From Mycobacteriales bacterium (GTDB lineage Bacteria > Actinomycetota > Actinomycetes > DATLTS01), in assembly GCA_035533475.1 (NCBI GenBank), contig DATLTS010000006.1, forward strand, positions 1-64,000: a stretch of DNA of 64,000 bases, given 5' to 3'. How positions within the stretch are numbered: the first letter of the stretch is position 1; each line of letters begins with the position of its first letter. Shown here one piece after another: positions 1-64,000 of the stretch. A model generated the notes under the pieces. That model saw only the letters and a list, made by a program, of their open reading frames with translations. It had not been told where the DNA came from and ran no database searches. Made by a program: the position numbers and the translations under genes.

Positions 1-348
1 GTCGACGTGGACTCGGTGGTCAGCCGGGTCGACGTCGACAAGCTGATCGACCGGGTGGACGTCGAGAAGATCATCGAGCGTGTCGATGTCGAGAAGATCA
101 TCCAACGGGTCGACATCGACGGGCTGATGGAGAGGACCGAGCTCGGCTCGATCATCGCCAGGTCGACCAGCGGGGTGGCCTCGGAGGTGCTGGACGTGGT
201 CAGGGCCCAGGGAGTCGGCCTCGACGACTTCTTCGGCCGCCTGGTCAACCGCGTCCTCCGCCGCCATGCGGAGGACCTGCCCCTCGGCCCGCCCACCCTG
301 GTAGGCCCACCCCAGGTTCGGGCCGAGCTCACCGCGGGGGCCGGCTGA
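1..348 (+). CDS. C-terminal part of a nine-residue-repeat protein (5' end outside window)
   Basis: The frame is open from base 1 and a stop at 346-348 ends it, so the N-terminus lies upstream. About the first 50 residues are a nine-residue repeat of the form R-V-D-V-(D/E)-K-(L/I)-I-(D/E/Q), with at least four clear copies and two degenerate ones. A tail follows that ends in a basic N-R-V-L-R-R segment. Repeat proteins like this are commonly found directly upstream of, or fused to, RDD-family membrane proteins in actinobacteria, and here the stop overlaps the RDD start by one base. The function is unknown; pairing with the RDD protein at the membrane is an inference from coupling. Confidence 0.7.
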   Translation, partial: VDVDSVVSRVDVDKLIDRVDVEKIIERVDVEKIIQRVDIDGLMERTELGSIIARSTSGVASEVLDVVRAQGVGLDDFFGRLVNRVLRRHAEDLPLGPPTLVGPPQVRAELTAGAG

Positions 349-869
349 TGGCCCCGGCCTCCACCGTCGCTCCCATCGAGGGCCGACAGGGCCACTACGC
401 CGGGGCGGTCAGCCGGCTGGTGGCGTTCGGCGCCGACGTGGGCGCCTCGTGGGGCCTGTTCACCCTCGGCGCGGCCGCCCTGGCCTTCTCCGTCCAGCTG
501 GTCAGCGGGCACAATTTCTCCCTCAGCAGCCACCAGATCGTCTCGCTGGTCGCGCTGGTGGTCTGGGAGTTCGTCTATTTCGCCTACCAATGGGCGTCGG
601 GCGGGAAGACCATCGGGATGGCCCTCCTCGGGATCCGGGTGGTCAGGACCGACGGGTCTCCCATCGGCCCCCGACAGGCGGTGGTCCGGACCCTGACGCT
701 CCCCCTCAGCTTCCTGCTCCTCGGGTTGGGGTTCATCGGCATCCTCACCAACCGCGACCGCCATGCGCTGCACGACCGCCTGGCCGGCACGGCGGTGGTC
801 TACTCGTGGGACGCCCGGGCCGCCCGGCTCCGCTGGTTGGCCAAGAAGGAGATCCCCACCTCGGCCTGA
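348..869 (+). CDS. RDD family membrane protein
   Basis: A 173-residue integral membrane protein starting with an ATG that overlaps the previous stop, so translation is coupled. Three hydrophobic segments lie roughly at residues 22-50, 60-80 and 105-130. The RDD hallmark is visible: an arginine in the first helix region, G-K-T-I-G-M around residues 86-91, and D-R-H-A-L-H-D-R-L-A-G-T near 136-147. RDD proteins are small membrane proteins, some linked to ion transport, but the substrate cannot be read from sequence. The N-terminal repeat partner just upstream is the usual neighbour. Confidence 0.85.
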   Translation: MAPASTVAPIEGRQGHYAGAVSRLVAFGADVGASWGLFTLGAAALAFSVQLVSGHNFSLSSHQIVSLVALVVWEFVYFAYQWASGGKTIGMALLGIRVVRTDGSPIGPRQAVVRTLTLPLSFLLLGLGFIGILTNRDRHALHDRLAGTAVVYSWDARAARLRWLAKKEIPTSA

Positions 870-901
870 GGCCCGGCGGTTGTGCCAGGGTTTTGGTCGT
901 G

Positions 902-928
902 CGCAACCGAACCGCGCCCGCCGGTGTT
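902..928 (+). promoter_or_regulatory. Possible ECF-type promoter
   Basis: GCAACC at 902-907 followed about 15-16 bases later by a GTGTT element resembles the -35/-10 pattern used by ECF sigma factors. It lies directly upstream of the ECF sigma gene and would allow autoregulation. This is a visual match only; no transcription data support it. Confidence 0.3.
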
Positions 929-937
929 GAGAAGGGC

Positions 938-1579
938 ATGTACGCGGTCCCCACCTCCACCGCCTGTCCTGCCCCCGGCCCCCTGCCGCCGGACAAGGTC
1001 CTGCAGTCGGAAGTGCCGGCGTCGGAGGTGGACGCGGTGTTCATGACCCTGTTCGAGGAACATCGGGATCGGGTCTACTCGACGGCGCTCCGGCTCACCG
1101 GCCGGCGCCACGACGCCGAGGACCTGGTCGCCGAGGCCTTCCTCCGTGCCTACCGGTCGCTTTCCGGCTTCGACCACGAGCGGCTCGAGACGCTGCAGCC
1201 CCGGGCCTGGCTGACGGCCATCGTGGTCAACCAGTGGCGGAATCAGCGCCGTACCGCCTCCCGCCGGCCCGCCACGGTGTCCTCGAATGCCTTCCCGGAC
1301 GCAGATCACGTCGATGTGCTCCCCGGCGTCGAGCACCGGGTCGAGGTCCACGCTGACGGCGACCGCCTCGCCGCCATGCTCGTCGGGCTGCCAGAGCGCC
1401 AGCGGATCGCGGTGGTGCTCCGGTACATCGGCGATCTCCCGGTGGGGGAGGTCGCCGAGGTGATGGGGTGCCCGACCGGAACCGTCAAGTCCCTGATCAG
1501 CCGCGGGCTGGCCCGGCTCCGGCCGGGCGAACCGGGTGCAGGGATCCGCGAAGCGACCGATGGAGGAGCACTCCGATGA
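938..1579 (+). CDS. ECF-type RNA polymerase sigma-70 factor
   Basis: A 213-residue sigma factor. Region 2 is recognisable at L-F-E-E-H-R-D-R-V-Y through D-A-E-D-L-V-A-E-A-F, and region 4 at L-P-E-R-Q-R-I-A-V-V-L-R-Y followed by G-T-V-K-S-L-I-S-R-G-L-A-R-L. I chose the ATG at 938; an internal ATG at 1043 would give a shorter 178-residue form starting just before region 2. The stop overlaps the start of the methyltransferase gene by four bases (ATGA). No anti-sigma gene adjoins it. The coupling to two alkylation-repair genes suggests that it controls a DNA alkylation response, which is an inference. Confidence 0.85.
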   Translation: MYAVPTSTACPAPGPLPPDKVLQSEVPASEVDAVFMTLFEEHRDRVYSTALRLTGRRHDAEDLVAEAFLRAYRSLSGFDHERLETLQPRAWLTAIVVNQWRNQRRTASRRPATVSSNAFPDADHVDVLPGVEHRVEVHADGDRLAAMLVGLPERQRIAVVLRYIGDLPVGEVAEVMGCPTGTVKSLISRGLARLRPGEPGAGIREATDGGALR

Positions 1580-2340
1580 CCGCCACCGATGACCGACGAC
1601 TGATCAGCGCCTTGTCGGTGCTCTCCGTCCCGGCGCCCCCCGATCTGGCCGAACGGATCGTGGCCCACTGGGCCTACGTCGAAGGTCCGACCGTCGACGT
1701 CTACGTCGCCTTCAGCAACGCCGGTATCTCGAGCGTCGTGCCGGCGCCGAGTGTCTCGGGCGCGGGCGAGTTCGCCAGGGCCTTCCGCCACCGGTTCGGC
1801 CGTCCCCTCCTCGCCGCCGATGGTCCTCCGGACGGGGTCGGGGAGGCCCTGCGGACCGGCAGCGCCCTCGACCTCCGGTTCGATCTCAGCGGCCGGACCC
1901 TTTTCGAACAGGATGTGCTCGGTACCGCCCTGGAGATCCCGCCGGGCGAGGTCCGTCCCTACTCGTGGATCGCCCACCGGATAAACCGGCCCCGGGCGGT
2001 CCGGGCGGTCGGCACCGCCCTCGGCCACAATCCCGTTCCCGTCCTGATCCCCTGCCACCGGGTGATCCGGTCCGATGGCGACATGGGTCAGTACGGGTTC
2101 GGCCGTGGGCTCAAGCGACAATTGCTCGACGGCGAGGGAGTCGATGTGGACCTGGTCCTTTCGATGGTGCGCCAGGGGGCAAACTACGTGGGCGACGACG
2201 CCGGCCGGGTGGTCTGCATGCCGACCTGCCACCGGATGCTCTCGGTCGGTGGGGAGCGCCGCCGCGGCTTCCGCTCGCTGGCCGAGGCCAAAGCGGAGGG
2301 CTACCGGCCGTGCCCGAGTTGCCGGCCGGCCGGTCGGTAG
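1576..2340 (+). CDS. O6-alkylguanine-DNA methyltransferase fused to a C-terminal Ada-type zinc domain
   Basis: A 254-residue protein. The methyltransferase core contains the active-site motif P-C-H-R-V-I with Cys160, which accepts the alkyl group from O6-alkylguanine, preceded by P-x-G-x-V-x-x-Y-S-W. After the core comes a domain with C214-x3-C218 and C246-x2-C249 plus Y-R-P-C-P-S-C, matching the zinc site of the Ada N-terminal domain that takes methyl from phosphotriesters. In E. coli Ada this domain is N-terminal and followed by an AraC-type DNA-binding domain; here it is C-terminal and I see no DNA-binding helix pair. The gene is translationally coupled to the upstream ECF sigma factor, which may have taken over the regulatory role. 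AlkB follows. Confidence 0.85.
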   Translation: MTATDDRRLISALSVLSVPAPPDLAERIVAHWAYVEGPTVDVYVAFSNAGISSVVPAPSVSGAGEFARAFRHRFGRPLLAADGPPDGVGEALRTGSALDLRFDLSGRTLFEQDVLGTALEIPPGEVRPYSWIAHRINRPRAVRAVGTALGHNPVPVLIPCHRVIRSDGDMGQYGFGRGLKRQLLDGEGVDVDLVLSMVRQGANYVGDDAGRVVCMPTCHRMLSVGGERRRGFRSLAEAKAEGYRPCPSCRPAGR

Positions 2341-2371
2341 TACCGGCCGTGCGGGTGACCCGGGCCATCCG

Positions 2372-3067
2372 GTGACCGGGCTGTTCGATCGAGAGCCGGT
2401 GGTGGTTGCCCCGGGCGCCGTCCACCTCCCCGGTTGGCTCGACGGAGACCGTCAGCGTGAGCTGGTCGGTTGGTGCCGGACGTGGTCCGAGGGGGCCGGG
2501 GGTTTCCGATCGCCTCGCATGCCGAGTGGCGGGACGATGTCCGTGCAGATCGTCTGTCTGGGATGGCACTGGTACCCGTACCGCTACTCGAGGACCGTGG
2601 ACGACGGGGACGGCCGGCCGGTGGCCGCCTTCCCCGCCTGGCTGGGCGATCTGGGCCGCCGGGCGGTCGCCGACGCCGATGCCGTCGACGCCACGGTCCT
2701 CGGGCCGGAGCCCACCGGAGCTGCCGGACGCACCGAGCGATATGAGCCCGATGTGGCCCTGGTCAACTGGTACGGGCCCCGCGCCCGGATGGGCATGCAC
2801 GCCGACCGGGAAGAGTTGAGCCCGGCTCCGGTGGTATCGCTCAGCCTGGGGGACACCGGGGTGTTCCGCTTCGGGACCGTCGCCGGCCGCGGTCGGCCCT
2901 GGACCGACGTGGAGCTCGACTCGGGGGACCTCTTCGTGTTCGGCGGGGCTTCGCGGCGGGCCTTCCACGGCGTGCCACAGGTGGTGGCGGGCACCGGCGA
3001 CCCCTCGCTCGGCGTCGGGAGCGGGCGTCTCAACGTCACGGTCCGCCAGACCGGCCTCCCCGGGTGA
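2372..3067 (+). CDS. alkB: AlkB family 2-oxoglutarate/Fe(II) dioxygenase
   Basis: A 231-residue protein starting with GTG, 31 bases after the methyltransferase stop. The iron triad is present: H143-x-D145 in the H-A-D-R-E segment and His199 in A-F-H-G-V. The 2-oxoglutarate-binding arginines R219 and R225 lie in R-L-N-V-T-V-R. The N-W-Y segment before the first histidine is the family substrate lid region. AlkB removes N1-methyladenine and N3-methylcytosine by oxidative demethylation. Position in the sigma/methyltransferase operon agrees with alkylation repair. The length is close to the roughly 200-220 residues usual for bacterial AlkB. Confidence 0.9.
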   Translation: MTGLFDREPVVVAPGAVHLPGWLDGDRQRELVGWCRTWSEGAGGFRSPRMPSGGTMSVQIVCLGWHWYPYRYSRTVDDGDGRPVAAFPAWLGDLGRRAVADADAVDATVLGPEPTGAAGRTERYEPDVALVNWYGPRARMGMHADREELSPAPVVSLSLGDTGVFRFGTVAGRGRPWTDVELDSGDLFVFGGASRRAFHGVPQVVAGTGDPSLGVGSGRLNVTVRQTGLPG

Positions 3068-3212
3068 GATAGGAGCGGTCGAGGAACCACGCCCCCGCGG
3101 TCCCAACGGCCCGGCGGTGGGGTCCCTCAATCCGCGCCCAATGGCCGAATGCGACCAAATTTGTGGCTCCACCTGGGTGTTTTGGGCGAGTAGTGGGAGG
3201 CGACACCATCTG

Positions 3213-3243
3213 TTGTCAAGTTTCTCGAGGACTGGTCGATACA
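3213..3243 (+). promoter_or_regulatory. Candidate promoter of the TasA-like/SipW locus
   Basis: TTGTCA at 3213-3218 and GATACA at 3238-3243 are plausible -35 and -10 elements with a spacing of 19 bases, about 55 bases before the first gene of the secretion locus. The match is moderate and visual only. A good ribosome-binding site (GGAGG) precedes the start at 3299. Confidence 0.3.
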
Positions 3244-3298
3244 TGGATCCAGGTGGGTCGTCGATCTGCCGTCAAGCGCCTTTCGTCGGAGGAGACCA

Positions 3299-3994
3299 AT
3301 GGATTCGGAAAAGAAGTCACGAAAAGGCGGGCTGATTGCGGCCCTTCTCGGCGTGGCCGCCTTGGGGCTGACCGCCGTCGTCACCCTCGGTGTGACCACG
3401 TTCTCCGCCCAAGTCGGTGGCAGCGGCACCTTCCAGACCGGCACGTTGCTGCTGTCGAAGACGAATGCGTCGGGGACCTGCCTCTCGAGCGGCAACTCGG
3501 CCGGCAGTATCACCACCAACATCAATGCCGCCTGTCCTGGCAGTGACCTCGGCGCTGGCACGACCAATGTGCCTCAGGTCAACCAGACGTCGACGGTGAC
3601 ACTGACCAACCAGGGCTCGATCAATTCAGCCAGTGGGCTCACCCTCACCACCGGAGCCTGCTCGGCCGTCGCCGCCCCGTACGGAGCGTCCGTCCTCAAC
3701 CCCCTGTCATCGGGTAGCGACACCGCCGGCTTCTGCGGCAAGGTCGACATCACCATCTACAACACGACCGCAGGGAAGTGCTTGTACCCGGCGGCCGTGG
3801 GTGCGTGCCCCGCACCGTCGACCGCCAACAACCTCGTCACCTTGGCCTCGGCCAGCCCGTTCACCCTGGCCGCCTCGCTGGCATCCGGTGCGAGCGTCGG
3901 GCTCACCATAACGACGCAGCTCGACGCGTCGGCGACCAACGCCGACCAGGGCCTCGCGGCCAACGCGACCATGACCTACACCCTCGGTCAGTAG
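3299..3994 (+). CDS. TasA/CalY-like secreted subunit, SipW-type signal
   Basis: A 231-residue secreted protein. A basic N-terminus (K-K-S-R-K) is followed by a hydrophobic stretch at about residues 10-33 and then F-S-A-Q-V-G-G-S-G-T-F-Q-T-G-T-L, a layout typical of SipW-processed fibre subunits (TasA, CalY/camelysin). The mature part is rich in Ser, Thr, Ala and Gly, with a few paired cysteines (T-C-L-S-S, G-A-C-S, G-F-C-G, K-C-L-Y-P, G-A-C-P). Its SipW-like peptidase is encoded two genes downstream. The N- and C-terminal blocks are closely similar to those of the next, larger protein. Formation of an extracellular fibre or biofilm matrix is an inference from family. GGAGG precedes the ATG. 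Confidence 0.75.
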   Translation: MDSEKKSRKGGLIAALLGVAALGLTAVVTLGVTTFSAQVGGSGTFQTGTLLLSKTNASGTCLSSGNSAGSITTNINAACPGSDLGAGTTNVPQVNQTSTVTLTNQGSINSASGLTLTTGACSAVAAPYGASVLNPLSSGSDTAGFCGKVDITIYNTTAGKCLYPAAVGACPAPSTANNLVTLASASPFTLAASLASGASVGLTITTQLDASATNADQGLAANATMTYTLGQ

Positions 3995-4019
3995 TCCCGA
4001 AAGTCGGCTCTCATGAGCC

Positions 4020-6203
4020 GTGAACTCACAGAGTGGCGATCAAATGAAACTGATGCGGAGTGGACTGACCCAGGGGCAACCCTGGGTCAGTCCCGTTCTT
4101 GGCCCGTTGATCCTCCTCGGGGTGGTCGCCCTTCTGAGTGGGTCACTGATCGGCTGGGGCGCTGGCTTCTCCGGCCAGATCTCCGGAGTCGGTACGTTCG
4201 GGAGCGGGACCCAGTTGCTCTCCGACACGATCGGGGGCACCAACTGCCTGTCGTCGTCGAACTCGGCGGCGGGGATCACGACCAACCAGGCGACATGCGC
4301 GACGTATCCGCTTTCGACCACCGTGGGCTCGGCGTCGACCACCACGCTCGGTAACCAGGGATCGGTAGCGCCGACATCGGCGTCGGTGGCCACCGGCGGT
4401 ACTTGTGGCGTCCAACAATTCGCCGACACGTCGGCGGCGGGTACCAACACCGGCCTCCCACTCGGCGGTGTGACCTACGGCGCGACCGGACCGAGCCCCT
4501 ACACCGGCACGGCGGCTTCGGTTGCCTTCGACGGCTCCACCGGCTGGGGAGAGACCCTGTCCGGCCTCACCATGCCCACCGATTACACGCTGATGGCGTG
4601 GATCAAGCCCTCTGTACTCGACGGGGTCGTGCTCGGGGCCACCAGCACCCAGTCAAACGGGGCGGCATCGAGCGCAGACCGCATGGTATGGACCGATGCC
4701 GCCGGGCGTCTGGACTTCGGCAACGACGTCACCACGTTGCAGGCAACCGCAGGGTCGGCGCTGGCGGCCGGCACCTGGTATCTCGTCGTGGCCACCAAGT
4801 CGACGACCAACGGTATGGCCCTCTACATCAATGGGGCGTTGGACAGCACCAGTACCTCCACCGGGGCCAAGGCCACGCTGAATTACACGGGCTACTGGCA
4901 TCTGGGCTGGGGCGGTGCGGTCGGTTCGGCGTTCGCCAACCTGCCCACGACCGACTTCTTCGGGGGCGACATCGCCGACGAAGCGGTGTTCCCGACTGCT
5001 CTCAGCGCGGCAGCGGTCACTTCGCTCGCCAGCCAGACGACGCAGTCCGGATTCTCGACTCAGGTCCTCGCCAACGCCCCGACCTCCTACTGGCCGCTGC
5101 AGGACACCGGCACATCCCTGTACTCGGGCGCCATCGCCAACGTGGTCGCCAACAGCGCCGGGACGAGTTACCGGGACGCGTCCAACAACCCCGGCACCAA
5201 CACGGGGACCGGAAAGGGCGCACTCGGCGTAGACGCTTCAGGACCCATCGGCGACGCTGCGACGACCTTCAACGGCACGACCGGCTGGGTCCGGACGGCG
5301 CGGGGCCCGCCGACGGCCTTCTACGCATCACCGGGACCACAGACCTTCTCCATTGCCGGGTGGTTCAAGACCACAACCAGCGGATCGGTCATAGGCTTCA
5401 CCACGCTGCGGTCGAATGCCTCCCCACACATGTGGGATCGCCACATGTGGCTCGATGCGGCCGGACACGTCGTGTTCGGCGTCTACCCGAATAGGATTTT
5501 CGAGGTCAACAGTTCGGCCACGACCGCCAAGAACTACGCCGACGGCAACTGGCACTTCGCCGTGGCCACGGCCGCGCCGGTCTCGGCCACGGTCGGCACG
5601 GTACTGCTCTACGTCGATGGCGTGCTCGTCGCCGGCTCGGTCGGCAACGAGACGATCACCGGCAGTGAACCCGCACAGGTGTACGGGGGTTGGTGGCACC
5701 TCGGGTGGTCGAATGCCCACAGCTCATGGACCGATCAACCGACGAGCGGGTACTGGTCGGGATCGCTCGGCCAGATCGCCGTGTTTCCTTCAGTGCTCAC
5801 TGCGGCTGACGTGTCATCGCTCTACGGCGCATCCTCGGCATCGGCATACCTCAGTGCGGTCACAGGTGGGGTGGCCACCTCCAACGCATTCTGGCCGCTC
5901 GACGAGGAGGCCCAACCCGGGTCTCCTCCATGCACCTACATCGCCATGACCCTTCAGGTCGGGTCGGTGTGTGTCTATCCCATCGCCACCGGCGCGTGCC
6001 CAGCCGTCCCCCCTTCGAATTGGCTGTCGATGAGCTCGTCCATCCCGATAGCGTTGCCGGCACTGAAATTCACAACGGCCACATCGGGCTCCGTTCCGGC
6101 GGCCGCGGTGGGGCTCCATGTCTCTGTCCCGTGGGTGATCACCGACGGGGCCAACGGCCTCTCGTCCCAGTTGACCCACAATTCGGGGTACGTACTCCTG
6201 TGA
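4020..6203 (+). CDS. Large TasA-like secreted protein with two inserted LamG domains
   Basis: A 727-residue secreted protein. After a hydrophobic segment (about residues 25-50) it repeats the scaffold of the preceding subunit (G-T-F-x-x-G-T-x-L-L-S, then N-C-L-S-S-x-N-S-A). The scaffold resumes only near residue 640 with V-G-S-V-C-V-Y-P-I-A-T-G-A-C-P. Between these lie two LamG/concanavalin-like domains, each opening with F-(D/N)-G-(S/T)-T-G-W and containing x-A-W-I-K-P or x-G-W-F-K-T and W-H-L-G-W. LamG domains bind glycans or proteins, so this looks like an adhesive version of the fibre subunit. The GTG at 4020 is used here; an in-frame ATG at 4044 is an alternative. The stop overlaps the peptidase start. 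Confidence 0.75.
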   Translation: MNSQSGDQMKLMRSGLTQGQPWVSPVLGPLILLGVVALLSGSLIGWGAGFSGQISGVGTFGSGTQLLSDTIGGTNCLSSSNSAAGITTNQATCATYPLSTTVGSASTTTLGNQGSVAPTSASVATGGTCGVQQFADTSAAGTNTGLPLGGVTYGATGPSPYTGTAASVAFDGSTGWGETLSGLTMPTDYTLMAWIKPSVLDGVVLGATSTQSNGAASSADRMVWTDAAGRLDFGNDVTTLQATAGSALAAGTWYLVVATKSTTNGMALYINGALDSTSTSTGAKATLNYTGYWHLGWGGAVGSAFANLPTTDFFGGDIADEAVFPTALSAAAVTSLASQTTQSGFSTQVLANAPTSYWPLQDTGTSLYSGAIANVVANSAGTSYRDASNNPGTNTGTGKGALGVDASGPIGDAATTFNGTTGWVRTARGPPTAFYASPGPQTFSIAGWFKTTTSGSVIGFTTLRSNASPHMWDRHMWLDAAGHVVFGVYPNRIFEVNSSATTAKNYADGNWHFAVATAAPVSATVGTVLLYVDGVLVAGSVGNETITGSEPAQVYGGWWHLGWSNAHSSWTDQPTSGYWSGSLGQIAVFPSVLTAADVSSLYGASSASAYLSAVTGGVATSNAFWPLDEEAQPGSPPCTYIAMTLQVGSVCVYPIATGACPAVPPSNWLSMSSSIPIALPALKFTTATSGSVPAAAVGLHVSVPWVITDGANGLSSQLTHNSGYVLL

Positions 6204-7582
6204 GGTATCCGGTGACTGTCGAAGCGGACGATCGGCAGGCGGACCGGGCACCCCTCGAGGATGTCGATCCCGAGAGCGACGCGATCGAATCGACTGCGAG
6301 AGCTGAAGGTGACCCCGTCGCCTTGACGGCGGCCGCGGCCGGCGCGGAGGAGAAGAACAACGCGGAGACCCCTCTTCACCGAGCGGCCCGACGATGGCCG
6401 GCATACTGCATCTCATCAGTGCTCGTTGCGCTCGCCATCACCTGGTCAGGCTGGCTCGTCTCCGGGGGCGGATTGTTCACGGTCGGCTCCCCGTCGATGG
6501 GAATGGCCGCTCCCGTGGGCTCCCTGGTGGCCACCCAGCCGTTGACGCCGTCGGCCGTGTTGCGTGTTGGCGACATCGTGGTGCTGGAGCCCCATCGGGG
6601 GCATTCGTTGACCTACGTGCACCGCATCTACCGGGTCCTTCCCCACGACCGATATCTGACCAAGGGGGACCTCAACCAGGAGCCCGATCCATGGGTCATC
6701 ACCCGTGGCAATGTCATCGGTACGCCTCAGGCCGTCATCCCCGCCATCGGTTGGATCTACAGGTGTGCGCCATGGATGTTCCTCGGCGCCGCCGCTCTGG
6801 TCGCCGTCGCCCTCTTCGTCGGGGAGCGCCAACGGCGCTGGATCCTCGCCTTCGGACCGACAGTGCTGTTCGCTGTCCCCCTTCTGTGGTTTCAGCCGCT
6901 CATAGGGGGATTCCTCTACGGATCCGGGCGTCGGGGTCGTCTCGTGGCGGTGAACCTCGTCAATACCGGCATTCTGCCCGTCCAATATTCGCCAGCCGGG
7001 GGCCGAGTCGTTCATGCGGTGCCAGGACAAGAAGTGCTGGTGACCGGGTTGGTCCCCAAGCACCGCTCGCTCGACATCAGAGTGAGCGCCGCGCTGCCCT
7101 GGTGGGGCTGGGCCCTGGTCGTCCTGGCTTGCCTCTTACCGCTGGTACTGGTGGCTCTGGACGACCGCATGAGGCGGCCCGCCCGGCGTTCCGCAAAGGG
7201 TAACGCTGGCCTCTACCTTCTGGACTCACGACCCGGCGAAATGCTGTCACCTGCGTCCCAGCACGAGGTTCCCGTGCCGACGGATGAGCTCACGTATGAC
7301 CGGGCCGGCAGCAACATCGAACCGTCGCGCGCGAGTGGGACCTTTCCCGGAACCATCAACGGGAACACCGCGAGAGATCCGCTCCCACCGGCGCGCTCTC
7401 ACATCGACCTGGCCCCCGGCCGCAAACGCTGCTCTCGGTGCAGGCTCATCCTCCCGGTGGAGGCGTTCGGGAAGGACAAAGGAAAACCCGATGGGTTGAC
7501 CAGCAGATGCCGAGGGTGCCGGGCTGAGGCCGCACGGCAGCGGAGATCGGCGGCTGTACTCGAGAAGTCCGGTCGGTCCTGA
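6200..7582 (+). CDS. SipW-like signal peptidase with C-terminal Cys4 motif
   Basis: A 460-residue membrane protein of the S26 ER/SipW type. The nucleophile is Ser99 in G-S-P-S-M, the general base is His141 in Y-V-H-R-I (His instead of the Lys of ordinary bacterial LepB), and Asp157 lies in T-K-G-D-L-N. Membrane segments lie at about residues 63-85, 190-207, 213-232 and 297-320. After the last helix a roughly 140-residue tail ends with C411-x2-C414 ... C437-x2-C440, a zinc-ribbon-like motif usually seen next to HNH or endonuclease VII-type domains, not on signal peptidases. The GTG at 6200 overlaps the upstream stop (GTGA); a second in-frame GTG is at 6212. It presumably processes the two upstream secreted subunits. 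Confidence 0.8.
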   Translation: MRYPVTVEADDRQADRAPLEDVDPESDAIESTARAEGDPVALTAAAAGAEEKNNAETPLHRAARRWPAYCISSVLVALAITWSGWLVSGGGLFTVGSPSMGMAAPVGSLVATQPLTPSAVLRVGDIVVLEPHRGHSLTYVHRIYRVLPHDRYLTKGDLNQEPDPWVITRGNVIGTPQAVIPAIGWIYRCAPWMFLGAAALVAVALFVGERQRRWILAFGPTVLFAVPLLWFQPLIGGFLYGSGRRGRLVAVNLVNTGILPVQYSPAGGRVVHAVPGQEVLVTGLVPKHRSLDIRVSAALPWWGWALVVLACLLPLVLVALDDRMRRPARRSAKGNAGLYLLDSRPGEMLSPASQHEVPVPTDELTYDRAGSNIEPSRASGTFPGTINGNTARDPLPPARSHIDLAPGRKRCSRCRLILPVEAFGKDKGKPDGLTSRCRGCRAEAARQRRSAAVLEKSGRS

Positions 7583-7593
7583 CTCCCGACCTC

Positions 7594-7638
7594 GGCCGGC
7601 GGGCGCCCCCGTTCCCGGCCCAAGGGTGCCCGCCGGCC
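7594..7638 (+). terminator. Strong hairpin after the SipW-like gene
   Basis: The arms GGCCGGCGGGC (7594-7604) and GCCCGCCGGCC (7628-7638) are perfect reverse complements. The stem extends inward by four more pairs (one G-U) to 7608/7624, leaving a 15-base loop. It begins 12 bases after the stop codon. There is no T-tract, as is usual for actinobacterial terminators. Confidence 0.6.
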
Positions 7639-8248
7639 CGCCTCCTTCTCAGCGCCGGGGCCTCCGTCGCTCCCCCTGCCGCTCCGGCTCGGACGGTCGC
7701 CTCCCGGGTCCGCGTTTCTGCGCGGTCGGTGCTTTGCTCCCCTCCTGGCCTGCTTCGGCCACCCCCGCCGAGAGGCCGGTGCGGGCGGGGCACTGGCAGA
7801 AGCCGCCGTCCCGGTGGCGACAGCGGCCCTGCGCCGGCAAGCGGGTGCACAGGTCATCTGGGCGCCCAACGGCTACGACGGATTCCGTATGCGCCTGGCC
7901 GAGCTGGCCGGTGTACCGCACCCGCCAGAGTCCTACCGGCGGATCGAGGAGACCGCCGAGCATCGGCGGCCCATTGGCGATCAGTGGCGGCGGATTACCC
8001 CGATCGTTCCAGCGAGGCGTGACCATTCATCACGATCACGATCACGACCACTGACCCCTGACCACCCGACGTGCCAATCAGTAGCGGGTCGTCAGGGCGA
8101 CTCCCTGCCGGCGTTTGGGCCGACCCCTGGACGATGTCCTGCTCGCTGACCGGAGACACCTTCTGTCTCAGTTTGAGGTTGTTAGTGCGGTAACGCCTAC
8201 TTGATTCGAGAGTCTCACTGCATTGTCCGTACTCTCCGAGCAAATCAT
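7639..8248. other. 610-base stretch with no convincing gene
   Basis: Several overlapping frames are open on both strands, but none has a convincing start, ribosome-binding site or family motif. A plus-strand stretch around 7790-8030 reads somewhat like protein (A-Q-V-I-W-A-P-N-G-Y-D-G) and may be a gene remnant. A short CGATCA-type repeat at about 8028-8052 encodes an H-D-H-D-H-D-H tail in one frame. A small hairpin (GAGACA/TGTCTC, 8153-8169) lies about 80 bases beyond the glyA stop and could be a weak glyA terminator. Confidence 0.4.
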
Positions 8249-9676
8249 TTACAGCTTGATGTCCGCATAGAGGTGGTGGCGCGCGAGCAAACCGGAACAC
8301 CGGTCTTCGCAGGCTTGGGCGATGAGGGGATCGATTTCGTACTTCGCTTTGGCTGTGGATACCGCCGGTGTCGTGGCTCTCAGGGCAGTGACGATGACGT
8401 CGGCGACTTCGTCGATCTCGTCCGACCCCAATCCCAGCGTGGTCAGCGCCGGTGTGCCAAGTCGAATTCCGGAGGTGTACCAGGCGCCGTTGGCGTCACC
8501 TGGCAGTAGGTTGCGATTGGTGACCACTCCTGCGTCAAGCAGGGCAGCCTCAGCTTGACGGCCGGTGAGTCCGAAGCTGGAAGCCACGTCCAAGAGCACA
8601 AGGTGGTTGTCAGTCCCCCCAGTGATGAGCCGTGCTCCCCGCCGTATCAGGCCCTCCGCCAGAGCACGTGCATTCTCTACGATGTGGACGGCATAGGAAG
8701 CGAACGAGGGCTGGCGAGCCTCAGAGAATGCAACGGCTTTGGCCGCCATCACGTGAGGCAGCGGGCCGCCGAGGACCATCGGGCACCCCTTGTCCACGTA
8801 GGGGGCGTACTCCTCGGTGCAGAGGACCAGTCCGCCCCGAGGACCACGAAGTGACTTGTGAGTGGTGGACGTCACGATGTCGGCGTGGGGAACCGGATCA
8901 AGATCACCGGTGAGCACCTTCCCGGCCACCAGTCCGGCGAAGTGGGCCATGTCGACCATGAAAGTAGCCCCGACGTCGTGGGCGATCTCGGCCAGGATGG
9001 CGAAATTGGGGTTCCGGGGGTAGGCCGAGTAGCCCGCTACGAGCACCAGCGGACGGAACTCTCTCATCTGGGCCGCGATGGCGTCGTAGTCCAGGAGCCC
9101 GGACGTGGGGTCGACCCCGTAGCTTGCCTGATCGAACATCTTCCCTGAGATGTTGGGACGGAACCCGTGGGTGAGATGCCCGCCGGCGTCGAGCGCCATG
9201 CCCATCATGCGCTGGGAGTGCAATTCGTTGCGCAATCGATCCCAGCTATCGGAGTCAAGGTCGTTCACGTGACTCGACCCTGCCTCGTCGAGAAAAGGTT
9301 GCTCGACTCGGTGGGCAAGGATGGCACTGTAAGCAACCAGGTTTGCGTCGATCCCCGAATGAGGCTGGGCATAGGCGTGATCGGCGCCGAACAGTGCCTT
9401 GGCGTGGCGGGAAGCCAACGTCTCGATCCGGTCAACCATCTCGCATCCGGCATAGAAGCGATGGCCCGGAGTGCCTTCGGCATACTTGTCCGACAGCCAG
9501 TTGCCCATGGCCAGCAGCACGGCCGGTGAGGCGTAGTTCTCTGAAGCGATGAGCTTCAGTTGACGCCGTTGGGATTCCAACTCACCGACGATGGCCTCAG
9601 CAACATCTGGTTCGGCGGCAGAGATCACCTCCAACGCCGATCGATAGGCACTCGCTACGACTGGATTGGGCACCAC
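8249..9676 (-). CDS. glyA: Serine hydroxymethyltransferase
   Basis: A 475-residue PLP enzyme converting serine and tetrahydrofolate to glycine and 5,10-methylene-tetrahydrofolate. The PLP lysine is Lys274 in [13 protein letters not shown]. The N-terminal I-A-S-E-N-Y-A-S and Y-A-E-G-x-P-G-x-R-F-Y-x-G-C motifs are intact. It is about 50 residues longer than E. coli GlyA, mainly through an insertion around residues 121-160 before the G-G-H-L-T-H-G motif. This long form occurs in actinobacteria, often alongside a standard-length GlyA. The GTG start is preceded by GGAG at a good distance. It stands alone on the minus strand. Confidence 0.93.
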
Positions 9677-10049
9677 GCGCTCCTTCGGACGACATCGAGT
9701 CTTCGCCCAGGCGCACGGCTACATCCGGCAAGCTGCCGGCGGGTCGGTCCCCAGTGGTGCTCCACCCAGACGCCAGTAACGACCCGCTGCAACGATAGCC
9801 CCAACGAGCTGCAGAGAGGTATGGACGCGGTCGAAGTATGACTCGGAGGCGCCCGTGGATGGATCGGCGCGCAGGCCTCCACTCAGGGCTCTGGAAGTGC
9901 CCCCTACCGCGCGGCCGATATCCAAGTGAGCCATGCCTTTGATGTGCCGGAGCGGGTCACCGACAGCCGGCGTTAGGTGGCACGCCCACTCCAGGTGAGC
10001 CGGGCGGCGATGACGTCGTGCTGGTGAGCGCAACGACCGCTACACCGAC
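9677..10049. other. Leader/intergenic region of glyA with a possible small ORF
   Basis: On the minus strand an ATG at 9934 opens a 71-codon frame ending at 9719, 42 bases before glyA. It reads moderately like protein (E-S-Y-F-D-R-V-H-T-S-L-Q-L-V-G-A-I-V) but has no clear ribosome-binding site and no family resemblance I recognise. I could not identify a known riboswitch in this leader by eye. Confidence 0.3.
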
Positions 10050-10484
10050 TCAATCGCGAACGAGTTTCAGTGCCAGCCCGGGAACGATGAAGGATGCCAA
10101 AAAGATCGGCAAGAACCTCTTTCCGGTGCATCGGAAGGCGACGATCTGGTTATCGGCGGCGTCGAAGGTCTCAGTGCTGCTCGACTTTCGGCCATTGCGG
10201 ACCTGCAGGGTATGACGTCCGGGCTCGACTGGAATCTCGATCGTGTCGTTCATTTCGACCGACCCGACCCGCTCACCGTCGACCACGGCATCGTACGTGC
10301 CCCGACGGACCTCCGCTCCGATTGCCTTGTGCGTCAACTTCAGCGTTGCCGAAATCTGTTGATCTCCTCTTGCCTCCGAACGGCCGTTGTCCGGGTGCTC
10401 GGCGATGAATGCAGCGTACCTGCGACCGTCATCGACGCCGACCGGTCCCGAATCCCTCGCCGTCGAACATTGCGGCCCGGTCAC
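10050..10484 (-). CDS. Hypothetical protein with PEGA-like domain and C-terminal membrane segment
   Basis: A 144-residue protein. Residues around 60-100 (Y-D-A-V-V-D-G-E-R-V-G, then V-E-P-G-R-H-T-L-Q-V-R-N-G-R) resemble a PEGA-like beta domain, the type that carries V-D-G and P-G-x-H-x-x-x-V motifs. A hydrophobic segment near the C-terminus (F-L-P-I-F-L-A-S-F-I-V-P-G-L-A-L) probably anchors it. The first 40 or so residues look atypical, so the true start may lie further in. The function is unknown and nothing in the neighbourhood clarifies it. Confidence 0.55.
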   Translation of the reverse strand: MTGPQCSTARDSGPVGVDDGRRYAAFIAEHPDNGRSEARGDQQISATLKLTHKAIGAEVRRGTYDAVVDGERVGSVEMNDTIEIPVEPGRHTLQVRNGRKSSSTETFDAADNQIVAFRCTGKRFLPIFLASFIVPGLALKLVRD

Positions 10485-10720
10485 AGCGTGCCGTTCGTAC
10501 AGACTCCACGGCTTGGGAAATAGGACCCTTCCTCGCGACAGTCGAATGGCGCCACCGACCCGGCGTCAGGGCACCCTGCGCACTGGGGTTCAGGTCCACC
10601 AGAATGGAAGCCGTGAATCTGCGACCCTCACTTCCGCCGACCTGTTGGCGTTCTGTGAACTGCGGATTGAGTTCTCTGGCCGAGCACCGGGGCATCCGGC
10701 CGGATGACTTCCCAGGTCGG

Positions 10721-11116
10721 CTATCCGACGACACCCGGCAGTTCTTCGAGCGAAAGCGTCTTTTTGGACGCCTCTTCTCCTGGCTGGTCGAAGATGCTGG
10801 AAATCAGATCGGTCCCGCTTCCGTAGTCGTGCACGATCTTCCGCCACTGCCGGAAGATCCTCGGTCGCGTGAGGGCTAGATCATCAACATGTACATTCGA
10901 CCGGGTCCCGGTGGCAAAGGAATCGGTCGTCGCTGGTCCACCAACCACAAGGCTTGGATGGTCGTGCGGGGTACCTCGGGATTCGAGAGTGGCTCCCGTC
11001 GGGTCAGCAAGATTGAGGAACCCCTCAAGTGTCCCGCCGACCCGGCGAATGTTGGGGGCAGCCGGCCAAGCTCGTGACATCTCCACGAGTGGGGCCAGCT
11101 CCTCCGCCTCCAGCAT
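10721..11116 (-). CDS. Hypothetical protein, 131 residues
   Basis: An ATG-initiated minus-strand frame whose translation has a balanced composition (I-R-R-V-G-G-T-L-E-G-F-L-N-L-A-D-P-T-G; R-I-F-R-Q-W-R-K-I-V-H-D-Y-G) and a plausible third-base pattern. I recognise no domain. It lies between two minus-strand genes and could be a small accessory gene or the remnant of one. The 236 bases between it and the PEGA-like gene hold nothing I can support. Confidence 0.35.
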   Translation of the reverse strand: MLEAEELAPLVEMSRAWPAAPNIRRVGGTLEGFLNLADPTGATLESRGTPHDHPSLVVGGPATTDSFATGTRSNVHVDDLALTRPRIFRQWRKIVHDYGSGTDLISSIFDQPGEEASKKTLSLEELPGVVG

Positions 11117-11194
11117 CGGCTGTTCGTCACTTCAGGCGCCGCCCCAGTTTGGATCGCCGAAACGACGGCGGCTGGTGCGCCTCCGACTGGAGGG

Positions 11195-11755
11195 TCAGCT
11201 CAGGATGCGATAGCGCAGGTTCACAACACCATTGCCGAACCGGTGCTCCTCCAGCAGGTCCAACTGGACACGGGCGTCTCCGGAGAAAGCGGGCTTTCCT
11301 CCACCGACGAGCACCGGATACATGAAGAGCTGGTACTCATCGATCAGCCCGGCGCTGAACGCGTGCGCAGCGAGGGTCGAACCCCCGACGGTCATATCGC
11401 TCGCGGCGGACGCCTTCAGCTCCCGTATCGAATCGGGGTCGAAGCGGCGCTCGAGCCGCGACTTGGCGGTCGGGACTGCATGCAGCGTCGCCGAGTAGAC
11501 GATCTTGTCGGCCACTCGCCAGACATGGGCGAAGTCAGCCATGAGCTCCGACTGGGCAGCCAGGTTGGGGTCGGTCTCCCACGGGGCCATCGTCTCGTAC
11601 ATGCGCCGTCCGTAGAGGTGGGTACCGACCGGGCGCACAATGTCGGTGATGAAGGTGAAGACCTCATCGGTGGGCTCGGTCCAGTCGAACCTGCCGTGCG
11701 CGTCCTCGACGTAGCCGTCGAGGGACATGTTCGCCACGTAGATCAGCTTGGCCAT
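11195..11755 (-). CDS. RibD C-terminal/dihydrofolate reductase-like protein
   Basis: A 186-residue single-domain protein of the DHFR-like RibD_C family. It opens with A-K-L-I-Y-V-A-N-M-S-L-D-G-Y-V-E-D, contains L-Y-G-R-R-M-Y-E-T-M and the nucleotide-binding V-G-G-S-T-L-A motif, and ends with I-D-E-Y-Q-L-F-M-Y-P-V-L-V-G-G-G-K-P, all typical of the stand-alone reductases. The start is the ATG at 11755; the frame stays open upstream, but that extension looks non-coding. These proteins use NADPH, but their substrates are mostly unknown. Confidence 0.85.
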   Translation of the reverse strand: MAKLIYVANMSLDGYVEDAHGRFDWTEPTDEVFTFITDIVRPVGTHLYGRRMYETMAPWETDPNLAAQSELMADFAHVWRVADKIVYSATLHAVPTAKSRLERRFDPDSIRELKASAASDMTVGGSTLAAHAFSAGLIDEYQLFMYPVLVGGGKPAFSGDARVQLDLLEEHRFGNGVVNLRYRILS

Positions 11756-12285
11756 GCCGCTCCTCAGTCGCCCGTGTGAGCATCTGGGAGCAACTATAAA
11801 TGAGGTGATGCACGACGAAGACTGTTGTCTGACTCGATGCTGAATGCGGGATTGGCCCGGTGAGCCCTCGGACACCTCGACTGGAGGGCTTGTGGTCCTC
11901 GCCATGCGGTACTCGCCCCTACGTGTTGTTGCACGGGTGATGGCACCGCGATTAGGCGCCCCCCCAAACCGGTCAAGCCCCACTTCGCCGCACGCCCTGC
12001 CCTCTCCGTTCGGGTGGCGCCGGCCGCTGTCCCGGCCCCCGGCCCGGCGCCTCAGGCCCCTGGCGCGGCGGTTGTGGGGTCGTTCGCCTGCCTGTCCCCC
12101 CGCTCTGGGTGGTTTGGCGCCCTCGGCAGCGTCTTTTTGGCGTCCTCGGCCGGATAGCCGGGCCAGTCCTGCGACAGTTCGTCAGGCTGATCCGGCGGCT
12201 GGGGCTGGCTTGATGGGACCCCTTCTGGCCCGGGCTTGAAGGAAAACCTACCCAGGTAGGCGGTATCTGAGTATGATTTCCTTCC
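11756..12285. other. 530-base intergenic region upstream of the AbiE locus
   Basis: No gene is supported on the plus strand. On the minus strand, 12060-12255 reads as a Pro/Asp-rich stretch (P-D-E-L-S-Q-D-W-P-G-Y-P-A-E-D-A-K-K) ending in a stop, without a clear start. It could be the tail of a lost gene. The right end carries the AbiE promoter region. Confidence 0.4.
12247..12277 (+). promoter_or_regulatory. AbiE operator-like inverted repeat and -10 element
   Basis: CCTACC (12247-12252) and GGTAGG (12255-12260) form an inverted repeat with a two-base spacer. TATGAT at 12272-12277 is a near-consensus -10 only eight bases before the ATG, so the transcript is probably leaderless. AbiEi proteins are known to bind inverted repeats in their own promoter and repress the operon. 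Confidence 0.5.
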
Positions 12286-12882
12286 ATGAGGACGGCAGGA
12301 GTCCCGGATCTCCGAGACCAGCTGGGTGACACGTTCACCTACGGCGAGGCCAAGCAGGCAAGTGTCGGTGACCGGCGTCTGTACGCCTTGCGCGACAGCG
12401 GAGAGATCATCTCGCTCGGCGGTGGCGTCTACCGCTGGGCCGACGCCCCGCCCGCCGACTCCGACCTGATCGAGATCGCCGAGCGCGTCCCGCACGCCAC
12501 GCTGTGCCTGGAGACCGCGCTCGCTCGCCACGGCCTGATCGATGCCATTCCCGCCGCCATCGACATCGCCATACCCAGGGGGAGCACTCGACCGTCCCTG
12601 AAGGCGCCGTCCCGCATCCACCAGTTCGACCCCCGGACGATCGACCTGGGACGCGACGAGCTCGAGGTCGGGGCCCGGCGCCCTCTCGGGCTGTACTCGG
12701 CTGAGCGGTGCCTCGTCGACGTCGTCCGCCTCCGCCACCTCGAAGGCAGTGACGTCGCCTGGGAGGCGCTGCGCCGTTGGCTCGGACGATCGGGGCGAAG
12801 CCCGGCCCAGATGATCGAGCTGGCCCGCAACTTTCCCCGTGCCGAGCCGGCTCTGCGTCGGGCGTTCGAGGTCCTGCTGTGA
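12286..12882 (+). CDS. abiEi: AbiEi-type antitoxin (type IV TA)
   Basis: A 198-residue protein. The N-terminus (about residues 15-50: F-T-Y-G-E-A-K-Q-A ... L-R-D-S-G-E-I-I-S-L-G-G-G-V-Y-R) is the winged-helix domain of AbiEi antitoxins, followed by the C-terminal domain with C-L-E-T-A-L-A-R-H-G-L and G-L-Y-S-A-E-R-C-L-V-D-V-V-R-L-R. AbiEi represses its own operon and counteracts the nucleotidyltransferase toxin encoded next. The stop overlaps the toxin start by four bases (GTGA). The downstream toxin reading frame is broken here. Confidence 0.88.
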   Translation: MRTAGVPDLRDQLGDTFTYGEAKQASVGDRRLYALRDSGEIISLGGGVYRWADAPPADSDLIEIAERVPHATLCLETALARHGLIDAIPAAIDIAIPRGSTRPSLKAPSRIHQFDPRTIDLGRDELEVGARRPLGLYSAERCLVDVVRLRHLEGSDVAWEALRRWLGRSGRSPAQMIELARNFPRAEPALRRAFEVLL

Positions 12883-13788
12883 CCGCTCCCTCCCGGGCCA
12901 CCCCGGCTGGTCGGGCCTACCTCGATCTACGGGCCAAGGTCCGAGGCGATCGCCGCCCAGTCGACGAGCTGTTGCAGCTCTACGTCCTGGAGCCCTTCCT
13001 CGCTCGCCTGGCCGGGTCGCGCTTCGCCGAACACCTGGTCCTGAAGGGCGGCGTGCTCCTGGCCGCCTTCGGCGAGCGCCGTGCGACCCGCGACATCGAT
13101 CTCCAGGCCCAGGCCCTCGACGACGACCCGGAAAGCATCCGGGCGGTGATCTGCGACGTTGCCGCTCAGCACCTCGACGACGGCGTGTTGTTCGACGTAG
13201 GCGGCGCGATCACAGAGGTGATCCGAGACGAGGACGCCTACAGCGGCGTTCGGGTGTCAATGCGAGCCGAGCTGGCGACGGCCCGCCCACACTTCCACGT
13301 CGACGTCAACGTGGGCGACCCGATCACGCCCGCACCGCAGGAGCTGCACCTTCCCCGCCTGCTCGGCGGCGAGGTCGTCGCACGAGGGTATCCGCTCGTG
13401 ATGGTGCACGCCGGGAAGATCGTCACTGCCGTGGCCCGCGGAACGGTCAACAACCCGCTGGAGGGACTTCGCCGATGTCTATCTTCTGAGCCGCCGTCAT
13501 CCACTGATCGGAGCGGATCTCACCGACTCGGTCCGCCAGGTGGCCCGCCACCGGCAGGTCGAGCTGCTTCCTCTCGCCCGCGTTCTCGACGGCTACGGCG
13601 AGATCGGACAGGCGCGATGGGCAACCCGGAGGAGAAAGCAGCAGCTAGAAGACCGCGTCCCCGATCAACTCGCCGAGGTGGTCTCGGCGGTTGTCTCCTT
13701 CGCGGATCCCGTTATCACCGACACGGCAGCAGCCCTCGCATGGGATCCGGCGAGTGGCGTGTGGTCGTCGGTCCCTGATGGTCGCTGA
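12879..13788 (+). pseudogene. abiEii: AbiEii nucleotidyltransferase toxin, frameshifted
   Basis: Residues 1-192 are an AbiEii/AbiGii-type nucleotidyltransferase: L-K-G-G-V-L-L-A-A-F-G, then R-A-T-R-D-I-D-L-Q (the catalytic D-x-D) and a later H-V-D-V-N. At the CCC run 13454-13456 the frame becomes unproductive. Removing one C gives N-N-R-W-R-D-F-A-D-V-Y-L-L-S-R, the expected continuation, which stays open to a stop at 13786-13788 and ends with the family-like P-L-A-R-V-L-D-G-Y-G and Q-A-R-W-A-T-R-R-R. So this is a one-base insertion, either natural inactivation of the toxin or a homopolymer error. Without correction, the first frame continues as unrelated Ser/Arg/Pro-rich sequence to 13778. 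Confidence 0.8.
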
Positions 13789-14173
13789 TCTGTACGAAAG
13801 GGAGGCTGAAGCGGTGGCAGGAAAGTCACGACGAGTCACATCACCCCTTGTGGCAAGGTGGCGGATCGTAGACATGGACCTCTGGGCCCAAGAGGACGTC
13901 GACCTCGTCGCTCCGGGGTTCATCGAGTTCGAACCGGACCACATGGGCAGTCTCGGGTTCATTGCGGTCCAAGGTGGGATCGACTGGCGCGACGCACCTC
14001 GTGACGGACACCCCGGTGTGGAGTTCTCTTGGGAGGGCTTCGACGAGGGTGACCACACCACCGGTCGGGGGTGGGCTGCCGTCGAAGATGATGGCAGGCT
14101 TCGAGGCCACCTCTTCTTCCACCGTGGCGACGATTCGGGCTTCCGGGCCGAGCGCACAGGCGACACGCGATGA
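13778..14173 (+). CDS. Conserved hypothetical protein (W-S-W-E-G / G-R-G-W-A family)
   Basis: A 131-residue protein of a family I recognise as a recurrent hypothetical in accessory regions. It shows M-D-L-W near residue 33, P-G-F-I-E-F, V-E-F-S-W-E-G-F-D-E, G-R-G-W-A-A-V-E-D-D-G and F-F-H-R-G-D-D-S-G-F in order. No catalytic motif or membrane segment is visible. It starts at the ATG 13778, inside the end of the toxin remnant, and overlaps the next gene by four bases, suggesting a two- or three-gene unit. The role is unknown; the location beside TA loci hints at a defence or TA-like module but does not prove it. Confidence 0.7.
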   Translation: MVADLYEREAEAVAGKSRRVTSPLVARWRIVDMDLWAQEDVDLVAPGFIEFEPDHMGSLGFIAVQGGIDWRDAPRDGHPGVEFSWEGFDEGDHTTGRGWAAVEDDGRLRGHLFFHRGDDSGFRAERTGDTR

Positions 14174-14808
14174 CCACCGGCACGCCTCGGAAGCCGCCCG
14201 TGTTCGGACCGGAGCCGTGGTCGGAGCTAGCCGGGCGGTCCTGGAGCTACTGGGACCTGTGGTTCGCCGCCGTTGCTGTCGCTGACTACGCCGACAGCCT
14301 GGACGACCTCGAAGCACATCTCGTAGGCGAGCTGCGGAGTCACGTCGACGGCCGGCAGGGCGCCGAATCGAAGCTCAGCCATCTGGCTGACCTGCGCTCC
14401 AGGATCGAAGAGGCCGGTCTCACGCCGGCGGACCTCGCCACGTCGGTGATGCTCTCCGACAAACGGGTGCTGGCCAAGGCGAGGAAGAAGGTGAGCGACC
14501 GCTGGGTGGAGGGACGGGCCATGACGCCCGCCATTTGTCGAGAACTCCTATCCTCCCGCCGGTTGCGCCGGGGTGCCAGTGTCCGGTCCCCTGCTGTCGC
14601 GGCTGCCCGGCGTTCCCGCCGGCAGGGTGCGATGGCAGCGCATCAACCCCAGCCGTGCAGGCCCTCAGCCGCCGGCTCACCGCCGAGGTTGTCCGGGTGG
14701 ACCTCCTGTCGGCGAGCCCCTGCGGCAGCCACCTCGCGGTGCTCGTCGCCGTCGCCGACTCAGCGACGATTCGCTATCTCAAGCAGCAGTTCGGGCGGAG
14801 CCTACTGA
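14170..14808 (+). CDS. Conserved hypothetical protein, N-terminal half convincing
   Basis: The ATG at 14170 overlaps the previous stop. Residues 1 to about 120 read as a real helical protein (F-G-P-E-P-W-S-E-L-A-G-R-S-W-S-Y-W-D-L-W-F-A, then L-S-H-L-A-D-L-R-S-R-I-E-E-A-G-L-T-P-A-D-L-A). The last roughly 80 residues are Ser/Arg/Ala-rich and look like out-of-frame sequence, so the natural end is probably near 14530-14570 and a frameshift may have extended it. I recognise no function. It forms a tight pair with the upstream hypothetical. Confidence 0.5.
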   Translation: MTTGTPRKPPVFGPEPWSELAGRSWSYWDLWFAAVAVADYADSLDDLEAHLVGELRSHVDGRQGAESKLSHLADLRSRIEEAGLTPADLATSVMLSDKRVLAKARKKVSDRWVEGRAMTPAICRELLSSRRLRRGASVRSPAVAAARRSRRQGAMAAHQPQPCRPSAAGSPPRLSGWTSCRRAPAAATSRCSSPSPTQRRFAISSSSSGGAY

Positions 14809-14840
14809 TCAGCGGCTGGCTCGCCCAGGTGCCAACATAG
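14573..14840 (+). pseudogene. Frameshifted hypothetical protein remnant
   Basis: Two consecutive frames together read like one small protein. From the GTG at 14573 or 14579: G-P-L-L-S-R-L-P-G-V-P-A-G-R-V-R-W-Q-R-I-N-P. In another frame from about 14655: A-V-Q-A-L-S-R-R-L-T-A-E-V-V-R-V-D-L-L, ending G-R-S-L-L-I-S-G-W-L-A-Q-V-P-T and a stop at 14840. The join near 14645-14660 requires a frameshift. This would be the third member of the hypothetical unit. The reading is by eye, and both halves lack any recognised domain. Confidence 0.4.
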
Positions 14841-14987
14841 GCGTAGCCGGGCCGGCCGCCGGCGCTCAAGTTTCAACGTAGTACCAGACCGAGCCAGATC
14901 GCCGGCTGCGCCCGGTTCGGGGGACGCGGGCGGCCGAACTGAGCTGCCGTTTCTGGACGCGTGGGTAAAGGTGGTCACCAGGATCTT

Positions 14988-14999
14988 GTTACATGTAAC
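14988..14999 (+). promoter_or_regulatory. Perfect palindrome before mazE
   Basis: GTTACATGTAAC is a perfect 12-base palindrome ending eight bases before the mazE start codon. MazE-type antitoxins bind palindromes in their own promoters, so this is the probable autoregulatory operator. Confidence 0.5.
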
Positions 15000-15007
15000 G
15001 TTGGGCT

Positions 15008-15226
15008 GTGGCTACCAAGGACACCTCCCCGGTCCGGGAGCGCGTTCTCTCCTACCGCGACCGACTGCGCCAGCAAGGCCTCCGCCCGATCCAGATCTGG
15101 GTCCCCGACGTGCGGGCACCCGGCTTCGCGGCCGAAGCGCACCGCCAATCGCAGGCGGTTGCCGCGAGCCCGCACGCCAGCGAGGATCAGCAGTTCATCG
15201 ACGCCGTGAGCCAGGACGCCGATTGA
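15008..15226 (+). CDS. mazE: MazE-family antitoxin (DUF3018-like)
   Basis: A 72-residue protein with the pattern of the DUF3018/MazE antitoxin family: R-E-R-V-L-S-Y-R-D-R-L-R-Q-Q-G-L-R-P-I-Q-I-W-V-P-D-V-R, then A-E-A-H-R-Q-S and an acidic C-terminus (D-Q-Q-F-I-D-A-V-S). The N-terminal part binds DNA and the C-terminal tail wraps the toxin. It starts with GTG right after a perfect palindrome and overlaps the toxin start (TTGA). Confidence 0.85.
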   Translation: MATKDTSPVRERVLSYRDRLRQQGLRPIQIWVPDVRAPGFAAEAHRQSQAVAASPHASEDQQFIDAVSQDAD

Positions 15227-15555
15227 GGCGCGGGGAGATCCGGACCGCCGCCGGCGGCAGCGGCTACCCAGGCAAGCCACGACCGGTCGTCATCGTGCAG
15301 GACGACCACTTCGACGCGACCGAGTCCGTCACGGTCTGCGCGTTCACCACCGACCCCACCGACGCCCCGCTGATCCGGCTTCCCGTTGCCCCGGACGAAC
15401 GCAACGGACTGAAACAGTCCAGTCGGTTGATGATCGACAAGCTGACCACTGTGCCGCGCGCTCGCCTTGGCGAACGCATCGGCCAGCTCGCCGACGAAGA
15501 CATGGTGCGGCTCGGCCGAGCCGTCGTCGTCTTCCTCGGCCTCGCCGGAGCCTGA
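15223..15555 (+). CDS. mazF: MazF/PemK-family endoribonuclease toxin
   Basis: A 110-residue toxin starting with TTG at 15223, overlapping the antitoxin stop. It has the family features R-R-G-E-I-R-T-A near the start, then G-K-P-R-P-V-V-I-V-Q-D-D, C-A-F-T-T-D, and the L-K-Q-S-S-R-L-M-I-D-K-L-T-T-V-P-R segment. MazF toxins cleave mRNA at short motifs in single-stranded regions. The pair is complete, with both frames intact. Confidence 0.88.
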   Translation: MRRGEIRTAAGGSGYPGKPRPVVIVQDDHFDATESVTVCAFTTDPTDAPLIRLPVAPDERNGLKQSSRLMIDKLTTVPRARLGERIGQLADEDMVRLGRAVVVFLGLAGA

Positions 15556-15789
15556 CAGCGCAGAACGCCGGCTCCCGCGCGGTCAAGAGCCGAGTCCAGG
15601 CCGTACGCGAAGGTCCACTCGCGGACGGCAGCTTGCATGGGCGGACTCTCGATCGGACGATGATCTTTCACGGCACCCGATAACCGCCGTTCGGACCCTC
15701 TTCGAAATAACCGGGGACCCGTCCGGTATTGGCACTTCCAGCTCGGGTGCAGGAAGCTTGAGTCGGCCAACGCCTGTCAAGATGCGGCT

Positions 15790-16362
15790 GTGCCGGTGCC
15801 CACGAACATGCCTGTCATTTCCGACGGCGTGATCACGTTGCGGCCATGGGTGGCGGGAGATGCGAGCTTTCTCCTGGAGGCGTCCGCGGATCCGGCAATT
15901 CGGCGCTATTCGCTCTCGCGATCTCGACCTTTCACCACTGCTGAGGCACAGGAGCAACTTCGAGACTGCGAATCGACGTGGCTGACAACCGACGCTTTGG
16001 GCAGACCTTCCGGTTCCCTGCTCATAACCGACGCCGCGACTGGCGTCTCGCTCGGGCAATGCGGCATCGACGGATGGTCACTCGGCGACGTGGCCCAGAT
16101 CGGATACTGGCTCGCCCCGAAGGCGAGAGGGCGAGGCATCGCCACGCGGGCCGTTGTGCTGCTGACGAACTGGCTTTTCGACCTCAACGCCAGCCGTGTG
16201 TTTCTAACAGTCGTTGAGGACAACCATGCCTCGACAAGGGTTGCTCAGCGGGCGGGGTTCCAGTTGGAGGGGGCGACCGGGAAACAGAGCATCTGGAATG
16301 GTCGATCCCGCGAAGTCTTGGGCTTCGCCGTCACGTCTCAGGACTGGAAGCGGCGACGGTAA
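15790..16362 (+). CDS. GNAT family N-acetyltransferase (RimJ/RimL type)
   Basis: A 190-residue acetyltransferase. It opens with G-V-I-T-L-R-P-W-V-A-G-D-A and contains I-G-Y-W-L-A-P-K-A-R-G-R-G-I-A-T-R-A, the acetyl-CoA binding R/Q-x-x-G-x-G/A motif, and then N-H-A-S-T-R-V-A-Q-R-A-G-F-Q-L-E-G, typical of RimJ/RimL-like enzymes. The substrate is unknown; relatives modify ribosomal proteins, drugs or amino acids. It is a stand-alone gene in the accessory zone with a GTG start. Confidence 0.88.
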   Translation: MPVPTNMPVISDGVITLRPWVAGDASFLLEASADPAIRRYSLSRSRPFTTAEAQEQLRDCESTWLTTDALGRPSGSLLITDAATGVSLGQCGIDGWSLGDVAQIGYWLAPKARGRGIATRAVVLLTNWLFDLNASRVFLTVVEDNHASTRVAQRAGFQLEGATGKQSIWNGRSREVLGFAVTSQDWKRRR

Positions 16363-16521
16363 CGCCGGCCTGAGGGCACTGCGCGAGACTCGCGCGGAAG
16401 CGCGCTAACCGCCTGTACCCGTGCGGAAGGTGCTGGACCTCGACGCCGCGCCCAAGCGGCACTTGAAGGGTGTTCGACTGTTGCAAGCACCAAAGTGCAC
16501 CACCTTCGCAGAGGGCGGTGG

Positions 16522-17742
16522 TTAAGGGCTCGAGCGCCCACCACTCACGCTGACACTTCCGCACGCAATCGAGGTCGACGTGCCGGGGACTGACCCGGTG
16601 CTGCACTGTGGGCCTGGCGATGGGGGGCCGGTGGCCCCGATTGTGGAGGTTTCACCCGACCCGATCTGCTGGCCTTGGGTGTTGAACGCGCGAACTTCGA
16701 TCAGCGGAACGCTCCCGGGGAGGACGAGCGTGAAGATCCGCAACGTCGGGGCACCCGGCATCGCATGAAGCGGTACTCGATACGAAGCGCCATCAGCGTT
16801 GATCAGCACGTAGCGGGCAGACACCGGGGCAACCCCGGTTACGGCCGTGTCTGCACTGGGGGTCGTGGGCGCGTCGTAGGCGAGCTGACCGGCGGGGTGG
16901 CAGCCGCCGATGAAGCCGTCGTCGACGAACGTGAACAGACATACCCCGCCGCTGATCGGGAATGCGAGTGTCTTCCAGGCGGTTCCGTGGCTGCGCCCGG
17001 ACAGCTGGCCGGGCGAGCCGCTGGTCTCCGGTTGGGCAATGACCGGACCCTCCCAGCTCAGCTTCCGCCCGGAATAGGCGCGAACCAGCACACGGCTCAG
17101 GTCGGTACCGGGCAAGCCGGTGATGGCCACGCCGTCGTGCAACGAGAGCGGTAGCCACGGGCCGGAGCTCTGGTAGTCCACCGAGGTGACCCCGGGTGCG
17201 GTGAGGACAACCAGCGGCTGGGCGAGTGGATGGGTTGGGTCGGTAAACATCGGAAAGGACACCGGCAGCGCCTGCGCGCCCGCCAGCGGAGGGTTGTAGT
17301 AGGCGGACCCCTCACCCGGATTGCCGCCGCTGATCAGTACCGGCTCCCCGCCGACGTCGGCCAGCCCGATCACCGCGCTGCCACCGGGCACATGACCAGC
17401 GAACAGCAGGTGCGAAGCCCCGCCCCGGGTCATCCCGGAGAAGTTGTCTGCCACGAACTGTCGGTTCGAGGCCAAGTCCCCGCCGGCCGGCCAGTCCCAC
17501 ACGCTGCTCGCCGACTGAGCGGCACCGGCGGGGCTAGGTCCCCTCGCCGCGCCGGGCAGCCATACCGGCGCCGACGCGGCGACGCCGATCACCATCGCAG
17601 TCCCGGCCAGCCAGGAGACGGCCCGGGTCAGCTGGCCACGCCGGATCCGGCGGCGCAACCCTGGAAGGGTCTCCGGCGGCTGCGGGAAGCGATCAGCTTC
17701 CGCGTGCAGCGCCGCCGCGAGCCGCTCTTCGACCGCACTCAT
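16522..17742 (-). CDS. Membrane-anchored partner of the SigE-family sigma factor (putative anti-sigma-like)
   Basis: A 406-residue protein with a short cytoplasmic N-terminus (about 38 residues, beginning S-A-V-E-E-R-L-A-A-A-L-H-A-E-A), one membrane helix at about residues 42-64 and a large extracytoplasmic Gly/Pro/Ser-rich domain. The ATG overlaps the stop of the sigma gene by four bases, the usual layout for a membrane anti-sigma factor or sensor. No HxxxCxxC zinc anti-sigma motif is present, so anti-sigma function is an inference from layout only. The C-terminus carries scattered cysteines (V-C-L-F, G-G-C-H). Confidence 0.65.
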   Translation of the reverse strand: MSAVEERLAAALHAEADRFPQPPETLPGLRRRIRRGQLTRAVSWLAGTAMVIGVAASAPVWLPGAARGPSPAGAAQSASSVWDWPAGGDLASNRQFVADNFSGMTRGGASHLLFAGHVPGGSAVIGLADVGGEPVLISGGNPGEGSAYYNPPLAGAQALPVSFPMFTDPTHPLAQPLVVLTAPGVTSVDYQSSGPWLPLSLHDGVAITGLPGTDLSRVLVRAYSGRKLSWEGPVIAQPETSGSPGQLSGRSHGTAWKTLAFPISGGVCLFTFVDDGFIGGCHPAGQLAYDAPTTPSADTAVTGVAPVSARYVLINADGASYRVPLHAMPGAPTLRIFTLVLPGSVPLIEVRAFNTQGQQIGSGETSTIGATGPPSPGPQCSTGSVPGTSTSIACGSVSVSGGRSSP

Positions 17743-18251
17743 GCCCGTGCCTCCGTAACCGTGTCCGCGGGCGGCTCATCACCCAACAGGGCCCGCAGCC
17801 GGGCCAGCCCCCGCGACTGCTGACTTTTCACCGTGCCCACCGGAACCCCGAGAATCGCGGCCACCTGGGCCTCTGGAAGATCCTCATAGAAGCGCAGCAC
17901 CAACACCGCCCGCTGCCGCACCGGCAACTGCCGCAGCGCCCGCACAAGCACGTCACGCTCCTCCGCGGAAGGCTCGGCTCGGCCGAGCTCCGGCAGCACA
18001 GCGACCGGCAGCTCCCCTCGCCACCGGCGGCGTCGCCACGTCGAAGCCGCATTGATCAACACCCGGCGGGCGTACGCGTCCGGGGCATCAGCCGACTGCA
18101 GCCGGCGCCACGAAAAGTAGATCTTGGCTAGGGCGATCTGAGCGAGATCCTCGGCATGATGCTCATCGCCGGTAAGAAGAAACGCCAGCCGCCGCATCCG
18201 CGGAGCCGACGCCAACGCGAAAGCATCGAAATCGCTCAACTCATCGGTCAT
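17739..18251 (-). CDS. SigE-family (ECF-type) RNA polymerase sigma factor
   Basis: A 170-residue sigma factor of the small actinobacterial SigE family. Region 2 is F-L-L-T-G-D-E-H-H-A-E-D-L-A-Q-I-A-L-A-K-I-Y, and region 4 is L-P-V-R-Q-R-A-V-L-V-L-R-F-Y-E-D-L-P-E-A followed by G-T-V-K-S-Q-Q-S-R-G-L-A-R-L. The ATG at 18251 matches the family start; an in-frame upstream start near 18281 is possible. The stop overlaps the membrane partner gene. The target regulon cannot be read from the sequence. Confidence 0.85.
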   Translation of the reverse strand: MTDELSDFDAFALASAPRMRRLAFLLTGDEHHAEDLAQIALAKIYFSWRRLQSADAPDAYARRVLINAASTWRRRRWRGELPVAVLPELGRAEPSAEERDVLVRALRQLPVRQRAVLVLRFYEDLPEAQVAAILGVPVGTVKSQQSRGLARLRALLGDEPPADTVTEARA

Positions 18252-18546
18252 CAGCGCTAAAGAGCTGCCCACGACCATACCGACAACCCGGCGACCCAAG
18301 AAGGTTCCATCACTAACCATGGGGCTCAAGGATGCCAATGGCATCCGCTCAGGAGCACCTGCAGGAGGGTTGTCCGACTCGCCCGGTGAGGCGAGCGATA
18401 TGGCCCTCGGCACGGCGTCAGGGTCAGCGACGCACAGCCACTACGCTGCCGTGCGTCGCATTGCCGTCGCCGCGGTTACTCCACACCGTGCGGCACCGCC
18501 ACGGCCAGCGAGGAATGACGGAGGCTCCGCCCCCACCGAAGTTGGC

Positions 18547-18729
18547 CTAGCCCATACCGTGCCGGCGGTGTTTCACGCCGCCGATGACGAATCCGGTCCC
18601 GGCCCATGCTGCCTGCGCGAAGGCAGCCAAGACGTCGCCCCGGAAAAGGGCCACCGCGCCCGCGAGCAAACAGAGCAGGCCAAACCACAGCCACGCCCGG
18701 CCGTCGTAGAGCCAGGACTGTTTGGACAC
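18547..18729 (-). CDS. Small membrane protein, 60 residues
   Basis: A GTG-initiated 60-residue frame with two hydrophobic segments (W-L-W-F-G-L-L-C-L-L-A-G-A-V-A-L-F, and V-L-A-A-F-A-Q-A-A-W-A-G-T-G-F-V-I-G-G-V) separated by R-G-D and ending in a basic tail. The layout is that of a genuine two-helix membrane peptide, though an overlapping plus-strand frame is also open. I do not recognise the family. The flanking gaps (18252-18546 and 18730-18921) show nothing else I can support. Confidence 0.45.
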   Translation of the reverse strand: MSKQSWLYDGRAWLWFGLLCLLAGAVALFRGDVLAAFAQAAWAGTGFVIGGVKHRRHGMG

Positions 18730-18921
18730 GCCACCATGATCCCTTTTCGGGCCCGTGACTTCAAGCGGCTCTCGTATTCAGACCTCAGCCGCTCAGGACA
18801 CGCGCTGGATGCACCCTTAATCGCCGGCAAGCGTGCTGTGCCGTGGTGCCGGGAGGGGCGCACGATATGGGCAGCTCCCGCGCTTACCCACAGCCTACTT
18901 GCCCGCGGACCAGACCGCTAG

Positions 18922-18927
18922 CATAAT
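18922..18927 (+). promoter_or_regulatory. -10 element of the first vapBC operon
   Basis: CATAAT at 18922-18927 matches the -10 consensus in five of six bases and lies seven bases before the ATG at 18934, which implies a leaderless or nearly leaderless transcript. Confidence 0.4.
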
Positions 18928-18933
18928 GTAAGC

Positions 18934-19164
18934 ATGCCGAATGTGCTGGTACGGGATGTCCCAGAGGGCGTGCACTCCGCCTTGCGGCGTCGCGCCGAAC
19001 AGCGGGGTCAGTCCCTGCAGCAGTACCTCGCCGGTGAGCTGGCCCGGCTCGCTGAGCGGCCCAGCCTCGACGATGTGCTCGATCGGATCGGGAAACGTCG
19101 AGGGGGTCGGGTGGGGCTGCGCACCGCCGCCGCCGACATCGCCGAGGAGCGGGAACGCCGTTGA
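18934..19164 (+). CDS. vapB: VapB/FitA-type antitoxin
   Basis: A 76-residue ribbon-helix-helix antitoxin of the FitA/VapB type: P-N-V-L-V-R-D-V-P-E-G-V-H-S-A-L-R-R-R-A-E, then Q-S-L-Q-Q-Y-L-A-G-E-L, with a charged C-terminal toxin-binding region (L-D-D-V-L-D-R-I, E-E-R-E-R-R). The stop overlaps the toxin start by four bases. Confidence 0.88.
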   Translation: MPNVLVRDVPEGVHSALRRRAEQRGQSLQQYLAGELARLAERPSLDDVLDRIGKRRGGRVGLRTAAADIAEERERR

Positions 19165-19565
19165 TCGTCGTCGATGCGTCGGTGCTCGCCAACGTCGTCG
19201 CGGACGACGGACCCGACGGCGAGGTGTCCCGCTCAGAGCTTCGCGACGCCGCCGGTGCCGCCATCCCGGACCTAGCCGACGTCGAAACGGTGGCCGTCCT
19301 GCGGAAGCGCTGGCTCGCCGGCGACCTGTCCGCGCGCCGGTTCGCCTCCGCCATCGACGATCTCGAGGACCTGGACCTGGAGCGTTACCCGACGCTGCCT
19401 CTGATGCACCGCGCGTACGAGCTGCGAGCCAACTTGACCGCCTACGACGCTGCCTACGTGGCACTCGCCGAGGCCCTGCAAGCCGAGCTGATCACTGCCG
19501 ATCGCCGCCTCACGGACGCCACCGGCCCACGATGCCGAATCCGAGTGCTTCAACCGCCGGAGTAA
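19161..19565 (+). CDS. vapC: VapC-type PIN-domain ribonuclease toxin
   Basis: A 134-residue PIN-domain protein starting with TTG. The acidic active-site residues are visible: Asp5 in I-V-V-D-A-S-V-L-A, a conserved glutamate in D-V-E-T-V-A-V-L-R, and D-A-A-Y-V-A-L-A-E-A-L followed by I-T-A-D-R-R-L. VapC toxins are Mg-dependent RNases cutting tRNA or rRNA. The module is intact. Confidence 0.9.
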   Translation: MIVVDASVLANVVADDGPDGEVSRSELRDAAGAAIPDLADVETVAVLRKRWLAGDLSARRFASAIDDLEDLDLERYPTLPLMHRAYELRANLTAYDAAYVALAEALQAELITADRRLTDATGPRCRIRVLQPPE

Positions 19566-20122
19566 CTCCTCTACCAGCGCGCTCCCGGTTGCGTAAGCAC
19601 TCGGGAACGCCGGTCTCAGGATGTAGCCGTCGTGGACCGCGGGCACCCGGGATCCGCGGTTACGCGGCGCCGAGGATCAGTACGGGACGTCGGCAAGTGG
19701 GCCCTGTAGATGCCAGCTGTGCCCTTCGTCCGAGGACGCCCAGCGGAACGTTTCGAAGGTTCCGCCCGAGGTTGGCGGCCCTGATCCGCGCACGACCAGG
19801 TCCGCCCCGTGGGCGCTGCGTCACGGTGGTCAGCCCGCCAGAGCCAGCCGGGTTCGCACCAGCAGGTCGACCGGTGGATCGGTGACCCGCACAGCATGTG
19901 GACCACCACCGACGCAGGAGCGCACTGGACCCGCACCCCCTCCGGTGACCGCAGGGGCCGAACGTCGTGACGGACCGGGGAGCCAGCAAGATCACGTGAC
20001 CTAGGCGTGACCGAAGTAGCGGCAATTTACGGTCACGAACGGGCCCACGTGGTCACTGGCGGAGCCACGATCGTCGAGCCGAAAAGGGCCGCGACGAAGG
20101 AAAATGCAGGGAAAACAAGGAG
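19566..20122. other. 557-base gap with a possible minus-strand gene remnant
   Basis: No complete gene is visible. On the minus strand, 19677-19820 reads as protein-like sequence (A-H-G-A-D-L-V-V-R-G, then F-E-T-F-R-W-A-S-S-D-E-G-H-S-W-H-L-Q-G-P) ending in a stop, but an in-frame stop at 19821-19823 cuts it off upstream. It looks like the tail of a degraded gene of unknown family. Confidence 0.35.
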
Positions 20123-20193
<71 letters not shown>

Positions 20194-20258
20194 ACGGCCT
20201 TTCACGCCCCGACCTCCAGGGCGCTGCGACGACGTCCTCTAGACTGCCGCATGCGTCG

Positions 20259-20331
20259 CGGGGCGTAGCGTAGTGGCTAGCGCGCCTGCTTTGGGTGCAG
20301 GAGATCGGGAGTTCGAGTCTCCCCGCCCCGA
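20259..20331 (+). tRNA. tRNA-Pro (anticodon TGG)
   Basis: The acceptor CGGGGCG pairs with CGCCCCG. The anticodon stem CCTGC/GCAGG encloses T-T-T-G-G-G-T, giving anticodon TGG, and the T-arm has GTTCGAGTC. The discriminator base is A and CCA is not encoded. It lies 60 bases before the trigger factor gene, a common actinobacterial arrangement. Confidence 0.95.
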
Positions 20332-20391
20332 CCGTGCGCGGCTGCGATCCGGCGGCGGCGCCGCACCGGCTACGAGGAGTGTGCCAGCGCC

Positions 20392-21780
20392 GTGAAGAGC
20401 GCCGTCGAAACGCTGGGACCCACCAGGGTCAAGCTCACCGTCGAGGTGCCCTTCGACGAGCTCCGGCCGGCGGTCAACGCCGCCTACAAGAAGATCGGAC
20501 AGCAGGTCCGGCTCAAGGGCTTCCGCCCCGGCAAGGTCCCCCAGCAGCTCATCGACCGGCAGGTCGGCCGCGCGGCGGTGCTGGAGGAGGCGGTCAACGA
20601 GGCCCTGCCGCACTTCTACGGCGACGCGGTGCGCGCCAACGACGTGCGCGCCCTTGGTCACCCCGAGGTGGCGGTCACCGAGTTCGCCGACGGGGCGCAG
20701 CTCGTCTTCACCGCCGAGGTCGATGTCCGGCCCGTCCTCGAACTGCCGTCCTACGACGGCCTCGACGTCGTGATCGACCCCGCCGAACCGGCCGACGCCG
20801 AGGTGGACGAGCAGCTCGGTTCGATGCGCGAGCGGTTCGCCACGCTGAGCACCGTCGAGCGTCCGGCCGGGACCGGTGACTACGTGCTGCTCGACCTCGC
20901 CACCGTGGCCGGCGGCGAGCCGGTCGAGGACGCCAGCGCGACCGGCCTTTCCTATGAGGTCGGTGGCGGCGGGTTGATGGACGGTCTCGACGCCGCGGTC
21001 ACCGGTCTCGCGGCGGGCGGCGAGGCGCGGTTCGAGACCAAGCTGCGCGACGCCGAGGCCGCCGAGGTCACCGCCACCGTGCGCTCGGTAAAGGAGAAGC
21101 AGCTACCCGAGCTAGACGACGACTTCGCCCGGACCGCCAGCGAGTTCGACACGCTCGCCGAGCTCCGGGAGGACGTCCGGGCCCGGGTGGGCAGGGTCAG
21201 GCGGCTCCAGCAGGGGATCCAGGCCCGGGACCTCGTCCTGGAGAAGCTGCTCGGCCTGGTCGAGGTGCCGATTCCCGAGCACGTGCTCACCGACGAGGTC
21301 GAGATCCGCCGAAGCAGCGTCGACCGGCGGCTCGAGTCGGCGGGACTGTCGATGGCCGAGTACCTCGCCGCCGACGGCCGCACCAGCGAGGAGTTCGACG
21401 CCGAGCTCGACACCTCGTCGCGGGTGGCGATCAAGACCCAGCTCGTCCTCGACGAGGTGGCCCGCCGCGAGGACCTGTCGGTGTCCGAGGCCGAGCTCAC
21501 TGACCAGCTGATCCGCCGAGCCGCGCGGATGGGGATCTCGGCGGACGAATACGCCCGGGAGCTGGTCGGCCAGGGCCAGCTGCCGGTGCTCATGTCCGAG
21601 ACGCTGCGCGCCAAGGCGCTCGCCTTCGTCCTCGAGCACGCCAAGATCACCGACACCGAGGGTCGGGAGATCGACCTCGACGAGCTGGCGAGCCAGGCCG
21701 CCAGCCCGGCCACCAGCCCGGCCACCAGCCCGGACACCAGCCCGGCCACCAGCCCGGCCACCAGCCCGGTCACGCCCTGA
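20392..21780 (+). CDS. tig: Trigger factor (ribosome-associated chaperone/prolyl isomerase)
   Basis: A 462-residue protein with the usual three parts: an N-terminal ribosome-binding domain with the signature G-F-R-P-G-K-V-P (about residues 43-50), a central FKBP-like domain (about 150-230) and the C-terminal chaperone domain. It binds nascent chains at the ribosome exit tunnel. The start is GTG at 20392. The last 27 or so residues are an added S-P-A-T tandem repeat (six 12-base units) absent from most trigger factors. It heads the tig-clpP-clpP-clpX block, the standard actinobacterial order. Confidence 0.95.
   Translation: MKSAVETLGPTRVKLTVEVPFDELRPAVNAAYKKIGQQVRLKGFRPGKVPQQLIDRQVGRAAVLEEAVNEALPHFYGDAVRANDVRALGHPEVAVTEFADGAQLVFTAEVDVRPVLELPSYDGLDVVIDPAEPADAEVDEQLGSMRERFATLSTVERPAGTGDYVLLDLATVAGGEPVEDASATGLSYEVGGGGLMDGLDAAVTGLAAGGEARFETKLRDAEAAEVTATVRSVKEKQLPELDDDFARTASEFDTLAELREDVRARVGRVRRLQQGIQARDLVLEKLLGLVEVPIPEHVLTDEVEIRRSSVDRRLESAGLSMAEYLAADGRTSEEFDAELDTSSRVAIKTQLVLDEVARREDLSVSEAELTDQLIRRAARMGISADEYARELVGQGQLPVLMSETLRAKALAFVLEHAKITDTEGREIDLDELASQAASPATSPATSPDTSPATSPATSPVTP
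21703..21774 (+). repeat. Six 12-base tandem repeats at the 3' end of tig
   Basis: The unit AGCCCGGCCACC starts at 21703, 21715, 21727, 21739, 21751 and 21763. Copies 1, 2, 4 and 5 are identical; copies 3 and 6 differ by one or two bases. It encodes S-P-(A/D/V)-T repeats at the C-terminus. Confidence 0.95.
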
Positions 21781-21836
21781 GCGAAACGGCGGTTTCCGGC
21801 CGCCCGGCGCCCGGACCTCGGGGTTAGGGTCGTCCA

Positions 21837-22469
21837 ATGACCTCGTGGACTGCGCACGCACCCTCGCCGGAGCAGGCGCGGGTCGCCTCCTCCGGGATGA
21901 ACCTGTCCGACCAGGTTTTCGAACGGCTGCTCCGGGAGCGGATCATCTTCCTGGGCAGCGCGGTCGACGACCCGGTGGCGAACGCGATCTGCGCGCAACT
22001 GCTGCTGCTCGCCGCGGAGGACCCGAGCCGCGACATTTTCCTCTACATCAACTCGCCGGGCGGCGTCATCACCGCCGGGATGGCGATCTACGACACGATG
22101 CAGTACATCGAGAACGACGTGGCCACCGTCGGGCTCGGCCTGGCCGCCTCGATGGGGCAGTTCCTGCTCTGCGCCGGCGCCAACGGCAAGCGCTACGCGC
22201 TCCCGCACGCGCGGATCATGATGCACCAGCCCTCCGGCGGCATCGGCGGCACCGCGTCCGATATCGCGATCCAGGCCGAGCAGATGATCCACACCAAGCG
22301 GATGATGCAGGATCGGATCGCGGCGCACACCGGCCAGACCGTCGAGCAGATCGAGAAGGACTCCGACCGGGACCGGTGGTTCACCGCGGAGGAGGCCCGC
22401 GACTACGGCTTCATCGACCATGTCGTCACTCGTGCCAACCAGGTCCCCTCGAAAGGGGCGGTGTCGTGA
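21837..22469 (+). CDS. clpP1: ATP-dependent Clp protease proteolytic subunit 1
   Basis: A 210-residue serine protease subunit. The catalytic triad is visible: Ser105 in A-A-S-M-G-Q, His130 in M-M-H-Q-P-S-G-G and Asp179 in the K-D-S-D-R-D-R-W-F segment. The oxyanion motif I-N-S-P-G-G is present. Actinobacteria carry two ClpP paralogues that assemble into a mixed tetradecamer and work with ClpX or ClpC. The stop overlaps the clpP2 GTG start. Confidence 0.96.
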
Positions 22470-23086
22470 ACTCCCCGATGAATCGCTACGTCCTGCCGCA
22501 GATAGTCGAGCAGACGAGCCGCGGTGAGCGGGGCTGGGACGTCTACAGCTACCTGTTCAAGGAACGCATAGTCTTCCTCGGCATGCCGATCGACGACACC
22601 GTCGCGAACGACATTATGGCCCAGCTGCTGCTGCTGGAGTCCCAGGATCCGGACCGGGACATCCACATCTACATCAACTCCCCGGGCGGCTCGTTCACCG
22701 CGCTCACCGCGATCTACGACACGATGCGGTTTATCCGGCCCGACATCCAGACGATCTGCATGGGCCAGGCGGCGTCGGCGGCGGCGGTCATCCTGGCCAC
22801 CGGCGCCAAGGGCAAGCGCTTTGCCCTCGAACACGCCCGGATCCTCATCCATCAGCCCTATAGCGAGGGCAGCGGCTCCGGCAGCGACATCGAGATCCAG
22901 GCCCGGGAGATTCTGCGGATGCGCTCCCTGCTCGAGGAGATGCTGGCCCGCCACAGCGGGCAGACCCAGGAGCAGGTTCGCCAGGACATTGAGCGGGACA
23001 AGATCCTCACCGCCGCGGAGGCGCTGGAGTACGGCCTGATCGACGAGGTCATCACCACCCGAAAGCTGTCCGGGGTGCCCGCCTGA
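22466..23086 (+). CDS. clpP2: ATP-dependent Clp protease proteolytic subunit 2
   Basis: A 206-residue ClpP paralogue. The triad is Ser104 in Q-A-A-S-A-A-A, His129 in L-I-H-Q-P-Y, and an aspartate near 178 (I-E-R-D-K-I). The Ser-Ala-Ala context and the G-S-G-S-G-S-D loop separate it from ClpP1. The GTG at 22466 overlaps the clpP1 stop; an ATG at 22478 is the alternative. Both subunits are needed for an active protease in the actinobacteria studied. Confidence 0.95.
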
Positions 23087-23173
23087 CCGATCGGTCAGCC
23101 GGGTGATCTTCCGCCGAAAGGGGGCGACACGGACCCCTACGGGGGCCGGAGGCGCTACCGTCATCGTCTAGGG

Positions 23174-23205
23174 ATCGACCTGCACCAGTATCGACCTGCA
23201 CCAGT
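23174..23205 (+). repeat. Perfect 16-base tandem duplication upstream of clpX
   Basis: ATCGACCTGCACCAGT occurs at 23174-23189 and again at 23190-23205 without any gap. The second copy ends 15 bases before the clpX start, next to its ribosome-binding site. Confidence 0.95.
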
Positions 23206-23220
23206 GAGGAGAATGTCCGG

Positions 23221-24492
23221 GTGGCACGCATCGGCGACGGCGGCGACCTGCTGAAGTGCTCCTTCTGCGGGAAATCCCAGAAGCAGGTCAAAAAGCTCAT
23301 CGCCGGCCCGGGCGTCTACATCTGCGACGAGTGCATCGACCTGTGCAACGAGATCATCGAGGAGGAGCTCTCCGAGGCTTCGGACCTGAAGTTCGACGAG
23401 CTGCCCAAGCCCAAGGAGATCTTCGAGTTCCTCGACTCCTACGTCGTCGGCCAGGACTCCGCGAAGAAGCGCCTGTCGGTCGCGGTCTACAACCACTACA
23501 AGCGGGTGCAGGCCGGCGCGGCCGAGAAGGACCCGGTCGAGGTCGGCAAGTCGAACATCCTGCTGCTCGGCCCGACCGGCTGCGGCAAGACGCTGCTCGC
23601 CCAGACGCTGGCCCGGATGCTCAACGTCCCGTTCGCGATCGCCGACGCGACCGCGCTCACCGAAGCCGGCTACGTCGGCGAGGACGTGGAGAACATCCTG
23701 CTCAAGCTGATCCAGGCCGCGGACTACGACGTCAAGAAGGCCGAGACCGGCATCATCTACATCGACGAGGTCGACAAGATCGCCCGCAAGTCGGAGAACC
23801 CGTCGATCACCCGCGACGTCTCCGGCGAGGGGGTCCAGCAGGCCCTGCTGAAGATCCTCGAGGGGACGACCGCATCGGTCCCGCCGCAGGGCGGCCGCAA
23901 GCATCCGCACCAGGAGTTCATCCAGATCGACACGACGAACGTCCTGTTCATCTGTGGCGGCGCATTCGCCGGCCTCGACAAGATCATCGAGTCGCGGATC
24001 GGCAAGAAGGCGATCGGCTTCGGCGCGGTCCTGCACTCCAAGCACCAGGTCGACTCGGAGAACGTCTTCGGCGAGGTGATGCCCGAAGACCTGCTCAAGT
24101 ACGGCATGATCCCGGAGTTCGTCGGCCGCCTCCCGGTGATCACCAGCGTGCACAACCTGGACCGGGCCTCGTTGATCCGGATCCTCACCGAGCCGCGCAA
24201 CGCGCTGGTCCGCCAGTACAGCCGGCTCTTCGAGCTCGACGGGGTGGAGCTCGAGTTCAGCGAGGACGCGCTCGAGGCGATCGCCGACCAGGCGATCCTG
24301 CGCGGGACCGGCGCCCGCGGGCTGCGGGCGATCATGGAAGAGGTCCTGCTCTCGGTGATGTACGACATCCCGAGCCGCAAGGACGTGGCCCGCGTCGTCA
24401 TCAACGGCGAGGTCGTGCTCAAGCACGTCAACCCGACCCTGGTCCCGCGCGAAGCGCCGGCCAAGCGGGAGCGTCGGGAGAAGTCGGCTTAA
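23221..24492 (+). CDS. clpX: ATP-dependent Clp protease ATP-binding subunit ClpX
   Basis: A 423-residue AAA+ unfoldase. The N-terminal zinc domain has C13-x2-C16 and C35-x2-C38. The Walker A is G-P-T-G-C-G-K-T (117-124), the pore loop is G-Y-V-G-E-D, and the Walker B is I-I-Y-I-D-E-V-D-K. It recognises, unfolds and threads substrates into ClpP1P2. The start is GTG at 23221. It lies downstream of clpP2 after a 134-base gap that contains a 16-base tandem duplication. Confidence 0.97.
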
Positions 24493-24508
24493 CGACGCGC
24501 CTTCGTCG
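24493..24508. terminator. Small hairpin between convergent clpX and valS
   Basis: CGACG and CGTCG arms (24493-24497 and 24504-24508) sit in the 19-base gap between the convergent genes and could end transcription from both sides. The stem is only five pairs, so support is weak. Confidence 0.3.
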
Positions 24509-24511
24509 CAC

Positions 24512-27046
24512 TCACAGCGCCACCTCGACCAGCAGCACCGCCTCGGCGTCCGGGCGGAACGACAGCTCCGCGATCCGGCCCGCGCTGCGCAGGTCCTCGG
24601 CCGCGAGCTCCACCAGGGCCACCTCGCCGGCCGGCCCGCGCACGGTGGCGGTGGCGACGTCGGTCCGCAGCGAGACCGAGGCCTCCGACTTGGCCCGCCG
24701 GACCGCGGACAGGGCCACCCCGGTCGCTTCGAGCAGTGCCGGGTCGGCGGCTCCGCCCATCGCCCGCAACGCCGCCGCCGCGGGCCACGCGCTCCGGTGC
24801 ACGGAACCGTCCTGCCACCACGACCACACCTCCTCGGTCACGAACGGCAGGAACGGCGCGAACAGCCGGAGCAGCACGGACAGGGTGGTCGCGAGGGCGC
24901 CCTGTGCCGAGGCGGCGGCGGCCTCGCCGCGGCCGCCGTAGGCCCGTTCCTTCACCAGCTCCACGTAGTCGTCGCAGAACGTCCAGAAGAAGGTCTCGGT
25001 CGCCTCCAGCGCCCGGGTGTGGTCGTAGTCGTCGAAGGCCCGGGTGGCCCGCTCCACGACGTCGGCCAGCCCGGCGAGCAGCGCCTGGTCCAGGGGCTCG
25101 GTGACGGCGGCGCCGGGGTCGGCGATCCCCAGCCCGAGGACGAACTTGCTGGCGTTCAGCAGTTTGATCGCGAGCCGGCGGCCGATCTTCATCTGGCCCA
25201 CGTCGAATGCCGTGTCGGTGCCCAGCCGGGCGCTCGACGCCCAGTACCGGACCGCGTCCGAGCCGTGCTCCGCGAGCAGGTCGAGCGGGGTGACGACGTT
25301 GCCTTTGGACTTCGACATCTTCTTGCGGTCCGGGTCGAGGATCCACCCGGAGATCGCCGCGTGCCGCCACGGCAGCGAGTCGAACTCGGCGTGCGAGCGC
25401 ACGATCGTCGAGAACAGCCAGGTCCGGATGATGTCGTGCGCCTGCGGGCGCAGGTCCATCGGGAACACCAGCCGGAACAGCTCGTCGTCGTCGGACCAAC
25501 CCCCGGCGATCTGCGGGGACAGCGAGGACGTCGCCCAGGTGTCCATCACGTCGGGGTCGCCGACGAACCCGCCCGGCCGGCCCCGCTGCTCCTCGCGGAA
25601 CCCGGGCGGCGCCGCGCTCGCCGGGTCCACCGGCAGGGCCTCGGCGTCCGCCGGGATGGGCTCGGCGTGCACCGGGTTCCCGTCGCCGTCGAGCCGGTAC
25701 CACACCGGGATCGGCACCCCGAAGAACCGCTGCCGGCTGACCAGCCAGTCCCCGGTCAGGCCCTCCACCCAGTTTTCATAACGAGCCCTCATGTGCTCGG
25801 GGTGCCAGCTCAGCTCACGGCCCCGGGCGAGCAGCGCCGCGCGCAGGTCGAGATCGCGCCCGCCGTTGCGGAAGTACCACTGGCGGGTGGTGACGATCTC
25901 CAGCGGCCGGTCCCCCTTCTCGAAGAACTTCACCTGGTGGGTGATCGGGCGCGGCTCCCCGATCAGCGCCCCCGCCGTGCGGGCCGCCTCGACCACCAGG
26001 CCCCGGGCCGCGTGCACGGTCTGCCCGGCCAGCACGGCGTAGGCGGCCGGGTCGACCCCGTCGGGCGGGTCGGGGAGCAGCCGGCCGTCGCGGCCGACGA
26101 CCGGCCGGGTCGGCAGGTCGAGCTCCCGCCACCAGGTCACGTCGGTGAGGTCGCCGAAGGTGCAGATCATCGCGGCGCCGGTGCCCTTCTCCGGGTCGGC
26201 GAGGCGGTGGCTGACCACCGGGACCTCCACCCCGAACACCGGGGTCCGCACCGTGGCGCCGACCAGGTCGCGGTACCGCGGGTCGTCGGGGTGGGTGACC
26301 ACCGCCACGCAGGCCGGCAGCAGTTCGGGGCGGGTGGTGTCCACCTCGAGCGCGCCGGCGCCGTCGGTGCGGGCGAACGCCAGCCGGTGGTAGGCCCCGG
26401 GGCGCTCCCGGTCCTCGAGCTCGGCCTGGGCGACCGCGGTGCGGAACGTGATGTCCCACAGCGTCGGCGCCTCGGCCTGGTAGGCCTCCCCCCGGGCCAG
26501 GTTGTGCAGGAAGGCGCGCTGGGACACCGCCCGGCAGCGTGATCCGATCGTCTGGTACGGGTCGGCCCAGTCCACCGACAGGCCGAGCCGCCGCCACACC
26601 GCCGCGAACGCGGCCTCGTCCTCGGTCACCAGCCGCAGGCACAGCTCCACGAAGTTGCGCCGGGAGATCGGCAGCTGCTCCTTCCCGGGTGCCTCCGGCG
26701 GCGCGAACGCCGGGTCGTAGGGCAGCGAAGGGTCGCAGCGGACCCCGAAGAAGTTCTGCACCCGCCGCTCGGTCGGCAGCCCGTTGTCGTCCCAGCCCAT
26801 CGGGTAGAAGACCTCGCGGCCGCGCATCCGCTGGTAGCGGGCGATCAGGTCGGTGTGGGTGTAGGAGAACACGTGCCCGATGTGCAGCGACCCGCTCGCC
26901 GTGATCGGCGGCGTGTCGATCGAGTAGACCCGATCCCGGCTCGCCGTCCGGTCGAACCGGAAGGTTCCCCGCTCCTCCCAGGCCTGGGTCCAGCGATCCT
27001 CCAAGCCGTCGAGGGTCGGCCGGTCGGGCGGCTGCGGGGATCCCAT
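24512..27046 (-). CDS. valS: Valine-tRNA ligase (short form)
   Basis: An 844-residue class I synthetase charging tRNA-Val. The HIGH motif is S-G-S-L-H-I-G-H-V near residue 50 and the KMSKS motif is [10 protein letters not shown]. The editing CP1 domain lies between them. The protein ends soon after the anticodon-binding domain (L-L-V-E-V-A-L), so the C-terminal coiled-coil arm of canonical bacterial ValS is missing. This short form is known in actinobacteria. The ATG at 27046 is the natural start; the open frame upstream is antisense to folC. Its start faces the folC start 40 bases away. Confidence 0.93.
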
Positions 27047-27085
27047 GGGGCTCGATCCTAGGAGCCGCCCGATTACGCTCATCGG

Positions 27086-28435
27086 GTGTTTTCCGGCCAG
27101 GGCGATCCCGGCGACCCGCTGGTCGGGGTGGAGCTCGCGCTGGCCCGGCGCTGGCCCGAGTCGACGATCGAGCCCAGCCTCGACCGGATCGGCGCTCTGG
27201 TGGACCTGCTCGGGCAGCCGCAGCGGGCCTTCCCGCTGGTGCACATCACCGGCACGAACGGCAAGACGTCCACCGCGCGGATGGTCGACGCCCTGCTGCG
27301 GGAGCACGGGCTGCGGACCGGGCGCTACACCAGCCCGCACCTCCAGTCGATCACCGAGCGGATCTGCCTCGACGGGGTGCCGCTGGACCCGGGCGCCTTC
27401 GCCGCCCGCTACGCCGAGATCGCCCCCTACCTCGACGTCGTCGACCACGACCAGCCCTACCCGCTGTCGTTCTTCGAGGTGCTCACCGCGATGGCCTTCG
27501 CCGCGTTCGCCGACGCCCCGATCGACGCCGGCGTCATCGAGGTGGGCCTCGGCGGTCGCTGGGACGCGACGAACGTCGCCGACGCCGCGGTGGCGGTGCT
27601 CACGTCGATCGACCTCGACCACACGCGCCTGCTCGGATCCACCGTCTCCGCGATCGCTGCCGAGAAGGCCGGGATCGTCAAGCCGGGCGCCACGGTAGTG
27701 CTCGGGGATCAGGAGGAGTCGGTGGCCGTCGTTGTGCTGAAGAGGGCGGCGGAGGTCGGGGCCGTGCCCCTGCGCGCGGGCCTGGACTTCGCGATCACCC
27801 GGCGTTCGATCGCGCTCGGCGGCCAGCTGTTCGACCTGCGCGGGGCGGCCGGGGAGTACCCGGAGATCTACCTGCCGCTGCACGGCGCGCACCAGGCCGC
27901 GAACGCCGCCTGCGCGCTGGTCGCGGTGGAGTCGTTCCTCGGCCGCGCGCTCGACCCCGACCTGGTCCGGTCCGGGTTCGCCCGGGCGGACTCGCCGGGG
28001 CGCCTCGAGGTGGTCCGCCGTTCCCCGACCGTGCTCATCGACGGGGCGCACAACCCGGCTGGGGCGCGGGCCCTCGCCCGGGCGCTCGCCGAGGCGTTCG
28101 GCTTCGCCCGGCTGGTCGGGGTGCTGGCGGTGCTCGCCGACAAGGACGCCCGCGGGCTGCTCGAGGCGCTGGAGCCGGTCCTCGACGCGCTCGTCCTCAC
28201 CCGCAACTCCTCGCCGCGCGCGCTGCCCGCCGGGGACCTCGCCGGGATCGCCCGGGAGGTCTTCGACCCGAAGCCGGTGGTCGTCGTCGACCGCCTCGAC
28301 GCGGCGCTGGACGCCGCGGCGCGGATCGCGGACGAGTCGCCCGATCCGGGCGGGACCGGCATCGTGGTCACCGGCTCGGTCATCACCGCCGGCGAGGCCC
28401 GCACGCTGCTCCGCCCGGCCGGCGGCCGCCGGTGA
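27086..28435 (+). CDS. folC: Folylpolyglutamate synthase/dihydrofolate synthase
   Basis: A 449-residue Mur-ligase-like enzyme. The P-loop is [13 protein letters not shown], followed by [11 protein letters not shown] and, later, [11 protein letters not shown] and I-D-G-A-H-N-P-A-G. It adds glutamate to folates, giving the retained polyglutamate forms, and may also make dihydrofolate. The start is GTG at 27086. The stop overlaps the DUF4233 gene by four bases. Confidence 0.94.
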
Positions 28436-28800
28436 GCCAGGGCGGCCGGGACCCGGGCCGCGGGCTGCGGGCGATCGCCGCGGCGACCCTGCTGCTGGAG
28501 GCCCTCGTCCTGCTCCTCGCGCTGCTCGGCTACGCCGGGCTGCACCACGGGTCTCGGGTGCCCGGCACGGTGGCGCTGCTCGGGCTGGTGGCGTTGTGCG
28601 TCGTCGGGTCCGGGTTGCTCCGCCGCCGGGTCGGCGCCCCGCTCGGCCTGCTCGTGCAGGTGCTCGTCGTCGCCGCCGGGGCGCTCGTCTGGCCGCTGTA
28701 CCCGCTGGGGGTGGTCTTCGGCGCCCTGTGGCTCGGCTACCTCCGGCTGCGCCGCGAGCTGCCGGTCGCCCCGGCTACGCTGGCGCCCCCACCCCCGTGA
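28432..28800 (+). CDS. DUF4233 membrane protein
   Basis: A 122-residue membrane protein with four hydrophobic segments (about residues 13-37, 44-60, 68-85 and 88-105), between folC and ndk. This is the standard position of the DUF4233 family in actinobacteria. The GTG start overlaps the folC stop. The function is unknown; its conserved place suggests a role linked to envelope or nucleotide metabolism, which is a guess. The C-terminal tail is proline-rich. Confidence 0.85.
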
Positions 28801-28813
28801 GAAAGGCCTCCCC

Positions 28814-29227
28814 TTGAGCGCGCAGCGCACCCTCGTCCTCGTGAAACCGGACGGCGTCCGGCGCGGCCTCGTCGGGGAGGTCGTCGGCCGGCTGGAGCGC
28901 AAGGGCCTGGCGCTCCTGGCCGTGCAGCTGCGCACCCTGGACCGGGCCACCGCCGAGCAGCACTACGCCGAGCACGCCGAACGCCCGTTCTTCGGCGAGC
29001 TCGTCGAGTTCATCACCGGCGGGCCCCTGGTCGCCGTCGTCGTCGAAGGCCCGCGGGCGGTCGAGGCGGTCCGCACCATGATGGGCGTCACCGACCCGGT
29101 CGCCGCCCCCCCGGGTTCCCTGCGCGGCGACTACGCGCTGGAAATCGGGCAGAACCTGGTCCACGGCTCGGATTCGCCGGAGTCCGCGGCCCGGGAGATC
29201 GCCCTGTTCTTCCCCGCGCTGGGCTGA
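28814..29227 (+). CDS. ndk: Nucleoside diphosphate kinase
   Basis: A 137-residue enzyme exchanging the gamma phosphate between nucleoside tri- and diphosphates. The catalytic histidine is His117 in [12 protein letters not shown]. The N-terminal [12 protein letters not shown] motif is intact. The start is a TTG at 28814 with AAGG upstream. Length is normal for the family. Confidence 0.96.
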
Positions 29228-29249
29228 ACCGGCCCGCCCCGCCCGATTC

Positions 29250-29272
29250 GGAACACACCGGGTTGAGGGGTT
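29250..29272 (+). promoter_or_regulatory. Possible ECF-type promoter of the mre operon
   Basis: GGAAC at 29250-29254 and GTT at 29270-29272, spaced by 15 bases, resemble the envelope-stress ECF promoter pattern (GGAAC-N15/16-GTT) and lie about 90 bases before mreB. The match is short and visual. Confidence 0.25.
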
Positions 29273-29363
29273 AGCATCGGGGCACCGCGACCGTTTCCCG
29301 CCCGCTCCGGTGCCGGGTGAGCCGGCACAATCACGTGCGAACCGGAAGGCTTCCTCACCGATC

Positions 29364-30395
29364 ATGTCGAACAATCTCGCGTTCCTCGGCCGTGACATGG
29401 CCGTCGACCTGGGCACCGCCAACACGCTCGTCTACGTGCGTGGCAAGGGCATCGTCCTCAACGAGCCCTCGGTGGTGGCGATCAACACGAACACCAGCGG
29501 CATCCTCGCCGTCGGCACCGAGGCCAAACGGATGATCGGCCGGACCCCCGGCAACATCGTCGCCATCCGACCGCTCAAGGACGGCGTCATCGCCGACTTC
29601 GAGACGACCGAGCGGATGCTGCGCTACTTCATCCAGAAGGTGCACCGCCGCCGGCACTTCGCCAAGCCCCGGATCGTGGTCTGCGTGCCGTCCGGGATCA
29701 CCGGCGTCGAGCAGCGCGCGGTCAAGGACGCCGGCTACCAGGCGGGTGCGCGCAAGGTCTTCATCATCGAGGAGCCGATGGCCGCGGCGATCGGCGCCGG
29801 GCTGCCGGTCCACGAGCCGACCGGCAACATGGTCGTCGACATCGGCGGCGGCACGACCGAGGTAGCGGTGATCTCCCTCGGCGGCATCGTCACCAGCCAG
29901 TCGATCCGCACCGGCGGCGACGAGCTGGACTCCTCGATCATCTCCTACGTGAAGAAGGAGTACTCGCTGATGCTCGGCGAGCGCACCGCGGAGGAGATCA
30001 AGATGGCGATCGGCTCGGCGTTCCCGGCTCCGGACGAGCCGCACGCCGAGATCCGCGGCCGGGACCTCGTCTCCGGCCTGCCGAAGACGATCGTCGTGAG
30101 CTCGGAGGAGATCCGAAAGGCGATCGAGGAGCCGGTCAACGCGATCATCGACGCGGTGAAGACGACGCTCGACAAGTGCCCCCCCGAACTGTCCGGCGAC
30201 ATCATGGACCGGGGGATCGTGTTGACCGGGGGAGGGGCGCTGCTCCGCGGGCTCGACGAGCGGCTCCGCCACGAGACCGGGATGCCGATCCACATCACCG
30301 ACAACCCCCTGCACTCGGTGGCGATGGGCGCCGGCAAGTGCGTCGAGGAGTTCGAGGCTCTTCAGCAGGTCCTCATCTCCGAGCCGCGGCACTGA
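29364..30395 (+). CDS. mreB: Rod shape-determining actin homologue MreB
   Basis: A 343-residue actin-like ATPase. The phosphate-1 motif is A-V-D-L-G-T-A-N-T, the phosphate-2 motif [10 protein letters not shown], and the adenosine motif [10 protein letters not shown]. MreB polymers guide lateral wall synthesis with MreC, MreD, PBP2 and RodA, all encoded next. The ATG at 29364 gives the usual length and N-terminus ([14 protein letters not shown]). Confidence 0.96.
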
Positions 30396-30425
30396 GGTAA
30401 GGGCGCGCCCGCGCGCCCGCGACCG

Positions 30426-31406
30426 ATGCGGAACTCCCGACGGACTCGGCTGGTCTTCGCGCTGCTCGTCCTCACCGCGTTCACCCTGCTCACCCTCGAC
30501 TTCCGCGGCGGCAAGCACTCGCCGCTCGGCGGGATCCGGTCCCTGGTCGGGGCGGTGTTCGGCCCGATCGAACGCGCGGTCGCCGACGTCACGCACCCGA
30601 TCGGCGGTTTCTTCGCCGACCTCGGGCATCTGGGGAGCGACCACGCGGATATCTCCCGGCTCCAGCGGGAGAACGCGGCGCTGCTCGCGCAGCTGCGCCT
30701 GGACGTGGCCGAGCGACACGAGCTCGCCGACCTCCAGCGACTGGACCGGCTGGCCGCGATCGGCCGGTTCCCGATGGTCGCCGCCCGGGTGACCGCGATG
30801 GGCAGCTCCCTGGGGCTCGAGTGGACGGTGACCATCGACGCGGGCAGCGCCGACCAGGTCCGGGTCGGCCAGACGGTGGTCGACGGGGACGGGCTGGTCG
30901 GGCGGGTGCAGGCCGTCACCGCCACCAGCGCCACGGTCGAGCTGGCCATCGACGGGCAGTTCATCGCCGGCGCCGAGCTCGCGCCGAGCGGGCAGATCTG
31001 CTACACGACGGGGCAGGGGCTCGCGCCGATGTCGCTGACCGTCACCAACTCCCAGATCCACCTGGCCAGCGGCGACGGCCTGGTCACGTTCTACTCACCG
31101 AACACCGGCCTGCTCGCCCCGGGCATCCCGATCGGGCAGGTGAGCACCGTGGAGACGACACCGGCCGGGCTGCCCCGGGCCGCGCTGGTGACCCCCTACG
31201 TGAACTTCACCGCGCTCGACGTCGTCGGGGTCATCGTCGAACCGCCGCCGCCCACCAGGCACTTCATCCTGCTGCCGAGCCCGACCCCCAGCCCGAGCCC
31301 GACCCCCAGCCCGAAGCCGACGCCGAGCCCGAAGCCGACGCCGTCCGGCTCCGGATCCCCAGCCGGTTCCCCGGCCGCGTCGCCGACCCCGACCAGGACC
31401 CCCTGA
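30426..31406 (+). CDS. mreC: Cell shape-determining protein MreC
   Basis: A 326-residue bitopic protein. One membrane helix lies near residues 8-25, a coiled coil follows around 75-105 (L-Q-R-E-N-A-A-L-L-A-Q-L), and then the two-domain beta barrel with G-S-S-L-G-L-E-W and V-T-F-Y-S-P-N-T-G-L. The last 45 or so residues are a Pro/Ser/Thr/Lys-rich tail of P-S-P-T and P-S-P-K-P-T repeats extending into the extracytoplasmic space. It stabilises PBP2 in the elongasome. Confidence 0.93.
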   Translation: MRNSRRTRLVFALLVLTAFTLLTLDFRGGKHSPLGGIRSLVGAVFGPIERAVADVTHPIGGFFADLGHLGSDHADISRLQRENAALLAQLRLDVAERHELADLQRLDRLAAIGRFPMVAARVTAMGSSLGLEWTVTIDAGSADQVRVGQTVVDGDGLVGRVQAVTATSATVELAIDGQFIAGAELAPSGQICYTTGQGLAPMSLTVTNSQIHLASGDGLVTFYSPNTGLLAPGIPIGQVSTVETTPAGLPRAALVTPYVNFTALDVVGVIVEPPPPTRHFILLPSPTPSPSPTPSPKPTPSPKPTPSGSGSPAGSPAASPTPTRTP

Positions 31407-31407
31407 C

Positions 31408-31920
31408 GTGCGCCCCGCCCGGGCCAGCCTGTTCGCCGCCCTGCTGCTCACCGGCGCCGTGCTGCAGGTCACGGTGATCAACCGGCTGCCGCTCCCGGTG
31501 GCCCGACCCGACCTGCTCCTCGTCCTCGTCGTCGCCTGCGCCCTGGTCTCCGGTCCGGCGCCCGGCGCGGTGCTCGGTTTCCTGACCGGCCTGCTCGCCG
31601 ACACCGTTCCGCCGGCCGACCACGCGATCGGCCGGCTCGCCCTGGTCTATGCGGCCGTGGGGTACGGCGCCGGCCTGCTCGACGACGTCGAGGAGCGCTC
31701 GGTGCTGCTGCCGCTGCTGCTGGTCGCGCTCGCCTCGGTCGGGGCGGTGGCGCTGAACGGCGTCGTCGGGTCGTTGACCGGCGATCCGCGGGTGCACTGG
31801 CCGACGATCGCCCGCGAGCTTCCGCTGATCGCTTTGTACGATGTCGTCCTGACCCCGTTCGTCGTGCCGCTCGTCGCCCGACTGACCCGGCGCGTGGACC
31901 GGGACGCGGTACGCCGGTGA
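31408..31920 (+). CDS. mreD: Rod shape-determining membrane protein MreD
   Basis: A 170-residue membrane protein with about five hydrophobic segments and the family features L-L-L-T-G-A-V-L-Q near the start, R-P-D-L-L-L-V-L-V and G-F-L-T-G-L-L-A-D. The GTG start follows the mreC stop by one base. It completes the MreBCD set, bridging the elongasome in the membrane. Confidence 0.92.
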   Translation: MRPARASLFAALLLTGAVLQVTVINRLPLPVARPDLLLVLVVACALVSGPAPGAVLGFLTGLLADTVPPADHAIGRLALVYAAVGYGAGLLDDVEERSVLLPLLLVALASVGAVALNGVVGSLTGDPRVHWPTIARELPLIALYDVVLTPFVVPLVARLTRRVDRDAVRR

Positions 31921-32004
31921 GCGGCGGCACCGGGCCCGGTCCGGGACAGGAGAATCGAGCCCAGAAGACCGGGCGCAGAAGATCGAGCACAGAGAGCAGC
32001 CGCC

Positions 32005-34233
32005 GTGAGTGACCGGTCCCGGGTCCGGCTGATCGTCCTGCGGGCCCTCGTGCTCGCGTTGCTGCTCACCCTGTTCGGGCGGCTCTGGTACATCCAGGTG
32101 CTGGCCGGGTCGCAGTACGCCCGGGCCGCCGCGGACAACAACATCCGGGACATCGCCACCACGGCGCCGCGCGGGCTGATCCTCGACGACCTGGGGCGCA
32201 CCCTGGCCGGCGACCAGGAGGCCTGGGTCGTGACCATCGACCGGACCGCCCTCGGCCGGCTCCCGGACCGGGGGACGGCGGTGCTCGAGCGGCTCGGCGG
32301 GGTGCTCCACCTGTCCTCCGCGCAGGTGCTCGACCGGATCCACACCTGCAACTCGAGGGGGCAGCCGGCCGGCTGCTGGAACGGGTCGCCGTACCAGCCG
32401 ATCCCCGTCTCGGACAAGGTCAGCAACGGCACCGCCCTGATGCTGCTCGAGGAGCACACCCAGTTCCCGGCGGTCAAGGTGCAGCTCGAGTCGGTGCGGG
32501 ACTACCCGCAGTACCCGGCGGTCTCGGCCGCGCACCTGCTCGGGTACCTCGGCCCGATCAGCCCGGCCGAGCTGGCCAGGTTCTCCGCGCCGGAGCAGGC
32601 CGCCAACATCGACGACCTGGTCGGGCGTTCCGGGCTGGAGCAGCAGTACAACAGCTACCTCGCCGGGGTGCCGGGGCTCGAGCAGGAGACGGTGGACCAC
32701 CTCGGCAACGTCACCGGGGTGCTCCAGAACACCGCTCCCGTCCCGGGCGACACGCTGGTGACGAGCATCGACACCGGCGTGCAGCGCGACCTGGAGCACT
32801 CCCTGGCCCAGGCGGTGCAGAACGCCCGGACCATCTCGCGCCAGGCCGGCGGGAACGCGGGCGGCCTGCCCAGCACCGCCGCCGGTGTCGTCATGGACGC
32901 CCGGACCGGTCGGATCGTCGCCCTCGCCTCCTACCCGCCGTACGCGCCGGACGCCTTCGTCGGCGGCATCTCGACCAAGGCCTACCAGGCCCTCACCGCG
33001 CCGGCCGCCGGGGAGCCGCTCTACGACAAGGCGTTGCAGGGGGAGTACCTGCCCGGTTCGACGTTCAAGCTGATCACCGCCTCGGCGGCGCTGAGCAGCG
33101 GAGAGGCGAGCGAGGGTGCGCTCTACGCGTGTCCGGGGTCGGTGTTCTTCCACGGTCGGCTGTTCAAGAACTTCGAAAGCGAGTCGGCCGGCGCGATCAG
33201 CCTGCACGACGCGCTCGTCATGTCCTGCGACACGGTGTTCTACGGCTTCGGCGAGGAGCAGTACAACATCGACCAGCAACTGGTCAGCCAGGGCCGGACC
33301 CCGCAGGAGGTGGTCGCGCACATGGCGCGCGACTACGGCCTCGGGGCGCCGAGCGGGATCGATCTTCCTGGCGAGGCCAACGGCAGCATCCTCGACCGGG
33401 TGCAGTTCCAGGCGCTGGCGACCTACTACCAGCACCAGGCGTGCCTCGGCGCCGCCAACTCGCGCAAGTCGCCGGCCCGACGCCAGGCCGACGCCGCGCT
33501 CTGTCACGACGTCGGCGCCAACATCTTCGAACCCGGCGATCAGCTGCTGCTCGACATCGGCCAGGGCGGCAGCGTCGGGGTCACCCCCTTGCAGGTGGTG
33601 GTGGCCTACTCGGCGCTGGTCAACGGCGGCACCGTCTGGTCGCCGACCGTCGGCGAGGCCCTGGTGTCCCCGAACGGCCGGATCGTCCGGCGGATCGACC
33701 CCAGGGTCCGCGACCGGGTGCCGGTGGCGTCGAGCTACCTCAGCTACATCGAGCAGGGCATGTACGGGGTGACCCAGCAGCAGACCCCGGTCCGCGGCAC
33801 CGGCACCGGGGCCTTCGCCGGCTTCCCGTTCGGGGCCGTCGACGTCGGGGGCAAGACGGGCACCGCGGACGTCGCGAATCCCGGCGACCCCACCGACCTG
33901 CGGGCGCCGAACGCGTGGTTCGACTCCTTCTCCGGCAAGACCGGCGGCCGGCCCGAGCTGGTGTCCGCCATCGTCGTGACGAACGGGGGTCAGGGCGGGG
34001 TGGTGTCCGCCCCGGCCACCCGCGCGCTCTGGGACGGCGTGTACGGCCTGGAGAGTCGGGCCCACCACGCCGACTTCCCGACCGGGGCGCCCCCGGCCAA
34101 CCTGCCGCGCTTCGACCCGGACGGCACGGTCACCTCCGCCCCCCCGATCCCCGCCGCCCCCGGCCACCTGGCGCTCAGCCCGCTCCCGTTCGCGCTGCCG
34201 CCGGGCACCCGGTCGAGCGGAGCGCCGCCGTGA
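32005..34233 (+). CDS. mrdA: Penicillin-binding protein 2 (elongation transpeptidase)
   Basis: A 742-residue class B PBP. One membrane helix lies near residues 10-30, then a dimerisation domain, then the transpeptidase. The catalytic motif S352-T-F-K is in P-G-S-T-F-K-L-I-T-A, the second motif is S-C-D in M-S-C-D-T-V-F-Y (in place of S-x-N), and K617-T-G is in G-G-K-T-G-T-A. It crosslinks lateral wall peptidoglycan with RodA. A large insertion with three cysteines lies between the second and third motifs (H-Q-A-C-L-G, L-C-H-D-V). The stop overlaps the rodA GTG start. Confidence 0.93.
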   Translation: MSDRSRVRLIVLRALVLALLLTLFGRLWYIQVLAGSQYARAAADNNIRDIATTAPRGLILDDLGRTLAGDQEAWVVTIDRTALGRLPDRGTAVLERLGGVLHLSSAQVLDRIHTCNSRGQPAGCWNGSPYQPIPVSDKVSNGTALMLLEEHTQFPAVKVQLESVRDYPQYPAVSAAHLLGYLGPISPAELARFSAPEQAANIDDLVGRSGLEQQYNSYLAGVPGLEQETVDHLGNVTGVLQNTAPVPGDTLVTSIDTGVQRDLEHSLAQAVQNARTISRQAGGNAGGLPSTAAGVVMDARTGRIVALASYPPYAPDAFVGGISTKAYQALTAPAAGEPLYDKALQGEYLPGSTFKLITASAALSSGEASEGALYACPGSVFFHGRLFKNFESESAGAISLHDALVMSCDTVFYGFGEEQYNIDQQLVSQGRTPQEVVAHMARDYGLGAPSGIDLPGEANGSILDRVQFQALATYYQHQACLGAANSRKSPARRQADAALCHDVGANIFEPGDQLLLDIGQGGSVGVTPLQVVVAYSALVNGGTVWSPTVGEALVSPNGRIVRRIDPRVRDRVPVASSYLSYIEQGMYGVTQQQTPVRGTGTGAFAGFPFGAVDVGGKTGTADVANPGDPTDLRAPNAWFDSFSGKTGGRPELVSAIVVTNGGQGGVVSAPATRALWDGVYGLESRAHHADFPTGAPPANLPRFDPDGTVTSAPPIPAAPGHLALSPLPFALPPGTRSSGAPP

Positions 34234-35429
34234 CCGACTGGAGCGCCCCCCGCGGCCCGTTCTCGCTGGGCCGGGGCCGGGGCCGGCCGGCCGGCGCGCT
34301 GGACCGGGCGGCCGCGGTGGCCCCCGTCCGCCGGCTCGACTGGATCCTGCTCGGCGCGGTCGCCGGGCTCGCCGTGCTGGGTGCGCTGCTCGTCTGGTCC
34401 GCGACCAAGCCCTACAACCTGACCGTCGGCCTGGACCCCAACGCCTACCTGAAAAAAGACCTCCTCAACATCGTGATCGGGGTGGTGCTCGGCGCGATCA
34501 CGATCCTGGTCGACTACCGCTCGCTGCGCGCCTACACCCCGGTGCTCTACGCCGGTTGCATCCTCGGGTTGCTGGCGGTGCTCTCCCCGCTGGGCTCGGT
34601 GGTCAACGGCGCGCACGCCTGGATCAGCCTCGGCGGCGGGTTCGAGGTCCAGCCCTCGGAGTTCACCAAGATCGCGCTCGTGGTCGGGTTGGCGATGCTG
34701 CTCGCCGAGCGGCAGGATCGCGAGGCCGGCCCCCGGGACTCCGACGTGATGCTGGCGCTGGCCCTCGCCGGGCTGCCGGTGCTGCTGATCCTCGTCGAGC
34801 CCGACCTGGGGGTCGTCCTGGTCTGCCTGGCGATCATCATCGGGGTGCTGGCGCTGTCCGGCGCGCGGACCCGGTGGATCGTCGGTCTGCTGCTGTTCGG
34901 CGTGATCGGCTCGTTCCTCGTCGTCCGCCTGCACCTGCTCAAGACCTACCAGCTCCAGCGACTCACCGCGTTCACGAACCCGCATGCCAACGCCTCGTCC
35001 ACCGGCTACAACACCCACCAGGCGGCGATCGCGATCGGCTCCGGCGGGTGGACCGGCAAGGGGCTGTTCCACGGCTCGCAGACCAACGGGCACTTCGTCC
35101 CGGAGCAGCAGACCGACTTCATCTTCACCGTCGCCGGTGAGGAGCTGGGGTTCGCCGGGTCGGCGGTGCTGATCGCGCTGCTCGGGGTGGTGCTGTGGCG
35201 GGGGATGCGGATCGCCGCCCAGACCGAGGACCTGTTCGGCCGGCTGGTCGCGGTCGGGATCGTCTGCTGGTTCGGCTTCCAGAGCTTCCAGAACATCGGG
35301 ATGACGCTCGGGATCATGCCGGTGACCGGCATCCCGCTGCCGTTCATCTCCTACGGCGGATCCTCGATGTTCGCGAACATGGTGGCGATCGGTCTGCTGG
35401 AGAACGTGCACGCCCGCTCCCGGGAGTGA
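34230..35429 (+). CDS. rodA: SEDS peptidoglycan polymerase RodA
   Basis: A 399-residue SEDS-family glycosyltransferase with about ten membrane segments. Family motifs visible are A-W-I-S-L-G-G-x-x-x-Q-P-S-E-F-T-K, V-E-P-D-L-G-V-V-L-V and G-I-P-L-P-F-I-S-Y-G-G-S-S. It polymerises lipid II for elongation as partner of PBP2. The GTG at 34230 overlaps the PBP2 stop. Confidence 0.95.
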   Translation: MTDWSAPRGPFSLGRGRGRPAGALDRAAAVAPVRRLDWILLGAVAGLAVLGALLVWSATKPYNLTVGLDPNAYLKKDLLNIVIGVVLGAITILVDYRSLRAYTPVLYAGCILGLLAVLSPLGSVVNGAHAWISLGGGFEVQPSEFTKIALVVGLAMLLAERQDREAGPRDSDVMLALALAGLPVLLILVEPDLGVVLVCLAIIIGVLALSGARTRWIVGLLLFGVIGSFLVVRLHLLKTYQLQRLTAFTNPHANASSTGYNTHQAAIAIGSGGWTGKGLFHGSQTNGHFVPEQQTDFIFTVAGEELGFAGSAVLIALLGVVLWRGMRIAAQTEDLFGRLVAVGIVCWFGFQSFQNIGMTLGIMPVTGIPLPFISYGGSSMFANMVAIGLLENVHARSRE

Positions 35430-35500
35430 CCCCGGCGGCCGGCGGGCCGCGTACTGTGGGGCGCCGGGCCGACCGTGTCCCTGGCTGCCGGAGGGGAACC

Positions 35501-37435
35501 GTGCCGATCGAGAGCGTCTTCGCACGCCTCGAACCGCTGCTGCCCCGCGTGCAGAAGCCGATCCAGTACGTGGGCGGCGAGCGCAACGCCGGAACCAAGG
35601 ACTGGGACGCCGCGGACGTCCGCTGGTGCCTCATGTACCCGGACGCCTACGAGGTCGGGCTGCCGAATCAGGGCATGCAGATCCTCTACGAGATTCTCAA
35701 CGAGCAACCCGGGGTCCTCGCCGAGCGCACCTACAGCGTCTGGGCGGATCTCGAGGCGCTGCTCCGGGAGCACGGGATCCCGCAGTTCACCGTGGACGGG
35801 CACCGGCCGGTGGGCGCGTTCGACCTGCTCGGGGTGAGCTTCGCCACCGAGCTCGGCTACACGAACCTGCTCAGCGCGCTGGACCTGGCCGGGATCCCGA
35901 TCGAGGCCGCCGACCGGGACGGGAGCCACCCGCTGGTCATCGCCGGCGGGCACGCCGCGTTCAACCCGGAGCCGATCGCGCCGTTCATCGACGCCGCGGT
36001 GCTCGGGGACGGGGAGGAGGCGGTGCTCGCGATCACCGCCGTGGTCCGGGACTGGAAGCGGGCCGAGCGCCCCGGCGGCCGGGTCGGCCTGCTCGAGCGG
36101 CTGGCCGGCGCCGGCGGGGTGTACGTCCCGAGCTTCTACGACGTTGACTACCTGCCGGACGGGCGGATCCGCCGGGTCGCCCCGAACCGGGCCGGGGTGC
36201 CGTACCGGGTCAGCAAGCACACCGTGATGAACCTCGACGAGTGGCCCTACCCGAAGCATCCGCTGGTGCCGCTCGCCGAGACCGTGCACGAGCGGATGAG
36301 CGTCGAGATCTTCCGCGGCTGCACCCGGGGCTGCCGGTTCTGCCAGGCCGGGATGATCACCCGGCCGGTCCGCGAGCGGAGCCTGTCCACGGTGGTCGGG
36401 ATGGTCGACGCGGGGCTCGCGGCCACCGGCTTCGAGGAGGTCGGGCTGCTCTCGCTGTCCAGCGCCGACCACTCCGAGATCGGCGAGATCGCGAAGGGCC
36501 TGGCCGACCGGTACGAGGGGACGAACACCTCCCTGTCGCTGCCCTCGACCAGGGTCGACGCGTTCAACGTCGAGCTGGCGAACGAGCTGACCCGGGGGGC
36601 GCGGCGCTCCGGGCTGACCTTCGCGCCGGAGGGCGGGTCGGAACGGATCCGCCGGGTGATCAACAAGATGGTCACCGAGGAGGACCTGATCCGGACCGTG
36701 ACCACCGCCTACGCCGGCGGCTGGCGGCACGTGAAGCTCTACTTCATGTGCGGGTTGCCGACCGAGACCGACGAGGACGTGCTCGCGATCGCCGGGCTGG
36801 CCCGCAAGGTGGTGGCGGCCGGGCGGCAGGCGGCCGGGCGCAACGACATCCGCTGCACGGTGAGCATCGGCGGTTTCGTCCCGAAGCCGCACACCCCGTT
36901 CCAGTGGGCCGGGCAGCTCGGCCACGAGGCCACCGACGCCCGGCTGGCCAAGCTCCGCGCGGCGATCGGCAGCGACCGGGCGTTCAGCCGGGCGATCGGC
37001 CTGCGCTACCACGACGGCCGGCCGGGGACCGTCGAGGGTCTGCTCGCCCGCGGCGACCGCCGGGTGGCCGGCGTGATCCGGGCGGCCTGGGAACTCGGGG
37101 CGCGTTTCGACGGCTGGAGCGAGCACTTCTCCTTCGACCGCTGGATGACCGCCGCCCGGTCCGCGCTGGCCGGCACCGGGGTCGACGTCGACTGGTTCAC
37201 GACGCGCGAGCGCGAGCTGACCGAGGTGCTGCCCTGGGACCATCTCGACGCCGGCCTGGAGAAGGACTGGCTCTGGCAGGACTGGCAGGACGCCCTCGCC
37301 GAGGTCGAGGTCGACGACTGCCGCTGGTCGCCGTGCTTCGACTGCGGGGTGTGCCCGGCGATGGGCACCGAGATCCAGGTGGGCCCGACCGGGCAGAGCC
37401 TGCTCCCGCTGGCCCCGGTGGCGCCGCGCTCGTGA
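35501..37435 (+). CDS. B12-binding-type radical SAM protein (TIGR03960 family)
   Basis: A 644-residue protein. The N-terminal half has a cobalamin-binding-like fold region (V-S-F-A-T-E-L-G-Y-T-N), and the radical SAM cluster is C274-x3-C278-x2-C281 in R-G-C-T-R-G-C-R-F-C. A cysteine-rich C-terminus follows (C-F-D-C-G-V-C). This family is always next to a DUF2344 partner, as here, and is widespread in actinobacteria and clostridia; its reaction is not established. The GTG at 35501 is preceded by GGAGGGG. Confidence 0.9.
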   Translation: MPIESVFARLEPLLPRVQKPIQYVGGERNAGTKDWDAADVRWCLMYPDAYEVGLPNQGMQILYEILNEQPGVLAERTYSVWADLEALLREHGIPQFTVDGHRPVGAFDLLGVSFATELGYTNLLSALDLAGIPIEAADRDGSHPLVIAGGHAAFNPEPIAPFIDAAVLGDGEEAVLAITAVVRDWKRAERPGGRVGLLERLAGAGGVYVPSFYDVDYLPDGRIRRVAPNRAGVPYRVSKHTVMNLDEWPYPKHPLVPLAETVHERMSVEIFRGCTRGCRFCQAGMITRPVRERSLSTVVGMVDAGLAATGFEEVGLLSLSSADHSEIGEIAKGLADRYEGTNTSLSLPSTRVDAFNVELANELTRGARRSGLTFAPEGGSERIRRVINKMVTEEDLIRTVTTAYAGGWRHVKLYFMCGLPTETDEDVLAIAGLARKVVAAGRQAAGRNDIRCTVSIGGFVPKPHTPFQWAGQLGHEATDARLAKLRAAIGSDRAFSRAIGLRYHDGRPGTVEGLLARGDRRVAGVIRAAWELGARFDGWSEHFSFDRWMTAARSALAGTGVDVDWFTTRERELTEVLPWDHLDAGLEKDWLWQDWQDALAEVEVDDCRWSPCFDCGVCPAMGTEIQVGPTGQSLLPLAPVAPRS

Positions 37436-38250
37436 GCCGGCGGCAACCCGAGCGCGGCGCGGACGAGATCGCCCAGCGGTTGCGGATCCACTACGCCCGC
37501 CGCGGGCGGCTCCGGTTCACCAGCCACCGCGACGTCCAGCGGGCACTCGAGCGGGCGCTGCGGCAGGCCCGGCTGCCGGTCGCGTTCTCCGGCGGCTTCA
37601 ACCGGCACCCGAAGATCTCCTATGTCGGGGCGGCGCCCACCGGCGCGGCCAGCGAGGCTGAATACCTGGAGATCTCGCTCACCGAGCGGGTGCGCCCGGC
37701 GAGCGTCCGGGCCGACCTGGACGCGGCGCTGCCGGCCGGGCTGGACATCCTGGAGGTGGTCGAGGCCGGACCGGGTTCGCTGCCGGACCGGGTGACCGGA
37801 TCCCGGTGGCGGGTCGAGCTGCCTGGGGTGGAGGAGGAGGCGGCGGCCGCCGCGATCGCCGCCTTCCTCGCCGAGACCTCGGTGCCGGTCGAACGGGTGT
37901 TGAAGGACGGCCGGCGCATCCTCGACGCCCGGGCCGCGGTCGTCTGGCTCGAGCTCGGCGGGCGCGGCTCCGACGGTGACCCGGGCCCCTGTGCGATACT
38001 GGAGCTGGTTGTGCGGCACTGCACTCCCGCCGTGCGACCCGACGACGTGCTCGCCGGACTGCGCGAGGTCGCCGCGTTGACGCTGCCGGTTCCCGCCAAG
38101 GTGACCAGGCTGGCGCAAGGCGCCCTCGACCCCTGCGGCGATCTCGCCGATCCGCTCGCGACCGACCGGGCCGCCCCGGCTGCCGACGGCAGCCCGCAGC
38201 CGGTCGCGGCCTCGGCCGTCGTCGACCGGCCCCCGCCCGCGGGGGCCTGA
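37432..38250 (+). CDS. TIGR03936/DUF2344 partner of the radical SAM protein
   Basis: A 272-residue protein of the radical SAM-linked DUF2344 family: L-R-I-H-Y-A-R-R-G-R-L-R-F-T-S-H-R-D, then R-Q-A-R-L-P-V-A-F-S-x-G-F-N-x-H-P-K-I-S. The GTG start overlaps the radical SAM stop. The last 40 or so residues are low-complexity (Ala, Pro, Asp). The gene pair sits just before rne-rplU-rpmA, its usual place, suggesting a role in RNA or ribosome modification, which is unproven. Confidence 0.9.
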   Translation: MSRRQPERGADEIAQRLRIHYARRGRLRFTSHRDVQRALERALRQARLPVAFSGGFNRHPKISYVGAAPTGAASEAEYLEISLTERVRPASVRADLDAALPAGLDILEVVEAGPGSLPDRVTGSRWRVELPGVEEEAAAAAIAAFLAETSVPVERVLKDGRRILDARAAVVWLELGGRGSDGDPGPCAILELVVRHCTPAVRPDDVLAGLREVAALTLPVPAKVTRLAQGALDPCGDLADPLATDRAAPAADGSPQPVAASAVVDRPPPAGA

Positions 38251-38338
38251 CCGAGACTTGCGCCGGCCCGGCCGGCGACCCGAGACCCGCCCCCGCGCGG
38301 CGCGATCTGCGCCCGGGGGCATGACAGGAGACCGACCG

Positions 38339-40606
38339 ATGTCGGAGGACGACACCGCGCCACCCGCCCGCCCGCGCCGCACCGCCACCCGCGCCGCCGG
38401 GCCGCCGGCCCCCAGCCGGCCGGCGAGCGAGCCCCCCAGCCCCGCCAGCCCCGCCAGCCCCGGGACCGCCGGCCCGGACCCGGGCGATCCCGATGCCCCG
38501 AAGGCGCCGGCCCGGACCCGCCGGCGCCGCACCCCGGCCGCCAGTGCCGCCGAACCGGCCGCGGCCGTTGAGGCTGCCGCCGAGCCGGCCGCCGAGACGG
38601 CCGCCGAGCCGGGCACCCGCCGCCGGCGAGCCCTGCCCCCGGTGGTCACCTTCCAGGCCCCGCCCGAGCTGCCGGCCGCCCCGGTCGCCCGCGGCGCCGA
38701 CCCCGCCGACGAGCCGCCGCCCCCCCGCAAGACCGCCGCCCGCCGGCCGGCGGCGGCTGAACCCGCGGCGGCCGAACCGGCGCCCGGGGCCGCCGAGACC
38801 GGCTCCGACGGCGACGATGCCGACGACGGTCGCCCGCGCCGGCGCCGCGGACGCCGTGGCCGGGGCGGCGGCGGTGGCGGCGCAACCGCGACCCCCGCCG
38901 GCGAGCCCGGCGAGGAGGCCGGCGAGGCCGCGACACCCTCCCCCGAGCCACCGGCCGACGGCGATGGCGCCGAGGACGGCCCGGAGGGGACCGGCAGCCG
39001 CCGTCGCCGCCGGCGGCGCCGCCGGCGCCCCGGCGAGCCCGGCGAGGAGACCGGCTCCGACGAGGCCACCGAGACCACCCCCCGCCCGCGCGCGCCCCGC
39101 GCACCCCGGGCCGACCGGCCGGAGGAGGAGGAGAGCGAGGTCCGTGGGGTCAAGGGCTCGACCCGGCTGGAAGCCAAGCGGCAGCGCCGCCGGGACGGCC
39201 GGGACTCCGGCCGGCGCCGGGCGCCCATCCTCAGCGAGGCGGAGTTCCTCGCCCGCCGGGAGGCCGTCGAGCGGATCATGGTGGTCCGGGAGGGGACCGA
39301 CCGGACCCAGATCGCGGTCCTCGAGGACGGCGTGCTCGTCGAGCATTACGTGCAACGCTCGCACGGCGCCTCGGGTGTCGGAAACGTCTATCTCGGCCGG
39401 GTCCAGAACGTCCTGCCGAGCATGGAGGCCGCGTTCGTCGACGTCGGCCGGGGCCGCAACGCGGTCCTCTACGCCGGCGAGGTCAACTACGACGCGAGCG
39501 CGCTGGAGGGAAGGCCGAGCCGGATCGAGCAGGCCCTGAAATCCGGCCAGTCGGTGCTCGTCCAGGTGACCAAGGACCCGATCGGGCACAAGGGCGCCCG
39601 GCTCACCAGCCAGGTCAGCGTTCCCGGCCGGTTCATGGTCTACGTCCCGGAGGGGCCGATGACCGGGATCAGCCGCAAGCTCCCCGACAGCGAGCGGACC
39701 CGGCTCAAGGCGATCCTGAAGAAGATCACCCCGGAGGAAGCGGGGGTCATCGTCCGCACCGCCGCCGAGGGCGCCTCCGAGGAGGGCCTGACCCGCGACC
39801 TGTCCCGGCTCGTCGCGCAGTGGGAGGACATCCGCAAGAAGGCCGCGCAGGTCACCGCACCCGCCCTCGTCTACGCCGAACCCGATCTGGTCATCCGGGT
39901 CATTCGAGACATCTTCAACGAGGATTTCGCCGGGCTCGTGGTCCAGGGCGCTGACGAGTGGGACACGGTGGAGGCCTACGTCGGTCACGTCGCACCGGAT
40001 CTGGCCCCCCGGTTGTCCCGCTGGACCGGGGAGGGGGACGTCTTCAGCGCGCACCGGATCGACGAGCAGCTGGCGAAGGCACTGGACCGCAAGGTCTGGC
40101 TGCCGAGCGGCGGTTACCTGGTCATCGACCGGACCGAGGCGATGATCGTCGTCGACGTCAACACCGGGAAGTTCACCGGCAAGGGCGGCAACCTCGAGGA
40201 GACGGTCACCAAGAACAACCTGGAGGCGGCGGAGGAGATCGTCCGGCAGCTGCGGCTGCGCGACCTCGGCGGGATCATCGTCATCGACTTCATCGACATG
40301 GTCCTGGAAAGCAACCGGGACCTGGTCCTGCGCCGGCTGCTCGAATGCCTGGGCCGGGACCGGACCAAGCACCAGGTCGCCGAGGTCACCTCGCTGGGCC
40401 TCGTCCAGATGACCCGCAAGCGGATCGGCGAGGGCCTGCTCGAGGCGTTCTCGGAGAACTGCCCGGAGTGCTCCGGGCGCGGGGTGATCGTGACCATCGA
40501 CCCGTTCGGGCCGGGCGGGGAGCAGCCGCGCCGCCCGAAGGCGGTCCCGGCGCCGCCGAGCCCGGCGCCGAGCCCCGAGCCGGTGGCCGGTCAGCTGGTC
40601 GAGTAG
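38339..40606 (+). CDS. rne: Ribonuclease E/G
   Basis: A 755-residue endoribonuclease. The first 280 or so residues are a disordered Ala/Pro/Arg/Glu-rich region with runs such as R-R-R-R-R-R. The S1 domain begins around residue 335 (G-N-V-Y-L-G-R-V-Q-N-V-L-P-S-M), and the catalytic DNase I-like part holds V-V-D-V-N-T-G-K-F and I-V-I-D-F-I-D-M with the metal-binding aspartates. The zinc link is C-P-E-C near the end. The catalytic core ends soon after, so unlike E. coli RNase E the disordered arm is N-terminal, as in other actinobacteria. The ATG at 38339 follows AGGAG. It processes rRNA and mRNA. Confidence 0.94.
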   Translation: MSEDDTAPPARPRRTATRAAGPPAPSRPASEPPSPASPASPGTAGPDPGDPDAPKAPARTRRRRTPAASAAEPAAAVEAAAEPAAETAAEPGTRRRRALPPVVTFQAPPELPAAPVARGADPADEPPPPRKTAARRPAAAEPAAAEPAPGAAETGSDGDDADDGRPRRRRGRRGRGGGGGGATATPAGEPGEEAGEAATPSPEPPADGDGAEDGPEGTGSRRRRRRRRRRPGEPGEETGSDEATETTPRPRAPRAPRADRPEEEESEVRGVKGSTRLEAKRQRRRDGRDSGRRRAPILSEAEFLARREAVERIMVVREGTDRTQIAVLEDGVLVEHYVQRSHGASGVGNVYLGRVQNVLPSMEAAFVDVGRGRNAVLYAGEVNYDASALEGRPSRIEQALKSGQSVLVQVTKDPIGHKGARLTSQVSVPGRFMVYVPEGPMTGISRKLPDSERTRLKAILKKITPEEAGVIVRTAAEGASEEGLTRDLSRLVAQWEDIRKKAAQVTAPALVYAEPDLVIRVIRDIFNEDFAGLVVQGADEWDTVEAYVGHVAPDLAPRLSRWTGEGDVFSAHRIDEQLAKALDRKVWLPSGGYLVIDRTEAMIVVDVNTGKFTGKGGNLEETVTKNNLEAAEEIVRQLRLRDLGGIIVIDFIDMVLESNRDLVLRRLLECLGRDRTKHQVAEVTSLGLVQMTRKRIGEGLLEAFSENCPECSGRGVIVTIDPFGPGGEQPRRPKAVPAPPSPAPSPEPVAGQLVE

Positions 40607-40802
40607 GTCCGGGCCTGGGTAGTGGGTCGGTTTGCCGGGAGCCGATATTCGAGCGGCCCGGCTGCGCGCTAGCCGGCCACGACGGCCGAGGGCCCCGGCG
40701 GCGCTCCGTGGCCAGCCGACTACAGGCGGCGCGCACTTCTTGGACAACTCGAAACCTCGCGAACACCTCGAGCGAGTACGCAGTCGCGTTATGATGACGT
40801 GT

Positions 40803-40816
40803 TACACTGTCGTGTA
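40803..40816 (+). promoter_or_regulatory. Inverted repeat overlapping the TA start codon
   Basis: TACAC (40803-40807) and GTGTA (40812-40816) form an inverted repeat with a four-base spacer that touches the ATG at 40816. It is a probable autoregulatory operator of the antitoxin-toxin pair. Confidence 0.45.
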
Positions 40817-41058
40817 TGGCAGCGACGCTCACGATCCGCCTGGACGCCGAAGATCGGGCCGCCCTGGAGGAGGCTGCGCGGAGCCAGGGCAAAGGACTCA
40901 GCACTTTCGTTCGGGACCTCGCCGAGGCCGAAGCACGCCGGGTGCGCCGGGAGGCGATCCGAGCGCACGGTGAGCGGGTGATGGCGCATCTGGCCGAGCA
41001 TCCAGCGGCCGAGAGCGAGCTCGATGAGCTGGGCACGCCATTGAGCGATCTGCCGTGA
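40816..41058 (+). CDS. Ribbon-helix-helix antitoxin
   Basis: An 80-residue protein with a ribbon-helix-helix N-terminus (A-T-L-T-I-R-L-D-A-E-D-R-A-A-L-E-E-A-A-R), then G-K-G-L-S-T-F-V-R-D-L-A-E, and a helical acidic C-terminus. It is followed with overlap by a MazF-like toxin. The module lies between rne and rplU, normally neighbours in actinobacteria. Confidence 0.82.
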   Translation: MAATLTIRLDAEDRAALEEAARSQGKGLSTFVRDLAEAEARRVRREAIRAHGERVMAHLAEHPAAESELDELGTPLSDLP

Positions 41059-41411
41059 GCCGGCACGCGGCCGGCACCATCGTGGTGGTCGATTGGCGCG
41101 GCCGTGCGCTGTTCGACGAGCCGGCCCGGCTGCGGCCGGCCGTGGTGGTCGAGGACCACGACCTGTTCCCCGAGCAGTACCCCAACACGATCGTGGTGCC
41201 GTTGACCCGTGAGGAGGGGCTCGCCCACGAGTCCTTTGCCGAACGGATCGAGCCGACCCCCGACAACGGAGCCGAGACGACGTGCTGGGCATTGGCACAT
41301 CACGTCACCAGCGTGTCGCTGCGACGCATCACCTCGACCCCCTCCCGGGTGACCCCCGACCAGCTGGCCGCCATCCGCCGGCGCATCACGGTCGCGGTGG
41401 GGGTCGGCTGA
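41055..41411 (+). CDS. MazF/PemK-like toxin
   Basis: A 118-residue protein starting with GTG at 41055 (overlap with the antitoxin stop). Features are G-T-I-V-V-V-D-W-R-G-R-A at the N-terminus, L-R-P-A-V-V-V-E-D-H-D-L-F-P, T-I-V-V-P-L-T, and C-W-A-L-A-H-H-V-T-S-V-S-L-R-R-I. The order matches a PemK/MazF-type RNase family that pairs with RHH antitoxins. Toxin activity is inferred from family and context. Confidence 0.75.
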   Translation: MSRHAAGTIVVVDWRGRALFDEPARLRPAVVVEDHDLFPEQYPNTIVVPLTREEGLAHESFAERIEPTPDNGAETTCWALAHHVTSVSLRRITSTPSRVTPDQLAAIRRRITVAVGVG

Positions 41412-41814
41412 TCGTCTCCGGCTCGAGTGGTCCCCGGTCACCGGCTCGACCAGGCGCGAATTCCGCGCCGAGGCCACGGCCGCCGAAGGCCGGCTCGGAT
41501 CGAGCACTCCGCTGGTCTGCCCAGCTTTCCGGCCGCGCGGGCCAGGCAGCTGAGTCGGGTGACCGCATGAGGTCGCGACCCGCCGGGGCATCCCGGTAAG
41601 CGATCGCCTGGTGGGCCTGTCGAGGCGGTCTGGCGCTTCGGGCGCCATGCTGCCAGGGCGGCCACAAGCGTCGCCATAGGGCGATCGACGACCGGACCGG
41701 CCGGGAGTTTCGCGGCAGGTCTTTCTCGGTCCGATGCACTTCCTGTATCCTGCTCCGGACACGCGGGCCCGGCGGTTCCGGAGCGGCGTGCGCGACCCCG
41801 AGGAGACCCGACCG
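41412..41814. other. 403-base leader between the TA pair and rplU
   Basis: No gene is supported here. A TATCCT element at 41746-41751 about 65 bases before rplU could be its -10 box, but I see no clear -35. Frames open on the minus strand have no family resemblance. Confidence 0.5.
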
Positions 41815-42192
41815 ATGTACGCGATCGTCCGAAGCGGCGGCCGCCAGCACAAGGTGAGCGTCGGGGACACCCTCGAGCTCGACCGGAGCCCACTCCCGTC
41901 CGGTGAGTCGTTCACCCTGCCGGCGGTGCTCGTCGTCGACGGCGAGACGGTCACCAGCGACGCGGCCGGGCTGGCCGGCTTCACGGTCACTGCCGAGGTG
42001 CTCGGCGACGCGAAGGGCCCGAAGATCGAAATCCTCAAGTACAAGAACAAGACCGGCTACCGCAAGCGGCAGGGTCACCGTCAGCGGCTGACCCGGGTCC
42101 GGGTGACCGGGATCGACAGTGCTAGCGGGAAAGACAGTGCTAGCGGCAACGACAGTGCCACCGGCAACGACAGTGCAGACAAGGACGCCTAG
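41815..42192 (+). CDS. rplU: 50S ribosomal protein L21 with extended C-terminus
   Basis: A 125-residue protein. The core ([14 protein letters not shown] through [21 protein letters not shown]) is standard L21. After residue 101 it has an added tail of 24 or so residues made of D-S-A-(S/T)-G-(K/N) repeats encoded by an 18-base unit, which most L21 proteins lack. The ATG at 41815 gives the family N-terminus. It is followed closely by rpmA. Confidence 0.96.
42115..42178 (+). repeat. 18-base tandem repeat at the 3' end of rplU
   Basis: About 3.5 copies of a unit close to GACAGTGCTAGCGGCAAC, with a few base changes per copy, encode D-S-A-S-G-K/N repeats. The unit is in frame. Confidence 0.9.
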
Positions 42193-42194
42193 GT

Positions 42195-42461
42195 ATGGCT
42201 CACAAGAAGGGCGCCTCGTCGAGCCGTAACGGCCGGGATTCCACGGCGCAGCGGCTCGGGGTGAAGCGCTTCGGCGGGCAGGCGGTGCGGGCCGGGGAGA
42301 TCCTCGTCCGTCAGCGCGGCACCCACTTCCACCCGGGCGAGCTGGTCGGTCGGGGCGGCGACGACACCCTGTTCGCGCTGGCGGACGGCGCGGTGCAGTT
42401 CGGCACCCGCCGCGGCCGGCGGGTGGTCAACATCGTCCCGGCGGAGACCGCGCAGGCCTGA
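42195..42461 (+). CDS. rpmA: 50S ribosomal protein L27
   Basis: An 88-residue protein with the typical [15 protein letters not shown] start and V-L-like core ([10 protein letters not shown], then [10 protein letters not shown]). The N-terminus reaches the peptidyl transferase centre. It starts two bases after the rplU stop. Confidence 0.97.
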
Positions 42462-42468
42462 CCGCCCC

Positions 42469-43875
42469 GTGCCGGGTTTCGTCGATCGTGCGGTGGTGCA
42501 CGCCACGGCCGGCGACGGCGGCCACGGCTGCACGTCGGTGCACCGGGAGAAGTACAAGCCGCTCGGCGGACCGGACGGCGGCAACGGCGGCCGGGGCGGG
42601 GACGTGGTCCTCGTCGTCGACCCGCAGACCACCACCCTGCTCGACTACCACCGCCACCCGCACCAGCGCGCCGGCTCCGGTAAGCCCGGTCAGGGTGGCC
42701 TGCGCCACGGTGCGCACGGTGCCGACCTGATCCTGCCGGTCCCCGACGGCACGGTCGTCTCCGCCGCCGACGGCACCCTGCTCGCCGACCTGGTCGGCGC
42801 CGGCAGCCGCTACGTCGCCGCCGCCGGTGGCCGCGGCGGTTCGGGCAACGCCGCGCTGGCCTCCCCGCGGCGCCGGGCGCCCGGTTTCGCGCTGCTCGGC
42901 GAGCCGGGCCAGCACGCGGACGTCGTGCTCGAGCTCAAGACCGTCGCCGACGTCGCCCTCGTCGGCTACCCGAACGCCGGCAAGTCCTCGCTGGTGGCCG
43001 CGCTCTCCGCCGCCCGACCGAAAATCGCCGACTACCCGTTCACGACCCTGGTCCCGAACCTCGGCGTCGTCGAGGCCGGCGAGCTGGTTTTCACGGTCGC
43101 GGACGTTCCGGGGCTCATCCCGGGCGCCAGCCAGGGCCGCGGCCTCGGCCACGAGTTCCTCCGCCACGTAGAGCGGTGCGCGGTCATCGTGCACGTCATC
43201 GACCTGGCCAGCGACGAGCCGGGGCGCTCCCCGGCAGCCGACCTCGACGTGATCGAGGCGGAGCTCGCCGCCTACGGCGGGCTGGCCGACCGGCGCCGGT
43301 TGATCGTGCTCAACAAGCTCGACGTCGTCGGCGCGGAGCTGGCGGCGGAGCTGGCCGGTGGCCTGCCCGACGGGGTGTTCACCGTGTCGGCCGCGACCCG
43401 CGAGGGGCTGCGCCCGCTGGCCTTCGCGATGGCCGAGGCGGTGGCCGGGGCGCGGGCGGCCGCGCCGGCCGCCGAGCCCACCCGGATCGTGCTCCGGCCC
43501 CGGGCCGTGGACGACGCCGGCTTCAGCGTCGAGGCGGACGGCGACGGGTTCCGGGTCCTCGGGGAGCGCCCGGAACGCTGGGTGCGCCAGACCGACTTCG
43601 CCAACGCCGAGGCGGTCGGCTACCTCGCCGACCGGCTGGCCCGGCTCGGCGTCGAGACCGAGCTGGCTAAGCGCGGCGCCGAACCCGGGGTCGCGGTGAG
43701 CATCGGCGAGGTCACGTTCGACTGGGAGCCCTCGACCCCGGCCGGGGTGGCCGCGGTCCTCGCCACCCGCGGTAGCGACCCCCGCCTCGACCCGACGACC
43801 CGTCCGCCCGCGGCGACCCGGCGGCAGGCGAAGCGCGACCGGCGCCAGCTCGACGAGCCCGGGCCGAGCAGGTGA
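42469..43875 (+). CDS. obg: GTPase Obg/CgtA
   Basis: A 468-residue ribosome-associated GTPase. The glycine-rich Obg domain is N-terminal ([12 protein letters not shown]), the P-loop is [11 protein letters not shown]3 is D-V-P-G-L-I and the N-K-x-D motif is N-K-L-D. A C-terminal OCT domain follows (residues about 335-420), with a basic tail. It acts in 50S assembly and stress control. The start is GTG at 42469. The stop overlaps the proB start. Confidence 0.96.
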
Positions 43876-44990
43876 CCGCGGTCGCCTCCGCCCGCCGGCT
43901 GGTGGTCAAGGTCGGCTCCTCCTCGCTCACCGCGCCCGGCGGCGGGGTCGCGCCGGACCGGGTCGACGCGCTCGTCGACGTGCTCGCCGCCCGCGTCGCG
44001 GACGGCGTAGAGGTCGTCCTCGTCTCCTCCGGTGCGATCGCCGCCGGGCTGGCCCCGCTGGGGCTCTCCCGACGGCCGACCGACCTGGCGACCCTCCAGG
44101 CCGCGGCGAGCGTCGGGCAGGGGGCGCTGGTCGCCTGCTACGCCGCGTCGTTCGCCCGGCACGGCCGGCGGGTCGGGCAGGTGCTGCTCACCGCCGAGGA
44201 CGTGATCCGCCGGGCGCACTACCGCAACGCGCAGCGCACGCTGGATCGACTGCTCGCGTTGGGGGTGGTGCCGGTCGTTAACGAGAACGACACGGTCGCC
44301 ACCGAGGAGATCCGTTTCGGCGACAACGACCGGCTGGCGGCCCTGGTCTGCCTGCTGGTGCGGGCCGACGCGCTCGTGCTGCTCTCCGACGTCGACGGCC
44401 TCTACGACCGGGAGCCCGGCCGGCCCGGGGCGCGCCGGATCGCCGAGGTTCGCGGCCGCGCGGACCTGGCGGGCGTTCCGCTGACCCGGCCGGGCGCGGT
44501 GGGGGTCGGCACCGGGGGGATGGCGACGAAGGTCGACGCCGCCGGGATCGCCGCGCAGGCCGGCGTGCCGGCGCTGATCGCCGGTGCCGCCGACGTCGAG
44601 GCGGCCCTGGCCGGCGCCGCGGTGGGCACGCTGTTCCACCCGGTCGGGCCGCGGGTCACCGCCCGGCTGCTGTGGCTGGCCCACGCCAGCGCCCCGCGCG
44701 GACGGGTCGTTCTCGACGCCGGGGCGGTGCGGGCGGTGATCGAGCGGCGGATGTCGCTGCTGCCCGCCGGGGTCGTCGCGGTGGACGGCGAGTTCGTCTC
44801 CGGGGACCCGGTCGACCTGGTCGACGCCGACGGCCGGGTCCTCGCCCGCGGCCTCGCCGGCTACGACGCCGCGGAGCTGCCGGCGATGCTCGGCCGCTCC
44901 ACCCGGGAGCTCGCCGCGAGCCTGGGCCCGGAGTTCGCGCGGGAGATCGTGCACCGCGACGATCTGGTAGTGGGCCAGTTCGACTGGTGA
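43872..44990 (+). CDS. proB: Glutamate 5-kinase
   Basis: A 372-residue enzyme for the first step of proline synthesis. The amino acid kinase domain holds V-V-K-V-G-S-S-S-L near the start, [16 protein letters not shown] and F-G-D-N-D-R-L. A C-terminal PUA domain starts near residue 280. The GTG start overlaps the obg stop. proA, usually next, is 1.8 kb away behind a toxin-antitoxin cluster. Confidence 0.95.
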
Positions 44991-45055
44991 TCGTGCCGGG
45001 CCCCGTTTCGAATTTCGCTCATGGACGCCGGCCGACGTTGATCCGATTTCGGAAC

Positions 45056-45095
45056 AGCATCTGAAACCGCATCATCTGATGCTAATGTAGATGCT
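45056..45095 (+). promoter_or_regulatory. Nested dyad operator of the second vapBC operon
   Basis: Two inverted repeats share one centre at 45075/45076. The inner is GCATCA (45069-45074)/TGATGC (45077-45082); the outer is AGCATCT (45056-45062)/AGATGCT (45089-45095). Such repeated half-sites suit cooperative binding by VapB dimers. Confidence 0.6.
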
Positions 45096-45113
45096 CTATT
45101 GCGGAGGCCTCAG

Positions 45114-45311
45114 ATGCGGACCACTGTGACGATCGACGACGAGCTCCTTCACCGCGCGGCAGAGCTGACCGGCGTCACCGAGCGGACGTCCTTGCTGCGG
45201 GAGGGGCTCGAGACCCTCATCCGGGTGGAGAGCGCCAAGCGTCTCGCGGCCCTGGGGGGTAGCGATCCGGCGGCGCGGGCTCCCCGACGCGATCGAGGCA
45301 AGTCGCGGTGA
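45114..45311 (+). CDS. vapB: VapB-type antitoxin
   Basis: A 65-residue antitoxin of the VapB (Arc/AHH) type: R-T-T-V-T-I-D-D-E-L-L-H-R-A-A-E-L-T-G-V-T-E-R-T, then R-E-G-L-E-T-L-I-R-V-E-S-A-K-R-L-A-A-L-G-G. I chose the ATG at 45114 because GGAGG stands six bases upstream; a TTG at 45099 is in frame. The stop overlaps the vapC start. A nested palindrome lies just upstream. Confidence 0.9.
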   Translation: MRTTVTIDDELLHRAAELTGVTERTSLLREGLETLIRVESAKRLAALGGSDPAARAPRRDRGKSR

Positions 45312-45679
45312 TCCTGGTCGACACCTCGGTGTGGATCGATCACCTTCGTAAGGTCGAACCGACGCTCGTCGATGTGCTTGCCCGGGATGAGGTCGTCTGT
45401 CACACGCTGGTGATCCAGGAGCTGGCCCTCGGCAGCATCAAGGATCGAGAGGTGCTGCTCGACTCACTGGTCCAGCTCCGTGGATGCCCGTTCCTCACCC
45501 AGGCCGAGATGCTCGCCCTTGTGGACGCCCGCCGGCTGTGGGGGCGGGGGCTGGGTGCTGTCGATTGTCACCTTCTCGGGTCGCTCCTGCTGTTGCCCGG
45601 GACCCGGTTCTGGACGCGAGACAAGCGACTGCGGACGATCGCGGGGGAGTTGGGTGTGCCGCCGGTGGTGTGGTCGTGA
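45308..45679 (+). CDS. vapC: VapC-type PIN-domain toxin
   Basis: A 123-residue PIN ribonuclease. The acidic active-site residues are Asp5 in I-L-V-D-T-S-V-W-I-D-H-L, the glutamate in V-I-Q-E-L-A-L-G, and aspartates in G-A-V-D-C-H-L-L and F-W-T-R-D-K-R-L. The pattern matches actinobacterial VapC. GTG start, overlapping vapB. Confidence 0.92.
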   Translation: MILVDTSVWIDHLRKVEPTLVDVLARDEVVCHTLVIQELALGSIKDREVLLDSLVQLRGCPFLTQAEMLALVDARRLWGRGLGAVDCHLLGSLLLLPGTRFWTRDKRLRTIAGELGVPPVVWS

Positions 45680-45785
45680 TCCACCAGGAGGCGACCGCGC
45701 TGCGCGTAGTCCCGCGACAAGGTGCCGTTCTGCCGTGGCGCCACGTCGGGTAGGCGCTGCCGTTCATACCTGGTTATACCCGGGT

Positions 45786-45977
45786 GTGAAGACCGCCATC
45801 TCGGTACCTGACGAGACCTTCGAGCGGGCCACCCGCCGCGCCCGCGAACTCGGCATGAGCCGCTCGGAGTTCTTCGCCACCGCTGCCGTGCGCTACCTAG
45901 CCGAGCTGGACCGCGCTTCGCTGACGGGTCGCATCGATGAAGCGTTCGCGCTGGCCGGTGTCCCGCCGACGAGCTGA
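45786..45977 (+). CDS. Orphan ribbon-helix-helix antitoxin-like protein
   Basis: A 63-residue protein with a MazE-like ribbon-helix-helix start (K-T-A-I-S-V-P-D-E-T-F-E-R-A-T-R-R-A-R-E-L-G-M-S-R-S-E-F-F) and a short C-terminal part (T-G-R-I-D-E-A-F-A-L-A-G). This resembles MazE6-type antitoxins, but no MazF gene follows: the next 97 bases are non-coding and then another TA pair begins. It may act as an orphan regulator or anti-toxin of a distant toxin. Confidence 0.75.
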   Translation: MKTAISVPDETFERATRRARELGMSRSEFFATAAVRYLAELDRASLTGRIDEAFALAGVPPTS

Positions 45978-46048
45978 GCTCCCGCACCGACCCGGCCGGG
46001 GTGACCACCAGCCAAGTTGCAGATGACCCGGTTTGGGATTGCACCAAC

Positions 46049-46071
46049 AATATTGTGTATGACACAATATT
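46049..46071 (+). promoter_or_regulatory. Perfect inverted repeat before the toxin-first TA pair
   Basis: AATATTGTGT (46049-46058) and ACACAATATT (46062-46071) are perfect reverse complements with a three-base spacer, ending three bases before the GTG start. It is strikingly AT-rich for this genome, a likely operator and promoter. Confidence 0.65.
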
Positions 46072-46074
46072 CAG

Positions 46075-46320
46075 GTGCAGCTGAAACCGATCCGGTTCAC
46101 CCGGGGCAGCCGCAAGCACCGGATAGGTCGCGCCAGCGCCCGCCACGTCATCGACACCGCCACTCCCAGCGTCGAAACCGACGAGGTCACCGAGGCCGTC
46201 ATCATGAGGTGGGTCGGCAACGACGAGCGGGGCCGGGAGCTGGAAGTCATCGCCATCGAGCGCCCCGATTGCCAGCTCGTCATCCACGTAATGCCCACGC
46301 ACTACCGGAGGCACCCATGA
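46075..46320 (+). CDS. Putative RNase toxin, DUF4258/BrnT-like
   Basis: An 81-residue basic protein: K-H-R-I-G-R-A-S-A-R-H-V-I-D near residues 14-27, then G-R-E-L-E-V-I-A-I-E and Q-L-V-I-H-V-M-P-T-H-Y-R. The R-H-x-x-R pattern and the closing strand-rich half resemble small RelE/BrnT-like or DUF4258 toxins. It comes first in the operon and overlaps the putative antitoxin by four bases, the order seen in BrnTA and HigBA. Toxin identity is inferred from size, fold pattern and context. Confidence 0.65.
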   Translation: MQLKPIRFTRGSRKHRIGRASARHVIDTATPSVETDEVTEAVIMRWVGNDERGRELEVIAIERPDCQLVIHVMPTHYRRHP

Positions 46321-46619
46321 CACCGCGCAAGCCCACGCCCATCGGCCCCGACGTCGACCTCGAGGCCGAAGACATCCGGCTGCCCGACGGCAGTCGCCTG
46401 ACCGAGTCCAAGGCGGCCAAAATCGTCGAGCGGGTTCACCGCCAGCACCCCGGCCGGCCCTCGGTTAGCGGCGACCAGGAGCACACCCCGGTCATGACCG
46501 TGCGCGTCACCCGCGCAGCCAGGGCCGCTCTCGAACAGATCGCACAAGCCCAGGGCCGCCGACTGGCCGACGTCAGCCGCGACGCGCTCGACGAGTACAT
46601 CCGCCGCCACGCCAGCTGA
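46317..46619 (+). CDS. Putative antitoxin of the toxin-first pair
   Basis: A 100-residue protein. The C-terminal half is a ribbon-helix-helix-like stretch (V-M-T-V-R-V-T-R-A-A-R-A-A-L-E-Q-I-A-Q-A-Q-G-R-R-L-A-D-V-S-R), with an acidic N-terminal half (D-V-D-L-E-A-E-D-I-R-L-P-D). The ATG overlaps the toxin stop. The charge complementarity and the operator-like dyad support a TA pair. Confidence 0.7.
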   Translation: MTPRKPTPIGPDVDLEAEDIRLPDGSRLTESKAAKIVERVHRQHPGRPSVSGDQEHTPVMTVRVTRAARAALEQIAQAQGRRLADVSRDALDEYIRRHAS

Positions 46620-46621
46620 TC

Positions 46622-46745
46622 GCTTGGACGGGTCGGTTCCCACGGCCTGCCTGGGGCGCAATGAGGTCGAAGTCCGAGTCGTAGTGCAGCACCGCGACGT
46701 CAAGCTCCTCGGCGGAAGCGACGATCGCGTTGTGCTTTCCGGCCG
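46622..46745 (-). pseudogene. VapC PIN-domain remnant (C-terminal piece)
   Basis: Read on the minus strand, this gap gives [20 protein letters not shown] followed by S-D-F-D-L-I-A, the typical C-terminal end of VapC PIN domains (A-x-A-E-x-x-x-x-x-x-L-H-Y-D-x-D-F). No start or N-terminal part is present because proA begins at 46764 on the other strand. It looks like a truncated toxin gene left by rearrangement. Confidence 0.55.
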
Positions 46746-46763
46746 ATCTGGGACACTTCCCGG

Positions 46764-48026
46764 GTGACCAGTGCAGCGGAGGTCCACGACGTCGCCCGCC
46801 GGGCGCGCGGTGCCGCCGACGAGCTCGCGCAGGCGACCCGGGCGGCGAAGGACGCGGCGCTGCACGCCATGGCCGACGCCCTCGACGCGGCGACCGGGGC
46901 GGTCCTCGACGCCAACCGCCGCGACGTCGAACGGGCCCGCGGGGACGGCACCCCGGCGGCGCTGATCGACCGGCTCTCCCTCGACACCGCGCGGGTGGCC
47001 GGGATGGCCGGCGGCCTTCGGGCGGTGGCCGCGCTGGCCGACCCGGTGGGGGAGACGATCCGCGGGTCCACCCTGCCCAACGGGCTGGAGATCCGCCAGG
47101 TCCGGGTGCCGCTCGGGGTGGTCGGCATCATCTACGAAGCCCGGCCCAACGTCACCGTCGACGCCGCCGGGCTCACCCTGAAAAGCGGCAACGCGGTGCT
47201 GCTGCGGGGCTCCTCGTCGGCCCGCGACTCCAACGCCGCGCTGGTCGACGTCCTGTCCGCCGCGGTGGCCGCCGCCGGGCTGCCGGGCGCCGCGATCGCC
47301 CTGGTGCCCGGCGTCGACCACGAGGCGACGAAGCACCTGATGCGGGCCCACGGGCTGGTCGACGTGCTCATCCCGCGCGGCGGCGCCGGCCTGATCCGGT
47401 CGGTGATCGAGGAGTCCACGGTTCCGGTGATCGAGACCGGGATCGGGAACTGCCACGTTTACGTCGACGCCGACGCCGACCTGGAGATGGCCGTCCGCAT
47501 CGTCGTCAACGCGAAGGCGCAACGCCCGTCGGTGTGCAACGCCGCGGAGACCCTGCTCGTCCACCGCGACGCGGCGCCCGCCTTCCTCCCCGCGGTCCTG
47601 CCGGCGCTCGCCGCCGCCGGGGTCACCGTGCACGGGGACCCCGGGGTCGCCGGCTACGCGCCCTCCGTCGTCGCGGCCACCGACGAGGACTGGGCGGCGG
47701 AGTACCTCTCGCTCGACCTGGCGGTCGCCGTCGTGGACTCGCTGGCCGACGCGCTGGCCCACATCCGCCGCTGGGGCTCCGGGCACACCGAGGCGATCGT
47801 GACCCGCTCGCTGGAGTCGGCCCGCACGTTCACCGCCCGGGTCGACGCCGCCGCGGTCGTCGTCAACGCCTCGACACGGTTCACCGACGGGGAGCAGTTC
47901 GGCATGGGCGCCGAGATCGGGATCTCCACCCAGAAGCTGCACGCCCGCGGGCCGATGGCGCTGTCCGAGCTCACCTCGACGAAGTGGATCGTCACCGGCG
48001 ACGGGCAGGTCCGCGGCCCCGCCTGA
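46764..48026 (+). CDS. proA: Glutamate-5-semialdehyde dehydrogenase
   Basis: A 420-residue NADPH-dependent enzyme reducing glutamyl-5-phosphate in proline synthesis. The catalytic cysteine is in [11 protein letters not shown], with [12 protein letters not shown] and [15 protein letters not shown]. The start is GTG at 46764. It is separated from proB by the TA cluster and is followed by tldD after 48 bases. Confidence 0.95.
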
Positions 48027-48074
48027 TCCGGCCCGGGGCGCACCGCCGGGCCCGGCCGGCGCTACGGTCGGCGG

Positions 48075-49583
48075 GTGCCGCACCGTATCGACCCGTCGTT
48101 CCTAGACCTCCCGCTGCGCGGCCTGGCCGAGGCGGCGCTGGAGGCGGCCCGCAAGCTCGGCGTCGAGCACGCCGACGTCCGGGTCGAGCGGATCCGCACC
48201 CAGGACGTCGTGCTCCGCGACCACGAGCTGGAGACCTTCCACGACGACGAGGAGTCCGGCGTCGCGGTTCGCGTCGTCCACGACGGCGCCTGGGGTTTCG
48301 CGGCGAGCTCCGACCTGCGGGTCGACGCCGCGGCGGGGCTCGCGGCGCGCGCGGTGGCGGTCGCCCGGGCGACCGCGGCGCTCAACGCCGAGCCGGTGCA
48401 ACTCGCCGACGAACCGGTGCACGGCGACGCCACCTGGGTCAGCTCCTACCAGGTGGACCCCTTCCAGGTGCCGGACGCCGAGAAGGTGGCCCGGCTCCGG
48501 GACTGGACCGGCCGGCTGCTCGCCGCCCCCGGCGTCAGCCACGTCGACGCCTCGCTGCGCCAGGTCCGGGAGAACAAGTTCTACGCCGATCTGGCCGGCA
48601 CCTCGACGACCCAGCAGCGGATCCGGCTGCACCCGGCGGTGACCGCGGTGAGCGTCGACCGCGACGGCGGCCGGTTCGACTCGATGCGCACGCTCGCCCC
48701 CCCGGTGGGGCGCGGCTACGAGTACCTCACCGGCACCGGATGGGACTGGGACGCCGAGCTGGCCGAGATCCCGGAGCTGCTCGCCGAGAAGATGCGGGCC
48801 CCCACGGTGGAGGCCGGCCGCTACGACCTGGTCATCGACCCGAGCAACCTGTGGCTCACCATCCACGAGTCGGTGGGCCACGCCACCGAACTGGACCGGG
48901 CGCTCGGCTACGAGGCCAACTACGCCGGGACGTCGTTCGCCACCTTCGACCAGCTCGGCAGCCTGCGCTACGGGTCGGAGCTGATGCAGGTCAGCGGTGA
49001 CCGGACGGTGGAGCACGGCCTGGCCACCGTCGGCTATGACGACGAGGGGGTCGCCGGGCAGCGCTGGGACGTGGTTCGCGACGGCGTGCTCACCGGCTAC
49101 CAGCTGGACCGCCGGATCGCCCGGCGCACCGGCCTCGGCCGGTCCAACGGTTGCGCGTTCGCCGACTCGCCGATGCACGTCCCGGTCCAGCGGATGGCCA
49201 ACGTCTCGCTGGCGCCGGCCGCCGCCGGGCCGTCCACCGCGGAGCTGATCGCCGGGGTCGAGCGCGGCATCTACGTCGTGGGGGACAAGAGCTGGTCGAT
49301 CGACATGCAGCGCTACAACTTCCAGTTCACCGGCCAGCGCTTCTTCGCGATCCGCTCCGGCCGGCTCGCCGGGCAGCTGCGCGACGTCGCCTACCAGGCG
49401 ACGACCACCGATTTCTGGGGCAGCCTGGCCGGTCTCGGCGGCGAGGGCACCTGGGTCCTCGGCGGGGCCTTCAACTGCGGCAAGGCCCAGCCCGGGCAGG
49501 TGGCCGCGGTCAGCCACGGCTGCCCGGCGACGCTGTTCACCGGCGTCCGGATCCTCGACACGGTGGCGGAGGGCGGCCGGTGA
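48075..49583 (+). CDS. tldD: TldD metalloprotease subunit
   Basis: A 502-residue protein of the TldD/PmbA family. The zinc motif H264-E265-x3-H269 is in H-E-S-V-G-H-A-T-E-L-D-R. TldD pairs with TldE to form a protease that opens unfolded or modified peptides, known for microcin B17 and CcdA processing. The N-terminal domain (A-D-V-R-V-E-R-I, S-G-V-A-V-R-V) is normal. The GTG at 48075 is the start. The stop overlaps the next gene. Confidence 0.94.
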   Translation: MPHRIDPSFLDLPLRGLAEAALEAARKLGVEHADVRVERIRTQDVVLRDHELETFHDDEESGVAVRVVHDGAWGFAASSDLRVDAAAGLAARAVAVARATAALNAEPVQLADEPVHGDATWVSSYQVDPFQVPDAEKVARLRDWTGRLLAAPGVSHVDASLRQVRENKFYADLAGTSTTQQRIRLHPAVTAVSVDRDGGRFDSMRTLAPPVGRGYEYLTGTGWDWDAELAEIPELLAEKMRAPTVEAGRYDLVIDPSNLWLTIHESVGHATELDRALGYEANYAGTSFATFDQLGSLRYGSELMQVSGDRTVEHGLATVGYDDEGVAGQRWDVVRDGVLTGYQLDRRIARRTGLGRSNGCAFADSPMHVPVQRMANVSLAPAAAGPSTAELIAGVERGIYVVGDKSWSIDMQRYNFQFTGQRFFAIRSGRLAGQLRDVAYQATTTDFWGSLAGLGGEGTWVLGGAFNCGKAQPGQVAAVSHGCPATLFTGVRILDTVAEGGR

Positions 49584-50956
49584 CGCTGTCCCCCGAGCAG
49601 ATCGTCGAACGCGGCCTCGGCCACGCCCGCGGCGACGGTGCGGTCGTCCTGGTGCACGACGCGAGCGCGGTGAACCTGCGTTTCGCGAACACCTCGCTGA
49701 CGACCAACGGCGCGGAGGAACAGCGCCGGGTCTCGGTCGTCGCCGTGGCCGGCGGGGCGGTCGGCGTCGTCTCCCGCAGCGGCCTGAGCGACGACCGCGA
49801 CGTCGCCGACCTGGTGGCGGCCGCCGAGGCGGTGGCCCGGGCGAACCCGCCGGCGGAGGACGCGGCGCCGCTCGCCGACGGCCCGGCCGACCCCGGGTTC
49901 GCCGACGCCGCCCCCGGCACCGGGATCGAGGTGTTCGCGGGCCTGGTCGACGGTCTGGCGGCGGCGTTCGACCGGGTCCGCGGCGCCGACCGCGGGCTGT
50001 TCGGGTTCGCCCGGCACGAGGTGGTGACCAGCTACCTGGGTTCCTCGACCGGGCTGCGCCGCCGCCACGTCCAGCCCACCGGGACCCTGGAGCTGACCTG
50101 CCGCGCCGGCGACGGGGCGGCCTCCGCCTGGGCCGGGCGAGCCAGCCGGGACTTCCGCGACGTCGACGTCACCGGCCTCGTCGACGAAGTCGGTCGCCGG
50201 CTCGACTGGTCCGCCCGCCGGGTGGAGCTGCCGGCCGGGCGGTACGAGACCCTGCTGCCGCCGTCGGCGGTCGCCGACCTGGTCACCTACCTCTACCTGT
50301 CGATGTCGGCCCGGGCCGCCCACGACGGGCGGTCCCCGTTGTCCCGCGCGGGTGGGGGCACCCGGGTGGGCGAGGCGCTGACGGGGCTGCCGCTGAGCCT
50401 GCGCAGCGACCCGGTCGAGGCCGGCCTGGAATGCTCGCCGTTCGTCGAGACCCCGGTGTCGAGCGAGCTGGGCTCGGTGTTCGACAACGGGCTCGCGGTC
50501 GCGCGGTCGGACTGGATCCGGGACGGCCGCATCGAGGCGCTGGTCTCGACCCGCCACTCGGCGACGCTCACCGGCCTGCCGGTCCGGCCGTACGTGGACA
50601 ACCTCGTCCTCGACGTCGCCGACCCCGGTTCCGACCTGGCCGGGATGATCGGGAGCACCGGGCGCGGCCTGCTGCTCACCTGCCTGTGGTACATCCGCGA
50701 GGTGGACCCGGAGACCCTGCTGCTCACCGGGCTGACCCGCGACGGTGTCTTCCTGGTGGAGGGCGGCGAGGTGGTCGGGGCGGTGAACAACTTCCGGTTC
50801 AACGAGAGCCCGATCACCCTGCTCGGCCGGCTCGCCGAGGTCGGCCCGACCGCGCCTACGCTGTCCCGGGAGTTCAACGAGTACCTCACCCGGGTGGCCG
50901 CCCCGCCGGTCCGGATTGCGGACTTCCATATGAGCTCGGTGAGTCAGGCGTCGTAG
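49580..50956 (+). CDS. tldE: TldE/PmbA-like subunit
   Basis: A 458-residue partner of TldD. The fold pattern matches (V-N-L-R-F-A-N, then G-L-F-G-F-A-R-H-E-V-V-T-S-Y-L-G-S-S-T-G, and a C-terminal N-N-F-R-F-N-E-S-P), but the HExxxH zinc motif is absent, as expected for TldE. The GTG start overlaps the tldD stop, giving coupled translation of the two subunits. No RiPP precursor is visible nearby. Confidence 0.88.
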   Translation: MTLSPEQIVERGLGHARGDGAVVLVHDASAVNLRFANTSLTTNGAEEQRRVSVVAVAGGAVGVVSRSGLSDDRDVADLVAAAEAVARANPPAEDAAPLADGPADPGFADAAPGTGIEVFAGLVDGLAAAFDRVRGADRGLFGFARHEVVTSYLGSSTGLRRRHVQPTGTLELTCRAGDGAASAWAGRASRDFRDVDVTGLVDEVGRRLDWSARRVELPAGRYETLLPPSAVADLVTYLYLSMSARAAHDGRSPLSRAGGGTRVGEALTGLPLSLRSDPVEAGLECSPFVETPVSSELGSVFDNGLAVARSDWIRDGRIEALVSTRHSATLTGLPVRPYVDNLVLDVADPGSDLAGMIGSTGRGLLLTCLWYIREVDPETLLLTGLTRDGVFLVEGGEVVGAVNNFRFNESPITLLGRLAEVGPTAPTLSREFNEYLTRVAAPPVRIADFHMSSVSQAS

Positions 50957-51011
50957 CCCAGCCCGGTGGTAGCGTGCCGGCGGAGCATGATCAACCGGCG
51001 GGAGGGACGAG

Positions 51012-51818
51012 CTGCCCGGATCCGGTGGTGACGGCCTGGCGGTGCAGGACGTCACCGTGCGCTTCGGCGGGCTGCTCGCCCTCGACGGCGTCTCGCTCGA
51101 CGTCACGCCCGGTGAGGTCGTCGGTGTCATCGGCCCGAACGGCGCCGGCAAGACCACCCTGTTCAACGTGATGTGCGGGTTCGTGGCCCCCACCGCCGGG
51201 CGGATCTCGGTCGGCGGCCGGACGATCCGCCGGATCCGGCCGCACCAGCTCGCCGGGCTCGGCATCGCCCGGACCTTGCAGGGGGTCGGATTGTTCCCCG
51301 GCCTGACCGTGCTGGAGAACGTGATGGCCGGGGCGACCGTCTCCGCCCGCTCCGGGCTGGCCGCCGCGCTGCTCGGGGCGCCGCGGTCGTCGAGGGACGA
51401 GTCCCGGCTGGCCGCGCGGGCGATGTCCACGCTGGCCGACCTCGACGTCGACTCGGTCGCCGGGCGGCTGCCCGCCACCTTGCCGTACGGGATCCAGAAG
51501 CGGGTCGCGCTCGCGCGGGCCCTGGTCAACGAACCCGGCTACCTGCTGCTCGACGAGCCGGCCAGCGGGCTGGACGAGGCCGACATGTCCGACCTGGCGG
51601 GCCTGCTGGCCAGGCTGAAGACCCGCATCGGCGTCCTGCTCGTCGAGCACCACATGGATCTCGTCATGTCGGTCTGCGACCGGCTCGTGGTGCTGGACTT
51701 CGGGCGGCAGATCGCCGCCGGCACGCCGGCCGAGGTGAAGGGCGACCCGGCGGTCGCCGCGGCGTACCTCGGCGAGGAGCTGGCCGCCGAGCCGGAGGTG
51801 CAGCGTGCTGACGGTTGA
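51012..51818 (+). CDS. livG: ABC transporter ATP-binding protein, LivG type
   Basis: A 268-residue ATPase of the branched-chain amino acid (HAAT) family. Walker A is G-P-N-G-A-G-K-T-T, and the Walker B region is Y-L-L-L-D-E-P-A-S-G-L. A GTG at 51042 would cut off the first beta strand (L-A-V-Q-D-V-T-V-R-F-G-G). A CTG at 51012 has GGAGG six bases upstream and gives the normal N-terminus, so I used it. It drives import with LivF, LivH and LivM. The ATPase genes precede the permeases here. The stop overlaps livF. Confidence 0.88.
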   Translation: MPGSGGDGLAVQDVTVRFGGLLALDGVSLDVTPGEVVGVIGPNGAGKTTLFNVMCGFVAPTAGRISVGGRTIRRIRPHQLAGLGIARTLQGVGLFPGLTVLENVMAGATVSARSGLAAALLGAPRSSRDESRLAARAMSTLADLDVDSVAGRLPATLPYGIQKRVALARALVNEPGYLLLDEPASGLDEADMSDLAGLLARLKTRIGVLLVEHHMDLVMSVCDRLVVLDFGRQIAAGTPAEVKGDPAVAAAYLGEELAAEPEVQRADG

Positions 51819-52512
51819 CAAGCTGAGTACCTCCTACGGGGCGGTCGAGGCGCTGCGCGACGTCTCGTTCACCGTCGAGGACGGCTCGATCACCGCCGTG
51901 CTCGGCGCCAACGGCGCCGGCAAGACCACCCTGCTGCGGTCGATGACCGGCCTGGTCCGGCCGCGGGCCGGGTCGGTGACCTACGAGGGGCGCGACCTCA
52001 CCCGGCTGCGGGTCGAGGACGTCGTCCGGGCCGGTGTCGCGCACGTGCCGGAGGGGCGCGGGGTGATCCAGGAACTCACCGTGGAGGAGAACCTTCGCCT
52101 CGGCGCGCTCTGGCGGCGCAACCGGACCGAGGGCCGGGCCGGCCTGGACGAGGTCTACGAACTGTTCGGGCCGCTGCGCGAGCGCCGCCGCCGGCCCGCC
52201 TACACCCTCTCCGGCGGGGAGCGCCAGATGCTCGCGATCGGCCGGGCCCTGATCAGCCGGCCCCGGCTGCTGCTCCTCGACGAGCCGTCGCTCGGCCTCG
52301 CCCCGCGGGTCGTCGCCCAGATCATGGGGCTGCTCCGCGACCTGGCCCGCCAGACCCGGCTCACCGTCCTGCTCGTCGAACAGAACGCCCGGACCGCGCT
52401 GTCGATCGCCGACACCGCGGTCGTGCTCTCCCTCGGCCGGGTCGCGGTCACCGGGGACGCCGCCGGGATGGCCGCCGACACCCAGCTCCGCCACCACTAC
52501 CTCGGGTTCTGA
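51805..52512 (+). CDS. livF: ABC transporter ATP-binding protein, LivF type
   Basis: A 235-residue second ATPase. Walker A is G-A-N-G-A-G-K-T-T, the signature is L-S-G-G-E-R-Q-M-L-A-I-G-R-A-L and Walker B is L-L-L-L-D-E-P-S-L-G-L-A-P. The length and the H-V-P-E-G-R-G motif are those of LivF. GTG start, overlapping livG by 14 bases. The permease livH follows four bases after the stop. Confidence 0.93.
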   Translation: MLTVDKLSTSYGAVEALRDVSFTVEDGSITAVLGANGAGKTTLLRSMTGLVRPRAGSVTYEGRDLTRLRVEDVVRAGVAHVPEGRGVIQELTVEENLRLGALWRRNRTEGRAGLDEVYELFGPLRERRRRPAYTLSGGERQMLAIGRALISRPRLLLLDEPSLGLAPRVVAQIMGLLRDLARQTRLTVLLVEQNARTALSIADTAVVLSLGRVAVTGDAAGMAADTQLRHHYLGF

Positions 52513-52516
52513 GCCG

Positions 52517-53392
52517 ATGCTGAGCGAAACCCTCAACGGGCTCACCTACGGCATGATCTACTCCGCGGTCGCGCTCGGCCTGGTGCTGATCTACCGGTCC
52601 ACCCGGGTCGTCAACTTCGCCCAGGGCGGGATGGCGATGTTCACCACCTACCTCGCGGTGACCGTAATCGACCGGGGCTGGAACTACTGGATCGCGTTCG
52701 CGGTCGCGCTGGGATCCGGGCTGGCGCTCGGCGCGATCGTCGAACGGCTGCTCGTCCGCCGGGTCGAGTCGAAGAACCCGCTGAACGCCGTGATCGTCAC
52801 CATCGGCCTGCTGATCCTGCTCGAATCGGTGGCCGGCATGGTGTGGGGCGGCGGGACGCGGGCGTTCCCGGCGCACTTCTCGATCGTCGGGGTCGGCATC
52901 GGCCGCCATGCGCTGGCGATCTCCCGGTTCGACTTTTTCGTCATCGGCGCGGTCCTGCTCGTGATGCTCGCGCTGGTCGTCCTGTTCCGGGCCACCAGCC
53001 TGGGCCTGCGGATGCGGGCGGCCGCGTTCTCCCCGGAGGTCGCCCGGCTGCTCGGGGTCCGGGTCGGGCGGATGCTGACCCTCGGCTGGGCGCTCGCCTC
53101 ACTGGTCGGTTCGCTCGCCGGTGTGCTGGTCGCGCCGAAGGTGTTCCTGTCGCCGAACATGATGGACGAGATCCTGATCTTCGGGTTCGCCGCCGCCGTC
53201 CTCGGCGGCCTGGACAGCCCGGTCGGCGCGCTGATCGGCGGGCTGGTCCTCGGCCTGGTGACGAGCTACGTCGGCGGCTGGTCGGTGGCCGGCCCCAGCC
53301 TCGAGGTGCTCGGTGCGCTCGTCGTCCTGGTGGTGGTGCTGATGGTCCGGCCGCAGGGGCTGTTCTCCGGGCTCGGCCAGCGGCGGGTCTGA
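52517..53392 (+). CDS. livH: Branched-chain amino acid-type permease, LivH
   Basis: A 291-residue permease with about eight membrane segments. Family features are G-L-T-Y-G-M-I-Y-S-A-V-A-L-G-L-V-L-I-Y-R near the start, the N-F-A-Q-G segment, and L-G-V-R-V-G-R-M-L-T-L-G-W-A-L-A-S in the cytoplasmic loop. It pairs with LivM to form the channel. Confidence 0.93.
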   Translation: MLSETLNGLTYGMIYSAVALGLVLIYRSTRVVNFAQGGMAMFTTYLAVTVIDRGWNYWIAFAVALGSGLALGAIVERLLVRRVESKNPLNAVIVTIGLLILLESVAGMVWGGGTRAFPAHFSIVGVGIGRHALAISRFDFFVIGAVLLVMLALVVLFRATSLGLRMRAAAFSPEVARLLGVRVGRMLTLGWALASLVGSLAGVLVAPKVFLSPNMMDEILIFGFAAAVLGGLDSPVGALIGGLVLGLVTSYVGGWSVAGPSLEVLGALVVLVVVLMVRPQGLFSGLGQRRV

Positions 53393-54436
53393 ATGACACC
53401 GAACGAGCTGGCCGGCCGGCTGCGCCTGCCCAGCCAGCCGCTGCTCCGCCATCTCGTGCTCGGCGCGGCCGGGCTGGTGGCGATCTGGGTGATCACGTCG
53501 ACGCAGAACGCCTACAACGACTTCCAGATCGCCTCGATCGGCGCCTACCTGGTGGCGATCGCTGGGCTGTCCATCCTCACCGGCTTCAATGGCCAGATCT
53601 CACTCGGCCACGGCGCGTTCATGATGGTCGGCGCCTACACGACCGCGCTGCTGGCGGTGCACACCCACCTGCTGCTCGCCGTCGTGCTGCTCGCCTCGGT
53701 CGCGGTCGCCGCCGCCGCCGGCGGGCTGGTCGGCGTCGCCGCCGCCCGGCTGCGCGGGCCGTATCTGGCCGGCGCGACGCTGGCCCTCGCGGTCGCGCTG
53801 CCGGACATCCCGGTCCGCTGGTCGGCGACGCTGAAGGGGCGCACCGGTTTCTCGCTGAACCCGCCGGCCCCGCCGGCGTTCCTCGGCCCGACGTTCACCG
53901 CCGAGCGCTGGATGTCCTGGATCTCCGGCCTCGCCGTCGTGCTCACCGTGATCCTGCTGGCCAATCTGGCCCGCAGCCGGTTCGGCCGGTCGTTCCGGGC
54001 GGTCCGCGACGACGAGATCGCCGCGTCGCTCGCCGGCATCCACGTCGCCCGGACCCAGGTGCTCGCGTTCGTCCTGTCCGCCGGCTGCGCCGGGCTCGGC
54101 GGGGCGCTGCTCGCCTACGCGACGACCAGCGTCTCCTCCGACGGCTTCCCGATCAACCTTTCGATCGCCCTGCTCACCGGCGCCGTGCTCGGCGGGATGG
54201 GCACCCTGTTCGGCGCGGTCTGGGGGGCGATCCTGGTCGTATATCTTCCGCAGTGGGCGACTTCGCTGTCCCAGCACCTGAGCCTGTCGCGGCCGATCAG
54301 CGCGAACCTCGCGCTGGGCGTCTACGGGCTGGTGCTGATGGTGGCGATCCTCGTCTTCCCGGGGGGAATCCAGGCCGGGCTGCGCCGGCTCGTCGCGTTC
54401 GTGGCGACCCGCGGCAGTCCGGTCCGGTCCACGTGA
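53393..54436 (+). CDS. livM: Branched-chain amino acid-type permease, LivM
   Basis: A 347-residue permease with about ten hydrophobic segments, starting with an ATG immediately after the livH stop. LivM features are L-S-I-L-T-G-F-N-G-Q-I-S-L-G-H-G-A-F-M, R-L-R-G-P-Y-L-A, F-R-A-V-R-D-D-E-I-A-A-S-L-A-G and the G-M-G-T-L-F-G-A segment. It is the second permease subunit. Confidence 0.93.
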   Translation: MTPNELAGRLRLPSQPLLRHLVLGAAGLVAIWVITSTQNAYNDFQIASIGAYLVAIAGLSILTGFNGQISLGHGAFMMVGAYTTALLAVHTHLLLAVVLLASVAVAAAAGGLVGVAAARLRGPYLAGATLALAVALPDIPVRWSATLKGRTGFSLNPPAPPAFLGPTFTAERWMSWISGLAVVLTVILLANLARSRFGRSFRAVRDDEIAASLAGIHVARTQVLAFVLSAGCAGLGGALLAYATTSVSSDGFPINLSIALLTGAVLGGMGTLFGAVWGAILVVYLPQWATSLSQHLSLSRPISANLALGVYGLVLMVAILVFPGGIQAGLRRLVAFVATRGSPVRST

Positions 54437-54464
54437 ACACCGCTCGAACCAAGGAGGAGCACAG

Positions 54465-55796
54465 ATGAAGATCGGTTCCACTCGGCAGTCCAGACTGCCG
54501 GCCGTGGCCGCGACGGCGGTGCTCGCCGTGCTCGCCGCGTCCTGCAGTTCCTCGCCGTCTTCGGGCGGATCAACCGGCTCCGGGGGCCTCGGCAAGGCCA
54601 CCGCGCCCGGGGTCACCGGCACGTCGATCCTGCTCGGCAGCACCCAACCGCTCACCGGGCCGGCGTCCTCCGGCTATGACGAGATCGGGCCGGCGATCAA
54701 CTCGTTCTTCCAGTTCGTCAACAGCAAGGGCGGCGTCTACAACCGCAAGATCACGTTCGACTACCAGGACGACGTCTACGACGTGACCGGGCAGACCCCG
54801 ACGGTCACCCGCAAGCTGGTCCTTCAGGACAGCGTGTTCGCGATGGTCGGGGCCCTCGGCACCGCGCCGCACGAGTCGGTCGTGTCGTTCCTGAACGCCA
54901 ACCGGATCCCGGACCTGTTCGTCGACACCGGCTTCCCCGGCTTCAACAACGTCACGGCCTACCCGTACACGTTCTCCGACTTCACCGACTACGTCGTCGA
55001 GGGCAAGATCCTCGGCCAGTACGTGACCCAGCATTTCGCGGGGCAGAAGGTCGCCTATCTCGGGCAGGCCGACGACCTTGGCACCTACGGCGCCAAGGGC
55101 CTCGACGCGGAGATCCCGGCCGCGGACGTGGTCGCGAAGAAGCAGTACGTGCCGACCGCAACCGCGATCCCGGTCGACGTGCCGAACGCGATCGCGACCG
55201 CGAAGGCGCTCGGCGCGAAGGTCGTCGTGCTGTTCACGATCCCGGCGGCGACCGCGACCGCCGTGCTGACCGCCGCCGCGCTGAACTACCACCCGCAGTT
55301 CGTGGTGAGCAGCGTCGGCAGCGACCCGACCACGCTGGACACCCTGCTCAAGGTGTTCTCCAAGGGCAAGGCCGGCGGGGTGCTGGACGACGGCATGATC
55401 ACCGACGGCTACTACGCGTCGGCCTCCGACACCGCGAACCAGTGGACGGCGCTGTTCAAGCAGATCCACGACCAGTACGACGCCAGCCAGCCCTTCGACG
55501 GCAACTTCCTGAACGGGGTTGGGATCGCCTACATGACCTACCGGGCGCTGAAGGCGGCCGGTCCGGACCTCACCCGCCAGGGCCTGGTCAACGCGATCAC
55601 CGCGGCGGCGCTCAACGGCCCGAACCTGGCCCCGCTCGGGTTCTCCTCGACGAGCCACGCCGGGATCGAAGGTGACCAGATGGGCACCATCTCCAACAAC
55701 CGGGTCACGCTGAGCGGGCCGGTGTTCAGCGGCACGGACACCACGGCGATCACCTCCGGGGGCAACGCCCAGACTCCGGTGCCGACCACCTGGTAG
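54465..55796 (+). CDS. Substrate-binding lipoprotein of the Liv-type transporter
   Basis: A 443-residue lipoprotein. A basic N-terminus and hydrophobic stretch end in the lipobox L-A-A-S-C with Cys27. The Ser/Gly-rich linker precedes a type I periplasmic-binding fold (I-L-L-G-S-T-Q-P-L-T-G-P, then K-G-G-V-Y-N-R-K-I, and G-A-L-G-T-A-P-H-E-S-V). The family includes binding proteins for branched-chain amino acids, amides or aromatic acids. With the downstream PaaK-like ligase, a carboxylic acid substrate is possible. GAGGAG precedes the ATG. Confidence 0.9.
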   Translation: MKIGSTRQSRLPAVAATAVLAVLAASCSSSPSSGGSTGSGGLGKATAPGVTGTSILLGSTQPLTGPASSGYDEIGPAINSFFQFVNSKGGVYNRKITFDYQDDVYDVTGQTPTVTRKLVLQDSVFAMVGALGTAPHESVVSFLNANRIPDLFVDTGFPGFNNVTAYPYTFSDFTDYVVEGKILGQYVTQHFAGQKVAYLGQADDLGTYGAKGLDAEIPAADVVAKKQYVPTATAIPVDVPNAIATAKALGAKVVVLFTIPAATATAVLTAAALNYHPQFVVSSVGSDPTTLDTLLKVFSKGKAGGVLDDGMITDGYYASASDTANQWTALFKQIHDQYDASQPFDGNFLNGVGIAYMTYRALKAAGPDLTRQGLVNAITAAALNGPNLAPLGFSSTSHAGIEGDQMGTISNNRVTLSGPVFSGTDTTAITSGGNAQTPVPTTW

Positions 55797-55803
55797 GCGC
55801 CGT

Positions 55804-55834
55804 CCCGGGGGCCGGCCCGACGCCGGCCCCCGGG
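55804..55834 (+). terminator. Strong hairpin after the liv operon
   Basis: The arms CCCGGGGGCCGGC (55804-55816) and GCCGGCCCCCGGG (55822-55834) are perfect 13-base reverse complements with a five-base loop, starting seven bases after the stop codon. There is no T-tract, as usual in actinobacteria. Confidence 0.75.
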
Positions 55835-55899
55835 CGGTTCCGGGGTCGATCGTGGACCTCCGATGGACTAGAATGACGTTCGGTTCCCGAGGAGGTCGT

Positions 55900-56775
<876 letters not shown>

Positions 56776-56783
56776 GCCCGCCG

Positions 56784-58181
56784 GTGCCGGCCGGGCTGCT
56801 CGACCGCCAGGTCGCATTCGTCGCCGCGCTGCGCACGGCCGGGCTGCCGGTCTCCCTCGCCGAATCCCTCGACGCGACCCGGGCGATGGCGGTCCTCGGC
56901 CTCGCCGACCGCGACGCGCTCCGCTCGGCGCTGGCCGCCACCCTGGTGAAGCGGCCCGCGCAGCGCCTCGCGTTCGACACCCTGTTCGACCTGTACTACC
57001 CGAGGGCGGTCGGCGACGGGCAGCCGGCCGGCGAGGCCCCCACCGACGCCCCCGACGACCCCGGCCCGCCGGGTGCGGACAACGAGCGGCTCCGCGACCG
57101 GCTTCGCGACCGGCTCCGCGAGCTGCTCCTCGACGGCGACGAGGCGGCGCTGCGCCGGCTCGCCCGGGAGGCGGTGGGTCAGCTCGGCCGGGCCGCAACC
57201 CAGCCGGGCCGGCAGTCCTTCTTCGCCTACCGGGTGCTGCGCCGGCTCTCCCCCGACACCTTGCTGGCAGGCCTGCTCGAGGAGGTGCTGCGCGGCCAGG
57301 AGCGCGGCGGCCTCGCCGAGCGTGTCGCGCGGCAGACGCTCGCCGAGCGCCTCCGGCTGTTCGAAACCCTCGTTGAAGCCGAAGTCAGACGCCGGCTGGC
57401 CGAAGAACGCGGCGTCGAGCACGTCGCCCGCACCGCGGTGAAGCCCCTCGCCGAGACGGTCGACTTCCTCCGCGCCTCCCGAGACGACCTCCAGGAGCTG
57501 CGCCGCCAGGTGTACCCGCTGGCCCGGCGGCTCGGCACCCGGCTGACCGCCCGCCGCCGCCACGGCCACGCCGGCCGGCTGGACTTCCGGCGCACGGTCC
57601 GGGCCTCGCTGTCCACCGGCGGGGTGCCGGTCGTCACCCACCACCGCCCGCACAAGCCGCACAAGCCGGAGCTGGTCGTGCTCTGCGACGTCAGCGGCTC
57701 CGTGGCCTCGTTCGCGCACTTCACCATGCTGCTCGCCTACGCGCTGCGCGAGCAGTTCGCCAAGGTGCGGGCGTTCGCGTTCATCGACACCACCGACGAG
57801 GTGACCCGGTTCTTCACCGCCGGCGACGACGTCGCGGAGGCGATGGCCCGGCTGGTAGCCGGCGCCAACCTGGTCTGGTACGACGGCCACAGCGACTACG
57901 GCCACGCCTTCGAGGTCTTCGTCGAGAAGTGGCCGGACGCGGTGGGACCGAAGACGTCGCTGCTCATCCTCGGCGACGCGCGGAACAACTACCGCGCGCT
58001 CGGCCTGCCGGCGCTGCGTTCGATGGTCGGCCGGGCCCGCCACGCCTACTGGCTCAACCCGGAGCCGCGCCAGTACTGGGGGAGCGGCGACTCCTCCGCC
58101 ACCGGCTACGCCGAGGTGGTGGAGATGGTGGAGTGCCGCAACGCCGCGCAGCTCGAACAGTTCGTGTCCGCGCTGCTGTGA
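56784..58181 (+). CDS. CoxE-like VWA domain protein
   Basis: A 465-residue protein. The C-terminal third is a von Willebrand A domain with the MIDAS motif D302-x-S304-x-S306 in C-D-V-S-G-S-V. The N-terminal part is helical and Arg/Leu-rich (R-D-R-L-R-D-R-L-R-E-L-L), as in CoxE. It follows the MoxR gene by eight bases, and the pair forms a MoxR-VWA module. The GTG at 56784 is the start. The stop overlaps the ligase gene. Confidence 0.87.
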   Translation: MPAGLLDRQVAFVAALRTAGLPVSLAESLDATRAMAVLGLADRDALRSALAATLVKRPAQRLAFDTLFDLYYPRAVGDGQPAGEAPTDAPDDPGPPGADNERLRDRLRDRLRELLLDGDEAALRRLAREAVGQLGRAATQPGRQSFFAYRVLRRLSPDTLLAGLLEEVLRGQERGGLAERVARQTLAERLRLFETLVEAEVRRRLAEERGVEHVARTAVKPLAETVDFLRASRDDLQELRRQVYPLARRLGTRLTARRRHGHAGRLDFRRTVRASLSTGGVPVVTHHRPHKPHKPELVVLCDVSGSVASFAHFTMLLAYALREQFAKVRAFAFIDTTDEVTRFFTAGDDVAEAMARLVAGANLVWYDGHSDYGHAFEVFVEKWPDAVGPKTSLLILGDARNNYRALGLPALRSMVGRARHAYWLNPEPRQYWGSGDSSATGYAEVVEMVECRNAAQLEQFVSALL

Positions 58182-59509
58182 TCCGCGATCCCGCGGCGGA
58201 GTGTGCGGCACCGGAGGACCGGGCCCGCCGCCAAGGCGAGCGGCTCGCTTCGCTGGTGGACCGGCTGCTCGACGCCGGCGGGTTGGCCGGTGAACGCCTG
58301 CGGGCCGCCGGGGTCGCCGCCGGGCGCGACGTGGCGCCGTCCGGGCTGGCGGGGCCGTCCGGGCTGGCCGGGCTGTCCGGGTTGCCGACGACGAGCAAGG
58401 CCGACCTGTGGGCGGCCTACCCGTTCGGGATGCTCGCCGTGGCGCGCAGCGAGGTCGTCGCCGTGCACGGGTCCAGCGGCACCGGTGGTCGGCCCACCCT
58501 CGTCGCCTACACCCGGGCCGACCTCGAGTTGTGGGCCGAGGTCTGCGCCCGGGCGCTGGCCGCCGCCGGTGCGGAGCCCGGATCGCTGGTTCACAACGCC
58601 TACGGCTACGGGCTGTTCACCGGCGGCCTCGGCATCCATCAGGGGGCGATCGCGCTCGGCGCGACCGTGCTGCCGATGTCCGGTGGCATGACGGCCCGGC
58701 AGGTGCGGATGATCGCCGACCTGCGACCGCAGATCCTCACCTGCACCCCGTCCTACGCGGTCCAGCTCGGCGAGGCGATCCGCGCCGCCGGCGTCGATGC
58801 CACCAGCCTGCGCGCCGGGGTGTTCGGTGCCGAGCCGTGGAGCGAGGCGCTGCGCCGGCAGATCGAGGAGCTGCTCGAGCTGCGGGCCCTGGACATCTAC
58901 GGGCTGTCGGAGGTGATCGGCCCGGGGGTCGCCGCCGAGTGCCTGGAGCAGCGCGGCCTGCACGTCAACGAGGACCACTTCCTGGTCGAGGCGATCGACC
59001 CGGAGTCCGGCGCGCCGGTGCCGGACGGCACGCCGGGCGAGCTGGTCTTCACCACGGTGACCAAGCAGGCGCTGCCGCTGCTGCGCTACCGGACCGGCGA
59101 CATCGCGTCGCTGGACCGGGCGCCGTGCCCGTGCGGGCGGACCCTGGTCCGGATGAGCAAGGTGCTCGGCCGCCGCGACGACATGCTCGTCATCCGCGGG
59201 GTCAACGTCTACCCCAGCGAGGTGGAGGCCGTGCTGCTCGCGGATCCGCGGCTCGGGCCGAACTACCAGCTGGTCGTGGACCGCCGGGCGCCCGGCGCCC
59301 GGCTCGTCGTGGTCTGCGAGCTGGCTCCCGGCGTCGACGCGGCCGCCGGCCTCACCGCCGATCTGGGCGGGGCGCTGCGTGAACGGCTCGGCCTGGGGGC
59401 GGAGGTCGTCGCCCGACCGGCCGGCGGGCTGCCGCGCCCGGAGGGCGGGAAGGCGGTGCGGGTGTCGAACTGGGACGCCGGCGCCCCGCCGTTGCCCGGG
59501 ATCGAGTAG
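58178..59509 (+). CDS. PaaK-like CoA ligase
   Basis: A 443-residue adenylate-forming enzyme of the phenylacetate-CoA ligase family. The ATP-binding motif is [11 protein letters not shown], followed by [31 protein letters not shown] and [19 protein letters not shown]. The N-terminus holds a short S-G-L-A-G repeat (about residues 50-66). It activates an aromatic or other acid to its CoA ester. The GTG start overlaps the VWA stop, and the liv transporter upstream may bring in its substrate. Confidence 0.88.
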
Positions 59510-59531
59510 CCCGGTCGATACCCTGCCTGGC

Positions 59532-60143
59532 GTGGAATGCAGCGGCGCGGGCCGCCGGCTCGGGGTGATGGGCGGGACCTTCGATCCGGTGCACAACGGG
59601 CACCTGGTCGCGGCCAGCGAAGTCGCCAGCCTCTTCCACCTCGACGAGGTGGTCTTCGTCCCCACCGGGTCGCCGTGGCAGAAGTCCGAGCGCCGGGTCT
59701 CCCCGGCCGAGGACCGTTACCTGATGACGGTGATCGCAACCGCGGCGAACCCGAGCTTCACGGTGAGCCGCGCGGACATCGACCGGCCCGGCCCGACCTA
59801 CACGATCGACACGATCCGGGCGGTCCGGGACGCCTACGGGCCGGCGGTCGAGCTGTTCTTCATCACCGGCGCGGACGCGCTGGCCCAGATCCTCGGCTGG
59901 GACCGGGCCGAGGAGCTGTTCGGCGTCGCCCATTTCATCGGGGTGACCCGGCCCGGGCACAAGCTGTCCGACCCGGGGTTCCCGGACGGCGCGGTGAGCC
60001 TGGTGGAGGTGCCGGCGCTCGCGATCAGCTCCACCGACTGCCGCGACCGGGTGGCCCGCGGCGAGCCGGTCTGGTACCTGGTACCGGACGGGGTCGTGCA
60101 GTACATCTCCAAGCGCCGCCTCTACCGGCCGGGGGCACCGTGA
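59532..60143 (+). CDS. nadD: Nicotinate-nucleotide adenylyltransferase
   Basis: A 203-residue enzyme of NAD synthesis making nicotinate adenine dinucleotide. The nucleotide motif is [15 protein letters not shown], and the C-terminal I-S-S-T-D-C-R-D-R motif matches the I-S-S-T-x-I-R segment. The GTG at 59532 starts before G-A-G-R-R-L-G-V. The stop overlaps the LCP-like gene. nadD-LCP-rsfS is a standard actinobacterial order. Confidence 0.94.
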
Positions 60144-61456
60144 CCGGCCGGCGCGGGCAGCGCCGGCGGATCGGGCGGCGACCCGCCGGGTCACCCCCGC
60201 CGCAGCCGACCGCCGGCCCGCTGGCGCCGTCGGTGACCATCGTGCGGGCGCCCGGGCGCCGGGAGCTGCGCCGGCAACGCCAGCGGCGCAGCAGGCGGAT
60301 CCGCGGGCTTATCGCCGCGGCCGTCGTGGTCCTGCTCGCCCTGGTGGGCGGGGCGCTCGGGGTCGGGCTGGGTGTCCACCAAGGGACGCCGCCCGCGGCG
60401 GCGGGCGCCCGGCCGCAGGCGACGCTGCTGTTCCAGCTCCGCGGCGCGGACGGCTCGGCGGTGGTGAGCGCGCTGCTCGCCCACGACACCCGGACCGGGC
60501 AGGGTGCGGAGATCCTCATCCCGTCCCGGGTGATCAGCGAGGTCCCCGGGTCGGGCAGCCTGCTGTTCGGCCGGGCACTGGCGCTGCCGAACGGGGCGAA
60601 CCTGTCCCGCGACGCCCTGGCCGACCTGATGAATGTGACGGTCGACGGGTCGTGGGTGGTGACGACGGGCGGTCTTGCGGCGCTGATTGACCGGGTCGGG
60701 GGGGTGACCGTCACCGTGGACACGACGATCACCACCCCGGTCCGCGGCGGTGGGCAGGCGGTCCTGCTCAACCCGGGCCGTCAGCTCCTGAGCGGCGCGA
60801 ACGCGGTGACCTACGCCGGGTATCTCGCCCCGGGCGAGCCGCAGATCGCGGACCTGCCCCGGCTTCAGGCGGTGCTCGACGCGCTGATGGCCCGGCTGCC
60901 GGCGCAGCCCGGCGCGCTGGCCGGCGAGCTGACCGCGCTCGGCGGCGGCTCGGCGATCTCCGGGCTGAGCATGGCGCAGACCGCCGCGCTGCTCGTCGAG
61001 TTCGCCCGCGACGACGCCGGGAACCGGGTGCAGTACGACACGCTGCCGACGACCACCCTGGAGGTCGGCTCCGGCCCGGCGTCCTACGGCATCGACACCG
61101 GGCAGGTGCAGCAGCTGGTGTCCACGGTGCTCGCCGACTCGGTCCCGCCCGGCGCGGTGTCCGGCAGCCGCCGGGTGCTCGTCGAGAACGGGGTTGGGAC
61201 CCCGGGCCTGGGCTCGTCGGTGCGGGACCGGCTGGTGAACGCCGGGCTCCAGGTCGTCGGGGACCGCAACGCCCCCCACTTCGGCTTCCGGACCTCGCTG
61301 GTCCTGATCTTCGCCGAGACGTCCCAGCAGATCGCCCTCGGCGACGAGGTTGCCCGAGCGCTCAACCTGGACCCGGCGAAGGTCGTGCGGGTGTCCACCC
61401 GCGACCAGAACATCGCCGACGTCATCGTCATCATCGGGGCCGACTACCGCGGCTGA
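60140..61456 (+). CDS. LCP-like/LytR C-terminal domain membrane protein
   Basis: A 438-residue protein. A basic N-terminus (about 55 residues) is followed by a membrane helix at about 58-80, then an LCP-like domain ([23 protein letters not shown]), and a LytR C-terminal domain ([12 protein letters not shown]) with [10 protein letters not shown] near the end. The canonical LCP P-R-D motif is replaced by L-I-P-S-R-V, so phosphotransferase activity is doubtful. Its role may be envelope-structural. GTG start, overlapping nadD. Confidence 0.83.
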
Positions 61457-61492
61457 GCTTTCGGGTGGGCGAGCCGTGAGATCCTCGACGTC

Positions 61493-61894
61493 GTGACCGC
61501 CGCCGAACGTTCCCTGGAGCTCGCCCGGGCGGCCGCGTCCGCGGCCGCGGACAAGCTCGCCACCGACATCGCCCTGCTCGACGTGAGCGACCAGCTGGTG
61601 ATCACCGACTGCTTCGTGCTCGCCGCCGCGCCCAGTGACCGGGCGGTCCGGGCGGTCGTGGACGCCGTGGAAGAACGGTTGCGCGGGCTCGGTGCCCGCC
61701 CGGTGCGCCGCGAAGGGGAGCGCGAGGGCCGCTGGATCCTGCTCGACTACATAGACATCGTCGTGCACGTCCAGCACGACGAGGAGCGCAGCTACTACTC
61801 GCTCGAGCGGCTGTGGAAGGACTGCCCGAGCCTGCCGCTGCCCGCCGACGCCGTGCCCGCCGAACGGCCGGCGGCCCAGGCCGGGGGTCGGTGA
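61493..61894 (+). CDS. rsfS: Ribosomal silencing factor RsfS
   Basis: A 133-residue RsfS/Iojap protein that binds L14 and blocks subunit joining in stress. The family order is clear: D-I-A-L-L-D-V-S-D-Q-L-V-I-T-D-C-F-V, then V-D-A-V-E-E-R-L, and G-R-W-I-L-L-D-Y-I-D-I-V-V-H-V. The GTG at 61493 gives normal length. The stop overlaps the phosphatase gene. Confidence 0.95.
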   Translation: MTAAERSLELARAAASAAADKLATDIALLDVSDQLVITDCFVLAAAPSDRAVRAVVDAVEERLRGLGARPVRREGEREGRWILLDYIDIVVHVQHDEERSYYSLERLWKDCPSLPLPADAVPAERPAAQAGGR

Positions 61895-62589
61895 CCGGAC
61901 GGCGGCTCGTCGTCTGGCGGCACGGCCGGACCGCGTGGAACGCCGAGCGCCGGTTCCAGGGGCAGCTCGACCCGCCGCTGGACCCGGTCGGCGCCCGGCA
62001 GGCTGCCGCTGCCGCCGGGCTGCTCGCCAGTCTCGGACCGGACCTGCTGCTGAGCTCGGATCTGACCCGGGCCCGGAGCACCGCCGCTGCGCTGGCTGAG
62101 CTGGTCGGGTTGCCGGTCGGCCACGATCCGCGGCTGCGGGAGATCGACCTCGGCGGGTGGCAGGGGCTGACCGCGGCCGAGGCGGCGCAGCGATTCCCGG
62201 GCGAGTACCGGGCGTGGGTAGACCACGAGGACCGGCCGCGCGGCGGCGGGGAGACCTACCTCCACGTGGCCGACCGGGCCGAGGAGTTGATCGGGGAGCG
62301 GCTGGCCGCCGTGCCGGCCGGCGGGGTGCTCGTCGCAGTGACCCACGGCGGGACGGCCCGGGCGCTGCTCGGGCGGCTGCTCGAGCTGGAGCCGGGCCGC
62401 TGGTGGCGGCTCGGTCCGCTCGGCAACGCGAGCTGGTCGATCCTCACCGAGACGGGGCAGGGATGGCGCCTGGTCGAGCACAACGCCGCCACGCCGCCGA
62501 CGGACGCGCTCGGCGACGACGCCGAGCCGGCGGTCGCCACGCCGGTCGCCGGTTCCGACCCGGGCGGGCTAGCACGGTCCGGCATGTAG
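61891..62589 (+). CDS. Histidine phosphatase family protein
   Basis: A 232-residue phosphoglycerate mutase-like phosphatase. The catalytic R-H-G motif is V-V-W-R-H-G-R-T-A-W-N, followed by S-S-D-L-T-R-A-R-S-T-A and T-H-G-G-T-A-R-A-L. The family acts on small phosphates or sugars; the substrate is unknown. It follows rsfS, as in many actinobacteria. The GTG start overlaps rsfS. The last 30 residues are Ala/Asp/Pro-rich. Confidence 0.92.
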   Translation: MTGRRLVVWRHGRTAWNAERRFQGQLDPPLDPVGARQAAAAAGLLASLGPDLLLSSDLTRARSTAAALAELVGLPVGHDPRLREIDLGGWQGLTAAEAAQRFPGEYRAWVDHEDRPRGGGETYLHVADRAEELIGERLAAVPAGGVLVAVTHGGTARALLGRLLELEPGRWWRLGPLGNASWSILTETGQGWRLVEHNAATPPTDALGDDAEPAVATPVAGSDPGGLARSGM

Positions 62590-62602
62590 AATTCGCCGCT
62601 TC

Positions 62603-62675
62603 GGGGCTATAGCTCAGCTGGTAGAGCACTTGCTCGGCAGGCAAGGGGTCAGGGGTTCGAATCCCCTTAGCTCCA
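62603..62675 (+). tRNA. tRNA-Ala (anticodon GGC)
   Basis: The acceptor GGGGCTA pairs with TAGCTCC and contains the G3-T70 pair that identifies alanine tRNA. The anticodon stem CTTGC/GCAAG encloses T-C-G-G-C-A-G, giving GGC. The T-arm has GGTTCGAATCC. The 3' half is overlapped on the other strand by the recombinase frame. Confidence 0.96.
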
Positions 62676-64000
62676 CAAGCGTTTCGTATTCGAACTCGCC
62701 GCCGGTGAAAAGGTCGTCGAAGGGCGGCCGGTAGCTGACTTCGGCGACCTGGCCGTCTTTGACGACGAGGCGGTCGAAGACCGCGGTGTTGAACAGTCGG
62801 CGGGTCTTGTCGTCGGCTTTGCGGTAGGCCTCGGCGCAGCGGGTGGCGAAGCGTGCCGCCAGGGTGAGGATCTCCTGCCATTCGGTCAAGTTCGCGTCGA
62901 GAGCCTCGAGGGAGTCTTTCGCGGCGGTGATGTCACGCCCGATGCGGTCCTGCTCGACTTTGAGGGTGGCGACGTCGATCGCGCCGGTGTAGTAGGCGTC
63001 GAGCAGTTTGCGCCGCTGGGTCTGGGCCCGGGCGAGTTGGTGGGTGAGGAATTCGCGCTGGCCGGCGTCGCGGTGCTGCCGTTCGATGGCTTCGGCGGCC
63101 ATCTCCTCTTCCAGCCGGCGGAGCCAGGAGGTGGGCAGTTGGATGCGGTCGTAGAGCGCTGCGATCTGGGTTTCGAGTTTCTCGGCGGGCACGTAGGGCT
63201 CGCGGCAGGTGCCGGCCGGATCGCTTTTCTGGCCGAGGCAGTAGAAGTAGGTGTAGGCGCCCTTGGAGAGCTGGACCGAGAGGCGCCGGGCGCACACCCC
63301 GCAGAACAGGCTGCCTTTGAGGTAGTGCGGGTGTTTGCGTTCCCGGCAGCCCCGCACGGAGCGGGCGGCGAGGAGTTCGCGGACCCGTCGGTAGGTGTCG
63401 GGGGAGACGAGCGGCTGGTGGGTGCCGGGGTGCTGCACGCCGTTCCACTCGACGATGCCGGTGTAGGCGGGGTTGGCGAGGATCTTCGCCAGCCCTTGCC
63501 AGCTGATCGGCGCGGACGGCTTGGACCGGCTGCCCCGGTTCGTGAGCCCGCGGTGCCCCAACTCCTCGGCGAGGGTCTGCAATGTCCACTCGCCGGTCGC
63601 GTAGGCCTCGAACGCGAGCGTGATCAGCGGTGCGCGTGCCGGGTCGGGCACGATCCGGGCGACTTGCCGGCCGGCGATGATCTCGCGGGTGTTGAGGTAG
63701 CCCAGTGGCGCGGTGTGCGGGAACCCGCCCTGCTTGGCTTTCTGGGTCATGCCCTTTTTGATCTCGGAGGCCAGGTTGGCGGAGTAGAACTCGGCCATCA
63801 ACGCGTGGATGCCTTCCACCAGCCGGCCGGAGGCGCTTTCTTCCAGGTTTTCGGTGACGCTGACCAGGGCCACCTTGCATTTGCGCAGCAGCGCCCGGAT
63901 CGCGACGTGGTCTTCCATGTTGCGGGCCAGCCGGTCGATCTTGTGCACGACGACCGCGTCGACGTCCCGGTCGGTGGCGATCCGGGCGAGCATGGCTTTG
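62614..64000 (-). CDS. Large serine recombinase/integrase, N-terminus outside window
   Basis: At least 461 residues of a large serine recombinase. The resolvase-domain end is visible (V-V-V-H-K-I-D-R-L-A-R-N), then the recombinase domain (G-Y-L-N-T-R, A-Y-T-G-I-V-E-W), a zinc ribbon (F-C-G-V-C at about residues 222-226 of the visible part, and C-x9-C further on) and a coiled coil. The catalytic serine and true start lie beyond base 64000. The last 21 or so residues (L-V-E-L-R-G-F-E-P-L-T-P-C) are encoded antisense inside tRNA-Ala, and the stop is within the tRNA. That fits an element integrated at the tRNA 3' end, with the junction inside the recombinase coding end. Confidence 0.88.
   Translation of the reverse strand, partial: KAMLARIATDRDVDAVVVHKIDRLARNMEDHVAIRALLRKCKVALVSVTENLEESASGRLVEGIHALMAEFYSANLASEIKKGMTQKAKQGGFPHTAPLGYLNTREIIAGRQVARIVPDPARAPLITLAFEAYATGEWTLQTLAEELGHRGLTNRGSRSKPSAPISWQGLAKILANPAYTGIVEWNGVQHPGTHQPLVSPDTYRRVRELLAARSVRGCRERKHPHYLKGSLFCGVCARRLSVQLSKGAYTYFYCLGQKSDPAGTCREPYVPAEKLETQIAALYDRIQLPTSWLRRLEEEMAAEAIERQHRDAGQREFLTHQLARAQTQRRKLLDAYYTGAIDVATLKVEQDRIGRDITAAKDSLEALDANLTEWQEILTLAARFATRCAEAYRKADDKTRRLFNTAVFDRLVVKDGQVAEVSYRPPFDDLFTGGEFEYETLVELRGFEPLTPCLPSKCSTS
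62630..62690. mobile_element. Putative attachment site/left end of an integrated element at tRNA-Ala
   Basis: The recombinase reading frame enters the tRNA-Ala gene from the 3' side, as in elements whose attachment core lies in the 3' half of a tRNA. The exact crossover cannot be fixed without the other end, which is outside the window. The listed span is approximate. Confidence 0.5.

Follow-up and report, generated by a model that had tools for sequence, protein, structure and literature searches.

A large serine recombinase (LSR) whose reading frame ends inside a tRNA gene raises the question of whether the overlap is an accident or the trace of integration and, if the latter, what becomes of the end of the enzyme. 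The sequence analysed (the window, 64,000 bases) comprises bases 1-64000 of C6, a 70,746-base contig in a 3.27 Mb draft genome of 68 contigs. The minus-strand frame and the tRNA found by ARAGORN agree that the LSR stop codon lies within tRNA-Ala(GGC), as the initial annotation had proposed; its statement that the last 21 or so codons lie antisense in the tRNA holds for the orientation but not for the count, which is 20. These codons read V-E-L-R-G-F-E-P-L-T-P-C-L-P-S-K-C-S-T-S, and the frame is intact at the tRNA. The gene starts beyond the window edge, at about 64188 on C6. Before the tRNA stand an RsfS-like frame and a phosphatase-like frame, named by the look of their translations, and this stretch, tRNA included, has counterparts in many genomes of the same class. 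The features are collected in Table 1.

Table 1. Features at the left end of the element, with coordinates in the window
Feature	Position	Strand	Basis or remark
LSR gene, attL form	stop 62614-62616; window part to 64000	-	
20 LSR codons antisense to tRNA-Ala(GGC)	62617-62676	-	would replace the native tail left at attR
tRNA-Ala(GGC), intact, putative integration target	62603-62676	+	ARAGORN; single copy in the draft genome by own-genome search
T-loop motif GGTTCGAA of the tRNA, proposed B half-site recognition motif	62654-62661	+	constant spacing from the core across the family
attL core CCAC, tRNA positions 71-74	62673-62676	+	common to the attR core, contig C6 70,490-70,493
TTCGAACTC, inverted T-loop mimic, element P' arm	62689-62697	+	sequence; family geometry

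The protein carries the domains Resolvase (8e-33), Recombinase (3e-10) and Zn_ribbon_recom (1e-8), all above the Pfam cut-off, and its best Foldseek matches are the Bxb1, PhiC31 and LI integrases. The catalytic-domain motifs are invariant in the family alignment. A model of the integrated form, of moderate confidence (pTM 0.36), predicts that residues 498-525 are disordered and that they lie past the last folded element, so integration would alter only the tail of the LSR.

We gathered relatives of the enzyme from two sources, 395 genomes of the class and a named genome collection. In 102 distinct relatives the sequence extends past the end of the recombinase gene, and in 91 of these a tRNA or tmRNA gene follows, antisense. 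Among the 84 genes that are uninterrupted, 81 read the T-arm in one and the same frame (G-F-E-P); because of these counts, the ending of the LSR frame in a tRNA is, on comparative grounds, more than chance. Among the other 11 relatives, L181 represents an uninterrupted form, and several still read T-arm-like sequence. The family uses 25 kinds of target, drawn from tRNAs for Ala, Val, Arg, Leu, Pro, Glu, Gly, Met, Ile, Lys and Ser as well as tmRNA, and the nearest enzymes, 68-77% identical, are found in tRNA-Gly, tRNA-Ala(CGC), tRNA-Ala(GGC) and tmRNA. The relatives' record titles name Actinomycetota (including Acidimicrobiales, Thermoleophilia and Coriobacteriia), Bacillota and Saccharibacteria, many of the records being metagenome bins for which some host names may be wrong.

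The att sites of the family have a common geometry. Read in the sense of the recombinase, nearly every attL consists of a GGTTCGAA-like motif, 12 or 13 nt, the dinucleotide GT, 13 nt and the T-loop sequence TTCGAACC; the GT is the antisense of A73-C74 and is GA or GC in tRNA-Gly and tRNA-Ser cases. The conserved T-arm of the tRNA would make up the B half-site, and an inverted T-loop mimic stands on the element arm; in the window the mimic TTCGAACTC is 12 nt from the core, within the recombinase coding sequence. Across elements the mimics (TTCGAA) are separated from the core by about 12-13 nt on the P' side and by 18 nt on the P side; P is about 5 nt farther from the core than P' or B. Because tRNAs keep a fixed spacing between T-loop and acceptor end, many isotypes can serve as targets. 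In serine integrases P and P' are near-symmetric and B is shorter. The exact crossover dinucleotide is probably 71-72, a placement that would make P and P' almost symmetric and leave B shorter by about 5 bp. The P' arm of several attL sites (e.g. L047, L050 and L067) often contains a G+C-rich hairpin, in some sites with T residues after it; such a hairpin could act as a terminator for tRNA transcripts that enter the recombinase gene.

An element integrated at the tRNA 3' end and extending to the right had been proposed from the window; with attL here, the search placed the right end on C6 at 70,490-70,493, a distance of 7.8 kb. The rule used for attR (core, N16 and the T-loop mimic TTCGAACC) was derived from the empty sites of the relative G110, described below, and from G131. 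Scanning 81 loci (729 kb) gave six exact matches at a spacing of 16, against four summed over 36 other spacings. Contig C6 contains one exact match, at offset -7817, and the window attR is a candidate identified by motif, through this exact match and a conserved tail. The element would be 7,817 bp long, spanning about 62,673 to 70,493 of C6, with attR beyond the window; attL and attR share 4 bp, CCAC (tRNA positions 71-74), as is expected of a serine recombinase. Across the family the shared run was at least 4 bp, and usually 4-7 bp, in 10 of 10 attL/attR comparisons, a 4-bp match being a precondition in eight of them. The initial annotation had recommended a search for a second copy of the tRNA 3' end as attR. 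The draft genome has none, only the 4-bp core and the T-loop mimic, and no long tRNA 3'-end duplication was found in the regions beside relatives; this test is the wrong one for serine recombinases, and here it would have rejected a correct reading.

The predicted attB of the window element is tRNA-Ala(GGC) followed by TTCTCAATGTGTACC. No empty site for this element was found among the compared genomes, because they include no close relative and are related to the source genome at class level only. Empty sites were found for G110: in G198 and G324, tRNA-Leu(CAA) directly joins sequence like the flank of the G110 attR. The G110 attR lies 19.5 kb from its attL, the empty site GGGCTACC is joined to the attR-flank-like sequence, and the shared run is CTACC. 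These two empty sites support the inferred element boundaries of this one relative. An 11-nt match at +9.2 kb in G110 was rejected as attR, since the empty sites place it at +19.5 kb. The empty-site search for G337, in tRNA-Arg(CCT), gave no matching flank.

Within the element, a Replic_Relax protein is encoded at C6 64,783-66,582, and a frame within C6 67,060-68,409 contains sigma-70 region 2, the sole domain match among the main other frames. The scan, which took in the main open frames and part of the small ones, found no translocase. A Phd/YefM-like antitoxin frame (translation by eye) begins at about C6 70,494, beyond the window on the chromosomal side of the deduced attR.

Joining the two element ends gives the predicted junction AACGCTTCACCACAAGCGTT and the deduced attP GGTTCGAATAAGAACAACGCTTCACCACAAGCGTTTCGTATTCGAACTC. 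Across this join the LSR frame stays open into an element-encoded native tail (...FEYETL followed directly by VVKRCSYSNPSGIRDGLRALAPT), which bears out the proposal that excision would alter the LSR C-terminus. Native tails of the window type are short and alike (VVKRCSYSNPSGIRDGLRALAPT, ELLCCRYSNPDELREQLSYLVGVICRALEP, VGRRHSYSNLADLSRRLRALPRETD and others), are in frame from the core on, and have the common motif YSN(P/L)..L...L (YSNPxxLRxxLxxL). Those of the G110 type are longer and form a zinc ribbon (CRCGCG...FVxQxH); in six orphan attR copies this tail starts precisely at the core, and what precedes it is unrelated sequence. Additionally, the uninterrupted LSR gene L181, 54% identical and located on a single contig not closed into a circle, has the predicted attP geometry in frame: GTTCGAA-N13-GTGC-N16-TTCGAAC, then V followed by LLTGHYSNLPDLRFRGGNS. 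Because the native tails are conserved, with dN/dS of 0.11-0.38 past the att site (pairs with unsaturated dS only), they probably matter in at least one state. This conservation argues for importance in the free form, and a role for the tail swap in directionality is plausible.

A search by pattern for further attP copies in 390 genomes and IMG/VR returned four genome and 32 viral matches, none on an in-frame LSR, and the phage and plasmid collections contained no relative of at least 60% identity and no tail homologue. An IMG/VR tail homologue (L157) was judged spurious. Palindromic symmetry of attP was also considered and set aside: a 7-bp inverted repeat round the core of the window attP is suggestive, but across elements the symmetry is no better than random.

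The locus is thus very probably the attL of a 7.8-kb element inserted by its own LSR at the acceptor end of tRNA-Ala(GGC), with attP within the LSR reading frame. The LSR would recognise the T-arm, a feature of almost every tRNA and of tmRNA; this arm would form one attB half, and crossover would take place in the 4-bp core at tRNA positions 71-74. The tRNA would stay intact because the core and the sequence following it restore its last bases. In the LSR reading frame, attP would sit just past the folded zinc-ribbon/coiled-coil part, and in the free circle the gene would read through attP into the conserved native tail. Integration would cut off this tail and strand it at attR without a start; in its place the enzyme would gain about 20 residues encoded antisense to the tRNA, until excision brought the native tail back. 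We are confident of the structure and the mode of integration. The DNA itself shows where both ends and the core lie, and it shows one relative's empty sites, the conservation of the tails, the uninterrupted gene and the family geometry; from these we infer the activity of the LSR and any changed behaviour of the enzyme after tail loss.

Several other explanations bear on this reading. Loss of an upstream stop codon could carry a recombinase into a neighbouring tRNA by chance, with no integration, but such read-through has next to no probability given the proportion of relatives that adjoin a tRNA or tmRNA (91 of 102), the fixed spacing, the single frame and the empty sites of a relative. We also consider it very improbable that the tRNA 3' end is duplicated in attP, in the manner of tyrosine-integrase elements, so that the LSR naturally ends in tRNA-like sequence and the attR tails are remnants of unrelated genes. 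T-loop-like motifs do occur on both element arms, as a tRNA copy would predict; however, most pairs share only 4-5 bp, and the tails, which continue the frame from the core on, are homologous to one another; in L181 the tail is continuous with the gene. That the element is a fixed, immobile remnant seems unlikely, even with a frame-broken second copy in tRNA-Glu of the same genome, for the LSR frame is intact, both ends fit the rule, and the relatives that are 68-77% identical sit in different tRNAs.

As to the tail exchange, the att site may simply overlap the end of the gene, the enzyme working equally with either tail and the overlap being a by-product of compactness, and we give this account close to an even chance. 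The tails differ by branch (a short helix in some, a zinc ribbon in others), the reading frame of integrated copies stays open across many different, unrelated ends supplied by tRNAs, and the tail is outside the folded part, all of which fit an exchange without function; the conservation of the native tails beyond the att site (dN/dS 0.11-0.38) does not. More tentatively, we suggest that the LSR belongs to a widespread bacterial clade for which the T-arm is a near-universal landing site and the enzyme's own reading frame serves as attP, the tail swap acting as a built-in switch. Under such a switch the integrated enzyme would be locked against re-reaction, or would need a partner, until excision restored the tail.

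Integration by this family at the T-arm is accompanied by changes of target. The recombinases of L210 and L213 are identical over the aligned part and have the same 25-nt P' arm, one being in tRNA-Val(CAC) and the other in tRNA-Ala(CGC), and the near-identical recombinases of L200 and L217 are in tRNA-Val(GAC) and tRNA-Val(CAC). The tRNAs of the switched pairs have the four-base core in common, and identity stops at GTGG, so the exchange would have been inside or next to the core. On a tree built with FastTree only, 36 changes of target isotype were counted, compared with 54-60 in shuffles, and 16 changes of core, compared with 27-29. L210 and L213 have in common about 11.5 kb of element sequence that is 94-98% identical, and their records are named Roseburia and Saccharibacteria; either the element has recently passed from one phylum to another or one of the contigs has been mis-binned.

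The integrases of PhiC31, Bxb1, A118/LI and TP901-1 resemble the present LSR in the order Resolvase-Recombinase-Zn ribbon, the coiled coil and the short shared core. In contrast to those systems, the family described here targets tmRNA and a wide range of tRNAs at the T-arm and acceptor end, and attP lies within the LSR frame with the C-terminal tail exchanged on integration. Serine recombinases also integrate into the 3' part of a tRNA gene in mycobacterial AICEs, where the target is a single tRNA-Leu gene, and in the filamentous phage phiRSM1, located in tRNA-Ser and cited in the same paper (Ghinet et al. 2011, PMC3218068); that paper calls such integration rare, names only these two cases and, in its passages on them, gives no T-arm rule and no att site inside the gene, unlike what is described here. 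The AICE gene set (an FtsK/TraB-type translocase with replication and integrase genes) was not found complete among the scanned frames of the present element, which does have Replic_Relax, and we refrain from calling it an AICE. Tyrosine-integrase elements in tRNA genes differ in enzyme class and in their long tRNA 3'-end duplication.

An att site inside the integrase gene, a tRNA target and a gene changed by integration are also found in the archaeal SSV-type suicidal tyrosine integrases, and a review (PMC8371274) regards recombinases that disrupt their own gene as confined to archaea. The enzyme classes are unrelated (bacterial serine here, archaeal tyrosine there), and integration of SSV type separates the catalytic part, whereas here only the tail is exchanged and all folded domains stay. 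In the integration-dependent immunity of mycobacteriophages (PMC8092301), attP is likewise inside a gene and residues are added from bacterial sequence upon integration; the changed gene there is the repressor, and tRNA-overlapping attB sites serve tyrosine integrases, unlike here. A search of the open-access literature, with subscription papers and unpublished island databases outside its scope, found no description of the T-arm rule or the tail exchange. The present family would be a bacterial serine-recombinase counterpart to the archaeal integrases with the target in their own gene, and a rule of T-loop plus four bases, 71-74, would account for the range of a single integrase lineage, 25 kinds of target in several phyla. 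It is a possible explanation for annotated recombinases that end in ...GFEP..., and searches for duplicated tRNA ends miss such elements. A short att rule could also yield integrases with conserved, gene-sparing landing sites.

Further recombinases were noted in the course of the survey. The source genome has a second copy of this LSR type (L006, G000:C59), with about 72% DNA identity and a broken frame, which also ends inside a tRNA, tRNA-Glu(CTC) at 13979-14052. L161 has two successive attR-like sites (offsets -8461 and -7596 from the core) and L172 an attP-like P'-core-P junction (offset -7406), which suggests tandem or repeated insertions. Many LSRs on viral contigs (L243-L317, mostly 26-34% identical) have a conserved C-terminal stretch, CSxL...K.EP..FV.G.FG.V, possibly the native tail of another branch, and one viral contig (L253/L358) has two TTCGAA motifs. 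L318, L319, L322 and L327, from other genomes, adjoin tRNA genes too. Two more LSRs of the source genome, L320 (G000:C20) and L342 (G000:C68), are about 27% identical, are read in frame into tmRNA and tRNA-Arg(CCG), respectively, and have a T-loop-like motif 14 nt before the core; the tail-swap arrangement may reach beyond this clade.
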